This document shows, piece by piece, positions 1 through 54,386 of a stretch of DNA of 54,386 bases. Origin of the DNA: Gammaproteobacteria bacterium (GTDB lineage: Bacteria; Pseudomonadota; Gammaproteobacteria; UWMA-0217); assembly GCA_026981985.1 (NCBI GenBank), contig JALSHZ010000121.1, positions 81,168-135,553 of the forward strand, written 5' to 3'. Each line of letters begins with the position of its first letter. Position 1 is the stretch's first letter. The notes beneath the pieces are model-generated. The model had not been told where the DNA came from, did no database searches, and saw only the letters and a list, made by a program, of their open reading frames with translations. The position numbers and the translations under genes are program-made.

Positions 1-237
1 AATGATGCGATCGACCGGCTTGACCATCAGGTGTACGTCGATATCGGCGGTAACGCCGTGCTTGCGCAGTGCTTCGCAGACCAGCGGACCGATGGTCAGG
101 TTGGGCACATAGTGGTTGTCCATCACGTCGAAGTGAACGACGTCCGCCCCGGACTTGATGACCATATCCACTTCATCACCGAGCTTGGCGAAATCGGCGG
201 AAAGGATGGAAGGGGCTATCAGGTTATCTTTGGACAT
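1..237 (-). CDS. rpe: Ribulose-phosphate 3-epimerase, N-terminal part (gene runs off the window)
   Basis: Interconverts ribulose 5-phosphate and xylulose 5-phosphate in the cytoplasmic pentose phosphate pathway. Reading leftward from the ATG at 237 gives a protein beginning [16 protein letters not shown], followed by [17 protein letters not shown] and DIDVHLMV. These are the first strands of the RPE TIM barrel; they include the Ser of APSILSADF, the metal-site H and D of HFDVMD, and the DVHLM histidine. Only about 79 residues lie in the window and no stop is reached, so this is an edge truncation and not a broken gene. In many gammaproteobacteria rpe is followed by gph and trpE, which would lie to the left of the window. 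Confidence 0.95.
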
Positions 238-300
238 GCTGCACACCTCGTTGTCACAGATTGGATTCCGTTGCGCCCGGGATACCCCGCAAAATTCGAG

Positions 301-317
301 GATAACCCTTGGTTATC
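301..317 (-). terminator. Perfect inverted repeat between the DUF4124 gene and rpe
   Basis: GATAACC and GGTTATC form a perfect 7-bp stem with a 3-nt loop in the 184-bp gap between the two leftward genes. Read leftward, the hairpin is followed by a weak T-rich stretch (CTCGAATTTTG), so it may be a weak terminator for the DUF4124 gene. It could equally be an operator for rpe. No function is proven. Confidence 0.35.
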
Positions 318-421
318 GGGGCGCCGTTTCGTAGTTGCGGCACTTTAACTCAAAACAGGCGCGCCATTCCACCGGATTTTTGGGCGCTATTCGTCGATGG
401 GGCTGTGAGCGTATGCAGCAG

Positions 422-1066
422 TTATTTGTTGGAATCGTCGCTGGTGAGTAGCAGGAACCGCTGCTTGTCGTGGGCAAACTTGGTTTCCAGTTTCTTGCGT
501 TTGGCCAGATTGCGCTCGATCAGCAACTCGTAGGTGGAGATTTGCTGTTCGTATTCCTTGATGTTTGCGGTGATTTGCCGGGGAACCGAGCGTTCCCGGG
601 CCTGGTACCAGCGCTTTTTCTCGACGGTTTTCTCCAGTAGCGCCTTGGTCTTTTCCAGCTTGCGGCGGTTGGCGTTAGTGTAGTTGTCAAGATTGCTCAG
701 GCGGCTGGAATAGAGCGCATCGATATCGTCGATAGAGGAGAAGGTCGTCAGTAGCGCGCGGTCTTCCGCCAGCTGTTTTTCACGCAGGCGCTTTTGTCGG
801 AGCGCCTCCAGCACCGCCTCACGCTCCCGGCGCCGCTGTTCTTTCGTCTTGAATGTGTTGACTTCTTTTGTGGCTTGCCCGTATGGGTTCAGCTCCACGC
901 GCGGTTGCTGGGCCTGGGAAGGCGGAATACGGTCACTGTAATGGACATTGCCGTTTTCATCGACCCACCGGAACAGCTCCGCCGACATCACCAGGTGAGT
1001 GGTAAGCAGCAGCGTCAGCGCCAGCGTGATTCGTCGATGAAATTGTAAGTCCATGGTTCTTCGCAT
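422..1066 (-). CDS. Exported DUF4124 protein with long coiled-coil tail
   Basis: About 214 residues from the ATG at 1066; an ATG at 1054 giving 210 residues is equally possible. Neither has a strong ribosome-binding site, and a longer frame to 1153 looks like read-through of non-coding sequence. The N-terminus has a basic start and a hydrophobic segment (ITLALTLLLTTHLV), consistent with a signal peptide. Then comes the DUF4124 signature RWVDENGNVHYSD, followed by a long charged Arg/Lys/Glu-rich helical region likely to form a coiled coil. DUF4124 proteins are common exported proteins of gammaproteobacteria with no firm role. It is divergent from the TauE-like gene. Confidence 0.8.
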   Translation of the reverse strand: MRRTMDLQFHRRITLALTLLLTTHLVMSAELFRWVDENGNVHYSDRIPPSQAQQPRVELNPYGQATKEVNTFKTKEQRRREREAVLEALRQKRLREKQLAEDRALLTTFSSIDDIDALYSSRLSNLDNYTNANRRKLEKTKALLEKTVEKKRWYQARERSVPRQITANIKEYEQQISTYELLIERNLAKRKKLETKFAHDKQRFLLLTSDDSNK

Positions 1067-1179
1067 TAGGGCATAGCCCCGATATGATGCGCAACGATCC
1101 TTATCACAGTCCCGACTGCGGATGGCCGGATGGAGGCCAGTTTGCGCTACCACATCAAATACTCACCTGCGCCGCTGCA

Positions 1180-1929
1180 ATGATTGAGCAGTTACTGCTG
1201 TTTGCCATTTCGCTCATCGCCAATGCGTTCTCGTCGTTCTCGGGCGGTGGCGCCGGACTGATCCAGCTCCCCGCTTTGATCTTCCTGGGTCTGCCGTTCG
1301 CGCTGGCACTGGCAACCCACAAGGTTGCCAGTGTCGCGCTGGGCCTGGGCGCAAGCCTGCGGCACTGGCGCGATGGTCGGCTTGAGCGGCCGATGGTGCT
1401 ATTGATGCTCGCATGGGGTTTGCCGGGAGTCGTGCTGGGGGCACTGACCATCGTCCATGTTCCCGACCGTTTGGCGGAAATCCTGCTGGGCCTGCTGACG
1501 ATTGCATTAGGGCTCTATTCCATGCTCAAGCAATCACTTGGACAGCATTATGTGGCTGGCAACCGTGAAGGTAAAGGCCTGCTGATCGGTGGGGTGGGGT
1601 TGCTGCTGATTGGCTTTCTGAATGGTTCGCTTACGTCCGGTACTGGCTTGTTCGTCACGCTGTGGCTGATTCGCTGGTTCGGCATGGACTACCTGTCGGC
1701 GGTTGCGCACACCCTGGTCATGGTTGGCATATTCTGGAACGGTACCGGTGCGGTAACGCTGGGCGTCGTCTCGGCAATCCATTGGGCATGGATTCCGGTA
1801 TTGCTGGCCGGCTCGCTGCTGGGTGGCTATCTCGGCGCGCAGCTGGCGATCAGTTCCGGCAATCGTCTGATCAAACGGGGGTTCGAGGCGGTAACGATGT
1901 TGGTGGGCATCAAGTTGTTGTTGGGTTGA
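1180..1929 (+). CDS. TauE/SafE-family membrane exporter
   Basis: A 249-residue polytopic inner-membrane protein. The start at 1180 gives the N-terminal membrane segment [20 protein letters not shown]; the frame stays open upstream to 1084, but that part is polar and unlike the family. The motif [14 protein letters not shown] in the first helix hairpin and a second-half repeat ([20 protein letters not shown]) are characteristic of TauE/SafE (formerly DUF81) proteins, which have about 8 transmembrane helices in two repeats. Members are proposed to export sulfite, sulfoacetate or other small organic acids, and the substrate cannot be read here. Its 3' end overlaps pyrE by 20 bp in convergent orientation. 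Confidence 0.85.
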
Positions 1930-2563
1930 TTCCATAGCGCGACTGGTAGGCTCGCATCGCTGCCAGCGTCTCGTCGTCGCCCCGTGTCTGTAGTAACTGC
2001 ATCAGGTCGCTGACGCTGGCAATGCTGACAACTGGGATGCCAAATTCCTGCTCCACCTCCTGAATGGCTGATAGCTCACCAGCGCCGCGCTCCTGCCGGT
2101 CCAGAGCGACGATGACACCCGCCAGCTCGGCGCCCGCATCGTGGATGATTTCGACGGATTCGCGAATGGCTGTGCCAGCTGTAATCACATCGTCGATGAT
2201 CATCACGCGTCCCTTCAGTTTGGCACCGACGATGCTGCCGCCCTCGCCATGACGTTTGGTTTCCTTGCGATTGAAAGCGTAGGGAATATCGAGCCCGTGC
2301 TCGTCATAGAGCGAAGCGGCGGTGACGGCTGCCAGTGGTATGCCCTTGTAGGCGGGACCGAACAGCAGATCGAATTCGATGTCGGCGGCGCGTAAGGTGG
2401 CGGCATAGAAACGGCCTAGCTGCGCTAACGCCGAGCCGGTATTGAACAGCCCGGCGTTGAAGAAATAGGGGCTGCTGCGGCCCGATTTGAGTGTGAATTC
2501 GCCGAAACGAAGCACCTCGCGTTCGAGCGCGAGTTCAAGGAATGCTTGCTGAGAATCTGACAT
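1910..2563 (-). CDS. pyrE: Orotate phosphoribosyltransferase
   Basis: Converts orotate and PRPP to orotidine 5'-phosphate in pyrimidine synthesis; cytoplasmic dimer. The 217-residue product is the family's normal size (E. coli about 213). It starts [13 protein letters not shown] and carries the orotate-side [14 protein letters not shown] and [11 protein letters not shown] motifs, the catalytic loop [11 protein letters not shown], and the PRPP-binding motif [14 protein letters not shown] further in-frame ATG 21 bases upstream (2584) is less likely, because family members begin close to MSDSQQ. It overlaps the 3' end of the TauE-like gene by 20 bp, so opposing transcription is possible. Confidence 0.97.
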
Positions 2564-2620
2564 GGCATCTGTTGCGGCTGGCAAGGTGGCCGCTATCGTA
2601 TCATTTGCGGTGGATAGCCG

Positions 2621-3112
2621 TCAGTTGATCAGGAAGCGGACGTTGTTGTCCACAAAGTTGCGGGACGCCAGCTTTTTCAGTGTCTCCTCTGGCAGTGCCT
2701 GAACCTCTTTTTCCAGCATCTCCAGTCCGTCGAGCAATCGCTGTGAGCGACGCTGTGCCTTGCCGATCAACGCTTGCAGCTGCGGGTTGTGACGGCGGGG
2801 ATCACGAAACCAGCTGAGGAACCGATCCGCTTCTGCCGGCGCGGGCTGGCTCAGTGTGTCGAGAATCTGATCCTGCAGTTCCGTCAGTGCCTGGTGGTTG
2901 ACGGCGATCAGTTCGAAGGCACCGAGTTTTGCCAAAGGCTTTGCTGCCCCGTAGAACCACTCATCGAATCGTTTTTGCGCCTCAAGCGCCGATTTGCTGT
3001 ACTTGTCCGAAGAGGCCGGGTTGTCGCCGAGCGAGCGTGTAAAAGCGAACCATTGCAGTTGGGACGATCGAGCTGCCCTGAGACCCTTGAGTATCGATTG
3101 TCTGTTCATCAT
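2621..3112 (-). CDS. Hypothetical helical protein, 163 residues
   Basis: I do not recognise this family. The protein has no signal peptide or membrane segment and appears wholly alpha-helical. It has a basic N-terminus (MMNRQSILKGLRAARS), an aromatic/acidic middle (KRFDEWFYGAAKPL) and several amphipathic helices rich in Leu, Gln and Glu near the end (LLDGLEMLEKEVQALPEETLKKL). It lies between pyrE and the znu operon, all leftward, with 57 bp to the pyrE start and 124 bp from znuB. Codon usage looks like its neighbours, so it is probably a real gene. A role in the metal-transport operon is not indicated. Confidence 0.65.
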   Translation of the reverse strand: MMNRQSILKGLRAARSSQLQWFAFTRSLGDNPASSDKYSKSALEAQKRFDEWFYGAAKPLAKLGAFELIAVNHQALTELQDQILDTLSQPAPAEADRFLSWFRDPRRHNPQLQALIGKAQRRSQRLLDGLEMLEKEVQALPEETLKKLASRNFVDNNVRFLIN

Positions 3113-3236
3113 CCATGATGCACGGTTATTAGGTGTAGCCAGCAGTGTATCCAGGGGAGGCGTGGCACTTCAGGGAACAGGTCTCACTGGCTGGTAAGTG
3201 GCGGCTGACAGGTAGCAGGAAAGGGACTGATGGTGG

Positions 3237-4052
3237 TCAGCTGCGCAGTTTGTAGAGCAGCAGTGAGACCAGATAGGTCGCCGCTGCCAGTAAGATGATG
3301 ATTGGCCCTGGCGGCAGATCGGGCTGCCATGCCAGTAACAGTCCACCGGTGCTGAATGCCATGCCCAGCAGCGCGCCGACGACCATCATGCCGGCAAGGG
3401 TGCGCATATAGTGACCGGCGATGGCCGCAGGCAACGTCAGCAGTGCGATGACCAGAATCAGGCCAACCACCTGAATCAGCAGCACTACCGTGACCGCCAC
3501 CAGTACCAGCAGTAACAGGTAGAACAGCGTGACCGGGACGCCTCTCAGGGTGGCGAATTCTTCGTCGAAGGAGACGGCCAGAAACTGTTTGTAGAACACG
3601 CCGATCAGCAGCAGGATCAGCAGATCCATTGCCGCCATCAGCCACAGCTCACGCTGCGACACCATCAGGATATTGCCGAACAGATAGCTCATCAGTTCGG
3701 TGTTATAGCCGGGTGTCAGGGAGATGAAGATGATGCCGGTCGCCATGCCAGCAGCCCACAGCGCGGCGATCAGGGTATCTTCCCGTTCGCGGCTGTGTAG
3801 CGTGACCATGCCGATGATCAGGGCGGCGACAATGGCGGTAGCAAATGCTGCAATGGTCGGATCGAAGCCGAAATAGAGTGCCGCACCCATCCCCCCGAGC
3901 ACCGAGTGGGCAATGCCGCCAGCGAGAAAGCCGATACGCTTGACCACAACGTAGCTGCCGATGACGCCACAACCCAGGCTGGCCAGCAGGCCGCCAATCA
4001 ATGCGTGACGCAGAAAGCCGTATTGCGAGAGTGCATCGAGCAGCTCAGTCAT
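3237..4052 (-). CDS. znuB: Zinc/manganese-type ABC transporter permease
   Basis: Integral membrane subunit of an ABC-3 family metal importer, 271 residues with about 8 hydrophobic segments. The ATG at 4052 (MTELLDALSQYGFLRHAL) matches the usual family start. Family landmarks include GGLLASLGCGVIGSYVVVKR, GGIAHSVLGGMG, and LTLPAAIAGHYMRTL, the coupling region that contacts the ATPase. It is third in the leftward znuA-znuC-znuB operon and overlaps znuC by 8 bp. Zinc is the likeliest cargo because of the partner's His-rich loop, but manganese or iron cannot be excluded. Confidence 0.9.
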   Translation of the reverse strand: MTELLDALSQYGFLRHALIGGLLASLGCGVIGSYVVVKRIGFLAGGIAHSVLGGMGAALYFGFDPTIAAFATAIVAALIIGMVTLHSREREDTLIAALWAAGMATGIIFISLTPGYNTELMSYLFGNILMVSQRELWLMAAMDLLILLLIGVFYKQFLAVSFDEEFATLRGVPVTLFYLLLLVLVAVTVVLLIQVVGLILVIALLTLPAAIAGHYMRTLAGMMVVGALLGMAFSTGGLLLAWQPDLPPGPIIILLAAATYLVSLLLYKLRS

Positions 4053-4779
4053 GGCGATGCTCCACTGCATGCACATGGGTTCCATAGAGTTGATCGAGCA
4101 GTTTGCCGTCGATATGCGCAGTCTCGTGACACATCAGCGTGCGGTTGAGGCAAGCAACCCGGGTGACGTAATAGGTAATGAAGGCGATGTCGTGGGAGAC
4201 GACGATGATCGTCATCTCTTCGTTGAGCTTTTTCAGCAGGTCGAAGATCTCTGTTTCCACGCGTTGATCGATATTGGCGGTGGGTTCATCGAGAATCAGG
4301 ATATCCGGCTCACAGGCCAGCGCGCGCGACAGCAACACCCGCTGCAACTGGCCACCGGAGAGCGTGTCCAGCCGGCGCTTGCGCAGGCTGTCGGTTTCGG
4401 TGCGGCGCAGGGCTTCATGGGCCAGTACCTTGTCGTGGTGCGTATAGCCGCCCCACCAGCGGGTTTGGCCCAGCCGGGCGGTGAGTACTGCTTGTTCCAC
4501 CGTAATCGGAAAGTCCCGGGCGAAACGTGGATATTGGGGTACATAGCCGATATGCCGGCGTCCCTGTTCGGGTGGCAAGCCGAGCACCTCTACCGTGCCG
4601 GACGACGGTTTCAGCAGTCCAAGAATGATTTTCAGCAAGGTGCTCTTGCCGCCCGCGTTGGGGCCGACCACGCCGATGAATTCACCGCGCTGGACGGTGA
4701 GATCGATGTTCTCCAGCGCCGCAATGCCACCGTAACTGAAGTTGATGCCTCGCAGCGAGATGGCGGGAGCAGTACTCAT
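4045..4779 (-). CDS. znuC: Metal ABC transporter ATP-binding protein
   Basis: Energises the ZnuB-like permease. The 244-residue protein has a complete ABC cassette: Walker A GPNAGGKST (residues 39-47), Q-loop YVPQ, signature LSGGQLQR, Walker B ILILDEP and switch histidine VVSHD. ABC-3 metal ATPases have this length. The C-terminus ends in a His-rich run (YGTHVHAVEHRHD), as in several zinc uptake ATPases, which may sense or store metal. The start overlaps the znuA stop by 4 bp (ATGA), implying translational coupling. Confidence 0.93.
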   Translation of the reverse strand: MSTAPAISLRGINFSYGGIAALENIDLTVQRGEFIGVVGPNAGGKSTLLKIILGLLKPSSGTVEVLGLPPEQGRRHIGYVPQYPRFARDFPITVEQAVLTARLGQTRWWGGYTHHDKVLAHEALRRTETDSLRKRRLDTLSGGQLQRVLLSRALACEPDILILDEPTANIDQRVETEIFDLLKKLNEEMTIIVVSHDIAFITYYVTRVACLNRTLMCHETAHIDGKLLDQLYGTHVHAVEHRHD

Positions 4780-5660
4780 GGCTTCTTGCCGTGCTTTGCC
4801 AGTGTTTCCGCCATCAGCAGCAGCGTAGTGGGAATGTCATAGGCGAGCGGGTCGACGGCCACCACCTTGCCGCCGATTTCCTGCGCAATCGTTTCCGCAT
4901 CGCGGCGGCTGAACTGGGGTTGGACGATGATCGTCTTGATGCCGGCTTTCCGGGCTTGCTCGATCAACTGGCCAAGCTGACGAATGCCTGGCGTTTTGCC
5001 GCTTTTCTCAATGGCGATCTGCTGTAATCCGTAGCGGTCGGCAAAATATCCCCACGATGGATGAAATACCATGAAGCGCCGCGAAGGCAGTTCGTCGAGC
5101 ATGGCGGTGATTTTTCGGTCCAGGGCATGTAGCTCGTCGGCAAGTTGCCGGAAATTGTCCGCATAGGCTTCTTTGTTCGCAGGGTCCACTTCGCTCAAGG
5201 CATCGCGCATGTTGGCGGCGATGCGGATGCTCGTGAGCGGGCTGTTCCAGACATGCGGGTCGAGATCGTCTGCATGCACATGATCGTGTGCCTCGTCATG
5301 GGCTGCACGCCGCAGCACGATGCCTTTGCGCACATCGACCAGTCGGGTAGTGGGGTAGCTCTCCCGTACCCGAGGCAACCATGCCTTTTCAGATGGCACA
5401 CCGACATAAAAGAATAGCCGCGCGTTTTTCAGCCGGGTCATCTTGCGTGGGGTGGGTGAAAAAGTAGCCGGGCTTTCACCGGGCGCAATCATGGTCTCTA
5501 CATCAATGTGTTCGCCGCCAACCCGTTCGGCCAGATAGCGCAGTGGCTCAATGCTGACGAATACCTTCATTGCCGATGCTTCGTTGCTGAAAACGGGCTG
5601 GATCGACATCAGCGTCAGTAGCAGCGCCTGGAGCAGGAATGGGAGGAGTCTGTATCTCAT
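4776..5660 (-). CDS. znuA: Metal ABC transporter periplasmic binding protein
   Basis: A 294-residue cluster A-I solute-binding protein with a signal peptide (residues 1 to about 25). The His/Asp-rich loop (about 120-131, AHDEAHDHVHADD) is typical of zinc binders. Expected ligands are seen at H136 (DPHVW), H200 (FHPSWGYF) and D270 (VAVDPL). The fourth expected ligand, normally the His of an SPHTYEP-like motif, is alanine here (A65 in GESPATFSPTP). This may mark a subfamily with a three-protein-ligand site. It is the first gene of the operon. No clear Zur-like palindrome was found upstream. Confidence 0.9.
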   Translation of the reverse strand: MRYRLLPFLLQALLLTLMSIQPVFSNEASAMKVFVSIEPLRYLAERVGGEHIDVETMIAPGESPATFSPTPRKMTRLKNARLFFYVGVPSEKAWLPRVRESYPTTRLVDVRKGIVLRRAAHDEAHDHVHADDLDPHVWNSPLTSIRIAANMRDALSEVDPANKEAYADNFRQLADELHALDRKITAMLDELPSRRFMVFHPSWGYFADRYGLQQIAIEKSGKTPGIRQLGQLIEQARKAGIKTIIVQPQFSRRDAETIAQEIGGKVVAVDPLAYDIPTTLLLMAETLAKHGKKP

Positions 5661-6184
5661 GGCTGGATTTTAACCCGTAAGGCTTGCGGAGGATGGATTT
5701 CTTTGTCTGACAGATTGGGGTGCGTCGTCATGATTTCCAGTGTGGCGGTGACATCGTCTTCCCTCTGCTGTGACGGTGACGATCTTTATGGCGCGCCCAT
5801 CCCGGCTATGCTGGCTTCGGAATTCGGTGGCCGCGTCGGCAGGCGGGCTCGCTATTTGTGATGCCGATCAAGAAACTACTCTGCTGTGACTTTCGCTGAT
5901 CCGCTACCATCTGAGCGGGCGTTGTTTGCCAGTTTTTTGACGGCCAGGCAGGCCGGATCATACGTCAGCCCAAGAGATGGAAACAGGGCTGGGAACAATC
6001 AGATGGAAAGGAATCACAGCCGTGACCGACCAATGCCGGCATGGCGCTTGTGTGTGCGGGGCCAGTAACAGGGATTATTTCAGCAAGCCATGCGCAGGGG
6101 CTATGTGCGCAGTTTGCCAGGCCGAATGGAAGCGGCGGGATCACCACGCACTGATACGTAACTATAACGATCAGGGTGGGAAAA
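5661..6184. other. 524-bp divergent intergenic region, znuA to deacetylase gene
   Basis: The region separates the leftward znu operon from the rightward deacetylase gene and must contain both promoters. Open frames here are short and look unlike proteins. A loose dyad (TGATACG ... ACGATCA, about 6151-6173) sits just before the deacetylase gene and could be an operator. No riboswitch or RNA gene that I know was recognised. Confidence 0.4.
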
Positions 6185-7243
6185 ATGTCGATGGCTTATC
6201 CGGTACTGAAACCGGAAACTCCTTCATTGAAAAGAACAATCGTGCATCAACTGCAGCGTGGTCTCTATCTGTCAGGACTGGCTTGGGCGTATCGTAAGGT
6301 GGCTGAGCCACGGGGCGCACTGATTATCATGTACCACAGCGTGGTCGATGAAAAAAATGCAGCCTATATCGACCAGAGCTACAGCGTGACCGTCGAGCAG
6401 TTCGAAACGCAGCTGCAGTACCTGAAATCTCATGCCAACGTCATCAGCCTGTCGGAGATGGTTGAGTGCGTCTACGGAGGTGGCCGCTTGCCGGAGAATG
6501 CGGTGGTGCTGACCTTCGACGACGGCTACCTGAACAATCTGACGCATGCAGCGCCACTGCTGAAAAAGTATGATCTGCCGGCCATGATCTATCTCTGCAC
6601 CGGATACGTCGACCGGCAGCAGTCACAATGGGATGACGTGCTCTATTCGATGTTCCAGTTCCGCAGTGTTCAGCGCCTCCAGTGGCGAGGAACGGACTAT
6701 GATCTGAATGATGCGAAGACGCTTTCCAGCGCATTCGGCACGATCGCTGGTGCTTTGATTACTGCCACGATGAGTGAGCGTGATCAGATTCTCGACGACA
6801 TCAAGGCCGAGTTACAGCCGGATTGTGAATTCCCGCAGCTGACCATGAGCTGGGACGATGTACGTTCCCTGGCATCGCAGTATCCGCAGATAGAACTGGG
6901 ATTACATACCGCAGACCATCTCGACATGACCCGGCTGACGCCGGCGCAGTTGGAAGCCGAGGTGACAAGATCGCGGGAAACGTTTTCCCGCGAGTTGGGC
7001 CGAGAGGCCGAACACTATTCCTATCCTTATGGCCGCCATACAGAAAATATAGCCGAGCAGCTGAGGGAAATGGGTTTCAAGTCGGCAGTCATTACCCAGC
7101 CCACTGCACTGGTAACGGCAAAGACCAATCCGCTCATGATGCCACGCTACGAAATCAGCAGTTCGATGCTGGACCTGAAACTGTGGATGAGTGGTGCCTT
7201 TCCGGATCTGGCGGAAAAGGTGATGCACAGGGTTTACGATTGA
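6185..7243 (+). CDS. Polysaccharide deacetylase family protein (NodB domain)
   Basis: Carbohydrate esterase family 4-type enzyme, expected to remove N- or O-acetyl groups from a polysaccharide or glycan precursor. The 352-residue protein shows the NodB motif 1 TFDDGY (metal-binding Asp pair), motif 2 HTADH (two metal histidines) and motif 3 YPYGRH. An upstream MYHSV element is typical of the IcaB/PgaB-like branch. ATG 6185 is preferred because a purine-rich GGGTGGG lies just before it; a GTG at 6176 in the same frame would add three residues. No obvious signal peptide. The acyltransferase gene follows 72 bp downstream on the same strand, so the two may act on the same exopolysaccharide. Confidence 0.87.
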   Translation: MSMAYPVLKPETPSLKRTIVHQLQRGLYLSGLAWAYRKVAEPRGALIIMYHSVVDEKNAAYIDQSYSVTVEQFETQLQYLKSHANVISLSEMVECVYGGGRLPENAVVLTFDDGYLNNLTHAAPLLKKYDLPAMIYLCTGYVDRQQSQWDDVLYSMFQFRSVQRLQWRGTDYDLNDAKTLSSAFGTIAGALITATMSERDQILDDIKAELQPDCEFPQLTMSWDDVRSLASQYPQIELGLHTADHLDMTRLTPAQLEAEVTRSRETFSRELGREAEHYSYPYGRHTENIAEQLREMGFKSAVITQPTALVTAKTNPLMMPRYEISSSMLDLKLWMSGAFPDLAEKVMHRVYD

Positions 7244-7315
7244 GTAGGACTTATTAGCGACTGTCTCCATATTCTTTGTGCACGTCGGGGCGCACACAAC
7301 ACTGATGGAAAAGGG

Positions 7316-8395
7316 ATGAATAAAATAACGAAACTGGCAGCTGGAGAGCTGGACACGACCCTTGTTGGTCGGTGGCGTGAGCTGCAACAGAAAAACCCTG
7401 AGTTGGCCAACCCCTATTTCTGCGTGGAGTATTTTCAGGCAGTGGCGGCGGTACGGGACGACGTGCATGTCGCGGTGGTTGAGAATGGCAACCGCGTCAT
7501 CGGCTTCTTTCCCTATCAGTCCACAGACGGCAAGGTGGCCGAGCCTGTGGGTGGTCGCTTGTCCGACTATCAGGGGGTGATCGGCAAGCCCGGTGAGCAG
7601 TGGCGCTATGATGAGGTTCTCGATGCCTGTGGTGTGAAAATCTGGGATTTTGATCATCTTCTGGCCAGCCAGGCGCCTGACGTCATCCACCGCCGCATCG
7701 ATGATGTGTCGCCAACCATGGATTTGCGTGATGGTTTCGAGGCCTATCTTACACAGCGCAAGAAGGCGGGAGCGAAGCGCCTCGACCAGTTTCGCCGCAA
7801 GACGCGCAAGTTCGAGCGTGAAGTCGGCAAGCTGGAAATCGATCTCTATTCGCGTGACGAAGCCGCCTTCCGCCAGGTGATCGAGTGGAAGAATGCGCAA
7901 TGCCGACGCACCGGCGTTCCCGAGTTTCTCAACTGGGGCTGGACGGAAGGCATGCTTCGTGAAATCTGGCAGCATGATAGCGACGCTTTTGCCGGCATGC
8001 TGACCGTTGTGCGGGTTGATGATGATATTGTCGCTGCGCATTTCGGCATGCGTTCGAACAGCGTTTGCCACTGGTGGTTTCCCACCTACAACGCGCAATA
8101 CGGCAAGTATTCGCCGGGCGGCATCCTGCTGCTGAAGCTGGCCGAGGCTGTGGCGGAGGAAGGTATTGCCTCCATCGACCTGGGCAAGGGTGATGATGCC
8201 TACAAGCCCAGCTTCGCCAATGGCGAAGTCGCTTTGGTAGAAGGCAGCGTGCTGCGCCCGTCGTTACAGGGAACGGTAAGAAAGTCCGTCACCGCGGCGC
8301 GTGGTTTTCTCAAGGAATCACAGCTGACGCGCCCACTGCGCAGCGCCTATCGCGGCGTCAAAGCGCTCGTCAGGCCGCAGCTGAGGCAGGCCTGA
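7316..8395 (+). CDS. GNAT/BioF2-like acyltransferase
   Basis: A 359-residue protein with the double-GNAT layout of the CelD/BcsL and FemAB-like superfamily. An N-terminal half contains NPYFCVEYFQAVAAV and FFPYQ. A C-terminal GNAT core follows, with KNAQCRRTGVPEFLNWGWTE and HFGMRSNSVCHWWFPTYN, then SPGGILLLKLAEAV, which is probably the acyl-CoA-contacting loop. Members transfer acyl or aminoacyl groups and often sit in exopolysaccharide gene sets, which fits the deacetylase just upstream. A good ribosome-binding site (AAAAGGG) precedes ATG 7316. Acyl donor and acceptor are unknown. Confidence 0.82.
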   Translation: MNKITKLAAGELDTTLVGRWRELQQKNPELANPYFCVEYFQAVAAVRDDVHVAVVENGNRVIGFFPYQSTDGKVAEPVGGRLSDYQGVIGKPGEQWRYDEVLDACGVKIWDFDHLLASQAPDVIHRRIDDVSPTMDLRDGFEAYLTQRKKAGAKRLDQFRRKTRKFEREVGKLEIDLYSRDEAAFRQVIEWKNAQCRRTGVPEFLNWGWTEGMLREIWQHDSDAFAGMLTVVRVDDDIVAAHFGMRSNSVCHWWFPTYNAQYGKYSPGGILLLKLAEAVAEEGIASIDLGKGDDAYKPSFANGEVALVEGSVLRPSLQGTVRKSVTAARGFLKESQLTRPLRSAYRGVKALVRPQLRQA

Positions 8396-8417
8396 TGATA
8401 TGGGTTGCAATGACGAG

Positions 8418-9197
8418 TCAGCTTGTTGCGGGTGCTGATGTTGCACCTTCATGCCACATGGCCAGCGACTTTGGCGTGACCCAGCCTGGCTCCGTCGCCG
8501 TCCCGTCCAGCGGGGTATAGGGCTGGTCCGGTTCGCCGAGGTCGGACAGTACGGTCACGGCCCCACTGAAGTCTTCGCCAGCGCTGTAGAAGCTTTGGGT
8601 GACAACCACCGGAACGTCTGCACTGGTTGCCGCGAGAACGCCGTTGCGCGTGTCCTCGATCGCAATGCACTCCTCGCCTGACAGGCCCAGCTCCTTGAGT
8701 ACCCACAGATACACCGACGGGTCAGGCTTTTTTACTGGTGCCTGTTCAGCTGCGCCAATCGTGTCGAACCAGTCCATGGCGTCATGGCCGAGCGTGGCTT
8801 TGAACAGTGCGACGATATTGGCGCTGCTGGTGGTAGTGGCAATGGCCATGCGCAAGCCGGCATCGCGCGATTCACGAATCAGCCGCTCTACACCGGGGCG
8901 CAGGCTGATTTCCCCTGAGGCCATCATTTCTGTATAGAACCGCGTCTTTGCCTTGTGCAGATCGGCAATCCACGCTTGCAGATCTTCCCGACCCAGATGC
9001 TCGGATGCCTCGTCCTTGATGAACTGAAGAATCCGCTCCTTGCCGCCCGATACGGCCAGCAACTCACGGTAACGCTCCCGCGACCATGCCCAATCAAGGC
9101 CTTCCTCGGCGAAGGCCTTGTTGAAGGCCTTGCGATGAACCTCCTCGGTTTCAGCCAGGGTGCCGTCCACATCGAAAATCAGTGCTTTCAGTGTCAT
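8418..9197 (-). CDS. cbbY: HAD-family phosphatase, CbbY-like
   Basis: The 259-residue HAD subclass IA enzyme has motif I DVDGTLAE (nucleophile D9, acid D11), motif II TTTSS, the Lys of APVKKPDPSVY and motif IV IEDTRNG. The cap region (VSGGKERI, LHKAKTRFYTEMM and GEISLRPGVERLI) closely follows CbbY, the phosphatase that removes xylulose 1,5-bisphosphate, an inhibitor of RuBisCO. Start 9197 (MTLKALIFDVDG) matches the family; the frame continues to 9242 without support. No RuBisCO gene is visible here, and CbbY homologues also occur outside Calvin-cycle operons, so the substrate is inferred only from similarity. Confidence 0.83.
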   Translation of the reverse strand: MTLKALIFDVDGTLAETEEVHRKAFNKAFAEEGLDWAWSRERYRELLAVSGGKERILQFIKDEASEHLGREDLQAWIADLHKAKTRFYTEMMASGEISLRPGVERLIRESRDAGLRMAIATTTSSANIVALFKATLGHDAMDWFDTIGAAEQAPVKKPDPSVYLWVLKELGLSGEECIAIEDTRNGVLAATSADVPVVVTQSFYSAGEDFSGAVTVLSDLGEPDQPYTPLDGTATEPGWVTPKSLAMWHEGATSAPATS

Positions 9198-9439
9198 GTA
9201 TCCGTTCCGGGTTGCTGTTGTCAACGGCGCGAAGAATGCCATAAATAAGAGAGGCTGGGACAGATCACCCGAATCGAAAGGCGGTTGTTTCCGATTTCAG
9301 CAGCAACCTGGCAAGCAGGGATAATGCCCCGCCTGATACTGCGATACTTCTCGTTTCTGGCTGTGTCAGGCATAGTTCGTAACATTCTTTGACGACCACT
9401 GGAACGATTGTGATTATTGAATTGCCCTTGTTGTTGCGC

Positions 9440-10696
9440 ATGATCTCCGCTTCGCCCAGGCAGTTGCTGATAATTGTTGTCGCATTGGCGTGGCTGTTTC
9501 CTGGTTTGGCCGGGGCTGCGGTATGGAAAGTCGAGCACAAATGGGATGACAGCTGGGACCTGAAATACTCGCAGTGGATGGCGGAAAACTGGAAGACGGA
9601 CTTCTTCATGAACCCGGACCGCCCGGCGTTCTACAAAATGAAGCACGACTGTGGTGATGCCCCCTATTTTTCGCGTATCGCCTTTGCGAGCGAACACAAA
9701 CTGCCGTTCGCGATTCACGATCCCCTGCGCAAGGGCAAGCGCCTGACCCAGGCGACGCGCAAGTTCGATCACATCAAAGATCCTGTCAAGCGCCTGCGGG
9801 CCTTCATGGATTTTATCGCCGGCAGGGTCAGTACGCGTTCGTTGGCCGCCGATACCTATCCGGTCGCGCTGAAATCACTGCGACCGGGGGATATCTACCT
9901 GTCACCCGGTAACCACGTCTACCAGATCGTCGGCATCAGTGACACGGGTGTGCCGACGGTGCTCAGTTCGACAACGCCGCGCAAGGTCCGCTATCTGCTC
10001 TATTTTCGTGGCTTCCCAATGTTCGTTCCCAGTGACGCCAAAGGTCAGACTGATGGCTATCGCCGCTTTCGTCGGCCGCAGGATCTCGACAAACCATTCA
10101 GCAAGCTGCCTGACTACAGCAGTGAGCAGTACAAAGTGGCAAAGGCGGCGGGCTACCGCTTTCAGAAATTCTCGAATACCTTGAAAATTCTGCTGGGCAA
10201 ACGCCCTGAATCATCGAAAGAAGCCATTCGGCGTATGGTCAATGAGATGTGCAATCTGGTGCGTGAGCGCAAGGATTATGTCGATGAAGGCTTTGGCTAC
10301 CTGCAGAAAATTCGCACCAAAGGCCGCCGCTGCATGAACAAGGAGGAGTACTACCATTATTCCACGGTTAGTCGTGACATGCGTCTCGGCGCGTTTTTCA
10401 GCCAGAACCGTCGCGAGATGAATCACCTCGCCATGCAAGGTGCTGACCCGGAAGGCATGCGGATACTACGCGCCATCTTCCAGCCTGAAGAACCAACCCC
10501 GCAAATGGCGCAACGCCTGCGGCGCCTCTGCACTGTGGCATCGGAAGTGCCCGACTATCCGTTGCTCGACCTGCGTGATGTCTGGCTCGCAATCTGGACC
10601 GGCAAGCTCGTCTCCGATCCCAATGCGCCACTGGAGCATCGCTGGGGAATCGCGGGACAAGAGTGGGAGCCCAGCTGCCCGGTTTATGAAGACTGA
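9440..10696 (+). CDS. Exported protein with NlpC/P60-like (papain-fold) features
   Basis: A 418-residue protein with a clear signal peptide from ATG 9440 (hydrophobic LLIIVVALAWLF then GLAGA). A Cys in HDCGDAPYF (C71) preceding a helix, and a later GDIYLSPGNHVYQIVGI strand with H159, resemble the Cys and His of permuted papain-like NlpC/P60 domains, which are usually cell-wall or lipid amidohydrolases. The C-terminal half (from about 230) is charged and helical with no recognised domain. An upstream in-frame ATG at 9389 would precede the signal peptide and is unlikely. The assignment is tentative: the Cys/His pairing is inferred by eye. Confidence 0.6.
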   Translation: MISASPRQLLIIVVALAWLFPGLAGAAVWKVEHKWDDSWDLKYSQWMAENWKTDFFMNPDRPAFYKMKHDCGDAPYFSRIAFASEHKLPFAIHDPLRKGKRLTQATRKFDHIKDPVKRLRAFMDFIAGRVSTRSLAADTYPVALKSLRPGDIYLSPGNHVYQIVGISDTGVPTVLSSTTPRKVRYLLYFRGFPMFVPSDAKGQTDGYRRFRRPQDLDKPFSKLPDYSSEQYKVAKAAGYRFQKFSNTLKILLGKRPESSKEAIRRMVNEMCNLVRERKDYVDEGFGYLQKIRTKGRRCMNKEEYYHYSTVSRDMRLGAFFSQNRREMNHLAMQGADPEGMRILRAIFQPEEPTPQMAQRLRRLCTVASEVPDYPLLDLRDVWLAIWTGKLVSDPNAPLEHRWGIAGQEWEPSCPVYED

Positions 10697-10752
10697 CCAT
10701 GCACGCTTCAGCGTTCATGTATCCCTCTCCATTGGCTGTTGATTAAACCCGT

Positions 10753-10779
10753 AAAATGTCTAGAATGTATAGACATTTT
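10753..10779. promoter_or_regulatory. Perfect inverted repeat upstream of toxin-antitoxin operon
   Basis: Two perfect 10-bp arms, AAAATGTCTA and TAGACATTTT, are separated by 7 bp and end 21 bp before the antitoxin ATG. Position and symmetry are those expected of the operator through which type II antitoxins repress their own operon, and the AT-rich arms may overlap the promoter. Confidence 0.65.
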
Positions 10780-10800
10780 ACGCTAGCAGTTGAGGTGGAT

Positions 10801-11037
10801 ATGAAGGCGTCTGTTGTGGACTTGAGATATAAAACCAGTGATATCCTGAAAGCGCTCGATCGGAATGAAACGGTGACAGTTTTATATCACGGTAAGGTAA
10901 AAGGCATCATCAAGCCCGCGAAGGAAAAGTCGGCACTGAAAGTCAAGGACCACCCGTTTTTTGGCATGCATTCAGAGGCGGAGGCTACCGTACTGGACGA
11001 GCTGGAGAACATGAGAAAGCCTCGGCATGATCTTTGA
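10801..11037 (+). CDS. Antitoxin of a PIN-type toxin-antitoxin pair
   Basis: A 78-residue protein. Start 10801 has a good ribosome-binding site (GAGGTGG); an upstream in-frame ATG at 10756 lies inside the operator palindrome and is rejected. The N-terminal part (MKASVVDLRYKTSDILKAL, then VTVLYHGKVKGIIKP) resembles Phd/YefM-type antitoxins, with a beta-helix-helix DNA-binding module followed by a short charged tail that would wrap the toxin. The last 11 bases overlap the PIN toxin gene. Base composition is more AT-rich than the neighbours, suggesting acquisition. Confidence 0.75.
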   Translation: MKASVVDLRYKTSDILKALDRNETVTVLYHGKVKGIIKPAKEKSALKVKDHPFFGMHSEAEATVLDELENMRKPRHDL

Positions 11038-11404
11038 TACCGATATCCTCATTTGGGTTCAAAGGGGCAATGAAAAGGCGGCCCAGCTCATCGACAGGGA
11101 TGAAGAAAGGTATCTGTCCATTCAAAGTTACATGGAGCTGCTACAAGGCGCTAAAAACAAAACCCACCACAAATATGTGAAGGACTTTATCAGTGACTTC
11201 GGTTTCTCGGTTTTGCCATTCACCGAAAACATAGGTCATCGAGCGCTGATATATGTGGAGGAGTATGCGCTTTCGTCAAACATGAGAGCGGGTGATGCCA
11301 TTGTGGCTGCTACTGCGGTCGAAAATAACATGACGCTCGTCTCCAGCAATATAAAGCATTTCAAGGTCGTGAATGAGTTGCGACTCAAACGCTTCAAGCC
11401 ATAG
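11027..11404 (+). CDS. PIN-domain toxin (VapC-like ribonuclease)
   Basis: A 125-residue PIN domain. Conserved acids are visible: D4 and D6 in MIFDTDILIW, E37 (MELLQGA), the D of MRAGDAIVAATA, and a C-terminal SSNIKHF where many family members have a further Asp. VapC-type toxins cleave RNA, often tRNA or rRNA, with Mg2+. It overlaps the antitoxin by 11 bp in the usual antitoxin-first order. It is inserted between two exported, possibly papain-like proteins. Confidence 0.85.
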   Translation: MIFDTDILIWVQRGNEKAAQLIDRDEERYLSIQSYMELLQGAKNKTHHKYVKDFISDFGFSVLPFTENIGHRALIYVEEYALSSNMRAGDAIVAATAVENNMTLVSSNIKHFKVVNELRLKRFKP

Positions 11405-11422
11405 AGGATGGATGCCAGAACC

Positions 11423-12289
11423 TCATTCCAGCCCCGTCAGCCGGGTGGGAACATCCCCGAAACTTTTCAGCTCGCTGGTCTTGAAGGTCCACTCGGGGGT
11501 TTCCAGCACGCCGTTGCGAGGTAGTTGATACCACGGTGACCCATCGACTGATTTGGGATTTTTCAGGACGTGAATGTCCTGAGCTGGCATGTAGCTTTGT
11601 GCCAGCATAAAAACCTTATCCCCCGTTTCTGGCTCGATGGCCATATCGACAACGATCACTGCGTGGCCGGGAAAGCCGCCCTTGATGAAAACGTCGCCGA
11701 TACTGAGGTCGCTGAGTCGCCGCCGCGGCACCAGTTCCTGACTCAGAGACCACGTTCCCGCATACATGAAAACACTGTCGAGATAGCTGCGGAAGTTGTT
11801 GTAGGAGTCATCGTCGCTGGCACTGTTTTTCCAGCTGACCCGATTGCCCCGCACAACGGGCCGATACCCTTGGCGCCATCGCTCGTAGCTGGCGCGATCA
11901 CCGCTGGTGAAATTGAAGTGGATGCGCTGATAGGCGTTGCGTGAATAGAGGTATTCAGCCCGTAGCCGCATCACCGCGTCGGCGCATTGCTGCAGGTCGT
12001 TGTTGCCCGTATCGATGTCGACAACGGCACAGTGGACATGCTGGTTCGGCTTCAGATTGCCATTGTAAAGATGGACGCTGCTGTCTTCGGGTTTCAGCGG
12101 TAAATGGCGTAACCAGTCGGCAAAGGAACCAATTGGTTCCTGGCTACGCTGGAAGCCTGCTGGCGGGCTGAAACGGGTAGCGATGGTGTCCAGGCTGTTG
12201 TTGTCGTGCTGCCACGGGTACCAGGGTTCGGCAAGGGCGCTGCCCGCCAGTAAAAGCATGAGAATGATCAGTGTGCGAAGGTATGTCAT
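11423..12289 (-). CDS. Exported DUF4846 protein
   Basis: A 288-residue protein with a signal peptide (MTYLRTLIILMLLLAGSALAE). The body matches DUF4846: YPWQHDNNSLDTIATRFSPP and GSFADWLRHLPLKP near the front, AVVDIDTGNNDLQQCADAVMRLRAEYL in the middle. Its C-terminal SIGDVFIKGGFPGHAVIVVDMA...LAQSYMPAQ has the strand/His pattern of permuted papain-like domains. Substrates are unknown. It faces the toxin gene convergently with an 18-bp gap. The other exported papain-like candidate lies on the far side of the toxin-antitoxin pair. Confidence 0.82.
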   Translation of the reverse strand: MTYLRTLIILMLLLAGSALAEPWYPWQHDNNSLDTIATRFSPPAGFQRSQEPIGSFADWLRHLPLKPEDSSVHLYNGNLKPNQHVHCAVVDIDTGNNDLQQCADAVMRLRAEYLYSRNAYQRIHFNFTSGDRASYERWRQGYRPVVRGNRVSWKNSASDDDSYNNFRSYLDSVFMYAGTWSLSQELVPRRRLSDLSIGDVFIKGGFPGHAVIVVDMAIEPETGDKVFMLAQSYMPAQDIHVLKNPKSVDGSPWYQLPRNGVLETPEWTFKTSELKSFGDVPTRLTGLE

Positions 12290-12489
12290 GGTTCAAGAAA
12301 TTGTCCTGATTCGCTGCTTGTCTGGTCGCTATGCGTAGATGGCTCGTTTAACATGGGTCCATCCGTGCTTGAGCTGTCGTGGTGATTAATACCATCATTT
12401 TGACTCCCGGGCTGTCTGCGAGTTCGCACCGCAGGGTGGTTTCGGTCAAAGTCGGCTTCAGTTCTCGCTGCGCAATGGTGCATTGCCTA

Positions 12490-12503
12490 GTCAATCGATT
12501 GAC
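12490..12503. promoter_or_regulatory. Perfect 14-bp palindrome upstream of the Crp/Fnr-type gene
   Basis: GTCAATCGATTGAC is a perfect palindrome 38 bp before the regulator's ATG, in the 252-bp divergent region shared with the DUF4846 gene. It could be an operator for autoregulation. It does not have the TTGAT-N4-ATCAA layout of an FNR box (the half-sites are in inverted order) nor a CRP site. Confidence 0.4.
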
Positions 12504-12541
12504 CGGTAGCCGCCCGTGGCGGCAAGAAAACACAATAAACG

Positions 12542-13327
12542 ATGTCCAGAAATCAACTATTCCGACCGGTTCGAATCCGACCGCAGCCGCATGCTTCCTG
12601 CGCTTCCTGTGAGATACGCCCGTCGTCGCTGTTTGCCTGCGTGGCGGCCGATCACCTGCCAGTGATGCAGGCATATCGTGAGACTCAGCTTGAAGTCTCC
12701 GCCGGCCAGACCCTGATCTATGAAGGCGAGCGCCCGCAGTTTGCCTATACGCTCTATTCCGGTTGGGTGGCATTGTTCCAGACCCTGCATTCAGGCAAGC
12801 GGCAGATCCTCCGTTTTGGCCTGCCCGGCGACTTTATTGGCCTGCAAGTTAGCGGTAGCGGAGTTGTCGCCTATGCGGTCGAAGCGCTGACCGACGCCGT
12901 GTTCTGTGCGTTCAAATACCCCGAGATTGGTCGTATGCTGGCAGCCGAAGCTGTTATCGGCAAGCGCCTGCTGGCAATGCAGATCAGGGATGCCAACCTC
13001 TGCCAACACCACCTCATGGGGGCGGGGCGTAAATCGGCCGAGGAGAAGATCGCCTTTCTGCTGCTGGAACTCTATCACCGCGCCAGGCTCCAGGTGCCGC
13101 AGGCCGAATGTCGCAATGACAATTCCATCGCCTTTCCCCTGACACAGGAGGATATCGCCGATGCGGTTGGTCTGTCGAAAATCCACGTCAATCGCGTGCT
13201 GCGTGATCTGGTCAAGCGCGGTTACATTCTTTGCGACCACAAGTGTCTGACCATTCTGCGTGAAGTCGAGCTGGCCGAAATCGCGGAATTTGAAGTCTCC
13301 ATGATCACCACGCCGCCGCTGGAGTAG
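12542..13327 (+). CDS. Crp/Fnr-family transcriptional regulator with FNR-like cysteines
   Basis: A 261-residue regulator: a Cys-containing N-terminal arm, a cyclic-nucleotide-binding-type beta roll (about 50-140), a dimer helix, and an HTH (LTQEDIADAVGLSKIHVNRVLRDL). Cysteines C20, C23, C33 and C122 resemble the four [4Fe-4S] ligands of E. coli FNR (C20, C23, C29, C122), with the third displaced. An oxygen- or redox-sensing cluster is therefore possible. The recognition helix reads SKIHVNR, not the VETISR of FNR, so the DNA site should differ. The ATG at 12542 is chosen because it retains the cysteine arm. Confidence 0.82.
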   Translation: MSRNQLFRPVRIRPQPHASCASCEIRPSSLFACVAADHLPVMQAYRETQLEVSAGQTLIYEGERPQFAYTLYSGWVALFQTLHSGKRQILRFGLPGDFIGLQVSGSGVVAYAVEALTDAVFCAFKYPEIGRMLAAEAVIGKRLLAMQIRDANLCQHHLMGAGRKSAEEKIAFLLLELYHRARLQVPQAECRNDNSIAFPLTQEDIADAVGLSKIHVNRVLRDLVKRGYILCDHKCLTILREVELAEIAEFEVSMITTPPLE

Positions 13328-13400
13328 CGGTTGATCGGCATGTGGTGGGGGAGCTGCGGGCTAGCGCGCCAGAGCGAAGTCCACCAACAGGGGAGAGTGA

Positions 13401-13763
13401 ATGACCCGTATTCTGGACAAAACGGGGGCGCGCAAGCTCCGGCGCGGTATGGCCTTCGAACCATCAAAGCCCTTGTGGCAGCGCGTACCGAGCCATGATG
13501 AACACGGCCAACGGCTGAGTGACTTCATGATGGTGATTCCGGGTTTGAAAAAGCGCCATCCTGACGAAATACGCGGTGTACTGGAAGCGATGGCGGCAGT
13601 GCTGCAGCGCTACGACGATGTGGTCATGTATGCCGACATGAATCTCAAGATCAATACCCTATGGGTCACCATTCGACCCAGAATCGGCATGTGTCTGGAA
13701 ATCCCCGCCGCCATCAAAGTCGCCGTCCCCGAAGCCATGCTGGTCGCCTCGAAAAAGACCTAG
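13401..13763 (+). CDS. Hypothetical protein, 120 residues
   Basis: I do not recognise the family. The N-terminal 35 residues are basic and probably flexible (GARKLRRGMAFEPSKP). The rest looks like a compact alpha/beta domain (FMMVIPGLKKRHPDEIRGVLEAM; VVMYADMNLKINTLWVTIRP; CLEIPAAIKVAVPEAMLV). There is no signal peptide. A reasonable ribosome-binding site (AGGGGAGAG) precedes ATG 13401. It follows the Crp/Fnr-type gene by 73 bp on the same strand and may be co-transcribed. Confidence 0.65.
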   Translation: MTRILDKTGARKLRRGMAFEPSKPLWQRVPSHDEHGQRLSDFMMVIPGLKKRHPDEIRGVLEAMAAVLQRYDDVVMYADMNLKINTLWVTIRPRIGMCLEIPAAIKVAVPEAMLVASKKT

Positions 13764-13924
13764 CGTAGCGTCACACCCTCCCAGATAGGGTCAGGTCTTG
13801 AAATCACGTAAATGGTTGTGGGTCGGTGCTTTCTGCCAGGTGCTGAGCCGGCACCATGCCGGTGGTCCCAGAGATGGGTTGCTATCAGGCCCTGACTCGC
13901 TATGACTACTTGACAGCTTCGCCC

Positions 13925-13951
13925 GATCCAGCCTTACTTCACGGCTGGATC
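13925..13951. promoter_or_regulatory. Perfect 9-bp inverted repeat just upstream of the efflux operon
   Basis: GATCCAGCC and GGCTGGATC are separated by 9 bp and end 17 bp before the TTG start of the outer-membrane efflux gene. There is no T-run, so it is more likely an operator or an mRNA hairpin near the start codon than a terminator. The rest of the 13764-13924 gap holds a shorter hairpin (CCGGCA...TGCCGG, about 13848-13862) and no gene. Confidence 0.45.
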
Positions 13952-13968
13952 ATCGTGGATAGATTTGC

Positions 13969-15324
13969 TTGAAAGCCCTGCTTGTTATCATCCTGTTGGC
14001 CTTGTTGGGTGGCTGTGCCCTGTTGCCTGCGAGCGACGGTGGTGGGACGCCATCTGGCGTGGTGACGCAGCAGCCGGACTTCCGCTGGGTTTCGGATCTT
14101 GGTGGTAGCGGTCTGGCAGCACTGGTCAGGGAGGCCTGGCGCGCCAATCCTGACATTCAGGCTGCGCTCGCGGCCGCAGAGCGAGCGCGGGCCCAGGCGG
14201 TGATCAGTGGCGCGGCGCGTCTGCCTGAGATGCAGCTTGGCCTCAACGCGAACCGGGCGCGAACGCGCCTGTTTGACGGTCACCGAATTGGCGACGGTTT
14301 TGGGTTGGCCGCTGAAGTGGGCTGGATACCCGATCTCTGGGGTCGTGCCAAGGCACGTTACAAGGCTGGGCTCGCCGATGCCGAGGCAGCGGCGGCTGAT
14401 GTACAGGCCGTGCGCCTGCTGCTTGCCGCCGATGTGGTGAAGAGCTGGTTGCGCTTGCATGAAGCGGTGCTGCAACTGGCGCTTGCGCGTCAGCAGAGCG
14501 ACAACCAGGCTGCTACCCTTGAAGTGATCGAGGAGCGTTACCGCGCCGGTCTCGAAGAAGCGCTGGATGTCTACCTTGCTAAAGAGAATCTTGCCACCGC
14601 CAGAGCTGCTGAGCTGGCGGCGCGGCAAAAGCGCGATGTTGCGGTGCGGGTGCTGGAGACGCTGTTGGGGCGGTTCCCGGCCGGACAGCTTGAGCAGCAG
14701 GCAGAGCTGCGTGCATTGCCGGGAGCAGTGCCTGACGATATCGATTCGCGCGTGCTGCTGCGTCGGCCGGATATCAGCGCCTGGCAGCAGCGCTTTATTG
14801 CAGCGCAGGCGCGTCGTGATGAAGCGGCCACCAACCGGTTTCCGACATTCAGTCTGACTGCGCGTGGTGGCACCGAATCGGCACGCTTTGCCGATCTGCT
14901 CGACTGGGACAATCTCGTCTGGAGTCTCGCCGCCGGCATTGTGCAGCCCCTATTCAACGGCGGCCGGCTGCGTGCCGAGCAGTTGCTGGCGCAAGCGAAG
15001 GCGCGCGAAACGCTGGCAAACTATGCCAGTACCGTGTTGCGGGCATTGCGTGAGGTGCAAACCACATTGGCTGCCGAGTCGTTACTGAATGCGCGTGTGG
15101 CATTGCAGGAGGAGGCGGCGACGATGGCGACAAGAGCCGCCGAGCTGTCATTGGCAAATTATCGCGCCGGGCTGATCGATATTAATGCATTGCTGACCGC
15201 CCAGCGGCGAGCCTTTGCTGCCCGCAGTGCGCTACTGTCGACCAGACTCGAACGGCTGCTGAACCGGGTGGATCTGCATCTTGCCATTGGCGGAGATTTC
15301 AACATGAGAGGGCATGAACATTAG
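13969..15324 (+). CDS. Outer-membrane efflux lipoprotein, TolC/NodT type
   Basis: Outer-membrane channel of a tripartite efflux pump, 451 residues. TTG at 13969 is the only workable start, because an in-frame stop lies directly before it. It gives a lipoprotein signal with lipobox LLGGC, so the protein should be lipidated as in NodT/OprM relatives. Two TolC-type repeats are visible, including IQAALAAAERARAQA, RYRAGLEEALDVYLAKENL, VRALREVQTTLAAE (with GIVQPLFNGGRLRAEQ before it) and YRAGLIDINALLTAQ. It overlaps the adaptor gene by 11 bp. Confidence 0.9.
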   Translation: MKALLVIILLALLGGCALLPASDGGGTPSGVVTQQPDFRWVSDLGGSGLAALVREAWRANPDIQAALAAAERARAQAVISGAARLPEMQLGLNANRARTRLFDGHRIGDGFGLAAEVGWIPDLWGRAKARYKAGLADAEAAAADVQAVRLLLAADVVKSWLRLHEAVLQLALARQQSDNQAATLEVIEERYRAGLEEALDVYLAKENLATARAAELAARQKRDVAVRVLETLLGRFPAGQLEQQAELRALPGAVPDDIDSRVLLRRPDISAWQQRFIAAQARRDEAATNRFPTFSLTARGGTESARFADLLDWDNLVWSLAAGIVQPLFNGGRLRAEQLLAQAKARETLANYASTVLRALREVQTTLAAESLLNARVALQEEAATMATRAAELSLANYRAGLIDINALLTAQRRAFAARSALLSTRLERLLNRVDLHLAIGGDFNMRGHEH

Positions 15325-16465
15325 GAAATTGCTACCAATACTGATCCTGCTGTTGGGGGCGGCGATCATCTGGTATCTGATGAGCAACCGCCCTGAAGTC
15401 AAGCGACATGCAAAGACACATCGTCCACCGGTGGTCGAGGTTGTTGCATTACAGCCCGGTGATTACCGTATCAAGATCGCCAGCCAGGGCACCGTAATTC
15501 CGCATACCCAGACCACGTTGGTAGCCGAGGTGCGCGGCAAGCTGACAGCGATAGCCGACAGCTTCCGATCCGGTGGTTTTTTCGACAAGGGCGACTTGCT
15601 GGTGACCATCGACGACCGTGACTATCGCAACGCAGTGACGATAGCCGAAGCCGAGCTGGCCAAAGCACAGGTGGCATTGAACCAGGAGCAGGCGCGGGCC
15701 GAGCAGGCGCGGATCGACTGGGAGCGGCTGGGCAATGGCGATCGCCCCTCTGATCTGGTGCTGCGCAAACCTCAGCTGGCCAGTGCCCGCGCCGCTGTTG
15801 CAGCGGCTGGAGCCAGGCTGCGGCAGGCACAAACCGACCTTGATCGTACCCGCCTGGTTGCCCCCTACAGCGGTCGCGTGCTGGAAAAAAAGGCGGATAT
15901 CGGCCAGTTCGTAACGCCTGGGACGCCGCTTGGCACCATTTATGCCACCGACTATGTGGAGATCGAGCTGCCATTGAGCGAGCAGGAGATCCTGGAGCTG
16001 AACCTGCCGCTGGCGACAGCCGAGGATCGTTCAAAGGCTGCCGGGCCGGTCGTGGTGCTGCGCAACCGCAGTGGCGAATGGCAAGGGCGAATCGTGCGTG
16101 TGACCGGTGCAGTGGATACGCGTACCCGCCAGCAATATGTCGTGGCACGGGTCGATGCGCCCTATGCTGCCGCGCACCAGCCCTTGCAGCTTGGCCAGTT
16201 CGTGACTGCGGAGATCGCCGGGCGAACGCTTACCGATGTCTATGTTCTGCCTCGCTCAGCAGTGCGCGCCGGCAACCAGATTATCGTGCTGGATGAACAA
16301 GACAAGCTGGGCCGGCTGGATATCACGCCGGTCTGGGAAAGTCGCAATGAGGTTGTTGTTGAGGAGGGTCTGTCGCCCGGTATGCGGCTGGTGACCACGC
16401 CGGTGGGTTATCTGGTTGATGGTACCAAGGTGCAGGTCGCTGGCTCGGAAGAGAGCGAACAATGA
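15314..16465 (+). CDS. RND efflux periplasmic adaptor (membrane fusion protein)
   Basis: A 383-residue adaptor linking an inner-membrane RND pump to the outer-membrane channel. An N-terminal membrane anchor (ILILLLGAAIIWYLM) is followed by a lipoyl half-motif (VVEVVALQPGDYRIKIASQGTV), an alpha-hairpin rich in Ala/Gln (ITIAEAELAKAQ-like, about 113-175), the second lipoyl half (DLDRTRLVAPYSGRVLEKKADIGQFV) and the beta-barrel/membrane-proximal domains (LGQFVTAEIAGRTLTDVYVLPR). Together with the upstream channel it implies a partner pump, which is found 1.7 kb away at 18149. Confidence 0.92.
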   Translation: MNIRKLLPILILLLGAAIIWYLMSNRPEVKRHAKTHRPPVVEVVALQPGDYRIKIASQGTVIPHTQTTLVAEVRGKLTAIADSFRSGGFFDKGDLLVTIDDRDYRNAVTIAEAELAKAQVALNQEQARAEQARIDWERLGNGDRPSDLVLRKPQLASARAAVAAAGARLRQAQTDLDRTRLVAPYSGRVLEKKADIGQFVTPGTPLGTIYATDYVEIELPLSEQEILELNLPLATAEDRSKAAGPVVVLRNRSGEWQGRIVRVTGAVDTRTRQQYVVARVDAPYAAAHQPLQLGQFVTAEIAGRTLTDVYVLPRSAVRAGNQIIVLDEQDKLGRLDITPVWESRNEVVVEEGLSPGMRLVTTPVGYLVDGTKVQVAGSEESEQ

Positions 16466-16545
16466 CAAGCTGCGCCCTCTTCACGACCGTGGCTTATGGC
16501 ACTACTTTGAACGTAGGCGCGCTGATTTTCGGTGAATGGGTGGTG

Positions 16546-17199
16546 CTACTCGTAACCAAAAATCCAGCGGATGAGCGACTGGTCGCGCAGATTGAAGCTG
16601 CTTTCGCGCTCCGGATGCCACATCAGGCCGCCGACCTGGCGATCACGCATCAGCGCGGCCTCGACCCAGTTGTCGTTGGTGGTGGCCAGTGAATACAGCG
16701 ATGGGTGCAGCTCGTCGAACGGAATGCCGTACTCGTGATCGGAGTTGACTGTGCGAATACCAGACCAGCCGATGCCGTCGGGGCCGTTCTGGGCGCGAAT
16801 CGGGTGCGTTGTGTTGACATGCACACGACAGTCGATCTTCGTGAGTTTGCCACCGACATGCAGCTGAATCTGCTCCATGCCGCGGGAAATGCCGAATATC
16901 GGCAACTCCTTTTGCAGAAAATATTCCAGCAACGCCTGTTCGGTGGCGTCGCGCCGGCTATTGTCGCCAATATCATTGCCGCCGCTGAGAATCAGGCCGT
17001 CGATACCGTGACGAGTAACGTAGTCGATGGCGCTTTCCCGACCGACGTTGGGAATGGGTGTCCAATTGACTTCCGGCAATGCGAACTTCATATAAGCATG
17101 CCAGTTGTGAGAAAGGGTATCGCAGGGCTCGTCTGGTTGCTGCGCATACACTTCTCGCATGGTGATACCGATATGCTTGCTTCCGTTCGCTCGGGTCAT
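16546..17199 (-). CDS. Class I glutamine-amidotransferase-like protein with Ser in place of the nucleophile Cys
   Basis: A 217-residue protein of the gamma-glutamyl-GABA hydrolase-like branch: ILSGGNDIG (about 70-78), the nucleophile elbow GISRGMEQ, and GGLMWHPERE with H195 and E197 of the triad. The nucleophile position is Ser105 (codon TCC) where active enzymes have Cys (GICRGMQ), so normal glutamine hydrolysis is doubtful. It lies on the opposite strand between the efflux adaptor and the FetB-type gene, and its 5' end shares a 197-bp divergent region with the latter. A GGA ribosome-binding site lies 8 bases before the start. Confidence 0.82.
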   Translation of the reverse strand: MTRANGSKHIGITMREVYAQQPDEPCDTLSHNWHAYMKFALPEVNWTPIPNVGRESAIDYVTRHGIDGLILSGGNDIGDNSRRDATEQALLEYFLQKELPIFGISRGMEQIQLHVGGKLTKIDCRVHVNTTHPIRAQNGPDGIGWSGIRTVNSDHEYGIPFDELHPSLYSLATTNDNWVEAALMRDRQVGGLMWHPERESSFNLRDQSLIRWIFGYE

Positions 17200-17396
17200 G
17201 AGTCAGATCCATCTTTGTTGTTGGTTATCTTGCTCGCCGGTCAACACTGCGGTGAGCACGGCCGACACTGTAAGCACTGGCCACTGGCTGGTACAGGATC
17301 GGCTTCAAGGAAAAACACCATCCATAGCTGGGAATCGGCGGTTTCGGGCTCAACGGGAAACTGGTCACGCCATTTCGTGATCGCAGGGGAGCGCTG

Positions 17397-18116
17397 ATGG
17401 AAAACCAAGTCACGCCAATTGCACTATCCAGTCTGCTCTACGTGATTGGCCCTGCATTGCTGGTAGCGTTGCTATTGGTGCGTTGGTCGCTGGACTGGCG
17501 CAAGGCTGTCTATGCTCTGGGGCGTATGCTGGGGCAGTTGTTGCTGGTTGGGTATTTTCTTGCGTGGATATTTGACAATGCGACCGCGTGGATCGTCCTC
17601 GGCATGTTGATGGTCATGGTCACCGCTTCGAGTTGGATTGCGTTGTCCTCGCTGGAGACGGGGCGCCTGGCGTTACTGCCGGCATCGTTTATTGCGACCT
17701 TCACTGGCGGTGGCGTGATGCTATTGTTGGTGACTCAAGGAGTGCTCGATACGCAGCCGTGGTATTCGCCGCGTCACGTCATTCCGCTTGCTGGCATGAT
17801 CTTCGCCAATGCAATGAATGCTGTCAGCCTCGCGGCGGAACGCATGGCGTCTGAAGTCGCACGTGGCGCGAGCTGGCTCGAAGCGCGCAATATGGCGATG
17901 AATGCCGCGTTGATTCCAGTGACCAATGCGCTGTTTGCAGTGGGTATTGTCTCGTTGCCAGGCATGATGACCGGGCAAATCCTTGCGGGTGTCGATCCCT
18001 TTGTCGCGGCGCGTTATCAAATCATGGTGATGTCTATGATTTTTGCATCTGCCGGGTTATCTGCCGCGCTTTTTCTTGTGCTGTCGAAACACCATTTTGC
18101 TGAAGCCGATGATTGA
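17397..18116 (+). CDS. fetB: FetB-type (UPF0014) ABC permease
   Basis: A 239-residue polytopic membrane protein of the UPF0014 family, whose E. coli member FetB works with the ATPase FetA in iron export. Diagnostic motifs are HVIPLAGMIFANAMNAVSL and VGIVSLPGMMTGQILAGVDP followed by ARYQIMVM. Seven hydrophobic segments are evident. A strong ribosome-binding site (GGGGAG) precedes ATG 17397. No FetA-like ATPase adjoins it; the next gene, 32 bp downstream, is an RND pump, so the two are probably co-transcribed. Metal export is inferred from the family only. Confidence 0.85.
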   Translation: MENQVTPIALSSLLYVIGPALLVALLLVRWSLDWRKAVYALGRMLGQLLLVGYFLAWIFDNATAWIVLGMLMVMVTASSWIALSSLETGRLALLPASFIATFTGGGVMLLLVTQGVLDTQPWYSPRHVIPLAGMIFANAMNAVSLAAERMASEVARGASWLEARNMAMNAALIPVTNALFAVGIVSLPGMMTGQILAGVDPFVAARYQIMVMSMIFASAGLSAALFLVLSKHHFAEADD

Positions 18117-18148
18117 GAAACCCCCGCTGCTCCGGAGTGACTGCTGAC

Positions 18149-21100
18149 ATGCATGGCATGATTGCCTGGTTCGCCCGCAATGACGTCGCCGCCAACCTGC
18201 TGATGGTCGTCATCATCGCGCTCGGACTCTATTCCTCGGTCAACCTGATCCCGCTGGAAATTTTTCCTGACACCTCGCGCAATATTATTACCGTCGAGGC
18301 CACCTATCGCGGTGCATCGCCGGCAGAGGTCGAGCAGGCGGTGAACCTGCGCATCGAAGAGTCGGTTGCGGATATCATCGGTATCGACAATCTCTATTCC
18401 AATGCGTTGGAGGGTGTTGCGCGGATCAGGCTCGAATTGCTCGGCGGTTATGATCCCGAGCGCCTGCTGGCGGAAGTCAAAAATCGGCTTGACGTGCTGC
18501 GGGCACAACTACCGGTAGAGGTCGAAACGCTGACCGCCAGCATTCTCAGCCGTAGCCGCGAAGTTATCAGCGTCGTGGTCAGCGGTGATCTCGATGAACG
18601 TTCCTTGCGTACGTTGGCGCAAGAGGTGCGTGATGATATTACGCGGCTGCCGGATGTCACCCAGGTAAGTCTGTCGGGTGTACGCCGTTTTGAAATTGCC
18701 GTGGAGGTACCGCGCGAAACCCTGCAAGCCTATGGCCTGACCCTGGGCGATATTGCCAATGCAGTTGCCGCCTATTCTCGTGATATCCCCGGTGGCTCGA
18801 TCGGCACCCGCGGCGGCGAGGTACTGCTGCGCAGTTTGGGGCAGGCCTATCGTGCCGAAGAGTTCGCTGACATTCCCGTATTGACCAGTGAAAAAGGTGC
18901 GCGCGTCACGCTGGGACAGATCGCCACGATCAAAGACGATTTTGAGGAAAACCCGATCTACGCATTGTTCGATGGCCGCCCCGCCATGGAGATCGACGTC
19001 TTCCGGGTCGGCAAGCAAAGCGCGATCGGTGTTTCCAACGCGGTCAAGGAATACCTGCTACGCAAGACCGCCGAGCTCCCACCCGGTGTCACGCTTTCGT
19101 ACTGGCGCGATCGCGCCGCCTATGTCAATGCACGACTGACGACCTTGCTGAAAAGCGCCCTCCAGGGCGGCATACTTATTTTCTTGCTGTTGACCCTGTT
19201 TTTACGTTTGTCTGTTGCGATCTGGGTGTGTGTTGGCATCCCGATCAGCTTTCTTGGCGCATTGGCGCTGATGCCGCACTTCGGTGTGACCTTGAACCTG
19301 ATCAGCCTGTTCGCCTTTATTCTGGTGCTCGGCATCGTCGTCGATGATGCCATTGTCACCGGCGAGAATATATTTACCCATCTGCGCCGAGCCGAAGATC
19401 CGACCGAGGCAGCCATTCGCGGCACCCAGGAAATTGCGGTACCGGTAACGTTCGGCGTGTTGACCACCGTAGCCGCCTTTCTGCCCTTGCTGATGGTCGC
19501 AGGTGCGCGCGGGCCTATTTTTGCACAGATCCCGATGATCGTAATTCCGGTATTACTTTTCTCACTGATTGAGTCCAAGCTGATCTTGCCGGCCCACCTC
19601 AAGCATGTGCATCTCGAACGTGACAAGGCACACCGCCTCAACCGCCTGCAACGAATGCAGCGTACGGTTGCCAATGGGCTGGAACAGTTCGTTGAAAACT
19701 ACTATCGCCCGATACTGGAAAAAGCGCTTACCTATCGCTATGCCAGTGTTGCGATATTTGTTGTGATAGCACTGATTATTTTCGCGATCGTATTCAGCGG
19801 ACGCCTTGGCTTTACCTTCTTTCCGCGTATCCAAAGCGAAGTGGCGCGGGTCAAGTTGGTCATGGAACGCGGTGTTCCCGTCGAGGTCACCGAAAGACAT
19901 ATTCGACGCATTACCCAGATCGCGATAGAAATGCAGGAAAAATATCGCGACCCCGTTACCGGCGACAGTATTATCGAGCACATCATGTCGAATGTTGGGC
20001 AGGTGCGCTCCAGTAGTGGTCAGGGCGCACGTGGTGAATCCCATCTGGGCCGTGTCAGCTTCGAAGTCACGCCGCCGGAAAAACGCAGTCTGACGATTAC
20101 CAGTACGCAATTACTGAAAGAGTGGCGCCAGAAGATCGGCCAGATACCCGGTGCCAAGGAAGCCGAGTTCAAGGCCGAGATTGGCCATGCGGGCGCGCCG
20201 ATCGCGGTGCAGCTGGAAGGGCACGATCTCGATGCGCTGCAAAAGGCCGCCGATGAATTGAAAGCCTATCTCGCCGAGATGGAGGGTGTTTTCGATATTC
20301 GCGACACCTTTGAAACCGGTAAAGAAGAAATCAAAATTCGCCTCAAACCCACGGCGGAAGTGTTGGGTATTTCCCTGGTCGAAATTGGTAGCCAGGTGAG
20401 AGCCGCATTTTTTGGCGATGAGGCACAGCGGATTCAGCGCAATAATGATGATATTCGTATCATGGTCAGGCTGCCAAAATCGGAGCGTAGTTCGATAGCC
20501 GATCTTGAGCAGCTCTATATCAAAACAAAAAGCGGTGCCCAAGTGCCACTTAAAGAGCTGGCTGAACTCGAAGTCGGACGTGGATACGCCACCATTGTTC
20601 GCGTCAATCGGGCACGCACGGTAACGGTCAAAGCAGACATCAACAAGAAAAACACCAATATCAATCTGATCACTGCTGATCTTGCTGATTATCTGCCGAA
20701 ATTATTACAGCGCTACCCTGGGCTGCGCTTCAGCTTTCAGGGTGAGCAGAAAGAGCAGAAAGAGTCCATGCAAAGTCTCAAGTGGGGCATGCTGTTTGTG
20801 CTATTTATTATCTACTCGCTGCTGGCAATTCCTTTCCGCTCCTATATCCAGCCCCTGATCGTCATGTCGATCATTCCGTTCAGCGTCGCGGGCGCCATTC
20901 TTGGGCACATGATCATGGGCATGAACCTGAGCATGATGAGTGTCATGGGGATGTTGGCACTGGCGGGTGTCGTGGTGAATGACAGCCTGGTGCTGGTGGA
21001 TTATGTCAACAAACTGCGGCGGGCGGGTTCGACGCTGGATGAGGCCATAAGAAATGCCGCTGCTGCGCGCTTTCGGCCCATATTGCTTACCTCGCTCACC

Positions 21101-21277
21101 ACTTTTTTCGGCCTGATGCCGCTGATACTAGAAAAATCGACCCAGGCGCAGTTTCTTATTCCCATGGCGATATCGCTTGGCTTCGGCATCATATTCGCGA
21201 CGTTCCTGACCCTGCTGCTGATCCCCGTCAGCTACCTGATTCTCGAAGATGCGAGGAAGCTTCTACAAAAGCTGTGA
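18149..21277 (+). CDS. RND efflux pump, HAE1 (AcrB-like) family inner-membrane transporter
   Basis: A 1042-residue proton-driven pump with the standard duplicated layout: helix 1, large periplasmic loop (about 35-330), six helices, then helix 7, a second loop and helices 8-12. The proton-relay region LGIVVDDAIVTGENIF lies in helix 4, and the second-half counterpart is ALAGVVVNDSLVLVDYVN. Start 18149 (MHGMIAWFARNDVAANLL) matches family members and has GGAG upstream; the frame stays open to 18113 but overlaps fetB. It should pair with the channel and adaptor at 13969-16465. Substrate cannot be inferred. Confidence 0.93.
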   Translation: MHGMIAWFARNDVAANLLMVVIIALGLYSSVNLIPLEIFPDTSRNIITVEATYRGASPAEVEQAVNLRIEESVADIIGIDNLYSNALEGVARIRLELLGGYDPERLLAEVKNRLDVLRAQLPVEVETLTASILSRSREVISVVVSGDLDERSLRTLAQEVRDDITRLPDVTQVSLSGVRRFEIAVEVPRETLQAYGLTLGDIANAVAAYSRDIPGGSIGTRGGEVLLRSLGQAYRAEEFADIPVLTSEKGARVTLGQIATIKDDFEENPIYALFDGRPAMEIDVFRVGKQSAIGVSNAVKEYLLRKTAELPPGVTLSYWRDRAAYVNARLTTLLKSALQGGILIFLLLTLFLRLSVAIWVCVGIPISFLGALALMPHFGVTLNLISLFAFILVLGIVVDDAIVTGENIFTHLRRAEDPTEAAIRGTQEIAVPVTFGVLTTVAAFLPLLMVAGARGPIFAQIPMIVIPVLLFSLIESKLILPAHLKHVHLERDKAHRLNRLQRMQRTVANGLEQFVENYYRPILEKALTYRYASVAIFVVIALIIFAIVFSGRLGFTFFPRIQSEVARVKLVMERGVPVEVTERHIRRITQIAIEMQEKYRDPVTGDSIIEHIMSNVGQVRSSSGQGARGESHLGRVSFEVTPPEKRSLTITSTQLLKEWRQKIGQIPGAKEAEFKAEIGHAGAPIAVQLEGHDLDALQKAADELKAYLAEMEGVFDIRDTFETGKEEIKIRLKPTAEVLGISLVEIGSQVRAAFFGDEAQRIQRNNDDIRIMVRLPKSERSSIADLEQLYIKTKSGAQVPLKELAELEVGRGYATIVRVNRARTVTVKADINKKNTNINLITADLADYLPKLLQRYPGLRFSFQGEQKEQKESMQSLKWGMLFVLFIIYSLLAIPFRSYIQPLIVMSIIPFSVAGAILGHMIMGMNLSMMSVMGMLALAGVVVNDSLVLVDYVNKLRRAGSTLDEAIRNAAAARFRPILLTSLTTFFGLMPLILEKSTQAQFLIPMAISLGFGIIFATFLTLLLIPVSYLILEDARKLLQKL

Positions 21278-21311
21278 TCAAACAGCCATGTCACCCGGTG
21301 AGCTATGCGGA

Positions 21312-21743
21312 TTATTCGCCGACGTGTTGGCCTTGATTGAGCGAAGCCTTGATGGCGGCAATGGCTTTGTCCAGTTCCGCATCGAGTTCGGCGGCGATTT
21401 TTTTTATCGCGGTGTCGCCATCTTCCCGTTTCTCGATGCGGCGAAGCAGCGTGGCGATGTGTTCGCCGCCGTAGATCGCCGTGGCGCCTTTCATGCGGTG
21501 GGCTAATTTCGATGCTTCGTCCCACTGCTCGTTTTCAACTAGTTGGGCAATCTCGTGTTTCTGCTGGGTCAGCGTATCGACCGTTTTGGCCAGCAGCTCG
21601 GCGATGCTTTCCTCACCCAGCGTTTTGGTGAGCCGCTGGATGGTTGTGGCAACCTCAGTGACGGTTTGTTCACCGGGGGCGTGTGCCAGCCTGGTGCTGA
21701 GCTCGGTAACCAAGTATTTGGGGGGCGATGGATTTGCTGACAT
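21312..21743 (-). CDS. Hpt-domain phosphotransfer protein
   Basis: A 143-residue cytoplasmic protein with a C-terminal histidine phosphotransfer domain. The phosphoacceptor is H82 in the motif AHRMKGATAIYGG, followed by a four-helix-bundle pattern (HIATLLRRIEKREDGD; LDAELDKAIAAIKASL). The N-terminal 55 residues are Ser/Thr-rich with no recognised domain. It would relay phosphate between a hybrid kinase and a response regulator, but neither lies in this window. It sits between the RND pump (convergent) and the CHAT protein gene (same strand, 134 bp apart). Confidence 0.85.
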   Translation of the reverse strand: MSANPSPPKYLVTELSTRLAHAPGEQTVTEVATTIQRLTKTLGEESIAELLAKTVDTLTQQKHEIAQLVENEQWDEASKLAHRMKGATAIYGGEHIATLLRRIEKREDGDTAIKKIAAELDAELDKAIAAIKASLNQGQHVGE

Positions 21744-21877
21744 AGCCTTATTCAGGGTGCAAAGAAGAAGGTGGCATATCTGATCGTGTTATCGACGGTT
21801 GATCTAAACCAGCATTCTATTACAACAGTTGTGGCACCAGCATAGCTGCGCTTCAGGCCTGATCTGCTTGCCACTCG

Positions 21878-24800
21878 TCAGGCTTGCCCGCTATCAACCG
21901 CATCCGGCACACCCTGCCAGCGATCCACCAGCAGCTGAAGGTTGCGCCGTGCTTCGACAGCGGCGCGGCTGCGGCGGCGCTGCGTCATAGCCAGCAGAAA
22001 GCGCAGGGTCTCGATGCTGGAGCGGTGTTCGCGGAGCGAACCATAGCGGCGGCAGGTGGTGGCAAAGGCTTCGCTGAGTTCATCGACGTGCGCTGCCAGC
22101 TCGTGACCGCCGTCACTGGCGACTGCGTCGGCTGCGAGGTAGCGGGTGAGGCGGCTTTCGATCTGGCCGATGGCGCACCAGAAGTCGGGGTGATCCTGGC
22201 ACCGCTGTTGCAAGACGGCATCCACCTGATCGAGCCAGGTGCTGAATTCCGGCAGTTCATCGCGACGACCGCGCCAGCTGCGGACGATGGTGGCCAGCAG
22301 CCAGTTGAGCAATGGGTAGGGGTCGGCTTCGCCATGGCGGTCGAAATAGAGCTGATGGGCTTCGTGATACCAGCGCGAGACCTGATCAATGGCGGCGCTG
22401 CGTTCGTCGCTGTTGGCGGCGGTCAGTGCGCGGCGTTTCCAGGCGCTGCCGAGCAGGGCGTAGCGTTCACTGGTTGGCGCGAGCCGGGCCAGCTGCTCCA
22501 GGCGTTCGATGGCTTCGTGCAGCAATTGCTCGTCCTCGGGTTCGAGGCGGCCTTGTCTCTCGTAGCGCTGCCCGGCCAGCCGTACCAGCATGTTGGCATA
22601 GTGCTCCAGTGCATTGAGGCTGAGGTCTTGCTGATCGGTGGTCAGCGCGCGGCGGTGATAGTGAATCGATTCCTCATACTCGCCCAGTTCGCCCCAGGCC
22701 AGCGCGGTCGTACTCAACAGGGCGCTGTCGCCATGCCATTCCGGCGGCGCCTGACGCAACAGGCGGCGCAGTTCGTTACGCAGTAAGTCCATGTCCTCGC
22801 TGCCGGCGCTGCTGGCGCGCTGGCGCAGATCCTTCAGATACAACGTCATTTCGCGTGGAATGGTGAATTCCGGCCCCATGTGACTGCGGCTGCTGCCGGC
22901 TGCGGTGCCGTGGAGGCGAAAATTGGGATCACCGTAGCATTGATAGGCGCCCCAGGTATTGCTGTCAGGTTGGTCGCGGTATACCGCCCGGCGTGCATCG
23001 AGCACGGCACTGCCAAAGCAGGCGTTGTCGGCGACCATGCGTTGATAGAACACCTCGGCGAAGCGCAGTGCGGCACCATCGTCGACCGCCCAGCCAGCGG
23101 CGATGACGCAGCGGGCGCCCTCCTCGATCAGTTGCGTGGCGAGGCTGGCGGCCAGCAGGTTGGGGCGCAAGCCGGTTTCGAAGCCGTCTTCCGGCGCCCG
23201 GTCCCGCCCCAGGTGGCAGCAGTTGATGAACACCAGATCGGGCATTGCCGGCATCTGGCTGATTTCGGCGGCGGTGAGGAACATGCCATTGCCCAGCACC
23301 ATGCCGCTGACCAGCTCGCCGGCTGCGTTGGCCGAGTCCTGGTAGTCATAGACGCCATGTCCGGCGAGGTGCAGGATGCGGTAGGGCCGTGCATAGAGTG
23401 CAGCAATGATGTGTTCAGCATTGCTGCGCAGCAGCGAGCGGCTGGTGTCATAGTCGTGGCGGGACAGCAGCGTCCTTACCTGATCGGCTTCCTGCTGCGC
23501 GCCGGGCAGTTCGGTAAAGTCGGATTTTGGATCACCGATGACCAGCGCTTCGTGCAGATCGGGTGGCGCCGGGTTGCGGCGAAAACGGCTCACCACGAGT
23601 TGGCGGATCAGGCCGGCCTGTACCGCGATGGGGCGAGCCGCGCCGTTGTTGCTGCGTTGTTGCAGCAGTTCCCAAGGGTAACGTGCGGCGCTGCGATCGA
23701 GAATCAGCAGGGTGTCGTCGCGTTGCGGTGCCTGATGCTTGAACTCGGTGGGCACCAGTAGTTCGAATAGCGTGGTGGCAACATCGGCATCGTTGCGTGT
23801 GGTTGTGGTGGCGCGTTCGATAAACCGATCGATCAACTGGCGTTGTGTCTGTACCAGCCGGGCTTCGGCGCGGGCGCGCTGTGTGAGATAGACGAAATTC
23901 AGTGCGCCGCGCTCACCCTGACTGATGCGCAAGCGTTCCCACCAGTCATCGCCTTCGCTCCAGACGATACGCTCACGGCCACCGCGGGTCTCGCGGATGC
24001 CCGGCGTCAGGCTGATGCCATTGCGGAACTCGATATTGTGGCACAGGCCCTGCAATACCCTGGCGGCCTGAACCGCGCGGTCGAGAAACAGCTCGACGAA
24101 TTCGATCGATTGCAAACGCAGCGGCGTGAAGCCCTTTTGTGCCACCAATGCCTTGTTGGCATCCTGTGCGCCACGCAGCAGCGCGGTCAGGGCGTCTTCC
24201 ATGCTGATGCCGCCACTGCCACTGCCGACCAGCAGGCAACTGATGCCCAGTGGCTGGTTGCTGGCAAAGCCATTGTCGTGCAGATGGCGGATATAGGTCA
24301 GCACGCCGTGGCGCATCGAGCTTTGCAACTGTGCCGGCGACAGACTGCCGAGCTGACCGAGGCCGATGATGATGGCGCCGAACAAGCGTGCGTCGCTATC
24401 GGGCTGGTCGCGCAGAAACACGCTGGCGGTATTGGCTGCGCCGGGATAGAGGCCTAGCTCGCGGCTTTGGCTCAGGCGGTTGTCGAGGCTGCGGTCGAGG
24501 ACGCGCTCGGCGCTGACGATGACGTCATTTTCGTAGTGCCCGGCCATGATCGGGTGGCGGGCGTAGCGCAGGTCGCCGTGGGTGACGCTCGCCTGCAGCA
24601 GCGGCAATGTGTCGCGGGGCTGTGGTGGTGCAACACCCAGGAAGGCGGCGCGGGCCAGGTCGTTGTCGTCGGGGTAGAGATCCAGTGTCTCGATACCGCG
24701 GCTGGGTGCGCGGCTGACCGTGGCGGTGGGTGGCTGGCGTTCGAGTCGGCTGGTGAATCCGGTGGTGAGGATCTCGACGATCGCGGCTTGCTGATCAGCG

Positions 24801-27205
24801 CCATCGTCGCGTGGCAGGTCGCCATGATTGATTCGGCAATACCAGGTCTCGATGTCGGGCAGGCGTGCAGACGCCCAGGTCACACGACCATCGCCGCCGG
24901 TGGTCTGGCGCAGCAGAATGTCGGCGTCGCTGATGTCGAGTCCGGCAGGGGTGCTGTCCTGCTGGCCGAGTATCAGAAACATCCGCTCCGGGTCGATCGC
25001 CTGATCGCGCAGCAGTTCGCGGCTGCAGCGGGCGCGGTTCAGGTCATCCGCTGTGGGGCGTGGCCAGCCGCCGGGCAGGGGTAGCTGGCGCCAGCTGCTG
25101 GCTTTGAACAGATCGAGGTCGCCGTCTTCGGGCAGCATTTCCAGCAGTCCGGGAAAGCCGGTCAGCAGGGTCAACAGCTCTTCATGGCTGTTTTTCAGGT
25201 CGATGGCGGCGAGCATTCGCGACAGCTTTTCGTGGCCGAGAAACAGCGACGGAATCGCCCAGGAGCCGTGGTTTGGCGTCCCCAGCATCAGCAGGTGGCT
25301 GCCGTCGCGTTCGCCCATTGTTGCCCACAGTTCAGGGTGGCGGGCGATCATGGTGCGTGCCAGCAGCCCGCCCATGGAGTGGGCCAGCAGCCGGATCGTG
25401 GTCTGCGGGTGCTGCGCCATCTGCTCGCGGATGGCCTCGGCGAGGCGGTCGGCGCTGTCCTGTAGTGACTGCCGCCAGTCGTAGGCAAAGGGAATAACCG
25501 TATGCGTTCGGCTGAGTGTTTCGACGATATCGCCATAAGTCGAGGCGTGCAGGCTCACCGGGTTGGCGTCACGATGAATCCGCAGTTTGTTCATGCGTCC
25601 GAGCGCGAGGTTGAACAGGTCGATCCAGATCAGATGCCGACCGACTTCGAGATGGCTGCCAAACACGCCGGGCAGCACGAAGCAGATCGGGCCGCCTTCG
25701 CCGCCCCGCCGGGCGATGCTGCGTGCCGGAATCTCGCGGGTTGCTTCCAGTAACGGCGTGAACCCTGCGTCACTCCCTTCCGTGCGACTCAGGCCGCTGA
25801 TCAATTTCTGCACGCTGTCGGCGTTGGCGAAATAGCGGAAATGACTGACCTCGCCGCCCTGGTGAAACGACTGACGCACGCCGTCCTTGCGCGGCATGCC
25901 GCCGCTCATTGCCGAGGTGTTGACCACCAGGTCGTGCTTTTGCAGGTAGAAAAGATTGGTGACCAGCACGGCCAGGCTCTGGAACAAGCCCTGGGCTTCG
26001 ATGTCGCCTGCGATGACGGAGAGGTCGGCATTGCTGGTGGTCAAGCGAGAGTTGGTCAGGCGGATGAACGGTGATTCCGGCATCATGGCTTCTAGGCCGG
26101 GCAGCTCCTCGGGGTCGGTGCGCTGCTTGAGGATCGCCAGCAGTACGGACTCGACAAAGTTGTAGGTCGGGCTGGCGCGCAGGGCAGGGATCAGTTTCAG
26201 TGCGTTGAGCAACACCGAAAAATAGATATCGAGCCGCTTGCTGGCCAGCGTCGTGCCGCGTGCCGGGCAGGCGACCCGCACGAAACGCTCGACACGAATA
26301 TCCTTGTGGCTGAGGAGCGCCGCAAGCTGGCGCAACTGCTCGGCCTGATCCGGGCGTTGTGATTCAAACAGCGCCAGCTCGGCATCGCTGAAGGGCGCTG
26401 TGCCGTCGTCGACATCCCCACGACACAACAGCTCCGCCACCAGTCCGCCACGGGAGTGACTCACCAGATGCAGCCGAGCGCCATGCGGCAGCTTGTCGAC
26501 CAGCTCCAGTGCGTTGTCGATCGGCCCTTGGGACAGGCTGTGATGCTCGAAGGCGTAAACATGCTCGCCATAGGCTTCTTCGACATGTTGCCGCCAGACA
26601 TGCTGCTGCTCGCCGCTCCACAAATCGCCGAAACTGCCCTCGGTGCTGGAGGCGGTGCCATGGATGAACAGCAGTATCGGGCGGTCGGCGGGAATGTCGG
26701 CTGTCGGTGGATGCAGCGCGAACTCATCGAGACTGCATTGCAGCAGGCCGCCACCTTCGATCAGCTGTCCTTCGAGCTTCTCGGTCAACTCTCGGGTTGC
26801 CAGTGCGGCGACATCGTCGCTGCTGGGCAGGATCTTGAGGAACTTGAGTGCCTTGACGAAAAAATTCTTGAAGCCGCCCCGTTGATTGCTGCCCAATGGT
26901 AGGTGGAGTGGCACGGTGACGCTGTCGTCGCCACCATCGCGGGGCTCGGGACCCGCGATGATCTCCAGCCAGGACTCCCGTGTCAGGTAGAGTGTGACGT
27001 CGCCTTCGAGTTCCAGCTGCACGATTTCATCTTCACCGAGGATGCGTTCGCTGAATTGCGACTCGGCGGCGCGGGATGCCGTCAGCTCATAAGCGTCGAC
27101 CACTTCCGCTTGTAGCAGATCGAAGCCCGTGGGAGCCAGGCGTTCGCCAATGCTGGCGGTCTGTACTTCGCCGGGGATGCGTAATGTGAATGCTGAGTTG
27201 GGCAT
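21878..27205 (-). CDS. Giant CHAT-domain protein with two alpha/beta-hydrolase domains
   Basis: A 1775-residue protein with no signal peptide. Visible domains in order: an N-terminal unknown region (1-170). Hydrolase 1 (about 175-470) has FIHGTAS and the nucleophile elbow SHSRGG (S251). Hydrolase 2 (about 505-800) resembles PGAP1/LCAT lipases, with FVLPGVFGSHL, FAYDWRQS, elbow AHSMGG (S610) and a candidate H794 (INHGD). A region at about 850-1060 (HGDLRYARHPIMAGHY, GLYPG, GLGQLG) resembles one seen in other CHAT proteins. The caspase-like CHAT domain (about 1100-1435) has dyad candidates H1283 (LAGHG) and C1330 (CHLG). The helical TPR-like tail is about 1450-1775. AGAGGA lies upstream. The architecture suggests a protease-regulated or protease-activating lipase, possibly in cell defence. 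That role is inference. Confidence 0.88.
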   Translation of the reverse strand: MPNSAFTLRIPGEVQTASIGERLAPTGFDLLQAEVVDAYELTASRAAESQFSERILGEDEIVQLELEGDVTLYLTRESWLEIIAGPEPRDGGDDSVTVPLHLPLGSNQRGGFKNFFVKALKFLKILPSSDDVAALATRELTEKLEGQLIEGGGLLQCSLDEFALHPPTADIPADRPILLFIHGTASSTEGSFGDLWSGEQQHVWRQHVEEAYGEHVYAFEHHSLSQGPIDNALELVDKLPHGARLHLVSHSRGGLVAELLCRGDVDDGTAPFSDAELALFESQRPDQAEQLRQLAALLSHKDIRVERFVRVACPARGTTLASKRLDIYFSVLLNALKLIPALRASPTYNFVESVLLAILKQRTDPEELPGLEAMMPESPFIRLTNSRLTTSNADLSVIAGDIEAQGLFQSLAVLVTNLFYLQKHDLVVNTSAMSGGMPRKDGVRQSFHQGGEVSHFRYFANADSVQKLISGLSRTEGSDAGFTPLLEATREIPARSIARRGGEGGPICFVLPGVFGSHLEVGRHLIWIDLFNLALGRMNKLRIHRDANPVSLHASTYGDIVETLSRTHTVIPFAYDWRQSLQDSADRLAEAIREQMAQHPQTTIRLLAHSMGGLLARTMIARHPELWATMGERDGSHLLMLGTPNHGSWAIPSLFLGHEKLSRMLAAIDLKNSHEELLTLLTGFPGLLEMLPEDGDLDLFKASSWRQLPLPGGWPRPTADDLNRARCSRELLRDQAIDPERMFLILGQQDSTPAGLDISDADILLRQTTGGDGRVTWASARLPDIETWYCRINHGDLPRDDGADQQAAIVEILTTGFTSRLERQPPTATVSRAPSRGIETLDLYPDDNDLARAAFLGVAPPQPRDTLPLLQASVTHGDLRYARHPIMAGHYENDVIVSAERVLDRSLDNRLSQSRELGLYPGAANTASVFLRDQPDSDARLFGAIIIGLGQLGSLSPAQLQSSMRHGVLTYIRHLHDNGFASNQPLGISCLLVGSGSGGISMEDALTALLRGAQDANKALVAQKGFTPLRLQSIEFVELFLDRAVQAARVLQGLCHNIEFRNGISLTPGIRETRGGRERIVWSEGDDWWERLRISQGERGALNFVYLTQRARAEARLVQTQRQLIDRFIERATTTTRNDADVATTLFELLVPTEFKHQAPQRDDTLLILDRSAARYPWELLQQRSNNGAARPIAVQAGLIRQLVVSRFRRNPAPPDLHEALVIGDPKSDFTELPGAQQEADQVRTLLSRHDYDTSRSLLRSNAEHIIAALYARPYRILHLAGHGVYDYQDSANAAGELVSGMVLGNGMFLTAAEISQMPAMPDLVFINCCHLGRDRAPEDGFETGLRPNLLAASLATQLIEEGARCVIAAGWAVDDGAALRFAEVFYQRMVADNACFGSAVLDARRAVYRDQPDSNTWGAYQCYGDPNFRLHGTAAGSSRSHMGPEFTIPREMTLYLKDLRQRASSAGSEDMDLLRNELRRLLRQAPPEWHGDSALLSTTALAWGELGEYEESIHYHRRALTTDQQDLSLNALEHYANMLVRLAGQRYERQGRLEPEDEQLLHEAIERLEQLARLAPTSERYALLGSAWKRRALTAANSDERSAAIDQVSRWYHEAHQLYFDRHGEADPYPLLNWLLATIVRSWRGRRDELPEFSTWLDQVDAVLQQRCQDHPDFWCAIGQIESRLTRYLAADAVASDGGHELAAHVDELSEAFATTCRRYGSLREHRSSIETLRFLLAMTQRRRSRAAVEARRNLQLLVDRWQGVPDAVDSGQA

Positions 27206-27316
27206 GGCAGGTTTATCCTCTCGTCCCTAGGAGCGTGAATCGCGCGACCGCATTTCACCTTTCTTTACAGGATAGACCTTTTGCAAGGCGGGCGTGGTGG
27301 GAAAATGCCCCTTCTC

Positions 27317-28135
27317 TCAGATGTTGTTCAGTCTGTCTCCCGTCCAGCACTGTAGCTCGTCGGTAGTGCCGAGGTCGATCACCTCACCCGCTTCGAACAA
27401 TTCACCGGCAATCTGGAAGCCCTCGCGCATCGCCACCTGGAGCACCGTGCCAACATAGATCTCGTCGCGTTTTGCCAGATCCTGTTCTGCTGCGAGAGTG
27501 GCGAGGTAGTGATGCATGAAATCGCTGAAGCGTGGTGACCAGACCGCTGCGAACCAGCAATGTTTCAGCTTGCAGTCGGCCTGCTTGATTTCGATACGAG
27601 AAATGGTCAGTTGCTCGTTGAACGCGACCATATCCCACTTGTCGGCGCGTGATTGCGGCATCAGGCCGAGCACGACATCGGCATCGCTGTTGTCCAGTCG
27701 TTCCAGCATCGGCGTAAAAATATCGCGCGGCTGGAACTGCATGTCAGGAAACCCCATGGCCACATTCTTCCCGCGAATAAAGGGCCAGGCCTGATCAAGT
27801 GTAAATGGCGTGCCCCAGGGCAGGTTCATCAGCAGATAGGCGATGTTGAGTCCGTAGCGTTTGCCGTCGCCAAAAAACCGCGGAATATCCCATTTTCCAT
27901 CACGAACAATAAAATAGGTCTCGGCAATGCCGGCACTGGCAAAAGCGTGAAGCAAACAATCTGCCATGACGCGAACCGGCTCACCGCCTTGCCCACCGGA
28001 AATGGCCAGGGGCATGATTTCCTTGCTGCATGGCATTTTCCCAAGGCGGGATGCAAGCCCCGCGGCGGGGACCAGGGCAACGACTTCTCTGCGCGGTCGT
28101 TCGTTGTTATGTGTAGAACCCGGCGGTTGCATCAT
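27317..28135 (-). CDS. Sugar-1-phosphate nucleotidyltransferase-like protein
   Basis: About 272 residues from ATG 28135, chosen because TTGGA lies 9 bases upstream; ATG 28150 would add five residues. The Rossmann-like N-terminus VVALVPAAGLASRLGKMPCSKEIMPL corresponds to the NTP-binding GGxGTRL...KxxxP motif of glucose-1-phosphate thymidylyl/uridylyltransferases. GRR-like elements are weak, but GFPDMQF and the EIKQADC region fit the fold. It lies directly downstream (about 80-95 bp) of the archaeal-type SAM synthetase gene on the same strand, so the two are probably an operon. The sugar or other phosphate substrate is unknown. Confidence 0.75.
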   Translation of the reverse strand: MMQPPGSTHNNERPRREVVALVPAAGLASRLGKMPCSKEIMPLAISGGQGGEPVRVMADCLLHAFASAGIAETYFIVRDGKWDIPRFFGDGKRYGLNIAYLLMNLPWGTPFTLDQAWPFIRGKNVAMGFPDMQFQPRDIFTPMLERLDNSDADVVLGLMPQSRADKWDMVAFNEQLTISRIEIKQADCKLKHCWFAAVWSPRFSDFMHHYLATLAAEQDLAKRDEIYVGTVLQVAMREGFQIAGELFEAGEVIDLGTTDELQCWTGDRLNNI

Positions 28136-28230
28136 GTTGTGGCATTCCAAGCGAGTAAAACTGCTGTTCCCGGAAAGTAACTGCTCAAGGATCGGCGTTC
28201 AGACAAGCAGGCTGGGCAATTCCCTCTGCG

Positions 28231-29454
28231 TCAGTCTGCCAGATGCGGCCAGGTATCGAGTACAAGCTTCCTTCCGGCGAACGCGCGCCACATTTTCGGA
28301 ATGGATTTAATGTGTTCGCGGGCGATTTCTTCGATGCGGCTGGAAAGCTCCGCTGCCGGTGCTTCATGCATGCCGAGCAACTGGATTTCGCAGATTTGCG
28401 GTTCGTCGATCGGTTTGCCGATCTCGCTGACGAGCGCACATTCGACGCTGCCGACTTGTGGCAGTTCCTGGGCAATGGCGCGCGCCATCATGCCGGCAGC
28501 CACGTTGTAGAGCTTGCCGACGTGCGTCACCGGGTTTTTGCCGGCGACCGACTCCATGGTCATCGGCCGTCCCGGTGTGATCAGGCCATTGGCGCGGTTG
28601 CCGCGACCGGCTTCACCGTCATCCCCAGCCTCCGCCGAGGTGCCGGTGACAGTCAGGTAGATGCTGCCCTGTTCGGGGCTGTCAGCAGTATTGACGTCGA
28701 CACTGACGTTGCGCGCCGTCAGCATTTCGGCGTGATTTTTTGCAGCATTGGCCAGTGCCGCCTTTTTTTGCAGATAGTCGTCCATGTCCTGGATGTGGCG
28801 GTCGACGAAAGCGCAGGCGATGGTCAGCTGAATATCATCGCCGTTGCGCACACCCATCACCTTGATGTCCTCGCCGGCTTCCGGGTGGATCTCCTTGAAC
28901 TCTGGATAGTTGAGGTAGTGTTCCACGTCGTAGACGATGTTTTCCAGCTCGCTGAAAGGCGCGAAGCCAACGCCGCAAGAGGTGTCGTTGGCCAGTGGCA
29001 CCTTGCCTTGTTCTTCACGCCGGAAAAGCTCTTCGAGATCCATCGAACCTTGTCGCACCAGGCAGTGAAACTGCACATGGCGTTTGGCGTCGAGAAAACG
29101 TAGGTGATCTTCCAGCCAAATTCCGCAGCTCTCCCGGGCCAGTTCTTCCACCGGCGTCTCGATCCCCTGCCACTGCGTCACCGCGCGGCCAGCCAGGTAG
29201 ATATTGATTGGCGCATCCAGCTTGCCCCCCCCAAAAGTGGGAGAAGCGGCGCCACCCCAGAGCAATACCTTGTCGACGTTGTGGTGCAGAATTGCGCCAA
29301 ATTCATCCAGATAGTAACGCGACAGCGCCAGGCTGAACTCCTCGGCCAGCGCATCACTGATCGTATCGGGATGGCCGCTGCCCTTGCGCTCGACAATCTC
29401 CGAAGGGCGCTGGTCAGGGAATGATCTGGAGGAGGGCGTGATCTGAATCTGCAT
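28231..29454 (-). CDS. Archaeal-type S-adenosylmethionine synthetase
   Basis: Makes S-adenosylmethionine from ATP and methionine. The 407-residue protein belongs to the archaeal AdoMet synthetase family (PF01941-like), not bacterial MetK. Seen: [77 protein letters not shown], and [13 protein letters not shown]. Start 29454 has AGGA 8 bases upstream. A bacterium normally uses MetK, so this is likely a second, specialised copy, perhaps for a dedicated pathway with the adjacent nucleotidyltransferase. No metK is in the window, so redundancy cannot be judged. Confidence 0.9.
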
Positions 29455-29528
29455 TGTCGTGATCCTGAAATTGGCGGCAACCCGATTCGGTTTTCCGGGA
29501 CCGGGCTAGCCAAGCCTTGGCACACAAT

Positions 29529-29568
29529 AAAAAAACCCCGAGCACCCGAGCAAGATTCCTTGCTCGGG
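29529..29568 (-). terminator. Rho-independent terminator, distal end of tRNA-Ser repeat array
   Basis: CCCGAGCAAG and CTTGCTCGGG (29545-29554 and 29559-29568) form a perfect 10-bp stem with a 4-nt loop. A second CCCGAGCA copy and a run of seven A (T on the transcribed strand, 29529-29535) lie on the left. Leftward transcripts through the tRNA array should stop here, 74 bases before the SAM synthetase start. Confidence 0.8.
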
Positions 29569-29579
29569 CGTTAAACAGA

Positions 29580-29650
29580 TGGCGGAGAGGGAGGGATGGA
29601 TTCGCGGCGTCCTGCCGCTCACCCCTACGGGGCGCTGCGCGTCCAAAATC
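29580..29650 (-). repeat. tRNA-Ser 3'-end repeat, unit A
   Basis: About 71 bp that begins, on the + strand, with TGGCGGAGAGGGAGGGAT, identical to the last 18 nt of the tRNA-Ser gene including CCA. It continues with a structured segment containing GCGGC GTCCT GCCGC and CCCCTACGGGG hairpins. It matches unit B at about 68 of 71 positions. Unit A starts 179 bp from unit B. Confidence 0.85.
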
Positions 29651-29717
29651 GTTCCCGACGATTTTGTCGAACCCTCTGATCGGGTTCAAATCCCTTCCGG
29701 CAAGCTGTACCGCGCAT

Positions 29718-29747
29718 AAAAAACCCGAGCGGGATTTGCTGCTCGGG
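29718..29747 (-). terminator. Terminator-like hairpin between repeat units A and B
   Basis: CCCGAGC (29724-29730) pairs with GCTCGGG (29741-29747), followed leftward by a run of six T on the reverse strand (A-run 29718-29723). Its stem sequence is shared with the other two hairpins of the array. Confidence 0.75.
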
Positions 29748-29758
29748 CTTCGAATTAG

Positions 29759-29828
29759 TGGCGGAGAGGGAGGGATGGATTCGCGGCGTCCTGCCGCTCA
29801 CCCCTGCGGGGCGCTGCGCGCTCAAAAT
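29759..29828 (-). repeat. tRNA-Ser 3'-end repeat, unit B
   Basis: A second copy of the repeat, again opening with the exact 18-nt tRNA-Ser 3' end. It differs from unit A by one A/G change and two adjacent changes near the far end (CGTCC versus CGCTC). It starts 137 bp from the 3' end of the tRNA itself. Read leftward, it precedes the hairpin at 29718-29747. Confidence 0.85.
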
Positions 29829-29851
29829 CCCTCCTGCCAAACCTCGCCGCG

Positions 29852-29884
29852 AAAAAAAAGCCCGAGCAAGTTCCCCTTTTCGGG
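29852..29884 (-). terminator. Terminator-like hairpin directly downstream of tRNA-Ser
   Basis: CCCGA (29861-29865) and TCGGG (29880-29884) with possible G-U extension, followed leftward by eight T on the reverse strand (A-run 29852-29859). The stem is shorter and the loop longer than in the two distal copies, so read-through into the repeats is plausible. Confidence 0.65.
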
Positions 29885-29895
29885 TTTCGAATTAG

Positions 29896-29985
<90 letters not shown>

Positions 29986-29995
29986 GTGGGGTGGG

Positions 29996-30001
29996 ATTGT
30001 A
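29996..30001 (-). promoter_or_regulatory. Probable -10 element of the tRNA-Ser promoter
   Basis: Reading leftward, TACAAT is followed by a GC-rich discriminator (CCCACCCC) before the tRNA 5' end, the arrangement usual for stringently controlled tRNA promoters. A good -35 was not identified; it would lie inside the 3' end of the GTPase gene. Confidence 0.5.
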
Positions 30002-30008
30002 GCAGGAG

Positions 30009-31655
30009 TCAGTCGCTTGTGCTGCTCATGAGTCCGCCGAGTTCTTGCAGGGGTTCGGCTTGTAGTTGTTTGATCTCGGTTTCGAGCTGCTGGAGGTTTT
30101 CCCGCAGTTGCCGGCGGCTGTTGATGCGTTCTTGCCAAGTGTTCTTATACAGTTGTTCGATGCGGGTGATGCCGCTATGGATGCCGTTTTTAAGCCCTTG
30201 CCGAATGGCGGCTGCCATCGAGGGTTTGACCTTGTTGTGTAGCAGCCATGGGATCAAGGCACCGAGCAGGATGAGCATGCTGGCATGGATGAGGAAGTTG
30301 AAGCCGAGGAATTCGTCTTCGCCTTGTGTGCCGGCGTAGAAGCTGGTGATGACGTGAAAGACAGCCCATAGTGCGGCGAGTAAAGGTAGTACCCAGATAA
30401 GCGTGCCGGTGTAGCGATAGACGGCGCGCTGCCATGCGCTGCCGGGATTCAGCATCGTGGCATTGACTGCATCATTCAGTGCTTGTTCCATGGCGACCGA
30501 GGCGTTGTCGCGCAGTCTTCGCAGTGGGTGTTCAAACGCTTGCCATGGCAGGCGACGGTTCTGGAGTTGATTGACGAGCTGTTCGTTGAGGGCGTCGAGC
30601 CTTGCCTGGTTGCGCTGGTTCCACAGGGAGTGGATCAGTTGATCGGTGTCGATGGGGGCGGGTGCCGGGTTGTCGTTTCCGCCCTTGAGGCGGGCGAGCA
30701 GGCTGCCCGGTTTGTTCGAAGCCTTGATCATGAAGCTTTGGGTGAGTGCTTCGGCCTGGGTTTGCAGATGTTTGTCGATGCTGTTGAGTTGTTCCCTGGT
30801 GGTCTGGTTCCATTCCTGTTCCGCGTCACGCCAGCTGCTGTCGTCACCCAGTTCGTTGATGAAGCGCTCGGCGAGGTTTTCCAGGTCGCGGTTGCGCGCC
30901 TGAATGCCGAGTTGTTGCAGAATGTCGAGACCGTAGCGGTTGATGGCGTCGTTGATGATTTGTTCGAGTTTGTCGAAGTCATCGGGCTCGTCGGTGGGAA
31001 TGCCGACGGTGCGCAGGATGGTCGGATTTTTGAAGCCTTCGGCCTCAAGGCGGCGGCGCAGATCATCGATTTGCTCTTCGCGACCCTGATCCCAGTGATT
31101 CATTACGAACAGCCAGGCATGGCGGCTGGCGCGCTCCTGCAGAAAGCGCCAGCCGATGTCGTCGTAATAGCGCTCTGGGCTGACGACGTAGATGATCCAA
31201 TCCACATAGGGTAGCCAGGATTTGACGATCTCGCGGTTGTGGGTGGCGGTGCTGTCGATGTCCGGCATGTCGAGCCAGGCGATCAGGCGTCGTTCCGGTT
31301 TCGAATGGTAGGCGATGCGGGTGTCCGTCATCGGCAGGTCTTCCGGCAGCAGCTCCAGGCGGAAGTCTTTGTGCAGATAGAGTGTCACCTCGTGAGAGGT
31401 TGGGCGCTCGACGCCGGCGCGGGCGATTTCCTCGCCAGCGAGTCGATTCAACAGGCTGCTCTTGCCAACGCCGGTGCCGCCAAACAAGCCGACGATCAAC
31501 GGCCGGTGCGGGTGCTGCCGAAACAATTCGCTGACATGCAGTTGTTCGATGTTGTCGAGCCGTTCGGGCGCGTCCTTTTGCAACCAGCCGGATGCGACGG
31601 CCTCGTTGGTCTGGTGTTTGAGGGATTGATACAGCGACTGGAAATCGGGGCTCAT
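30009..31655 (-). CDS. Membrane-anchored dynamin-like GTPase (second of pair)
   Basis: A 548-residue P-loop GTPase: G1 GGTGVGKSS (59-67), probable G2 Thr in RPTSHEVT, G3 DMPD (129-132) and G4 NHWD (186-189). The middle is helical. Two hydrophobic segments (about 410-432, TLIWVLPLLAALWAVFHVI, and about 447-465, FLIHASMLILLGALIPWLL) form a membrane paddle or hairpin, followed by a basic coiled coil. This is the layout of bacterial dynamin-like proteins and related membrane-remodelling GTPases. The start overlaps the stop of the upstream GTPase by 4 bp, so they are likely made together and may form hetero-oligomers. Confidence 0.82.
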   Translation of the reverse strand: MSPDFQSLYQSLKHQTNEAVASGWLQKDAPERLDNIEQLHVSELFRQHPHRPLIVGLFGGTGVGKSSLLNRLAGEEIARAGVERPTSHEVTLYLHKDFRLELLPEDLPMTDTRIAYHSKPERRLIAWLDMPDIDSTATHNREIVKSWLPYVDWIIYVVSPERYYDDIGWRFLQERASRHAWLFVMNHWDQGREEQIDDLRRRLEAEGFKNPTILRTVGIPTDEPDDFDKLEQIINDAINRYGLDILQQLGIQARNRDLENLAERFINELGDDSSWRDAEQEWNQTTREQLNSIDKHLQTQAEALTQSFMIKASNKPGSLLARLKGGNDNPAPAPIDTDQLIHSLWNQRNQARLDALNEQLVNQLQNRRLPWQAFEHPLRRLRDNASVAMEQALNDAVNATMLNPGSAWQRAVYRYTGTLIWVLPLLAALWAVFHVITSFYAGTQGEDEFLGFNFLIHASMLILLGALIPWLLHNKVKPSMAAAIRQGLKNGIHSGITRIEQLYKNTWQERINSRRQLRENLQQLETEIKQLQAEPLQELGGLMSSTSD

Positions 31656-33397
31656 AGCTTGTTCAGTTCCTGTTCGGCGGCGTTGAGCGTTGCTTCGTCA
31701 AAGCCATAGACCGTGGCGGGATCGAGGCTGGCGGGGAGTTGCCGTAGCCGATGCTGTAGTGGCGTGAAGATGTGCTGTCGAGCCGATTCGAGTTGTGCGG
31801 CTTTGAGCTCTTCTTCGACCTTGGTCATGTAACGCCCGACGGCGCCTTCGGTCAGCATCGAGGTGAAGGCGAGCATGGCCGGTGCCAGCACCAGGTCGTT
31901 GAGGCCGATGCCGCCGGTCTTCAGTGCCAGCACCAGCGCGCCGACATCGGTGGTGACGCGGGCGGCGCGCAGGCTATTGAGCGTGGCGGGGTGTTGTTGC
32001 AGGTAGTGGTAGAGGTCTTCGGCGGCCGCTTCGATGTGTGGCTCGAAAGCCTGCTGGTGGGTGCTGATGCACTGCTCGATGAATGCATGAAGATCGTCGG
32101 ATTCCTGCTGTAGCTGCATCCACAGTTGCTGCCACCAGCTACGTAGCTCGACATCGTCATTGGCGGAACGGTCACCGATGCCCCGTTGCAGCGTAATCAG
32201 CAGGTCATTGAGCGTCTCGTTGAGCGTGTCGGCCTCGAAGTCGGGTTTGCGGCTGCCGTCTTCCTGGGGTGTTTCACGCTGCCACAGCTTGTTGATCAAT
32301 GTGCGCGCAGGCCATGAGATGGCGTTGCGCACCCGGCCGATTTGCCCCGCCAGTCCGGGCAGTTCCAGCAGTTCCATTAACCGGACTATGGCGCGTTGCA
32401 GCGTGTCGGAATAGTGTGGATCTCGCAGGTAATTCTGCTGATATCGCTTCTCGGCACGCCCGAATTCCTGGCCGAGCATGTTGTTCCAAACTTTGCCGGC
32501 GGCGATTTCGCGGCGTACCGGAGCGGTCCAGTCGAGCCAATGGGTCTGCAGAAAAGTCCTGACCTTGCGGCTATCGGGCAGTTTGCGTTGCTCCGGCAGC
32601 AAGCGCTGGGAAAGGCGAAGCAGCGCCCGGCCAGACTCACTTTCACGCATGCGTTGCAGATCCGGGTCGCTCTCGTAGGGGAGGGCGATGATGCCGCCGT
32701 GTTCGATATTTTCTTGATGCAGTTTGGCCGACATCGCATCGGCAATCTGTACTGAGCTGTCGGGGTTTGCCTTGTTGATGCAGATCGCCAGCGGGTGCGG
32801 TGCCTGGTTGATGAGCCGTAGCGTTTCCCAGACAGACTGGTCGGCGTACTTCTCCTTGCTGACGACCAACACGATCAGGTCGGCCATGGCGCAGAGCTTT
32901 GGTACGCCAAAACGATAGCTGCGTGAACTCACGGAGTCGAAGTCGGGCGTATCCCAGAACATCGCTGGCGAAACGATGGCATCGCGGGTTTCGATTTCAG
33001 TGATGGTGTACTCGTGAAGATTTTCTGCACTGAGCTGGTCGAGCGGAACACGGGAAAGCCCAGGTAGCAGCTCGTCAACAATATTGGTTAGTGTTGCGGA
33101 TACTGTGTTGGTGCAAAATCCCTGGGCATGACGGGTAAAGCCCGCCAGCGCATTGGATTTTGCGGCCTCGGTGCCAAGCAGGATATTGACGATCGTGCTT
33201 TTGCCGGCCTGCGTTGGGCCGATGACGACGATCTGGGGAATCAGTTCAGGATGTTGATTGATGACATCGAAGTAACGCAGGATCGCGTTGGCATAGACGA
33301 GCGAGGGGTCCTCGTTCTCATCCCCCCTGATGCGGATCTGGCGTTCCTGCAGTGCCGCCAGAAATGCCCTGAGTTTGTCCGTTGTGTTGGCTTGCAT
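31652..33397 (-). CDS. Dynamin-like GTPase (first of pair)
   Basis: A 581-residue GTPase: G1 GPTQAGKST (60-68), G3 DTPD (149-152), and G4 as NKAN (208-211), where NKxD is canonical. The long helical C-terminal part (coiled-coil stalk) contains a mildly hydrophobic segment (about 475-510, VGALVLALKTGGIGLNDLVLAPAMLAF) that may dip into the membrane, as in dynamin-like proteins. It is the first gene of a leftward two-gene unit with the GTPase at 30009-31655. Such pairs may act together in membrane fusion, fission or stress repair; no partner gene here tells which. Confidence 0.8.
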   Translation of the reverse strand: MQANTTDKLRAFLAALQERQIRIRGDENEDPSLVYANAILRYFDVINQHPELIPQIVVIGPTQAGKSTIVNILLGTEAAKSNALAGFTRHAQGFCTNTVSATLTNIVDELLPGLSRVPLDQLSAENLHEYTITEIETRDAIVSPAMFWDTPDFDSVSSRSYRFGVPKLCAMADLIVLVVSKEKYADQSVWETLRLINQAPHPLAICINKANPDSSVQIADAMSAKLHQENIEHGGIIALPYESDPDLQRMRESESGRALLRLSQRLLPEQRKLPDSRKVRTFLQTHWLDWTAPVRREIAAGKVWNNMLGQEFGRAEKRYQQNYLRDPHYSDTLQRAIVRLMELLELPGLAGQIGRVRNAISWPARTLINKLWQRETPQEDGSRKPDFEADTLNETLNDLLITLQRGIGDRSANDDVELRSWWQQLWMQLQQESDDLHAFIEQCISTHQQAFEPHIEAAAEDLYHYLQQHPATLNSLRAARVTTDVGALVLALKTGGIGLNDLVLAPAMLAFTSMLTEGAVGRYMTKVEEELKAAQLESARQHIFTPLQHRLRQLPASLDPATVYGFDEATLNAAEQELNKL

Positions 33398-33484
33398 CCG
33401 CTAAACATAATTCAGCCGGCGGGGGGTTACAATCGTGGCGTCGTCGATGCGAAACCAATCGGGGCAGACGGGAACAGCTACAAG

Positions 33485-34915
33485 CTATGGTTGGTGACGT
33501 TTGTGGCGAAGCTGGCGCAGCCCGAGCAGCGTGATGAGTAACGCAGCACCGGTGCTGCCACCACTGCTATCGGTTGCCGGATTGCTGTTGTCGATGACGC
33601 TGACGCTGATGGTTGCGCTGCTGGTGCTTTTGCCATCGCTGGATGTGACGCGATAGTCCAGGGTGTCGGTGCCGGTGAAGTTCGCGGCGGGCAGATAGCG
33701 AATCTGGTTGTTGTCGAGCAGTGTTGTGCTGCCGTTGGCTGGAGGCGTTACGATCGTAATGCTGTCTTCCGTGCTGACGCCAATGTCGTTGGCCAGTGGT
33801 GTGATGTCGATGGCGGTATTGGCTGTGGTTGAGAGTGTGTCATCAACTGCCTGTAGCGTAACCCGTTCATCTAGCTCGTCCGTACGCAAGGTGACGTCGT
33901 AGCTGCAATCACCGACACCATCCGCTACCGGGTCGAAGAACTCCATCACCAGTACGGTGCCATAGTTGAACTGGCCGCCAAAAGGTTCATAGACGTTGGC
34001 GTCATCGCGGCTGGAGCTGCGAACGTAGAGCCCCATGAAGCCTTCACTGGCGCTGCTGCCGTGATTATTGTCGAATCCGGGAAAGCCATCGGGGTGGTCT
34101 TTGCTAGGGAGGCTGCGGTCTTGTAACAGCACCGACTCGCGATGGCCCCAGTTCGCGCTGGCGTCGTCGTAGATGAAGCTGTAGATGGAGCGCTCGACTG
34201 GCATTGGGATTGGCGCGGTGCTGGCATAGTAGGCGAGATTTTCCGAACGGGTGATAAATTCGTGGCATCCGCGTTTGTCGCCGAAGTCGTCACCTAAATA
34301 GTGGGGGCTACCATCGCTGTGGACAGGTTCCCAAGGGGTTGGAGCCTCAAGCTTCCGATCGGTTTGGGATGGATCGTTGGGATAGTTGATATCGTTTTTG
34401 TGACGGCTACCGATGACCGGATCCCGCTCAAGCCGAAACGATGGTGTGCCATCGTGGTAGTGGCCTCGCAGGTCGTAATCGTGAAGGATGTCGCCATAGG
34501 CGTGAGCGATGGCGTCGATATTGGCTTCCACCCCGGCCAGTGGCAGGCCGATGACGCCAGGCATCATGTTGGCGCGTGCGGTACGCTCGGCATTGACCAG
34601 ATAGAGCGCCTTGGCATCATCCGACATCTTGTCCCAGTTTTGTTGCGAGGGGAGGTCGAGAATTCCCAGTGCTCCAGGGGTTAACCCTAGCTGTTTCTCT
34701 TCTTCCCGGCGGGCGCGATTGAATGCCAGTTCAATATCGCTGACGCCGCCAAAGCGGGCGTCATAGGTGTCAGTCTCTGAAGCGTATTCGCCGCCGCTGT
34801 CGACCCAATTGATGTCCTTGGTGATGTTCGGTGGTGAGGCGGCCAGCAGCAACGAAGGTGCCGCCACGATGATGGCTAAAAGTAGTGATAACGCAGTGTG
34901 ACTCAGTCTTTCCAT
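33485..34915 (-). CDS. Exported CAP-like protein with Ig-like domain and GlyGly-CTERM tail
   Basis: A 476-residue protein. ATG 34915 has an excellent ribosome-binding site (GAGGAG) and gives a signal peptide. The first ~300 residues look like a CAP/SCP-type secreted domain: ALYLVNAERTARANMMPG, ENLAYYA, and ANWGHRESVL with its His and Glu. Next is a cadherin/Ig-like repeat (VDDTLSTTANTAIDITPLANDIG...YLPAANFTGTDTLDYRV). The C-terminus has Ser/Gly-rich SSGGSTGAALLITLLGLRQL and a basic end, the GlyGly-CTERM signal processed by rhombosortase. It is therefore probably sorted through the type II secretion pathway to the surface. Confidence 0.82.
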   Translation of the reverse strand: MERLSHTALSLLLAIIVAAPSLLLAASPPNITKDINWVDSGGEYASETDTYDARFGGVSDIELAFNRARREEEKQLGLTPGALGILDLPSQQNWDKMSDDAKALYLVNAERTARANMMPGVIGLPLAGVEANIDAIAHAYGDILHDYDLRGHYHDGTPSFRLERDPVIGSRHKNDINYPNDPSQTDRKLEAPTPWEPVHSDGSPHYLGDDFGDKRGCHEFITRSENLAYYASTAPIPMPVERSIYSFIYDDASANWGHRESVLLQDRSLPSKDHPDGFPGFDNNHGSSASEGFMGLYVRSSSRDDANVYEPFGGQFNYGTVLVMEFFDPVADGVGDCSYDVTLRTDELDERVTLQAVDDTLSTTANTAIDITPLANDIGVSTEDSITIVTPPANGSTTLLDNNQIRYLPAANFTGTDTLDYRVTSSDGKSTSSATISVSVIDNSNPATDSSGGSTGAALLITLLGLRQLRHKRHQP

Positions 34916-35279
34916 GGTTGCTCCTCGGGGCTTCGTCCACTGGCGCTTACGCGGCAAACGGTGGGACGGATGTTTTTTCGCTGGATTATAGCCGTCGTAC
35001 AGGCCGCTGGTTGAGGCTGCTGGTCACATTGGAATTGTCCTGATGTATTCGCGTCATTTTGTGGTTGAACTGCAACGTTGGAGTGCAGAACGGGGGGGTG
35101 GTTGCAAGAAAATGTGTTCTTTTCACCACTTTGCTTGACAGTTGGGGCAGAAATCCGACTGAAACTGGGGTAGAATCGGCGGCCTTCCGAACCAGCGCAT
35201 GTTTCGGCACGGGGTTCACACTGAAAGCCGGCAAGAATGGTTCACTCTCAACTGCATTAGCTTGTGAGAATATACTGAT
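34916..35279. other. 364-bp divergent intergenic region
   Basis: The region lies between the CAP-like gene and the SLC13-type gene and must hold promoters for both. A TTGACA (about 35136-35141) and TAGAAT (about 35172-35177) are visible, but their 30-bp spacing is too long for one sigma-70 promoter. A TATACT directly before the SLC13 start is a further -10 candidate. No RNA gene or small protein was recognised. Confidence 0.35.
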
Positions 35280-37241
35280 ATGGCGACTAGCACTTCATCA
35301 AAGAAAGAAATCCAGAAAAAACTGGCTGTCGGGGCTATTTTCCTGATTGCGGCATTCGGTTTGTCGTTCGAAGTGCCATCGATCGAAATCGCCTGGGTTA
35401 GCGGTATCCTGCTGTTGACGATCTATTTGTTCGCGTTCGAAGTCGTTGAAGTAGACGTTGCCGCCATTACGATCATGGTGGTGCTTGGTTTATCCAGCTT
35501 GCTGGCGCCGTTCATGGGGTTGGAAAAGGGGTTGGTCGACAATACCCAGTTGTTCAACGGCTTCTCTAGTAATGCGGTCATGTCGATCATTGCTGTCATG
35601 ATCATCGGCGCCGGGCTCGACAAAACCGGCATCATGAGCAAGGTGGCAGCATTCATTCTCAAGGCAGGGGGCACTAGCGAGAAGCGCATCATCCCCATTA
35701 TCTCCAGCACCGTTGCCTTCATCTCGTCATTCATGCAGAACGTGGGCGCTGCTGCGCTGTTTCTGCCAGTGGTGTCGCGGATATCCGCCCGTTCCGGCCT
35801 GCCGATGTCACGCCTGCTGATGCCGATGGGCTTTTGCGCGATTCTCGGTGGCACCGTCACCATGGTTGGGTCATCGCCGCTGATCCTGCTGAACGATCTC
35901 ATTCTCACCTCCAACCAGGCGCTGCCGGCCGACAAGCAGATGGAAACCTGGGGGTTGTTTTCGGTGACACCGATCGGCGCGGTGCTGGTGCTCACCGGCA
36001 TTATCTATTTCGTGCTGGCTGGCAAGTTCGTCCTGCCTGCAACCAAGGCTGAAGATCTGACAGTGGGCGCCTCGTCGATGAGCTATTTCCATGACGTCTA
36101 CGGTGTCAGCTACGATGTTTTCGAGGTTTATGTGCCGCCTGAAAGCCCGTTGGTCGGTCATCACCTGGATGACGTGGAAACGGTCTACAAAATTCGCGTT
36201 ATCGCGGTGCAGGAGGGTGGCCGCGTCGCCATTGGCCGCGGCGCAATCGATCGCGATACCGGCATTCAGGCGGGGTCAGTGCTCGGCATCGTAACTTCCT
36301 CCGAGCATCTTGAGCAGTTTGTCGAGAAATTCGAGCTGGTGCGCCGCAACGATCTGGAAGCCTTTGCCGAACAGTTGTCGTCTGCACGTGCGGGTATTGC
36401 TGAAGTGGTTATTCCTCCCGGGTCCAGCCTTGTTGGGAAGAGTGCCCGGGATGTCTGGCTGCGCAAGCGCTATGGCATTGCGATGATCGCACTGCACCGC
36501 GATGGCGAAACCCTGCGCGAGGGTGACGATATCCGCAGCATCCCGTTTCAGGCTGGCGATACGCTGGTGGTGCATACCACCTGGGATTCGTTGGCGAGAT
36601 TAGAGAAGGATCGCGATTTCGTCGTCGTTACCACCGAGTTCCCGCATGAAGAGCTGCGGCCACAGAAAGTGGGCTGGGCGGCGCTGTTTTTCAGCATCGC
36701 GTTGTTCATGGTGCTGTTTACCGATATTCGCTTGTCGATCGCCTTGCTCACAGGCGCCATTGGCATGGTGTTGAGTGGCGTGTTGCGCATCGACGAAGCT
36801 TATGAGGCGGTGTCATGGAAAACGGTCTTCCTGCTCGCAAGCCTGATTCCCTTGGGTCTGGCGGTGGAGACTTCCGGCACGGCCAAGTGGATCGCCGATG
36901 CGGTGCTGAGCGTTGTCGGGGGTGCGCCCATTTGGGTTATTCAGGCGGTTATCGCCGCGTTGGCAACCTTCTTCACGCTGGTCATGTCGAATGTGGGCGC
37001 GACGGTGCTGCTGGTGCCGCTGGCGGTCAATATCGCCGTTGGCATTGGGGCGAACCCGGCGGTATTCGCATTGACCGTTGCGTTGGCGACGTCGAACTCG
37101 TTCCTGATTCCCACCCACCAGGTCAATGCGCTGATCATGGGGCCGGCTGGTTACAAGGTGCCCGACTTCATGCGCGCGGGTGGCATCATGACCCTGCTGT
37201 TCCTCATCGTACTGATTCCGATGATGAACTTGATTTTCTAA
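35280..37241 (+). CDS. SLC13-family permease with TrkA-C (RCK-C) domains
   Basis: A 653-residue inner-membrane transporter in the divalent-anion/Na+ symporter superfamily. The two membrane halves carry family motifs: FNGFSSNAVMSIIAVMIIGAGL, MQNVGAAALFLPVV, and the C-terminal counterparts MSNVGATVLLVPLAVN and TSNSFLIPTHQVNALIMGP. Two TrkA-C-like regulatory domains (about 275-440; VYVPPESPLVGHHL and VVIPPGSSLVGKSARDV) interrupt the halves. Proteins of this form transport sulfate, di- or tricarboxylates, or other oxyanions. A SulP-type gene follows 41 bp downstream, suggesting a shared anion role. The ribosome-binding site is weak. Confidence 0.85.
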   Translation: MATSTSSKKEIQKKLAVGAIFLIAAFGLSFEVPSIEIAWVSGILLLTIYLFAFEVVEVDVAAITIMVVLGLSSLLAPFMGLEKGLVDNTQLFNGFSSNAVMSIIAVMIIGAGLDKTGIMSKVAAFILKAGGTSEKRIIPIISSTVAFISSFMQNVGAAALFLPVVSRISARSGLPMSRLLMPMGFCAILGGTVTMVGSSPLILLNDLILTSNQALPADKQMETWGLFSVTPIGAVLVLTGIIYFVLAGKFVLPATKAEDLTVGASSMSYFHDVYGVSYDVFEVYVPPESPLVGHHLDDVETVYKIRVIAVQEGGRVAIGRGAIDRDTGIQAGSVLGIVTSSEHLEQFVEKFELVRRNDLEAFAEQLSSARAGIAEVVIPPGSSLVGKSARDVWLRKRYGIAMIALHRDGETLREGDDIRSIPFQAGDTLVVHTTWDSLARLEKDRDFVVVTTEFPHEELRPQKVGWAALFFSIALFMVLFTDIRLSIALLTGAIGMVLSGVLRIDEAYEAVSWKTVFLLASLIPLGLAVETSGTAKWIADAVLSVVGGAPIWVIQAVIAALATFFTLVMSNVGATVLLVPLAVNIAVGIGANPAVFALTVALATSNSFLIPTHQVNALIMGPAGYKVPDFMRAGGIMTLLFLIVLIPMMNLIF

Positions 37242-37282
37242 TCGCGCCTGTTCCATTTCGAAAATGACGGGTATGGCCTGAC

Positions 37283-39031
37283 GTGGATAAGTCGTTCCTC
37301 CAGCTGTTTTTTCCCTTCCTGCGCTGGCTGCCGATGGTCAATCGGACAACGATACGCGCCGATTTGATTGCCGGTTTTACTGGTGCTGTCATCGTGCTTC
37401 CGCAAGGTGTCGCCTTTGCCACGATTGCCGGCTTGCCGCCGGAATATGGCCTCTACACCGCGATGGTGACGCCAATTGTGGCCGCGTTGTTCGGTTCGTC
37501 ATTGCACCTCATTTCAGGCCCGACGACCGCGATTTCTATCGTTATTTTCTCCGCCGTCAGCCATCATGCCGTACCGGGTACGCCGGAGTTCGTGACAATG
37601 GCGCTGACCATTACGTTTTTGGCGGGCCTCTATCAACTCGCGTTTGGTCTTGCCCGTCTGGGTGCGTTGGTTAATTTCGTTTCCCACACCGTCGTGGTGG
37701 GTTTTACCGCAGGTGCGGCAATACTGATTGCGACCAGCCAGATGAAGCATGTATTCGGCGTTGAGGTGCCACGGGGCGAATCGTTTATCCATACCTGGAT
37801 GACGCTGTACAGCCATCTGCCGGATATCAACTACTATGTCCTGTTAGTCGCGGCAGTGACCTTGCTGACGGCGCTGCTGGTCAAACGCTTCGTACCGGTA
37901 ATCCCCAACCTGCTCGCTGGCCTGATCATGGGCAGCGTGGTGGCGTTGCTGCTCGATGGCGAGTCACATGGTGTTGCGTTGGTAGGAGAGATCCCGCGTC
38001 ACCTTCCGCCCTTGTCCAGCCCTGACTTCTCCTTCACATCCTTGAAGCTGTTGGCACCGGAGGCCTTTGCCGTCGCGCTGCTGGGTTTGATCGAAGCGGT
38101 ATCGATCAGTCGCGCCATTGCTGCAAAATCGCATCAACGCATCGATGGCAATCAGGAGTTCATCGGCCAGGGAATGTCGAATATCGTTGGCAGCTTCTTT
38201 TCCAGTTATGCGGGCTCAGGTTCCTTTACCCGTTCCGGCATCAACTATTCAGCGGGTGCCAAAACACCGATGTCGGCGATATTCGCGGCGGTCTTCCTGG
38301 CGCTGATCGTGTTGCTGATCGCGCCGCTGACGGCTTACCTGCCGATAGCGGCCATGGGCGGCGTGATTCTGCTGGTCGCCTACAATCTTATCGACCTTCA
38401 CCACATCAAACAGATACTGACGATCAGCAAGTCCGAGACCGCGGTGTTGCTGACGACGTTCTTTGCCACCCTGTTTCTGGAGCTGGAGTTCGCGATTTAT
38501 TTGGGCGTATTGCTATCCTTGGTTCTGTTCCTCAACCGCACCTCCACGCCTGACATCGTTGAACTTGGACCCGATGTCGACCCTGTGGGCGGCAAGCGCC
38601 AACTGGCCAATCTCGATGAAAAACCGCTGGCGCAGTGCCCGCAGCTGAAGATCATCCGCGTCGACATGTCGATCTATTTCGGTTCCGCGAATCATATTCA
38701 GAACAAGCTCCATGAGATCAGTGACAAGGATGGCTATCACCACATCCTCATCATCTGTACCGGCGTCAATTTCATCGACATGAGTGGCGCGGAAATGCTG
38801 ATGCAAGAGGCTCAGCGTCTGGAAGAGCTGGGCGGTGGGCTGTATTTTGCCGAGATCAAACCGCGGGTCTACGATTTCATCAGCCGGGTGCATTTTATTC
38901 GCAAAATCGGTAATGACCATTTCTTCGATGAAAAGAAGGCAGCTATCCATGAAATTATCAAACAGCTGGATATCGAACGTTGCCGTAGCTGCAAGGTCAG
39001 AGTTTTCAAGGAGTGCGCAGACATTCGCTAA
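37283..39031 (+). CDS. SulP/SLC26 anion transporter with STAS domain
   Basis: A 582-residue inner-membrane transporter for sulfate, bicarbonate or other anions. GTG 37283 is the only good start, because an in-frame stop lies a few codons upstream. SulP signatures are IAGFTGAVIVLPQGVAFATIAGLPPEYGLY (about 29-58), ISGPTTAIS, and NIVGSFFSSYAGSGSFTRSGIN. The C-terminal STAS domain (about 450-560) contains GVNFIDMSGAEMLM. The extreme C-terminus has a Cys cluster (CRSCKVRVFKEC), unusual for the family and possibly metal- or redox-related. It probably forms an operon with the SLC13-type permease. Confidence 0.92.
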   Translation: MDKSFLQLFFPFLRWLPMVNRTTIRADLIAGFTGAVIVLPQGVAFATIAGLPPEYGLYTAMVTPIVAALFGSSLHLISGPTTAISIVIFSAVSHHAVPGTPEFVTMALTITFLAGLYQLAFGLARLGALVNFVSHTVVVGFTAGAAILIATSQMKHVFGVEVPRGESFIHTWMTLYSHLPDINYYVLLVAAVTLLTALLVKRFVPVIPNLLAGLIMGSVVALLLDGESHGVALVGEIPRHLPPLSSPDFSFTSLKLLAPEAFAVALLGLIEAVSISRAIAAKSHQRIDGNQEFIGQGMSNIVGSFFSSYAGSGSFTRSGINYSAGAKTPMSAIFAAVFLALIVLLIAPLTAYLPIAAMGGVILLVAYNLIDLHHIKQILTISKSETAVLLTTFFATLFLELEFAIYLGVLLSLVLFLNRTSTPDIVELGPDVDPVGGKRQLANLDEKPLAQCPQLKIIRVDMSIYFGSANHIQNKLHEISDKDGYHHILIICTGVNFIDMSGAEMLMQEAQRLEELGGGLYFAEIKPRVYDFISRVHFIRKIGNDHFFDEKKAAIHEIIKQLDIERCRSCKVRVFKECADIR

Positions 39032-39095
39032 GTGCTGGAAAAAAGCGCTGTAAACAGGCATCCTCGCATCAACTCATCACACTTGGGGGCTTGCC

Positions 39096-39293
39096 ATGTC
39101 ATCTGATATCGATCTTTCCTGGCTGGATGAGCTGGAGCTGTCTGGCCCGGCTGCCAATTTCGCCCGCTTTTGCAAGGAAGAGCTGCAACGTCGTAGTAAC
39201 TCGGACATCGACTTCGATCCCGAGATCTACACCGAAGCTGTCAGGCTGGTATTGCGCAAGCTAGGTGGTCTGGAGCTGGAGGGCATGCAGTGA
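39096..39293 (+). CDS. Small hypothetical protein, 65 residues
   Basis: An acidic, helical small protein (MSSDIDLSWLDELELSG; FARFCKEELQRRS; FDPEIYTEAVRLVLRKLGG) with no signal peptide or membrane segment. Its stop overlaps the ATPase start by 4 bp (ATGA), so the two are translationally coupled and probably interact. I do not recognise the family. The fragment 'FDPEIYTEAVRLVLRKLGGLE' contains one predicted amphipathic helix that could dock to a coiled coil. Confidence 0.7.
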   Translation: MSSDIDLSWLDELELSGPAANFARFCKEELQRRSNSDIDFDPEIYTEAVRLVLRKLGGLELEGMQ

Positions 39294-41167
39294 TCATCAC
39301 CCGCATCCAGTCGGAAGACTTCCTCAAATACCGCAAGCTCGATATCCGCGACCTCCCGGAAAAGGGACTGATCACCGTCGGTGGTGCCAATGAATCGGGC
39401 AAGACCAGTATCGGTGAAACCCTCTGTTTTGGCCTGTTCGGGCGCACTTTCACGCTGGACCTGATCGATCCTCGCAAGCTGATTCGCTGGGGCGCGGCGC
39501 GCTGTTCCGTTACGGTTGAATTCAAGGGCCGTGATGGCAAGTTGTATGAAGTCACCCGTTACCTCGATGACGAAGGCGGCTACGGCGCACGCCTGCTCCA
39601 GGCTGATGAAGGCATCGTACTCGCCAAGGGCCCGGACGATGTCGACAAGCGGCTGCGGGAGCTCAACGGCTTCGGCTACGATGAGTTCATCGAATCCTTC
39701 TATCTCGCGCAGCGTGAACTCACCACGCCGCACCCGCATAGCCATACCATCAAGGTCATGGCAGGTATTGCGCCCCTCACTGAAGTTGCCGAAAGCCTGA
39801 CCAAGGCAAGCGAGAAGGAAGAGAATATCGTCGAGTCCACCGGCAAGGATTTCCAGGATGTCGCCAAGCGCTATCACGACCTCGAAATCAACGAAAAGTG
39901 GAAACCGGCGCTGGTAAAAAGCCGTAAAAAGTTCGACGAAGCGCGCAAGCAGAAAGCCAGTGCGCTGTCAGATCTCGACGTGGGTGCGTCACTCTATGAG
40001 GAGACGGCTCCCGTCGTCTGGAAATCGCAGCGCATGAGCAAGCTGCTGTTCGCATTGTCGATAGTTGCCTTCACCGCGGCAGCACTGTTTTGGGTTGTCT
40101 GGGCAACCCTTAACCTGATGCCCGACTCCCCCCAAGGCCGGGCGCTGGCCGATTGGCTGCAAGCCTTTTTCCCAACCTGGCGCGATCAGCTGCAACCGCT
40201 GCTTCAGCCGCTGGCATGGCTCTCTACTGCCGTGTTTGGTCTGTCTCTGCTGGGTGTCTGGTTGATGAATCGTAAGGCCGAGCGTTTCCGTGCCCAGGCT
40301 GTGCTCGTTGCTGACGATTTGAAGAAAGCCGCCCTGGAGCTGGCGGCGACGATTCCGGCGACGCCCAAGATCATTGCACGCTTCTTTCGCAAGAAGGGTG
40401 TTGAGCCCGTCGAGCACGACTACCATGCCTTGTTGCAGGAAATCGGCGCTGTCCAGCAGGCAGTGCGCGGCCTCAGCGCAAAACCTGAACAGCTGCGCGA
40501 TGTCACCGACCGCATCGACGTGGAGATTGCCCAGCAGACTCAGGAAATCGAACAGCGTCTCGATGTGCTCGACAAAGAGATCAAGCACGAAAACAAGCGC
40601 CTCGCGCATGCGGATGGCCTCAAAACCATCCAAGCCAACCTCAACCGCAAGCTGAAGGACCATCAGCGCCGCATCAAGGTCAATGACACCGCGGTCAGTC
40701 TGTTAGACGCCGCCTCGCATCATCTCTCACACCGTTTCAATCGCGAGGTACTGCTGCTCGCTGGCGAAGCCTTGCCGGTATTTACTCAAGGGCGCTACAA
40801 ACACCTGAAAATCGATGAAAACCTCGATGTCCGCGTCTTCTCCAACGACAAGCGCGACTTCATGGACTTCGACGAAACCTCCAGCGGTACCCAGCGGCAA
40901 ATCATGCTTTCTCTACGCTTGGCAATGACCCAGGAGCTGATCAAAAATATCGAAGCTGGCCGCCAATTCATCTTCTTCGACGAACCCTTCGCCTTCTTCG
41001 ATCAAGAACGCATCCGCAACACGCTTGAACAACTGCCCAACATCAGCGCCGACATCGCCCAAATCTGGCTCGTCGCACAGGAATTCCCCGAAGGCACCGT
41101 CGCCGATTACCGCATCGATTGTCATCAGGTTACTGAAGAATTGATGACGGGGCGGGGGTCGGAATAA
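39290..41167 (+). CDS. Membrane-spanning SMC/Rad50-like ATPase
   Basis: A 625-residue ABC-type ATPase of the Rad50/SbcC/YhaN kind. Walker A is GANESGKTS (32-40), the Q-loop glutamine is near 141 (YLAQREL), the signature is SSGTQRQI (531-538) and Walker B FIFFDEP (560-566), with an FFDQER D-loop. Coiled coils run at about 170-225 and 380-465. In place of a hook or hinge there are two transmembrane helices (about 252-274 and 308-326) joined by about 35 residues. The head domains should lie in the cytoplasm with the coil anchored in the membrane. DNA, envelope or stress roles are all possible; no nuclease partner is adjacent, only the 65-residue protein. Confidence 0.82.
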   Translation: MIITRIQSEDFLKYRKLDIRDLPEKGLITVGGANESGKTSIGETLCFGLFGRTFTLDLIDPRKLIRWGAARCSVTVEFKGRDGKLYEVTRYLDDEGGYGARLLQADEGIVLAKGPDDVDKRLRELNGFGYDEFIESFYLAQRELTTPHPHSHTIKVMAGIAPLTEVAESLTKASEKEENIVESTGKDFQDVAKRYHDLEINEKWKPALVKSRKKFDEARKQKASALSDLDVGASLYEETAPVVWKSQRMSKLLFALSIVAFTAAALFWVVWATLNLMPDSPQGRALADWLQAFFPTWRDQLQPLLQPLAWLSTAVFGLSLLGVWLMNRKAERFRAQAVLVADDLKKAALELAATIPATPKIIARFFRKKGVEPVEHDYHALLQEIGAVQQAVRGLSAKPEQLRDVTDRIDVEIAQQTQEIEQRLDVLDKEIKHENKRLAHADGLKTIQANLNRKLKDHQRRIKVNDTAVSLLDAASHHLSHRFNREVLLLAGEALPVFTQGRYKHLKIDENLDVRVFSNDKRDFMDFDETSSGTQRQIMLSLRLAMTQELIKNIEAGRQFIFFDEPFAFFDQERIRNTLEQLPNISADIAQIWLVAQEFPEGTVADYRIDCHQVTEELMTGRGSE

Positions 41168-41277
41168 GCTGACTGTGCGCCGAACAAGAAGTGGCCCGAC
41201 ATGCGAGAACCCCCTTCACGATGGACGTGCCTAGCTCGATAACTACCGGGCAGGGATAGTTGCTGTGTGTTTAGTCA

Positions 41278-41304
41278 GTGCAGCGTGTTGGCAACGTGCT
41301 GCAC
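41278..41304. terminator. Strong hairpin between convergent genes
   Basis: A 12-bp stem (GTGCAGC then two G-U pairs then GTT, loop GGC) lies between the stop of the ATPase gene and the stop of the rhodanese gene. It has no T-run on either strand, so it may be a Rho-assisted or bidirectional stop rather than a classical terminator. Confidence 0.4.
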
Positions 41305-41316
41305 CGTCAGCGGCAT

Positions 41317-42024
41317 TCAGGGAACGATTGTGGTGAGTCCGTAGAGTTGCCACATTTGCATTCCGCCGCGGTAGTAGTGGATGCGGTCGGCGGGGTAGCC
41401 GAGTTTGAGTAGGGCGCGGATGCCGCGTGGCGATTGGCCGCACCATGGGCCATTGCAGAACAGGACGAGTTTCTTGGCTTGGCCGAAGTCCCAATCGTCA
41501 TTTTTCAGGTCACTGGAGAGCAGGCCGATTTTTTCCAGGAGTTGTGTTGAGGTTTCGATTTTGCCGCGTTTTCGGACCCCGAGTTGGTGCAGGGTGTCGG
41601 CGAGTTGCGGGTCGTCGGCAGAGGCTTGCAAGATGGTGAACGGGATATTGACCGAGCCAGGAATCGTACCCTTTTGGTTCCATTCAGGCAGTCGAGCGTC
41701 GATCAGTACGCCGCTGCCGGTGACGACATCGTTTTGTAGAAAGTCGAATAGTTCGACCTCGCCGATGGTCTTGACGCCGGGTGCGATGGCGATGGGTTGT
41801 GCGCAGTGTGGCGGGCATTTGTGCGCGGTGCGCGCGAAGAAGCCAGAGATGGTGTGATTGAGGTTTTGCTCGCGCTCGATTTTGACAACGTGACCTTCGT
41901 GTATCGTTTCCAGGGTTGGCCGTTTCTCGTCGAGTTGCACATCCAGCGCCAGTGCGGCGATGGGTAGTGACAGGAGAACCGCGGCAAGCAGCTGATTGAT
42001 CATTTCCCTGAATGGTATTTTCAT
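41317..42024 (-). CDS. Exported rhodanese-domain protein
   Basis: A 235-residue protein with an N-terminal hydrophobic signal (INQLLAAVLLSLPIAALA), probably periplasmic. The rhodanese domain (about 85-230) shows VLIDARLPEW, GTIPGSVNIPF and a catalytic loop CGQSPR with C195 in LVLFCNGPWCGQSPRG. Extra cysteines (KCPPHC, about 70-74, and C190) could take part in disulfide chemistry. It may act as a sulfurtransferase or a redox/thiol protein. It is the second gene of a leftward pair with the membrane protein at 42045, 20 bp apart. AAGGA precedes ATG 42024; a later ATG (42003) is also possible. Confidence 0.82.
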   Translation of the reverse strand: MKIPFREMINQLLAAVLLSLPIAALALDVQLDEKRPTLETIHEGHVVKIEREQNLNHTISGFFARTAHKCPPHCAQPIAIAPGVKTIGEVELFDFLQNDVVTGSGVLIDARLPEWNQKGTIPGSVNIPFTILQASADDPQLADTLHQLGVRKRGKIETSTQLLEKIGLLSSDLKNDDWDFGQAKKLVLFCNGPWCGQSPRGIRALLKLGYPADRIHYYRGGMQMWQLYGLTTIVP

Positions 42025-42044
42025 GGCGCGTATTCCTTGAGCGG

Positions 42045-42560
42045 TTAGCGGTTCAGATAGGTCTGTTTGATCTTTTCGCGTATGAATTTGATCTCAGGCC
42101 GATCGGTATAGGCTGCGTAAACTTCTGCTTTTTTCTCGGGGGTTAGGCGGCGATAGAATGAGAAACTGCCGACGTAGTGTTTCGCGAGATGTTCTTCAAA
42201 AGCCGCCTGGGTCATTTTCACTGGCACATCAGCTTGATTGTTCGATGCTGTGGCAGCAGTGGGGTTGGCGGCTGGCTTTTCGTTGCGAGGCTGTGGTGTG
42301 CCATTCACGCTGTGGCGTGTCACGGGGTCGACCTCAACGGCATGCACTTCCTGTTTGATGATGTCGAGAAAGGCATCGGCTGCTACCCACGAGGGGGTCA
42401 CTGTGCCTGCCACTAGAAGCACCGCCACTCTGATGGCGTTGGTGTAAGTCGAGATGCAGCACTGGGTCGTTGCGTTGGCGAACGAATTTGCAATTTGGTC
42501 TGTGGTTGACTGACCAGACGGGTGACGAATGCTGGAATGGGCGTTGTCCTGCCAGCGCAT
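42045..42560 (-). CDS. Membrane-anchored hypothetical protein, 171 residues
   Basis: I do not recognise the family. ATG 42560 has a good AGGA ribosome-binding site; an open frame continues to 42746 without support. A polar N-terminus of about 40 residues is followed by a hydrophobic segment (IRVAVLLVAGTVTPSWVA, about 43-61), then a Pro/Ala/Asn-rich linker and a compact basic helical domain at the C-terminus (FEEHLAKHYVGSFSFYRRLTPEKKAEVY). The C-terminal part is probably periplasmic. It is the first gene before the rhodanese, so the two may work together. Confidence 0.65.
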   Translation of the reverse strand: MRWQDNAHSSIRHPSGQSTTDQIANSFANATTQCCISTYTNAIRVAVLLVAGTVTPSWVAADAFLDIIKQEVHAVEVDPVTRHSVNGTPQPRNEKPAANPTAATASNNQADVPVKMTQAAFEEHLAKHYVGSFSFYRRLTPEKKAEVYAAYTDRPEIKFIREKIKQTYLNR

Positions 42561-42595
42561 ATGTCGTTCCTGATGATGATTTTTGCTTTTAATGA

Positions 42596-42639
42596 GGCCG
42601 TATGGGTGTTGTTTCGGCCTTACCCCCATCCGGACGGCC
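42596..42639 (-). other. Two-tier hairpin in the 5' leader of the rhodanese operon
   Basis: GGCCGT (42596-42601) pairs with ACGGCC (42634-42639). Inside it, ATGGGTGT pairs with ACCCCCAT with one mismatch. The structure is about 36 nt from the ATG at 42560 on the transcribed strand, between gpmI and this operon. It could be a leader regulator or a terminator-like fold for gpmI read-through. No known riboswitch consensus was recognised. The rest of the 226-bp gap holds no gene. Confidence 0.35.
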
Positions 42640-42786
42640 GAGGTGGCACGAAGCACGGATGCTGAGAATCTAGCAAACGGCTGGGAGTAGCCCAAGCAAT
42701 GGGGCTGGCATCTGTGAGTGGTTGCACAAAACCCGATGCGCTGCACGTTTATTTTGGCAGCGCCGGGTGTGCGTCAGGAATGGTTC

Positions 42787-44337
42787 TCAGGCGATGGGGC
42801 CGAGTTCTTCCAGCAGCAGCGAGTCGCCCTGCATTCCCTCGGGGATCTGTAGCCCCATCAGTTCGAGGACGGTGGGGGCTACGTTGCTCAGGCCGCCGCC
42901 GGTGGCGAGTTTCCAGAATGATGCGTCAACGACCAGGAAAGGTACGGGGTAGGCGGTGTGCTGTGTATGCGGCTCGCCGGTGTAAGGGTCGATGTACTCA
43001 TCGCAGTTGCCGTGGTCGGCGGTGAGCACGACCGAGTAGTCGTTGAGTATGGCGGCATCGAGTACGCGGCCCACCTGGCTATCCATGAACTCGACTGCAC
43101 GGATGATCGGCTCGCGCTTGGCTGAGTGGCCGACCATGTCGCCATTGGCAAAATTCACCAGAATAAAACTGTAGACGCCAGAATCGATGGCCTCGATGGT
43201 CGCGTTGGCCACTTCTCGTGCGCTCATTTCAGGGGTTTCATCGTAAGTGTGGACATCGGGAGAGTGGATCATGCGCCGGTCTTCACCGGCATAGGCCTCT
43301 TCGCGGCCGCCATTGAAGAAGTAGGTGACGTGGGCGTATTTTTCCGTTTCGGCGCAATGAAACTGTTTGTAGCCGGCGAAGCTGACAGCTTTCGTGAGTG
43401 TTATTTTTGGCCGCTCGGGCGGGAATACGATCGGTGCCAGCAGTTTGGTGTCGTACTCGGTCAGGCAGGTCAGGTAGCAGGAGCGGAATTCACCACGGTC
43501 GAATTGGTCGAAATCCTCCATTGCCAGCGCTTCGGCCAGCTGTCGGGGGCGATCATTCCTGAAATTGAAAAACACCACGACATCCTGCTCGGTGATGGTT
43601 TCGCTATTTTCGATGATCAGCGGTTCGATGAATTCGTCGCCGAGGCCGCGGTCATAGGCTTGCAGGATGCCATGCGTGGCATTTTCCACCTTTTCGCCAA
43701 CGCCATTTACCATCAATTGCCAGGCATCTTCTGTGCGCTCCCAGCGGTGATCCCGGTCCATGGCGAAGTAGCGGCCAATAATGGTGGCGATGTGACCGTT
43801 GGCTTTTTTCAGTTTCTTTTCCAGCGGCTCAAGAAATTGCAATGCCGACTTCGGTGGCGTGTCGCGGCCATCGGTGATCATGTGCATGACGGGCCGAACG
43901 CCGTGTTTGCGGCACATCTTGATCAGTGCAGCAATATGCGAGCAATGGCTGTGCACACCGCCGTCTGAGACCAGGCCGACGAGGTGTACCGGACGGTTGT
44001 TGGCTTTTGCTTCGTTGACGGCATCGAGCAACACGGTGTTGTGGAAAAAGCTGCCATCTGCAATGGCGTCGTTGATGCGCACGAGATCCTGACGAACGAT
44101 CGTGCCGCTGCCGAGGATGGTGTGGCCGACTTCGGAATTGCCGAACTGTCCCACTGGCAAGCCGACAGCCCGCCCCGATGCTTCCAGCGTCGTGTGCGCG
44201 TAGCGGGCGAAATACTCGTCGAGTCGCGGCGTGCGGGCTTCGTAAACCGCATTGTTCACTTTGGCTGGATTCATACCAAAGCCGTCGAGAATGACAAGAA
44301 TGGTATTGCGGCGGGGAACGTGGCGTTTTTCAGTCAT
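42787..44337 (-). CDS. gpmI: 2,3-bisphosphoglycerate-independent phosphoglycerate mutase
   Basis: Interconverts 3- and 2-phosphoglycerate in glycolysis; monomeric, Mn2+-dependent, cytoplasmic. The 516-residue length is normal. The catalytic serine lies in GNSEVGHTILGSG, and metal ligands are in LVILDGFGMN, VNFANGDMVGHS and LTADHGNCDE. The substrate loop has SDGGVHSH and ITDGRDTPP. ATG 44337 (MTEKRHVPRR) is chosen because the upstream frame (to 44394) is unlike the family. It stands alone on the reverse strand, divergent from selO. Confidence 0.97.
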   Translation of the reverse strand: MTEKRHVPRRNTILVILDGFGMNPAKVNNAVYEARTPRLDEYFARYAHTTLEASGRAVGLPVGQFGNSEVGHTILGSGTIVRQDLVRINDAIADGSFFHNTVLLDAVNEAKANNRPVHLVGLVSDGGVHSHCSHIAALIKMCRKHGVRPVMHMITDGRDTPPKSALQFLEPLEKKLKKANGHIATIIGRYFAMDRDHRWERTEDAWQLMVNGVGEKVENATHGILQAYDRGLGDEFIEPLIIENSETITEQDVVVFFNFRNDRPRQLAEALAMEDFDQFDRGEFRSCYLTCLTEYDTKLLAPIVFPPERPKITLTKAVSFAGYKQFHCAETEKYAHVTYFFNGGREEAYAGEDRRMIHSPDVHTYDETPEMSAREVANATIEAIDSGVYSFILVNFANGDMVGHSAKREPIIRAVEFMDSQVGRVLDAAILNDYSVVLTADHGNCDEYIDPYTGEPHTQHTAYPVPFLVVDASFWKLATGGGLSNVAPTVLELMGLQIPEGMQGDSLLLEELGPIA

Positions 44338-44462
44338 GGTGTTGGGAAAATAGTTTCGGCGTGCGCGATTGTAGTATATGCACCGAGCGAACACGATAAC
44401 CTCGGCTTGGGAGCGGGCTTTGGCGTCACAGCGGGGATAGCTGGGATGCTATCAGGGTCTCC

Positions 44463-45968
44463 ATGAAATCTTCTGCATACCTGATGAAACCTATTCCCTT
44501 CGACAACAGCTACGTCAAGCTCGGTCCAACGTTCTACGCACGCCTCCATCCCGAGCCGGTTGCAGCGCCACGCATGATCCATTTCAACCGCGAATTGGCG
44601 TCGGCATTGGGCATGGAGGCAGACTCGCTCGACTCGCCAATGGGTGCCGATATTTTCGCCGGCAGTCAAGTACCAGAAGGCGCTCAACCGCTGGCGATGG
44701 CCTATGCCGGGCACCAGTTTGGTGGCTTCAGCCCGCAGCTCGGGGATGGCCGCGCGATTCTGCTGGGTGAGGTAGTCGCGCCGACTGGGGAGCGTTATGA
44801 CATCCAGCTGAAAGGTTCCGGCCCGACACCCTTTTCCCGCAATGGCGATGGCCGCGCGGCTATGGGCCCGGTACTGCGTGAATACCTGCTCAGTGAAGCG
44901 ATGCATGCGTTGGGCGTGCCCACCACCCGCGCGCTCGCAGCTGTCGCAACCGGTGAATCGGTGATTCGTGACAGCCTGGTGCCGGGCGCGGTCATCACCC
45001 GGGTGGCAACGAGCTTCGTGCGTGTGGGCACATTCGAGTATTTCAGTGCGCAGGGCAATGTCGATGCCGTCAAGCAGTTGGCCGATTATGTGATTGCGCG
45101 CAACTACCCTGATGTAGCGGCGGCGGAGAATCCCTGTGAAGCCTTGCTGGCGCAGGTGATCGAGCGGCAGGCGGCGCTGATCGCGCGCTGGATGCAGCTT
45201 GGCTTTATCCACGGCGTGATGAACACCGATAACATGTCGATTGCCGGTGAGACCATCGATTATGGGCCTTGTGCCTTCATGGATGGTTTCGATCATCACC
45301 AGGTCTACAGCTCGATCGACCGCCAGGGTCGTTACGCTTACGCCAACCAACCGCCGATCGCGCAGTGGAATTTGATTCGTTTTGCAGAAACACTGTTGCC
45401 GTTGCTGATGCGTGGTGAGGATACGCGCGCAGCGGTGGCAACGGCCGAAAGGTTGCTGAACGGCTTTATCGAACACTATCAGCACCATTGGCTGTCAGGC
45501 ATGAGGCAAAAGCTGGGTTTGGCGCAGAAGCGTGATGCCGATCGGGCGTTGGCCGAAGGCTTTCTGGACCTCCTCGCTACCGAGAATGTGGACTTTACCT
45601 CTGCATTCCGGGCCTTGTCGCTGCTTGCCAATGCGCCATCAGACCAGGATCATGTGCTGACGGCGCTGTTTGCTCAACCGCAAGCAATCAACGCATGGCT
45701 CGAAAACTGGCGCCAACGCCTGGCTGAGGAAACCGATGACGCAGCAACGCGGCAGCAGAAGATGCAGTTGGCCAACCCGATCTACATTCCCCGCAACCAT
45801 CTCGTCGAAGCCGTGATCCGGGCAGCAGAAGATGAAGGGGATTTCGAGCCATTTCACCGCCTGCACAGCGTGTTGCAACAACCATTCGAGGAGCAACCCG
45901 GCATGGGGGCATACAGCCAGCCGCCCCGTCCTGAGCAAGTAGTGCATCAGACATTCTGTGGTACTTGA
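44463..45968 (+). CDS. selO: SelO-family protein adenylyltransferase
   Basis: A pseudokinase-fold enzyme that transfers AMP to proteins (AMPylation) and is linked to redox homeostasis. The 501-residue protein follows the family: LGPTFYARLHPEPV, YAGHQFGGFSPQLGDGRA, DIQLKGSGPTPFSRNGDGRA, and the metal/nucleotide residues of GFIHGVMNTDN and DYGPCAFMD. The C-terminus is TFCGT, with Cys in the position of the eukaryotic selenocysteine. ATG 44463 has AGGG just upstream; ATG 44484 is also possible. Divergent from gpmI. Confidence 0.93.
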   Translation: MKSSAYLMKPIPFDNSYVKLGPTFYARLHPEPVAAPRMIHFNRELASALGMEADSLDSPMGADIFAGSQVPEGAQPLAMAYAGHQFGGFSPQLGDGRAILLGEVVAPTGERYDIQLKGSGPTPFSRNGDGRAAMGPVLREYLLSEAMHALGVPTTRALAAVATGESVIRDSLVPGAVITRVATSFVRVGTFEYFSAQGNVDAVKQLADYVIARNYPDVAAAENPCEALLAQVIERQAALIARWMQLGFIHGVMNTDNMSIAGETIDYGPCAFMDGFDHHQVYSSIDRQGRYAYANQPPIAQWNLIRFAETLLPLLMRGEDTRAAVATAERLLNGFIEHYQHHWLSGMRQKLGLAQKRDADRALAEGFLDLLATENVDFTSAFRALSLLANAPSDQDHVLTALFAQPQAINAWLENWRQRLAEETDDAATRQQKMQLANPIYIPRNHLVEAVIRAAEDEGDFEPFHRLHSVLQQPFEEQPGMGAYSQPPRPEQVVHQTFCGT

Positions 45969-46084
45969 CCCGGGCTGCCGCTCTCTTTCCCAAGGCTGGG
46001 GAGAGGGTTCAAAAGCGTCTCAGTCGATGCGCTCAGTTGGTGTGTGGAATGCGTCTATGAGCACAGCGTCTTGATCGACGAGCG

Positions 46085-47125
46085 TCAGTCCTTCTTGTCC
46101 TCGGACTCATCGTCTTTATTCGGCTCGTCATCGGAATCGTTGCTCGACACATCGTCGCCATCGTCCGACGTATCTTCGTCGTCGTCATCTTCATCTTCGT
46201 CTTCCCACTCGCCAATGGCGTCGAGCTCAGCTTCCATCTCCTCGTCGGTCATTGGTTGGTAACGCGGTTCTTCCTCGATGAGCGCGTCGGCGACCGCGGT
46301 TTCCATCGATGACATGCCGGCACCGGCTGCGGCTGCCGCAGTGGCTGTCGCCGCGGTGTTGTTATCCTCGTCTTCCGCCGGTTTTTGCGCCTTGATGTAG
46401 CGCGAGGCCCACAGACCCGCCTCGAACAGTATCCACATCGGGATTGCGAGCAATACCTGAGATACCACATCCGGCGGCGTGAGGAACATGCCGATCACGA
46501 AGGCGCCAACGATGATATAGGGGCGCATCTTGCCGAGTTTGTCCGGCGTGGTGATGCCGACAGAGACCATCAGAATGGTTGCCACCGGCACCTCGAAGGC
46601 GATACCGAAGGCGAGAAACATCATCAGTACGAAGTCGAGATAGCGGTTGATGTCGGTCATAACCGCAACGCCGTCTGGCGTCACGCTGGTGAAGAAGCCG
46701 AACACCAGTGGGAACACGACGAAGTAGGCAAACGCCATGCCCACATAAAACAGTATGACACTGGAAGCCAGCAACGGCATTGCCAAGCGCTTTTCATGTT
46801 TGTACAGCCCTGGCGCGATAAACGACCAGAGTTGATGCAGCAGATAGGGGATAGCGAGCACCACCGACAGCATCAACACCAGTTTGAATGGCGTCAGAAA
46901 CGGTGAGGCAACGTCGATGGCGATCATCGAGCTGCCCTCGGGTAAATGCCGGGTCAACGGTTCAGAGAGAAAGGTGTAGATGTCATTGGCAAACGGGAAC
47001 ATCACCGCAAAGCCAATGGCTACCGCAATGACGCTGCGCAGCAGCCGGTCGCGCAGCTCTATCAGGTGGCTGATAAAGCCCATTTCCGCCTGAGGCGGTT
47101 CTTGTTCGGGGGAGCTGTTAGCCAT
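46085..47125 (-). CDS. tatC: Sec-independent translocase subunit TatC with acidic tail
   Basis: Receptor core of the twin-arginine translocase, with six transmembrane helices. Landmarks: [18 protein letters not shown] (the cytoplasmic entry region), [18 protein letters not shown] and GIAFEVPV. Residues after about 255 form an unusually long acidic cytoplasmic tail: an Ala-rich linker (AATATAAAAAGAG), then [19 protein letters not shown] and runs of Asp/Glu/Ser ending SEDKKD. The length of 346 is about 90 residues more than E. coli TatC (258). It overlaps tatB by 8 bp. Confidence 0.95.
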
Positions 47126-47477
47126 TCTTTACCGGCTTGGAAGGTTCTTCTTCTTTTTCAGGGGCGGGGAGGTCGGTAGACGTGCTGGAGCGGACGAGAT
47201 ATTCCGTCTCATTCAGCGTGTCGAGTGTGCTTTGCTGGGTGTTTTTCATCATGTCCCGAAGTTCCTGGATTTCGCTGTTCTGCTGGTTAAGCATCTTTTC
47301 CAGTTCTTCGGTGCGGAACTCGCGTTCCACATCGGCTTTGACCGTGTTCACGAAACGGCGGCCGCGACCGATCCAGTACCCGGCCTTGCGCGCCAGGCCG
47401 GGCAGTCGTTCTGGCCCCACGACCAACAGCGCGACGATGCCAATCAGCAGAAATTCCCAGATGCCTGCGTCGAACAT
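47118..47477 (-). CDS. tatB: Sec-independent translocase subunit TatB
   Basis: A 119-residue single-span protein that recognises twin-arginine substrates with TatC. N-terminal helix [30 protein letters not shown] has the Glu and the GPERLP hinge typical of TatB, then an amphipathic helix and a charged C-terminal tail ending in Pro/Glu-rich residues. It is 7 bp from tatA and overlaps tatC by 8 bp. Confidence 0.95.
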
Positions 47478-47484
47478 TCAGTAG

Positions 47485-47712
47485 TTACGCCTTTTCCTTG
47501 TCCTTCACTTCACCTTCCACCACCTTGGTGGTGTTTTCTTTCAACTGCTTTGTTTCCTCTTCCTTCTCGCCGTCGCTCATGGATTGCTTGAAGCTCTTGA
47601 TTGCAGAGCCGAGATCGCCACCAACGCCTTTGAGCCGTTTGGTGCCGAAAATCAGCATGACAATCAGAAGGATAAGTAACAACGACCAGGGGCTGATTCC
47701 ACCAAAACCCAT
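47485..47712 (-). CDS. tatA: Sec-independent translocase subunit TatA
   Basis: A 75-residue pore-forming subunit. Start [22 protein letters not shown] is the transmembrane helix, followed by the [14 protein letters not shown] hinge and amphipathic helix of TatA, then a Lys/Glu-rich soluble tail ([12 protein letters not shown]). It lies 96 bp downstream of hepT, so it could be read with the his run or from its own promoter. Confidence 0.95.
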
Positions 47713-47808
47713 ATTATTTCTCCGCGTGTGATTGGAACGTTGAGGCCATTATAGCAATAGATCGAGGGTGAGCATCGAGATTCCTGCCAGATGGGGGATA
47801 TGTCATGT

Positions 47809-48240
47809 TCAAACCCAGCCGCGCCGTTCGATTTCGCCAAGCATGTTGCTGGTCACCGTGTCGAGCATGCTTGCCTGTTCATGGGCGGTCATCAGCGCGC
47901 CGGCCAGCACGGTGGGATCTTCGATGTATTCGTGCACCATCTGGTTTCGCAGGTTGCGCAGCATCAGCCATGTGTCTACCGAGGGGATGTAACCCAATTT
48001 CTCGGCGCGGTCGAGATTGTCGATGACGGCGCCGGTGCGTTCTCCGAGGGCGCGAAGCAAAGCGGGCAGAAGTTTGTCGCCCAACGTGTCCTGCAAGCGG
48101 CTGAAACGGCTGACAAACGCTTCAACGCGCTCGGCGAGGTCGGGGTCTTGCTCCAGGCGCTGCACGGTCTTCGCCGTGAATGGAGCCTGGAACAGGCGTG
48201 CGTCGGTATCGAGCAGGTGTTTGTGCTCGCGCGTGATCAC
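47809..48240 (-). CDS. hepT: HepT-family toxin (MntA/HepT system)
   Basis: A 143-residue HEPN-type protein with the RNase motif Rx4HxY-like RNLRNQMVHEY (the R, H and Y expected for HEPN ribonucleases). The rest is helical (FVSRFSRLQDTLGDKLLPALLRAL). The frame starts with GTG 48240, and an in-frame continuation upstream runs into the palindromic element, so the native N-terminus may have been altered by its insertion. In other systems HepT is neutralised by adenylylation by the MntA nucleotidyltransferase, which lies upstream at 48465. Confidence 0.78.
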   Translation of the reverse strand: MITREHKHLLDTDARLFQAPFTAKTVQRLEQDPDLAERVEAFVSRFSRLQDTLGDKLLPALLRALGERTGAVIDNLDRAEKLGYIPSVDTWLMLRNLRNQMVHEYIEDPTVLAGALMTAHEQASMLDTVTSNMLGEIERRGWV

Positions 48241-48254
48241 CCGGTAGAGGAAAG

Positions 48255-48438
48255 CTAGCCCGGATTTCTCACCAGTTCACTACTGCGGCCGCCCAAGGTG
48301 GCGCGCTGACTGGCGTTCACTCGGTCGGGCTGCTCAACGTAGTGTTGACTACGCCTGCGCGGCCCTCGGTCGCGAACGCCAGCCATCACACCACCTTGAG
48401 CGGCCTCGCTACGCGACCCGGTGAGAAATTCGGGCTAG
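48255..48438. mobile_element. 184-bp imperfect palindromic element (MITE/REP-like)
   Basis: Outer ends CTAGCCCGG... and ...CGGGCTAG are inverted, and the two halves match along their whole length without gaps (ATTTCTCACC, CAAGGTGG and TGGCGTTC arms). The centre is a perfect CGTAGT GTTG ACTACG hairpin near 48345. It contains no gene and fills the gap between mntA and hepT. The form is that of a palindromic miniature element. CTAG at both ends could be a target-site duplication. It also contains reverse-strand stops. Confidence 0.7.
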
Positions 48439-48464
48439 ACGTGCGGCAAGCTGTGGCTCCAGCG

Positions 48465-48764
48465 TCATAGCCGCTGCCCTTGCTGGCGCGCGATATCGTG
48501 AATCGGCAGGTTTTTCAGGTTGGGTGCGGCGAGCAGCACATCGACCTTGCGGCCATGCATCAAACGAGAGACTTCCCCGCCGATGCGGGCTGCAAGCCAG
48601 GCTGGTTTTGTCACCGGGTCGGGGAGTTCCACGAAGATGTCCACGTCACCGCCGCGGGCTGAGTCGTCCAGGCGGGAGCCAAACAGCCGCAGTTCGGCCT
48701 GCTCGCCAGCCAGACGCTGCACGATCTCGCGTATGCCGTCGATCTGTTGTGTGGTCAGTCGCAT
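48465..48764 (-). CDS. mntA: MntA-type nucleotidyltransferase antitoxin
   Basis: A 99-residue minimal nucleotidyltransferase. The active-site motif GSRLDDSARGGDVDIFVE gives GSx9-10DxD, and VDVLLAAPNLKNLP follows. ATG 48764 (MRLTTQQID) is preferred over a TTG at 48800 that overlaps hisE, because other family members begin similarly. MntA transfers AMP to HepT and so blocks its ribonuclease. It is 33 bp downstream of hisE and on the same strand. Confidence 0.8.
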   Translation of the reverse strand: MRLTTQQIDGIREIVQRLAGEQAELRLFGSRLDDSARGGDVDIFVELPDPVTKPAWLAARIGGEVSRLMHGRKVDVLLAAPNLKNLPIHDIARQQGQRL

Positions 48765-48796
48765 CCAGCCAAGGATGCTTGAGGGCTGAAAGCAGG

Positions 48797-49113
48797 TCAA
48801 CCGCTGCGGCTGGCCTTTTCGTCGTGGCCGGAAATGCCGAAGCGGCGCGCCAGTTCATCGAGCACTTGCTCAGGCCTTAGCCCTTGCTGTGCCAGTAGCA
48901 CCATGCTGTGAAACCACAGGTCGGCGACTTCATAGATGATCTTGTCGTTGTCGCCATCCTTGGCGGCCATGACGGTCTCGGTGGCTTCTTCGCCGATCTT
49001 CTTGAGGATGGCGTCGAGCCCCTTGTGATAGAGGCTGGCGACATAGGAGTCTTCCGGCGCGGCGTGCTTGCGGGCTTCGAGCACGTCGGCCAGTTCGTCG
49101 AGCACGTTGCTGC

Positions 49114-49117
<4 letters not shown>
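48797..49117 (-). CDS. hisE: Phosphoribosyl-ATP diphosphatase
   Basis: Second histidine-pathway step: hydrolyses phosphoribosyl-ATP to phosphoribosyl-AMP. The 106-residue stand-alone HisE has [24 protein letters not shown] and [13 protein letters not shown], the MazG-like metal-binding motif. It overlaps hisF by 4 bp. The HisI (cyclohydrolase) partner that usually accompanies it is not in this cluster. Confidence 0.95.
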
Positions 49118-49890
<773 letters not shown>

Positions 49891-49894
49891 GAAC

Positions 49895-50635
49895 TCAGGC
49901 CCGGTTGTATTCGGCGACAATTTTCGAGGCTTCGGCCAGGTCGATGGCACCGTCGTACAGTGCCCGGCCGATGATCGCGCCGGTAATGCCGCTGTCCGCG
50001 ACTTCGCACAGTGCGCGAATGTCGTCCAGTGACGACACGCCGCCCGAGGCGATGACCGGGATGCGAATGGCCTCGGCGAGCTTGGCGGTGGAGTCGACGC
50101 TGGCACCCTGCATCATGCCGTCTTTGCTGATGTCGGTGTAGACAATCGCGGCGACACCATCGTTTTCGAAATGCTTGGCCATGTCGATCACATCGTGGTG
50201 CGACATTTTCGACCAGCCTTCGGTGGCGACCTTGCCGTCTTTGGCGTCGAGTCCGACGATGATGTGGCCGGGAAAGCTCAGGCAGAGGTCGTTGATGAAG
50301 TGCGGCTCGTTGACTGCCTTGGTGCCGATGATGGTGTATTGCACACCGTCATCGAGATAGCGTTCGACGGTCTCGGCGCTGCGAATGCCGCCGCCCACCT
50401 GAATCGGCAGATTGGGGAAGGCCTTGCAGATGGCTTCGATGGCTGGGTGGTTTACCGGCGAGCCGGCAAACGCGCCGTCGAGATCGACCAGATGCAGCCG
50501 TGTCGCCCCGGCGTCTACCCATCGGCTCGCCATGGCGACAGGGTCATCGGAAAATACAGTGGAATCTTCCATGCGTCCCTGACGCAGACGTACACATTTG
50601 CCTTCTTTGAGGTCGATAGCAGGAATCAGCTCCAT
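49895..50635 (-). CDS. hisA: Phosphoribosylformimino-AICAR-P isomerase
   Basis: 246-residue barrel enzyme that isomerises ProFAR to PRFAR. Start [20 protein letters not shown] has the catalytic Asp8; the second catalytic acid lies in YTDISKDG. Phosphate loops VGGGIR and ASGGV are visible. The ATG overlaps the hisH stop by a single base (TGATG), so the two are translationally coupled. An ATG 18 bases upstream (50653) is less likely. Confidence 0.97.
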
Positions 50636-51279
50636 CACGCTTGTCCATCCCATGAAATAAAGTTGCGAAGCAGTTGCAATCCGGCGTCGGCGCTCTTTTC
50701 GGGGTGGCTTTGCAGCGCAAAGACGTTGTCCCGGGCGATTGCCGAAGTGAAGGTGACGCCGTAGTCGGTCTCCCCGGCGGTGAGCGTCGGGTCGGCGGGC
50801 GTCACGTAGTAGCTGTGTACAAAGTAGAAATGGCTGTCGTCGTGAATCCCTTTGAACAGCGGGTGGCCTTGCTGCACTTCGCGGATCGTGTTCCAGCCCA
50901 TGTGTGGCACTTTCAGACGCTCGGCGTGGAAGCTGTCGGGAAAACGTCTGACCTCGCCTTCGAACAGATTGAGCAGATCGGTGCCGCCGTTTTCCTCACT
51001 GTGCGTCATCAGCACTTGCAAGCCCATGCAGACGCCAAGGAACGGCTTGGTTTTCAACGCCTCGGCGACGACTTCGTCCATGCCGGTGTTGCGTAGCGCC
51101 TGCATGCAGTCGCGTGCCGCGCCCTGACCGGGGAAGACGACGTGATCAGCCGCCGCGACCACCTCCGGTTTGTCGGTGAGCAGAATGTCGGCCTTGTTAT
51201 CGGCGACGAATTCCAGCGCCTTGACGACCGAGCGCAGATTGCCCATGCCGTAGTCGATCACAGCGATTTTTTGTGTCAC
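50635..51279 (-). CDS. hisH: Imidazole glycerol phosphate synthase, glutamine amidotransferase subunit
   Basis: 214-residue class I glutaminase that supplies ammonia to HisF. The triad is intact: Cys in LGVCMGLQ, His and Glu in LQSHPEKS. The oxyanion strand is [11 protein letters not shown]. It overlaps hisB by 4 bp and hisA by 1 base. Comparison with the Ser-containing amidotransferase at 16546 shows what an intact nucleophile looks like in this genome. Confidence 0.97.
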
Positions 51280-51869
51280 AGCGTTCCCTTGGTCGATGGC
51301 ATCATGCCTTGCATGCGGGGGTCGGCGGCGGCGGCCATGCGCAGCGCACGGCCAAAGGCCTTGAAGATGGTCTCGGCTATGTGGTGCGCGTTGCGACCGC
51401 GCAGATTGTCGATGTGCAGGGTGGCGCCCGCGTGATTGACGAAGCCCTGGAAGAATTCAAGGATCAAATCCACATCGAAGCTGCCGATCATGCCGCGCGG
51501 GTACTCGACGTGGTATTCCAGTCCCGGACGGCCCGAGAAGTCGATCACTACCCGCGACAGCGCCTCGTCCAGCGGCACATAGGCATGGCCATAGCGCACC
51601 AGCCCCTTCTTGTCGCCCAGCGCCTCGGCAAACGCTTGACCGAGCGTGATGCCAATGTCCTCAACGGTGTGGTGGGCGTCGATGTGCAGATCGCCCTTGG
51701 CGCTGATGTCGATGTCGATCAACCCGTGGCGGGCAATCTGGTCGATCATGTGCTCCAGAAACGGCACCCCGGTATCGAACCGGGCGGTGCCTTTGCCGTC
51801 GAGGTCGATGGTGACGGTGATCTGGGTTTCGAGCGTATTGCGCTCGATCGTTGCAGTGCGTGAATTCAT
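51276..51869 (-). CDS. hisB: Imidazoleglycerol-phosphate dehydratase
   Basis: 197-residue single-domain dehydratase (not the bifunctional HisB of enteric bacteria). Mn2+-binding His/Glu motifs are seen in [23 protein letters not shown] and [12 protein letters not shown]. The catalysed step converts imidazole glycerol phosphate to imidazole acetol phosphate. It is 21 bp downstream of dtd. Confidence 0.97.
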
Positions 51870-51890
51870 GGGCGCTATGATGCCAGAGAA

Positions 51891-52328
51891 TCAGACCTGC
51901 AACCAGAATGTGGCCGGCCCGTCGTTGACGAGATGAACCTGCATGTCGGCGCCGAATTGGCCGCTGGCGACTTGCCCATGTTGCGCCCGTGCCTGGGCCA
52001 GCAGATGGTCGAACAGACGTTCACCGAGTGCTGGTGGCGCTGCCGGGTCGAAGCTGGGGCGGCGGCCCTTGCGGGTGTCGGCAGTGAGCGTGAACTGGGG
52101 CACCAGCAGCAGACCGCCGTCGATGTCATGCAGCGAAAGGTTCATGCGGCCTTGTTCGTCTTCGAAGATCCGATAACCCAGCAGGCGTTCCAGCAGGCGG
52201 TCGGCGCGTGAGGCGTCATCCTCCTTCTCGACACCGACGAGTACCAGCAGACCGCGGTCGATCTCGCCGACCGTCTCGCCGTCGATATCGACCCGGGCTT
52301 GGGTGACGCGCTGGAGCAAGCCGATCAT
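51891..52328 (-). CDS. dtd: D-aminoacyl-tRNA deacylase
   Basis: 145-residue enzyme that hydrolyses D-aminoacyl-tRNA (for example D-Tyr) to recycle mischarged tRNA. The catalytic-site motif SQF-like is [17 protein letters not shown], and the second cross-subunit motif is [16 protein letters not shown] 52328 ([13 protein letters not shown]) is the standard start; a longer frame to 52667 lies inside pip. It overlaps the pip stop by 4 bp. Confidence 0.95.
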
Positions 52329-53254
52329 CCCAGTGTTCTCGCCAGCAGGTCGGTTTGATGTACCAGCGCCTTCATGATGCCCGGCTCCATCGCCGAGTGA
52401 CCGGCCCCGGCGACGATGGTCAATTGTGACTGCGGCCAGGCCCGGTGTAGCTGCCAGGCTTGCTCCAACGGGCAGACGCAGTCGTAGCGGCCATGAATGA
52501 TATAGCCGGGAACGTCCCGCAGCAGCGGCGTGTCGTTGAGAATCTGGCCGGGGCGCAAAAAGCAGTCGTTGCTGAAGTAGTGGCACTCGATCCGCGCCAT
52601 GTTCAGTGCGTGCGGCATGTCGTCGTCGTGTGCGCTGTACTGCATCACCGAGCTGCGCATCTCCCACTGGGTCCAGGCCATTGCAGCGCGCATCCGCGCC
52701 ACCTCATCCTCGCCCGTCAGGCGGCGATGATAGGCGGCGATCATGTTGTTGCGCTCCTCATTTGGAATCGGTGCCAGGAAATCCTGCCAGTAATCTGGGA
52801 ACAATCGGCTGGCACCATCCTGGTAGAACCACTGGATGTCCTGCGGGCGGCACAGAAAGATGCCCCGCAACACCAGCGCCAGCACCAGCTCGGGGTGACG
52901 CTGCGCATACAGCAGCGCCAGGCTGGAACCCCAGGAGCCGCCAAACAGCATCCAGCGACGGATATTGAGATGTTTGCGGATCTTCTCGATGTCAGCCAGC
53001 AGATGCTCGGTTGTATTCGCCTCCACCGACGCGGCCGGCCGTGACTGCCCGGCACCCCGCTGATCGAAGATAATAATGTGATACCGCTCCGGATCGAAAA
53101 ACCGCCGCAGCACCGGCGTGCTTCCCGCCCCCGGCCCACCGTGCAGCACCAGCACCGGAATGCCCCCAGGCGTACCCGTTTGCTCCAGATAGAGCGAATG
53201 CCCATCCCCCACATCGAGAAGCTGGGTATCGAAAGGCTTGATCTTGGGGTACAT
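52325..53254 (-). CDS. pip: Proline iminopeptidase
   Basis: 309-residue alpha/beta-hydrolase that releases N-terminal proline from peptides (peptidase family S33). Oxyanion-hole motif LHGGPGAG, nucleophile elbow GGSWGSS, Asp in HGRYDCVCP and His in GAGHSAME. This is the first gene of the leftward run to tatC. Its start at 53254 lies 286 bp from the neighbouring rightward gene, in a region that must hold its promoter. Confidence 0.94.
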
Positions 53255-53525
53255 CGCAGCGTCCGGAGTGAAGGGGGAGAGTCAATTCACCAGAGAATCA
53301 CGTTGGGGTCAAGTGGCTTTGCTCGGCCCGTGCCTGGGGCAGCCAATTGCCCCGGGCTTGTTGTCATCACCCGTTGGCTGTGTGGGCACAGCGTGCACGC
53401 CATCGCCTCGTGACTGGTACCACTGCCACGTTATTAGCCTGAATGCTGAAGCCGTATTATGCAGTAACGTAGGCCTGACATCTCTGTCGGTTGCCTGAGG
53501 TGGTGATTAATTGTGACTGCATATG

Positions 53526-53534
53526 TGCTATCAT
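53526..53534 (+). promoter_or_regulatory. Extended -10 element close to the PIN toxin start
   Basis: TGCTATCAT fits TGnTATAAT with one change in the hexamer. It ends 6 bases before ATG 53541, so transcription would begin at or near the start codon and the mRNA could be leaderless. No ribosome-binding site precedes the ATG. A -35 is not clear. The remaining 53255-53525 contains nothing else I recognise. Confidence 0.35.
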
Positions 53535-53540
53535 TATGCC

Positions 53541-53954
53541 ATGACTGATACGGTAGTTATTGATACAAGCGTACTTATCAGTGCCCAGGGGCCTAATCGA
53601 GAAATCATAAGAAGGTGTCTCTTGGGCGAGTATAATCCTGTGATGAGTAATGCCTTGTTTCAAGAGTACGAAGATGTGAGCAAACGAGAAAACGTTCTTG
53701 ATATTTGCCCATTATCGCAAAAGGAAGTTTTGGAGTTACTTCATTCCTTCTATAGCGTTTGTCGCTGGGTTCCCATTTACTATTTATGGCGTCCGAATAT
53801 TGTTGATGAAGGTGATAATTTTTTAATTGAGCTTGCTCTCGCAGGCAATGCGACGCACATCATTACTAATAACATTCGTGATTTACTAAATGCTGAGTTG
53901 GAATTTCCCGGCTTAAAAATCTTAACCCCTGAAACAATATTGCAAGGTGAATGA
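53541..53954 (+). CDS. PIN-domain toxin, putative toxin-antitoxin component
   Basis: A 137-residue PIN protein of the 'putative toxin component, PIN family' type. Asp/Glu residues of the fold: D8 in VVIDTSVLIS, E in LFQEYEDVS, DEGDNFLIELAL, and ITNNIRDLLNAE. ATG 53541 is used because the family begins close to the first Asp strand; an ATG at 53523 is possible. The stop overlaps ATGA just before the antitoxin remnant. It is AT-richer than most of the window, which suggests transfer. Confidence 0.82.
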   Translation: MTDTVVIDTSVLISAQGPNREIIRRCLLGEYNPVMSNALFQEYEDVSKRENVLDICPLSQKEVLELLHSFYSVCRWVPIYYLWRPNIVDEGDNFLIELALAGNATHIITNNIRDLLNAELEFPGLKILTPETILQGE

Positions 53955-53955
53955 T

Positions 53956-54078
53956 ATGGCAACGTTAACCATCCGGATACCTGATGATAAACACGGCCGC
54001 CTGAAAGCATTGGCTCAACATCGGCATGTGAGCGTTGTCGATTTGTGGAGTCGTGGTTTCATAACCTTTTACGCATAA
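53956..54078 (+). pseudogene. Truncated ribbon-helix-helix antitoxin remnant
   Basis: A 40-residue frame. MATLTIRIPDDKHGRLKALA followed by QHRHVSV matches the N-terminal DNA-binding part of RHH antitoxins that pair with PIN toxins. The expected continuation (a helix near NKLIEELS and a toxin-binding tail) is replaced by an unrelated sequence ending at 54076-54078, just before the inverted-repeat element. A functional antitoxin is therefore unlikely unless elsewhere. It is 1 bp from the toxin stop, in toxin-first order. Confidence 0.65.
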
Positions 54079-54083
54079 CAAAT

Positions 54084-54218
54084 TATTATGACGTTTCTCG
54101 ATAACTCCCTTCCCAAACCGGTCGAAGCTCGCTTCGGCTAGCTCAAGCCCCATGCTGTCGAAGGTCCCCTAACCCGATAACGGTTTGATGCAAGTAGTTA
54201 TCGAGAAACCGCATAATA
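54084..54218. mobile_element. 135-bp element with 23-bp terminal inverted repeats (MITE-like)
   Basis: Left end TATTATGACG...GATAACT (54084-54106) and right end (54196-54218) match as inverted repeats at 21 of 23 positions; both contain TTTCTCGATAACT. An inner inverted pair (AAACCG...CGGTTT) is present. There is no open frame. It abuts the truncated antitoxin and may mark the insertion that broke it. Confidence 0.65.
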
Positions 54219-54281
54219 TACCATGCTCTCTACATCCTCCATTCTAGAGGGTGCTATCGGCTCAGGGCGAGCGCATATAAA

Positions 54282-54386
54282 TCAACGTGAAAATAATACC
54301 TTAGCGCGGTAGTTATCATCCCATGCAGCTTTGCGGCGCTTTTTTGCCAGGCTCAACGCAGATGGCTCCCGCTCAAACAGGTTCAT
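54282..54386 (-). CDS. Possible partial reading frame at window edge
   Basis: Reading leftward from the right edge, a 34-residue frame (MNLFEREPSALSLAKKRRKA, then AWDDNYRAKVLFSR) ends at the stop 54282-54284. It is open to the edge, so the true start may lie beyond. The composition (basic, helix-forming) is protein-like but I do not recognise it. The stretch 54219-54281 between this and the inverted-repeat element contains no gene. Confidence 0.3.
   Translation of the reverse strand: MNLFEREPSALSLAKKRRKAAWDDNYRAKVLFSR

Follow-up and report, generated by a model that had tools for sequence, protein, structure and literature searches.

A 1775-residue bacterial protein joining two α/β-hydrolase domains to a CHAT protease, a candidate cell-death effector

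The window—the whole 54,386-nucleotide stretch of DNA analyzed here—encodes a 1775-residue protein in which two α/β-hydrolase domains share one chain with a macro-like domain, a caspase-like CHAT protease and a TPR-S module. With somewhat better than even confidence, we read it as an effector of cell death that is soluble and self-contained and belongs to a bacterial conflict system, probably an anti-phage one, in which the protease controls hydrolases of membrane lipids; we infer its cytosolic location, protease activity, lipid substrate and trigger, the mode of cleavage (in cis or in trans) and the phage context. All three active-site sets are conserved and homologs occur outside housekeeping contexts, which together favor the protease-plus-lipase effector of immunity that the preliminary description had proposed. 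Its active sites and the immune neighbors of its relatives speak for that proposal, and the lack of such neighbors at the window locus itself speaks against it. Since relatives repeatedly lie beside caspase and TIR immune genes, the protein is probably no metabolic enzyme but an anti-virus effector of self-destruction.

The open reading frame (21878..27205 on the minus strand, as are all features of the protein given below) starts with ATG, contains no internal stop and carries, 12 nt 5′ of its start codon, a GAGGA motif that would make a plausible ribosome-binding site. With a single copy in its own 3.35-Mb genome and full-length homologs elsewhere, it is real, intact and conserved. From the N-terminus onward, an N-terminal domain precedes five recognized domains: α/β-hydrolase 1 (DUF7379), α/β-hydrolase 2 (LCAT/PGAP1-like), an M17_N/macro-like domain, CHAT and TPR-S. 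The earlier claim that two lipase-like domains and a CHAT domain are united in one 1775-residue chain is thus borne out by the intact reading frame and by Pfam matches to DUF7379, LCAT/PGAP1 and CHAT. The N-terminal domain (residues 1–170; 26696..27205) is conserved in the family (R109, G111) and has no true match in Pfam, the lone DUF7379 match stemming from one member’s over-long segment; AlphaFold 2 modeled it, at low confidence, as beta-rich with one long helix. The 1775-residue protein matched no PADLOC 2.0 model, NCBIfam returned only weak abhydrolase matches, and neither NCBIfam nor a sequence search of the PDB yielded a closer family.

Hydrolase 1 (residues ~171–500; 25706..26695) was recognized by Pfam as DUF7379, an α/β-hydrolase-type family (E 2.6e-36; match around residues 178–262 and beyond), and hydrolase 2 (residues ~501–835; 24701..25705) as LCAT (residues 566–705; 1.1e-7) and PGAP1 (2.7e-7). 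An AlphaFold model of residues 1–835, built from five sequences and of modest-to-low confidence (pTM 0.50), places S251 between strand 244–250 and helix 253–261 and S610 between strand 604–609 and helix 611–622. When submitted to Foldseek, this model returned lipases, esterases and thioesterases, bacterial lipases and LCAT among them (E ~5e-4 to 3e-3). The two candidate nucleophiles—S251 within HSRGG (26453..26455) and S610 within HSMGG (25376..25378)—lie at the residues proposed beforehand and are kept in most of the family: in an alignment of 36 members including the window protein, 35 of which possess the hydrolase part, serine occupies these positions in 34/35 and 31/35 sequences, respectively. 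Conserved with them are the candidate triad partners of S251, D425 (25931–25933) and H455 (25841–25843; both 35/35), and those of S610, D772 (24890–24892; 35/35) and H794 (24824–24826; 34/35). Both domains hence combine an elbow between strand and helix with a conserved Asp and His, as α/β-hydrolases do. Given that the top Foldseek matches to the model mix lipases and thioesterases, they could also act on a non-lipid substrate, as esterases or thioesterases.

The exceptions to serine conservation follow a pattern. S610 is missing in four members (L008, L018, L019, L113), all of which have S251, and S251 is missing in one (L006), which has S610; none of the 35 aligned members with a hydrolase part has lost both. 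We read this as selection for at least one working hydrolase alongside the protease—the outcome expected if the hydrolase is the effector and one suffices—and at the level of the alignment the two hydrolases are mutually redundant.

The CHAT domain (PF12770; residues 1142–1426; 22928..23782; E 1.5e-28) retains the candidate catalytic residues that had been named from the sequence, H1283 in a GHG motif (23357..23359) and C1330 in NCCHLG (23216..23218), and both are invariant in all 36 family members. It is followed by the TPR-S (tetratricopeptide repeats-sensor) domain (residues 1509–1637; 22295..22681; E 2.7e-12). The chain therefore holds three active-site sets whose conservation across the family alignment implies purifying selection, and the three activities themselves are predicted.

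The region between the second hydrolase and CHAT had been described as lacking an assigned function (residues 850–1060), a statement that no longer holds. Pfam searches with homologs, AlphaFold and Foldseek agree that residues ~856–1070 (23996..24640) are, as modeled, a macro-like domain of the M17_N type, which is found at the N-terminus of leucyl aminopeptidases. Peptidase_M17_N (PF02789) matched nine of 14 homologous segments (best E 1.4e-6) and, at 6e-7, a Rhizobium relative; the window copy alone gave a marginal match (E 0.05). The AlphaFold model of residues 836–1125 (pTM 0.68, core pLDDT ~75–93) led Foldseek to macroH2A (1.9e-6), PARP14 and PARP9 as well as to the N-terminal domains of leucyl aminopeptidases (LAP/PepA), all with E ~1e-6 to 1e-5, and sequence and fold matches thus coincide.

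Variants of the architecture bear on which part of the protein acts as the effector. A 936-residue relative on a Rhizobium plasmid (L026) consists of macro, CHAT and TPR-S domains only, another Rhizobium plasmid protein (L027) combines one hydrolase with macro and CHAT and overlaps a SIR2-pYEATS gene, and a third relative (L109) is a 1014-residue form without hydrolases. Across these variants, macro and CHAT form the unchanging core whereas the hydrolases can be exchanged, which favors the hydrolases as effectors. The same variants would also suit a reading in which CHAT is the real effector, degrading cell proteins like the caspases of type IV Thoeris, and the hydrolases are regulatory or scaffolding parts that sense lipids or acyl ligands: hydrolase-less forms such as L026 and L109 retain macro and CHAT (with or without TPR-S), the CHAT dyad never varies whereas either hydrolase serine can be missing, and the C14 caspase partner introduced below is related to the caspases of stand-alone TIR-C14 pairs. 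We consider this unlikely because no member has dispensed with both serines and because the Asp and His of the triads, unnecessary for a mere scaffold, are conserved too.

Near-full-length homologs share 28–41% overall identity (43% in the best case) and come from Proteobacteria, a Nitrospirae MAG and Actinobacteria. Their occurrence is patchy: the gene was found in 12/369 genomes of the class and 19/300 genomes in one order, and it is absent from a same-genus genome. Some members are plasmid-borne (Azotobacter, Paracoccus, Ensifer, Rhizobium), the one from Azotobacter next to a type I restriction-modification cluster that also contains Fic genes, and the window gene has a GC content of 0.64 as compared to ~0.55–0.59 in most of its surroundings. 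A search of a collection of phage genomes turned up no relative. In a search for empty sites among same-family genomes, the flanking genes were present on short contigs and non-syntenic, so that a fixed insertion site could not be demonstrated. One relative (L037:224-2857) runs from the macro-like domain straight to ~residue 1400, so that the core of CHAT is missing along with most of hydrolase 1; this degraded or rearranged copy lies near a contig end and is followed by a 1095-residue protein with membrane-like stretches.

The neighborhoods of relatives, which the preliminary description had suggested surveying for defense genes, are not of a housekeeping-only kind, as C14 caspase, TIR, SIR2, STAND and SLOG genes recur in them. 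A gene for a C14 caspase of ~280 residues lies within 2 kb of the family gene in 11/26 genomes from nine genera, where the per-genome number of C14 genes would lead one to expect 0.06 (P ~1e-23), and TIR genes do so in 5/26 genomes against 0.16 expected (P 4e-7), both P values assuming an independence among genomes that does not hold. Linkage to C14 occurs on several separate branches of the family tree; no C14 caspase lies nearby in ~15 of the 26 genomes, and most members have no adjacent TIR gene. Gaps between the C14 and CHAT reading frames are mostly ~1–115 bp, and the two genes therefore look co-transcribed in an operon-like arrangement. TIR may join them, as in G342 (order C14-CHAT-TIR) and in G107 (same order, but with a 1-kb gap after C14), and a richer locus in G277 comprises TIR-NB-ARC, C14, CHAT, DUF4062-NB-ARC and another protein with TPR-S. 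SLOG-TIR and TIR-NACHT genes flank the Nitrospirae member on both sides, and further relatives neighbor SIR2 and nSTAND1 (L024), TIR-nSTAND1-WD40 (L026) or TIR, nSTAND1 and GH108 (L110). Several of these neighbors match PADLOC models, namely caspase and, for the TIR and SIR2 genes, ThsB and ThsA.

In most CHAT operons, the C14 caspase is 61–75% identical to its counterparts in stand-alone TIR-C14 pairs that the same survey turned up (L114, L115), as compared to mostly only 33–57% mutual identity among the CHAT proteins of the same operons, arguing that the caspase is conserved and the CHAT-lipase protein fast-diverging. The stand-alone TIR and C14 pairs themselves (L114:3001-5035, L115:3187-5163, L116:43-3263) may be relatives of type IV Thoeris.

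The macro fold recovered by Foldseek, together with the TIR, SIR2, DUF4062 and SLOG neighbors of relatives, raises the question of a nucleotide signal: the macro-like domain might bind an NAD-derived, ADP-ribose-type product of a neighboring TIR or SIR2 enzyme and thereby activate CHAT and the lipases. An NAD-type nucleotide is attractive as a trigger because the macro domain of the type II Thoeris TM-macro protein ThsA binds ADPR/IAD-type ligands (PMC11204291) and because type IV Thoeris, as described in PMC12847820, couples TIR to a caspase-like protease that is activated by TIR-made N7-cADPR. In an antiphage system, DUF4062 has recently been reported to act as a TIR-like NADase (PMC13174449). 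The scarcity of adjacent TIR genes across the family nevertheless makes this nucleotide-sensing route rather improbable. The closest sequence family of the macro-like domain is, moreover, M17_N, for which we know of no ADP-ribose-type ligand, and the canonical binding motifs of macro domains were not recognized by eye in the family consensus.

The window locus is plainer than those of many relatives. The gene is surrounded by genes for an Hpt protein, an RND pump, a nucleotidyltransferase-like protein, AdoMet synthetase and two dynamin-like GTPases, and there is no C14 caspase, TIR or other immune partner among these neighbors. The remark that no gasdermin or known sensor adjoins the gene hence stands for the sensor at this locus and fails for the family, in which C14 caspase and TIR genes recur. 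A C14 protein encoded elsewhere in the same genome was considered as a partner and rejected (923 residues, lipoprotein-like N-terminus, on another contig). With partner genes absent from the locus, the window copy has to work by itself or rely on partners whose genes lie elsewhere. A housekeeping or envelope-stress lipid-remodeling enzyme, with CHAT as its maturation protease and the immune genes hitch-hiking in variable genome islands, would suit the ordinary neighbors at the window and at about half of the loci, as well as a close member (L096, from G759) that adjoins none of the immune genes, but the patchy distribution that extends to a same-genus genome and a C14 adjacency far above expectation in nine genera and several branches render it very improbable.

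Two features of the window locus may be recorded here. The dynamin-like/MMR_HSR1 GTPases (548 and 581 residues; 30009-33397, minus strand) are encoded by adjacent genes with overlapping ends, like bacterial dynamin-like pairs, and a Class-I glutamine amidotransferase/peptidase C26-like protein is encoded at 16546-17199 (minus strand).

Among described systems, the VMAP ternary conflict systems come to mind, in which a caspase gene never occurs without an α/β-hydrolase gene (Kaur et al. 2020, PMC7159879), and on account of this partnership the general kind of system was anticipated. The VMAP/MoxR-vWA and GAP1 ternary systems, whose logic is computationally predicted, likewise are multi-domain conflict systems that couple a caspase-superfamily peptidase with an α/β-hydrolase. 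Their hydrolase is, however, mostly a neighboring gene, whereas the present chain unites two of them with macro-like, CHAT and TPR-S domains; among the Pfam-scanned neighbors of the relatives and the window gene, none was a VMAP, vWA or MoxR partner. By analogy, the present family resembles an enlarged form of that caspase–hydrolase partnership in which the partners are fused. In the literature searched we found no description of this domain architecture or of its C14/TIR operons.

Type IV Thoeris consists of TIR and a caspase-like protease (Rousset et al. 2025, as described in PMC12847820), and by that description the C14 and TIR operons of some relatives resemble it; a TIR and a caspase-like gene share one operon beside L030, L031, L107 and L111. 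The CHAT-lipase protein would be an extra component, most members have no TIR, and the window locus has neither TIR nor C14. As the required partners or models are absent there, we do not class the window locus as Thoeris or as any PADLOC-listed system. Craspase TPR-CHAT, of type III-E CRISPR (PMC9729208), also unites TPR and CHAT within one protein, but in ours TPR-S is C-terminal and hydrolases and a macro-like domain are added. No gRAMP or CRISPR genes were recognized among the annotated neighbors of the window gene and its relatives. ThsA of type II Thoeris resembles the predicted effector in combining a macro-fold module with a TIR partner (here, in some relatives), and differs in having a transmembrane effector in place of an M17_N-like macro variant with protease and lipase. 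Membrane-damaging effectors are also found in CBASS (phospholipases of the CapV type) and in bacterial gasdermin-protease operons, the latter under protease control. Membrane damage is predicted here too; unlike these systems, the present family has no cyclase, gasdermin or patatin, and its hydrolases are of the α/β fold and fused to the protease.

Returning to the protease-controlled effector that we favor, its action can be pictured in four steps. The C-terminal TPR-S domain, the macro-like domain or both would keep the protein inactive and receive a trigger in the form of a small molecule or a protein partner, which in relatives would likely come from the adjacent TIR, SIR2 or STAND gene. 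The trigger would then turn on CHAT, either by itself or jointly with the small C14 caspase whose gene adjoins those of many relatives. Cleavage, whether in cis or carried out by this caspase, would free or unlock both N-terminal α/β-hydrolases, for which protease-activated pro-effectors provide a published precedent (PMC12799240). Finally, the hydrolases would cleave membrane (phospho)lipids, and the infected cell would be killed or arrested. A more ambitious and doubtful version is a one-protein, ‘pyroptosis-like’ executioner, in which an NAD-derived signal from TIR or SIR2, or a C14 cascade, would act through the macro-like and TPR-S domains on CHAT to release two membrane-dissolving lipases from the same chain. 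To our knowledge, a lipase gated by a protease in cis would be unlike the gasdermin, nuclease and NADase effectors.

Should the favored reading be right, a widespread, uncharacterized effector family with fused protease and lipases would place the membrane-killing step of caspase-type bacterial cell death in a single protein, with a caspase partner that is repeatedly co-inherited. It would offer a compact model in which a protease controls killing by lipases, and it may connect TIR/NAD signaling to caspase-like immunity. For experiments, conserved C14-CHAT-TIR operons (e.g., those of G342 and G107) are a better starting point than the window copy.

Several further genes accompany family members. 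GH108 proteins, phage-endolysin-like and with a peptidoglycan-binding part, directly adjoin CHAT genes at two distant loci (L110:6648-7274, L026:12830-13447), and an M15 peptidase gene (L101:12695-13372) overlaps a CHAT gene end; such cell-wall lytic partners would fit an envelope-destroying role. In Paracoccus, large partners with a membrane-like N-terminus are encoded directly upstream of the CHAT-lipase genes (L022:6631-9915, L025:6252-9527), one of them with an SBP_bac_3 domain, and Ensifer encodes a Peripla_BP_4 protein (L024:8311-9351); all of these partners are possible periplasmic sensor inputs. Lastly, small proteins of ~200 residues with a LFSGHMIDAPDR-like start recur near the family (L099:16529-17176, L107:15362-15937, L026:18985-19569), one of which is weakly YAcAr/SLOG-like.
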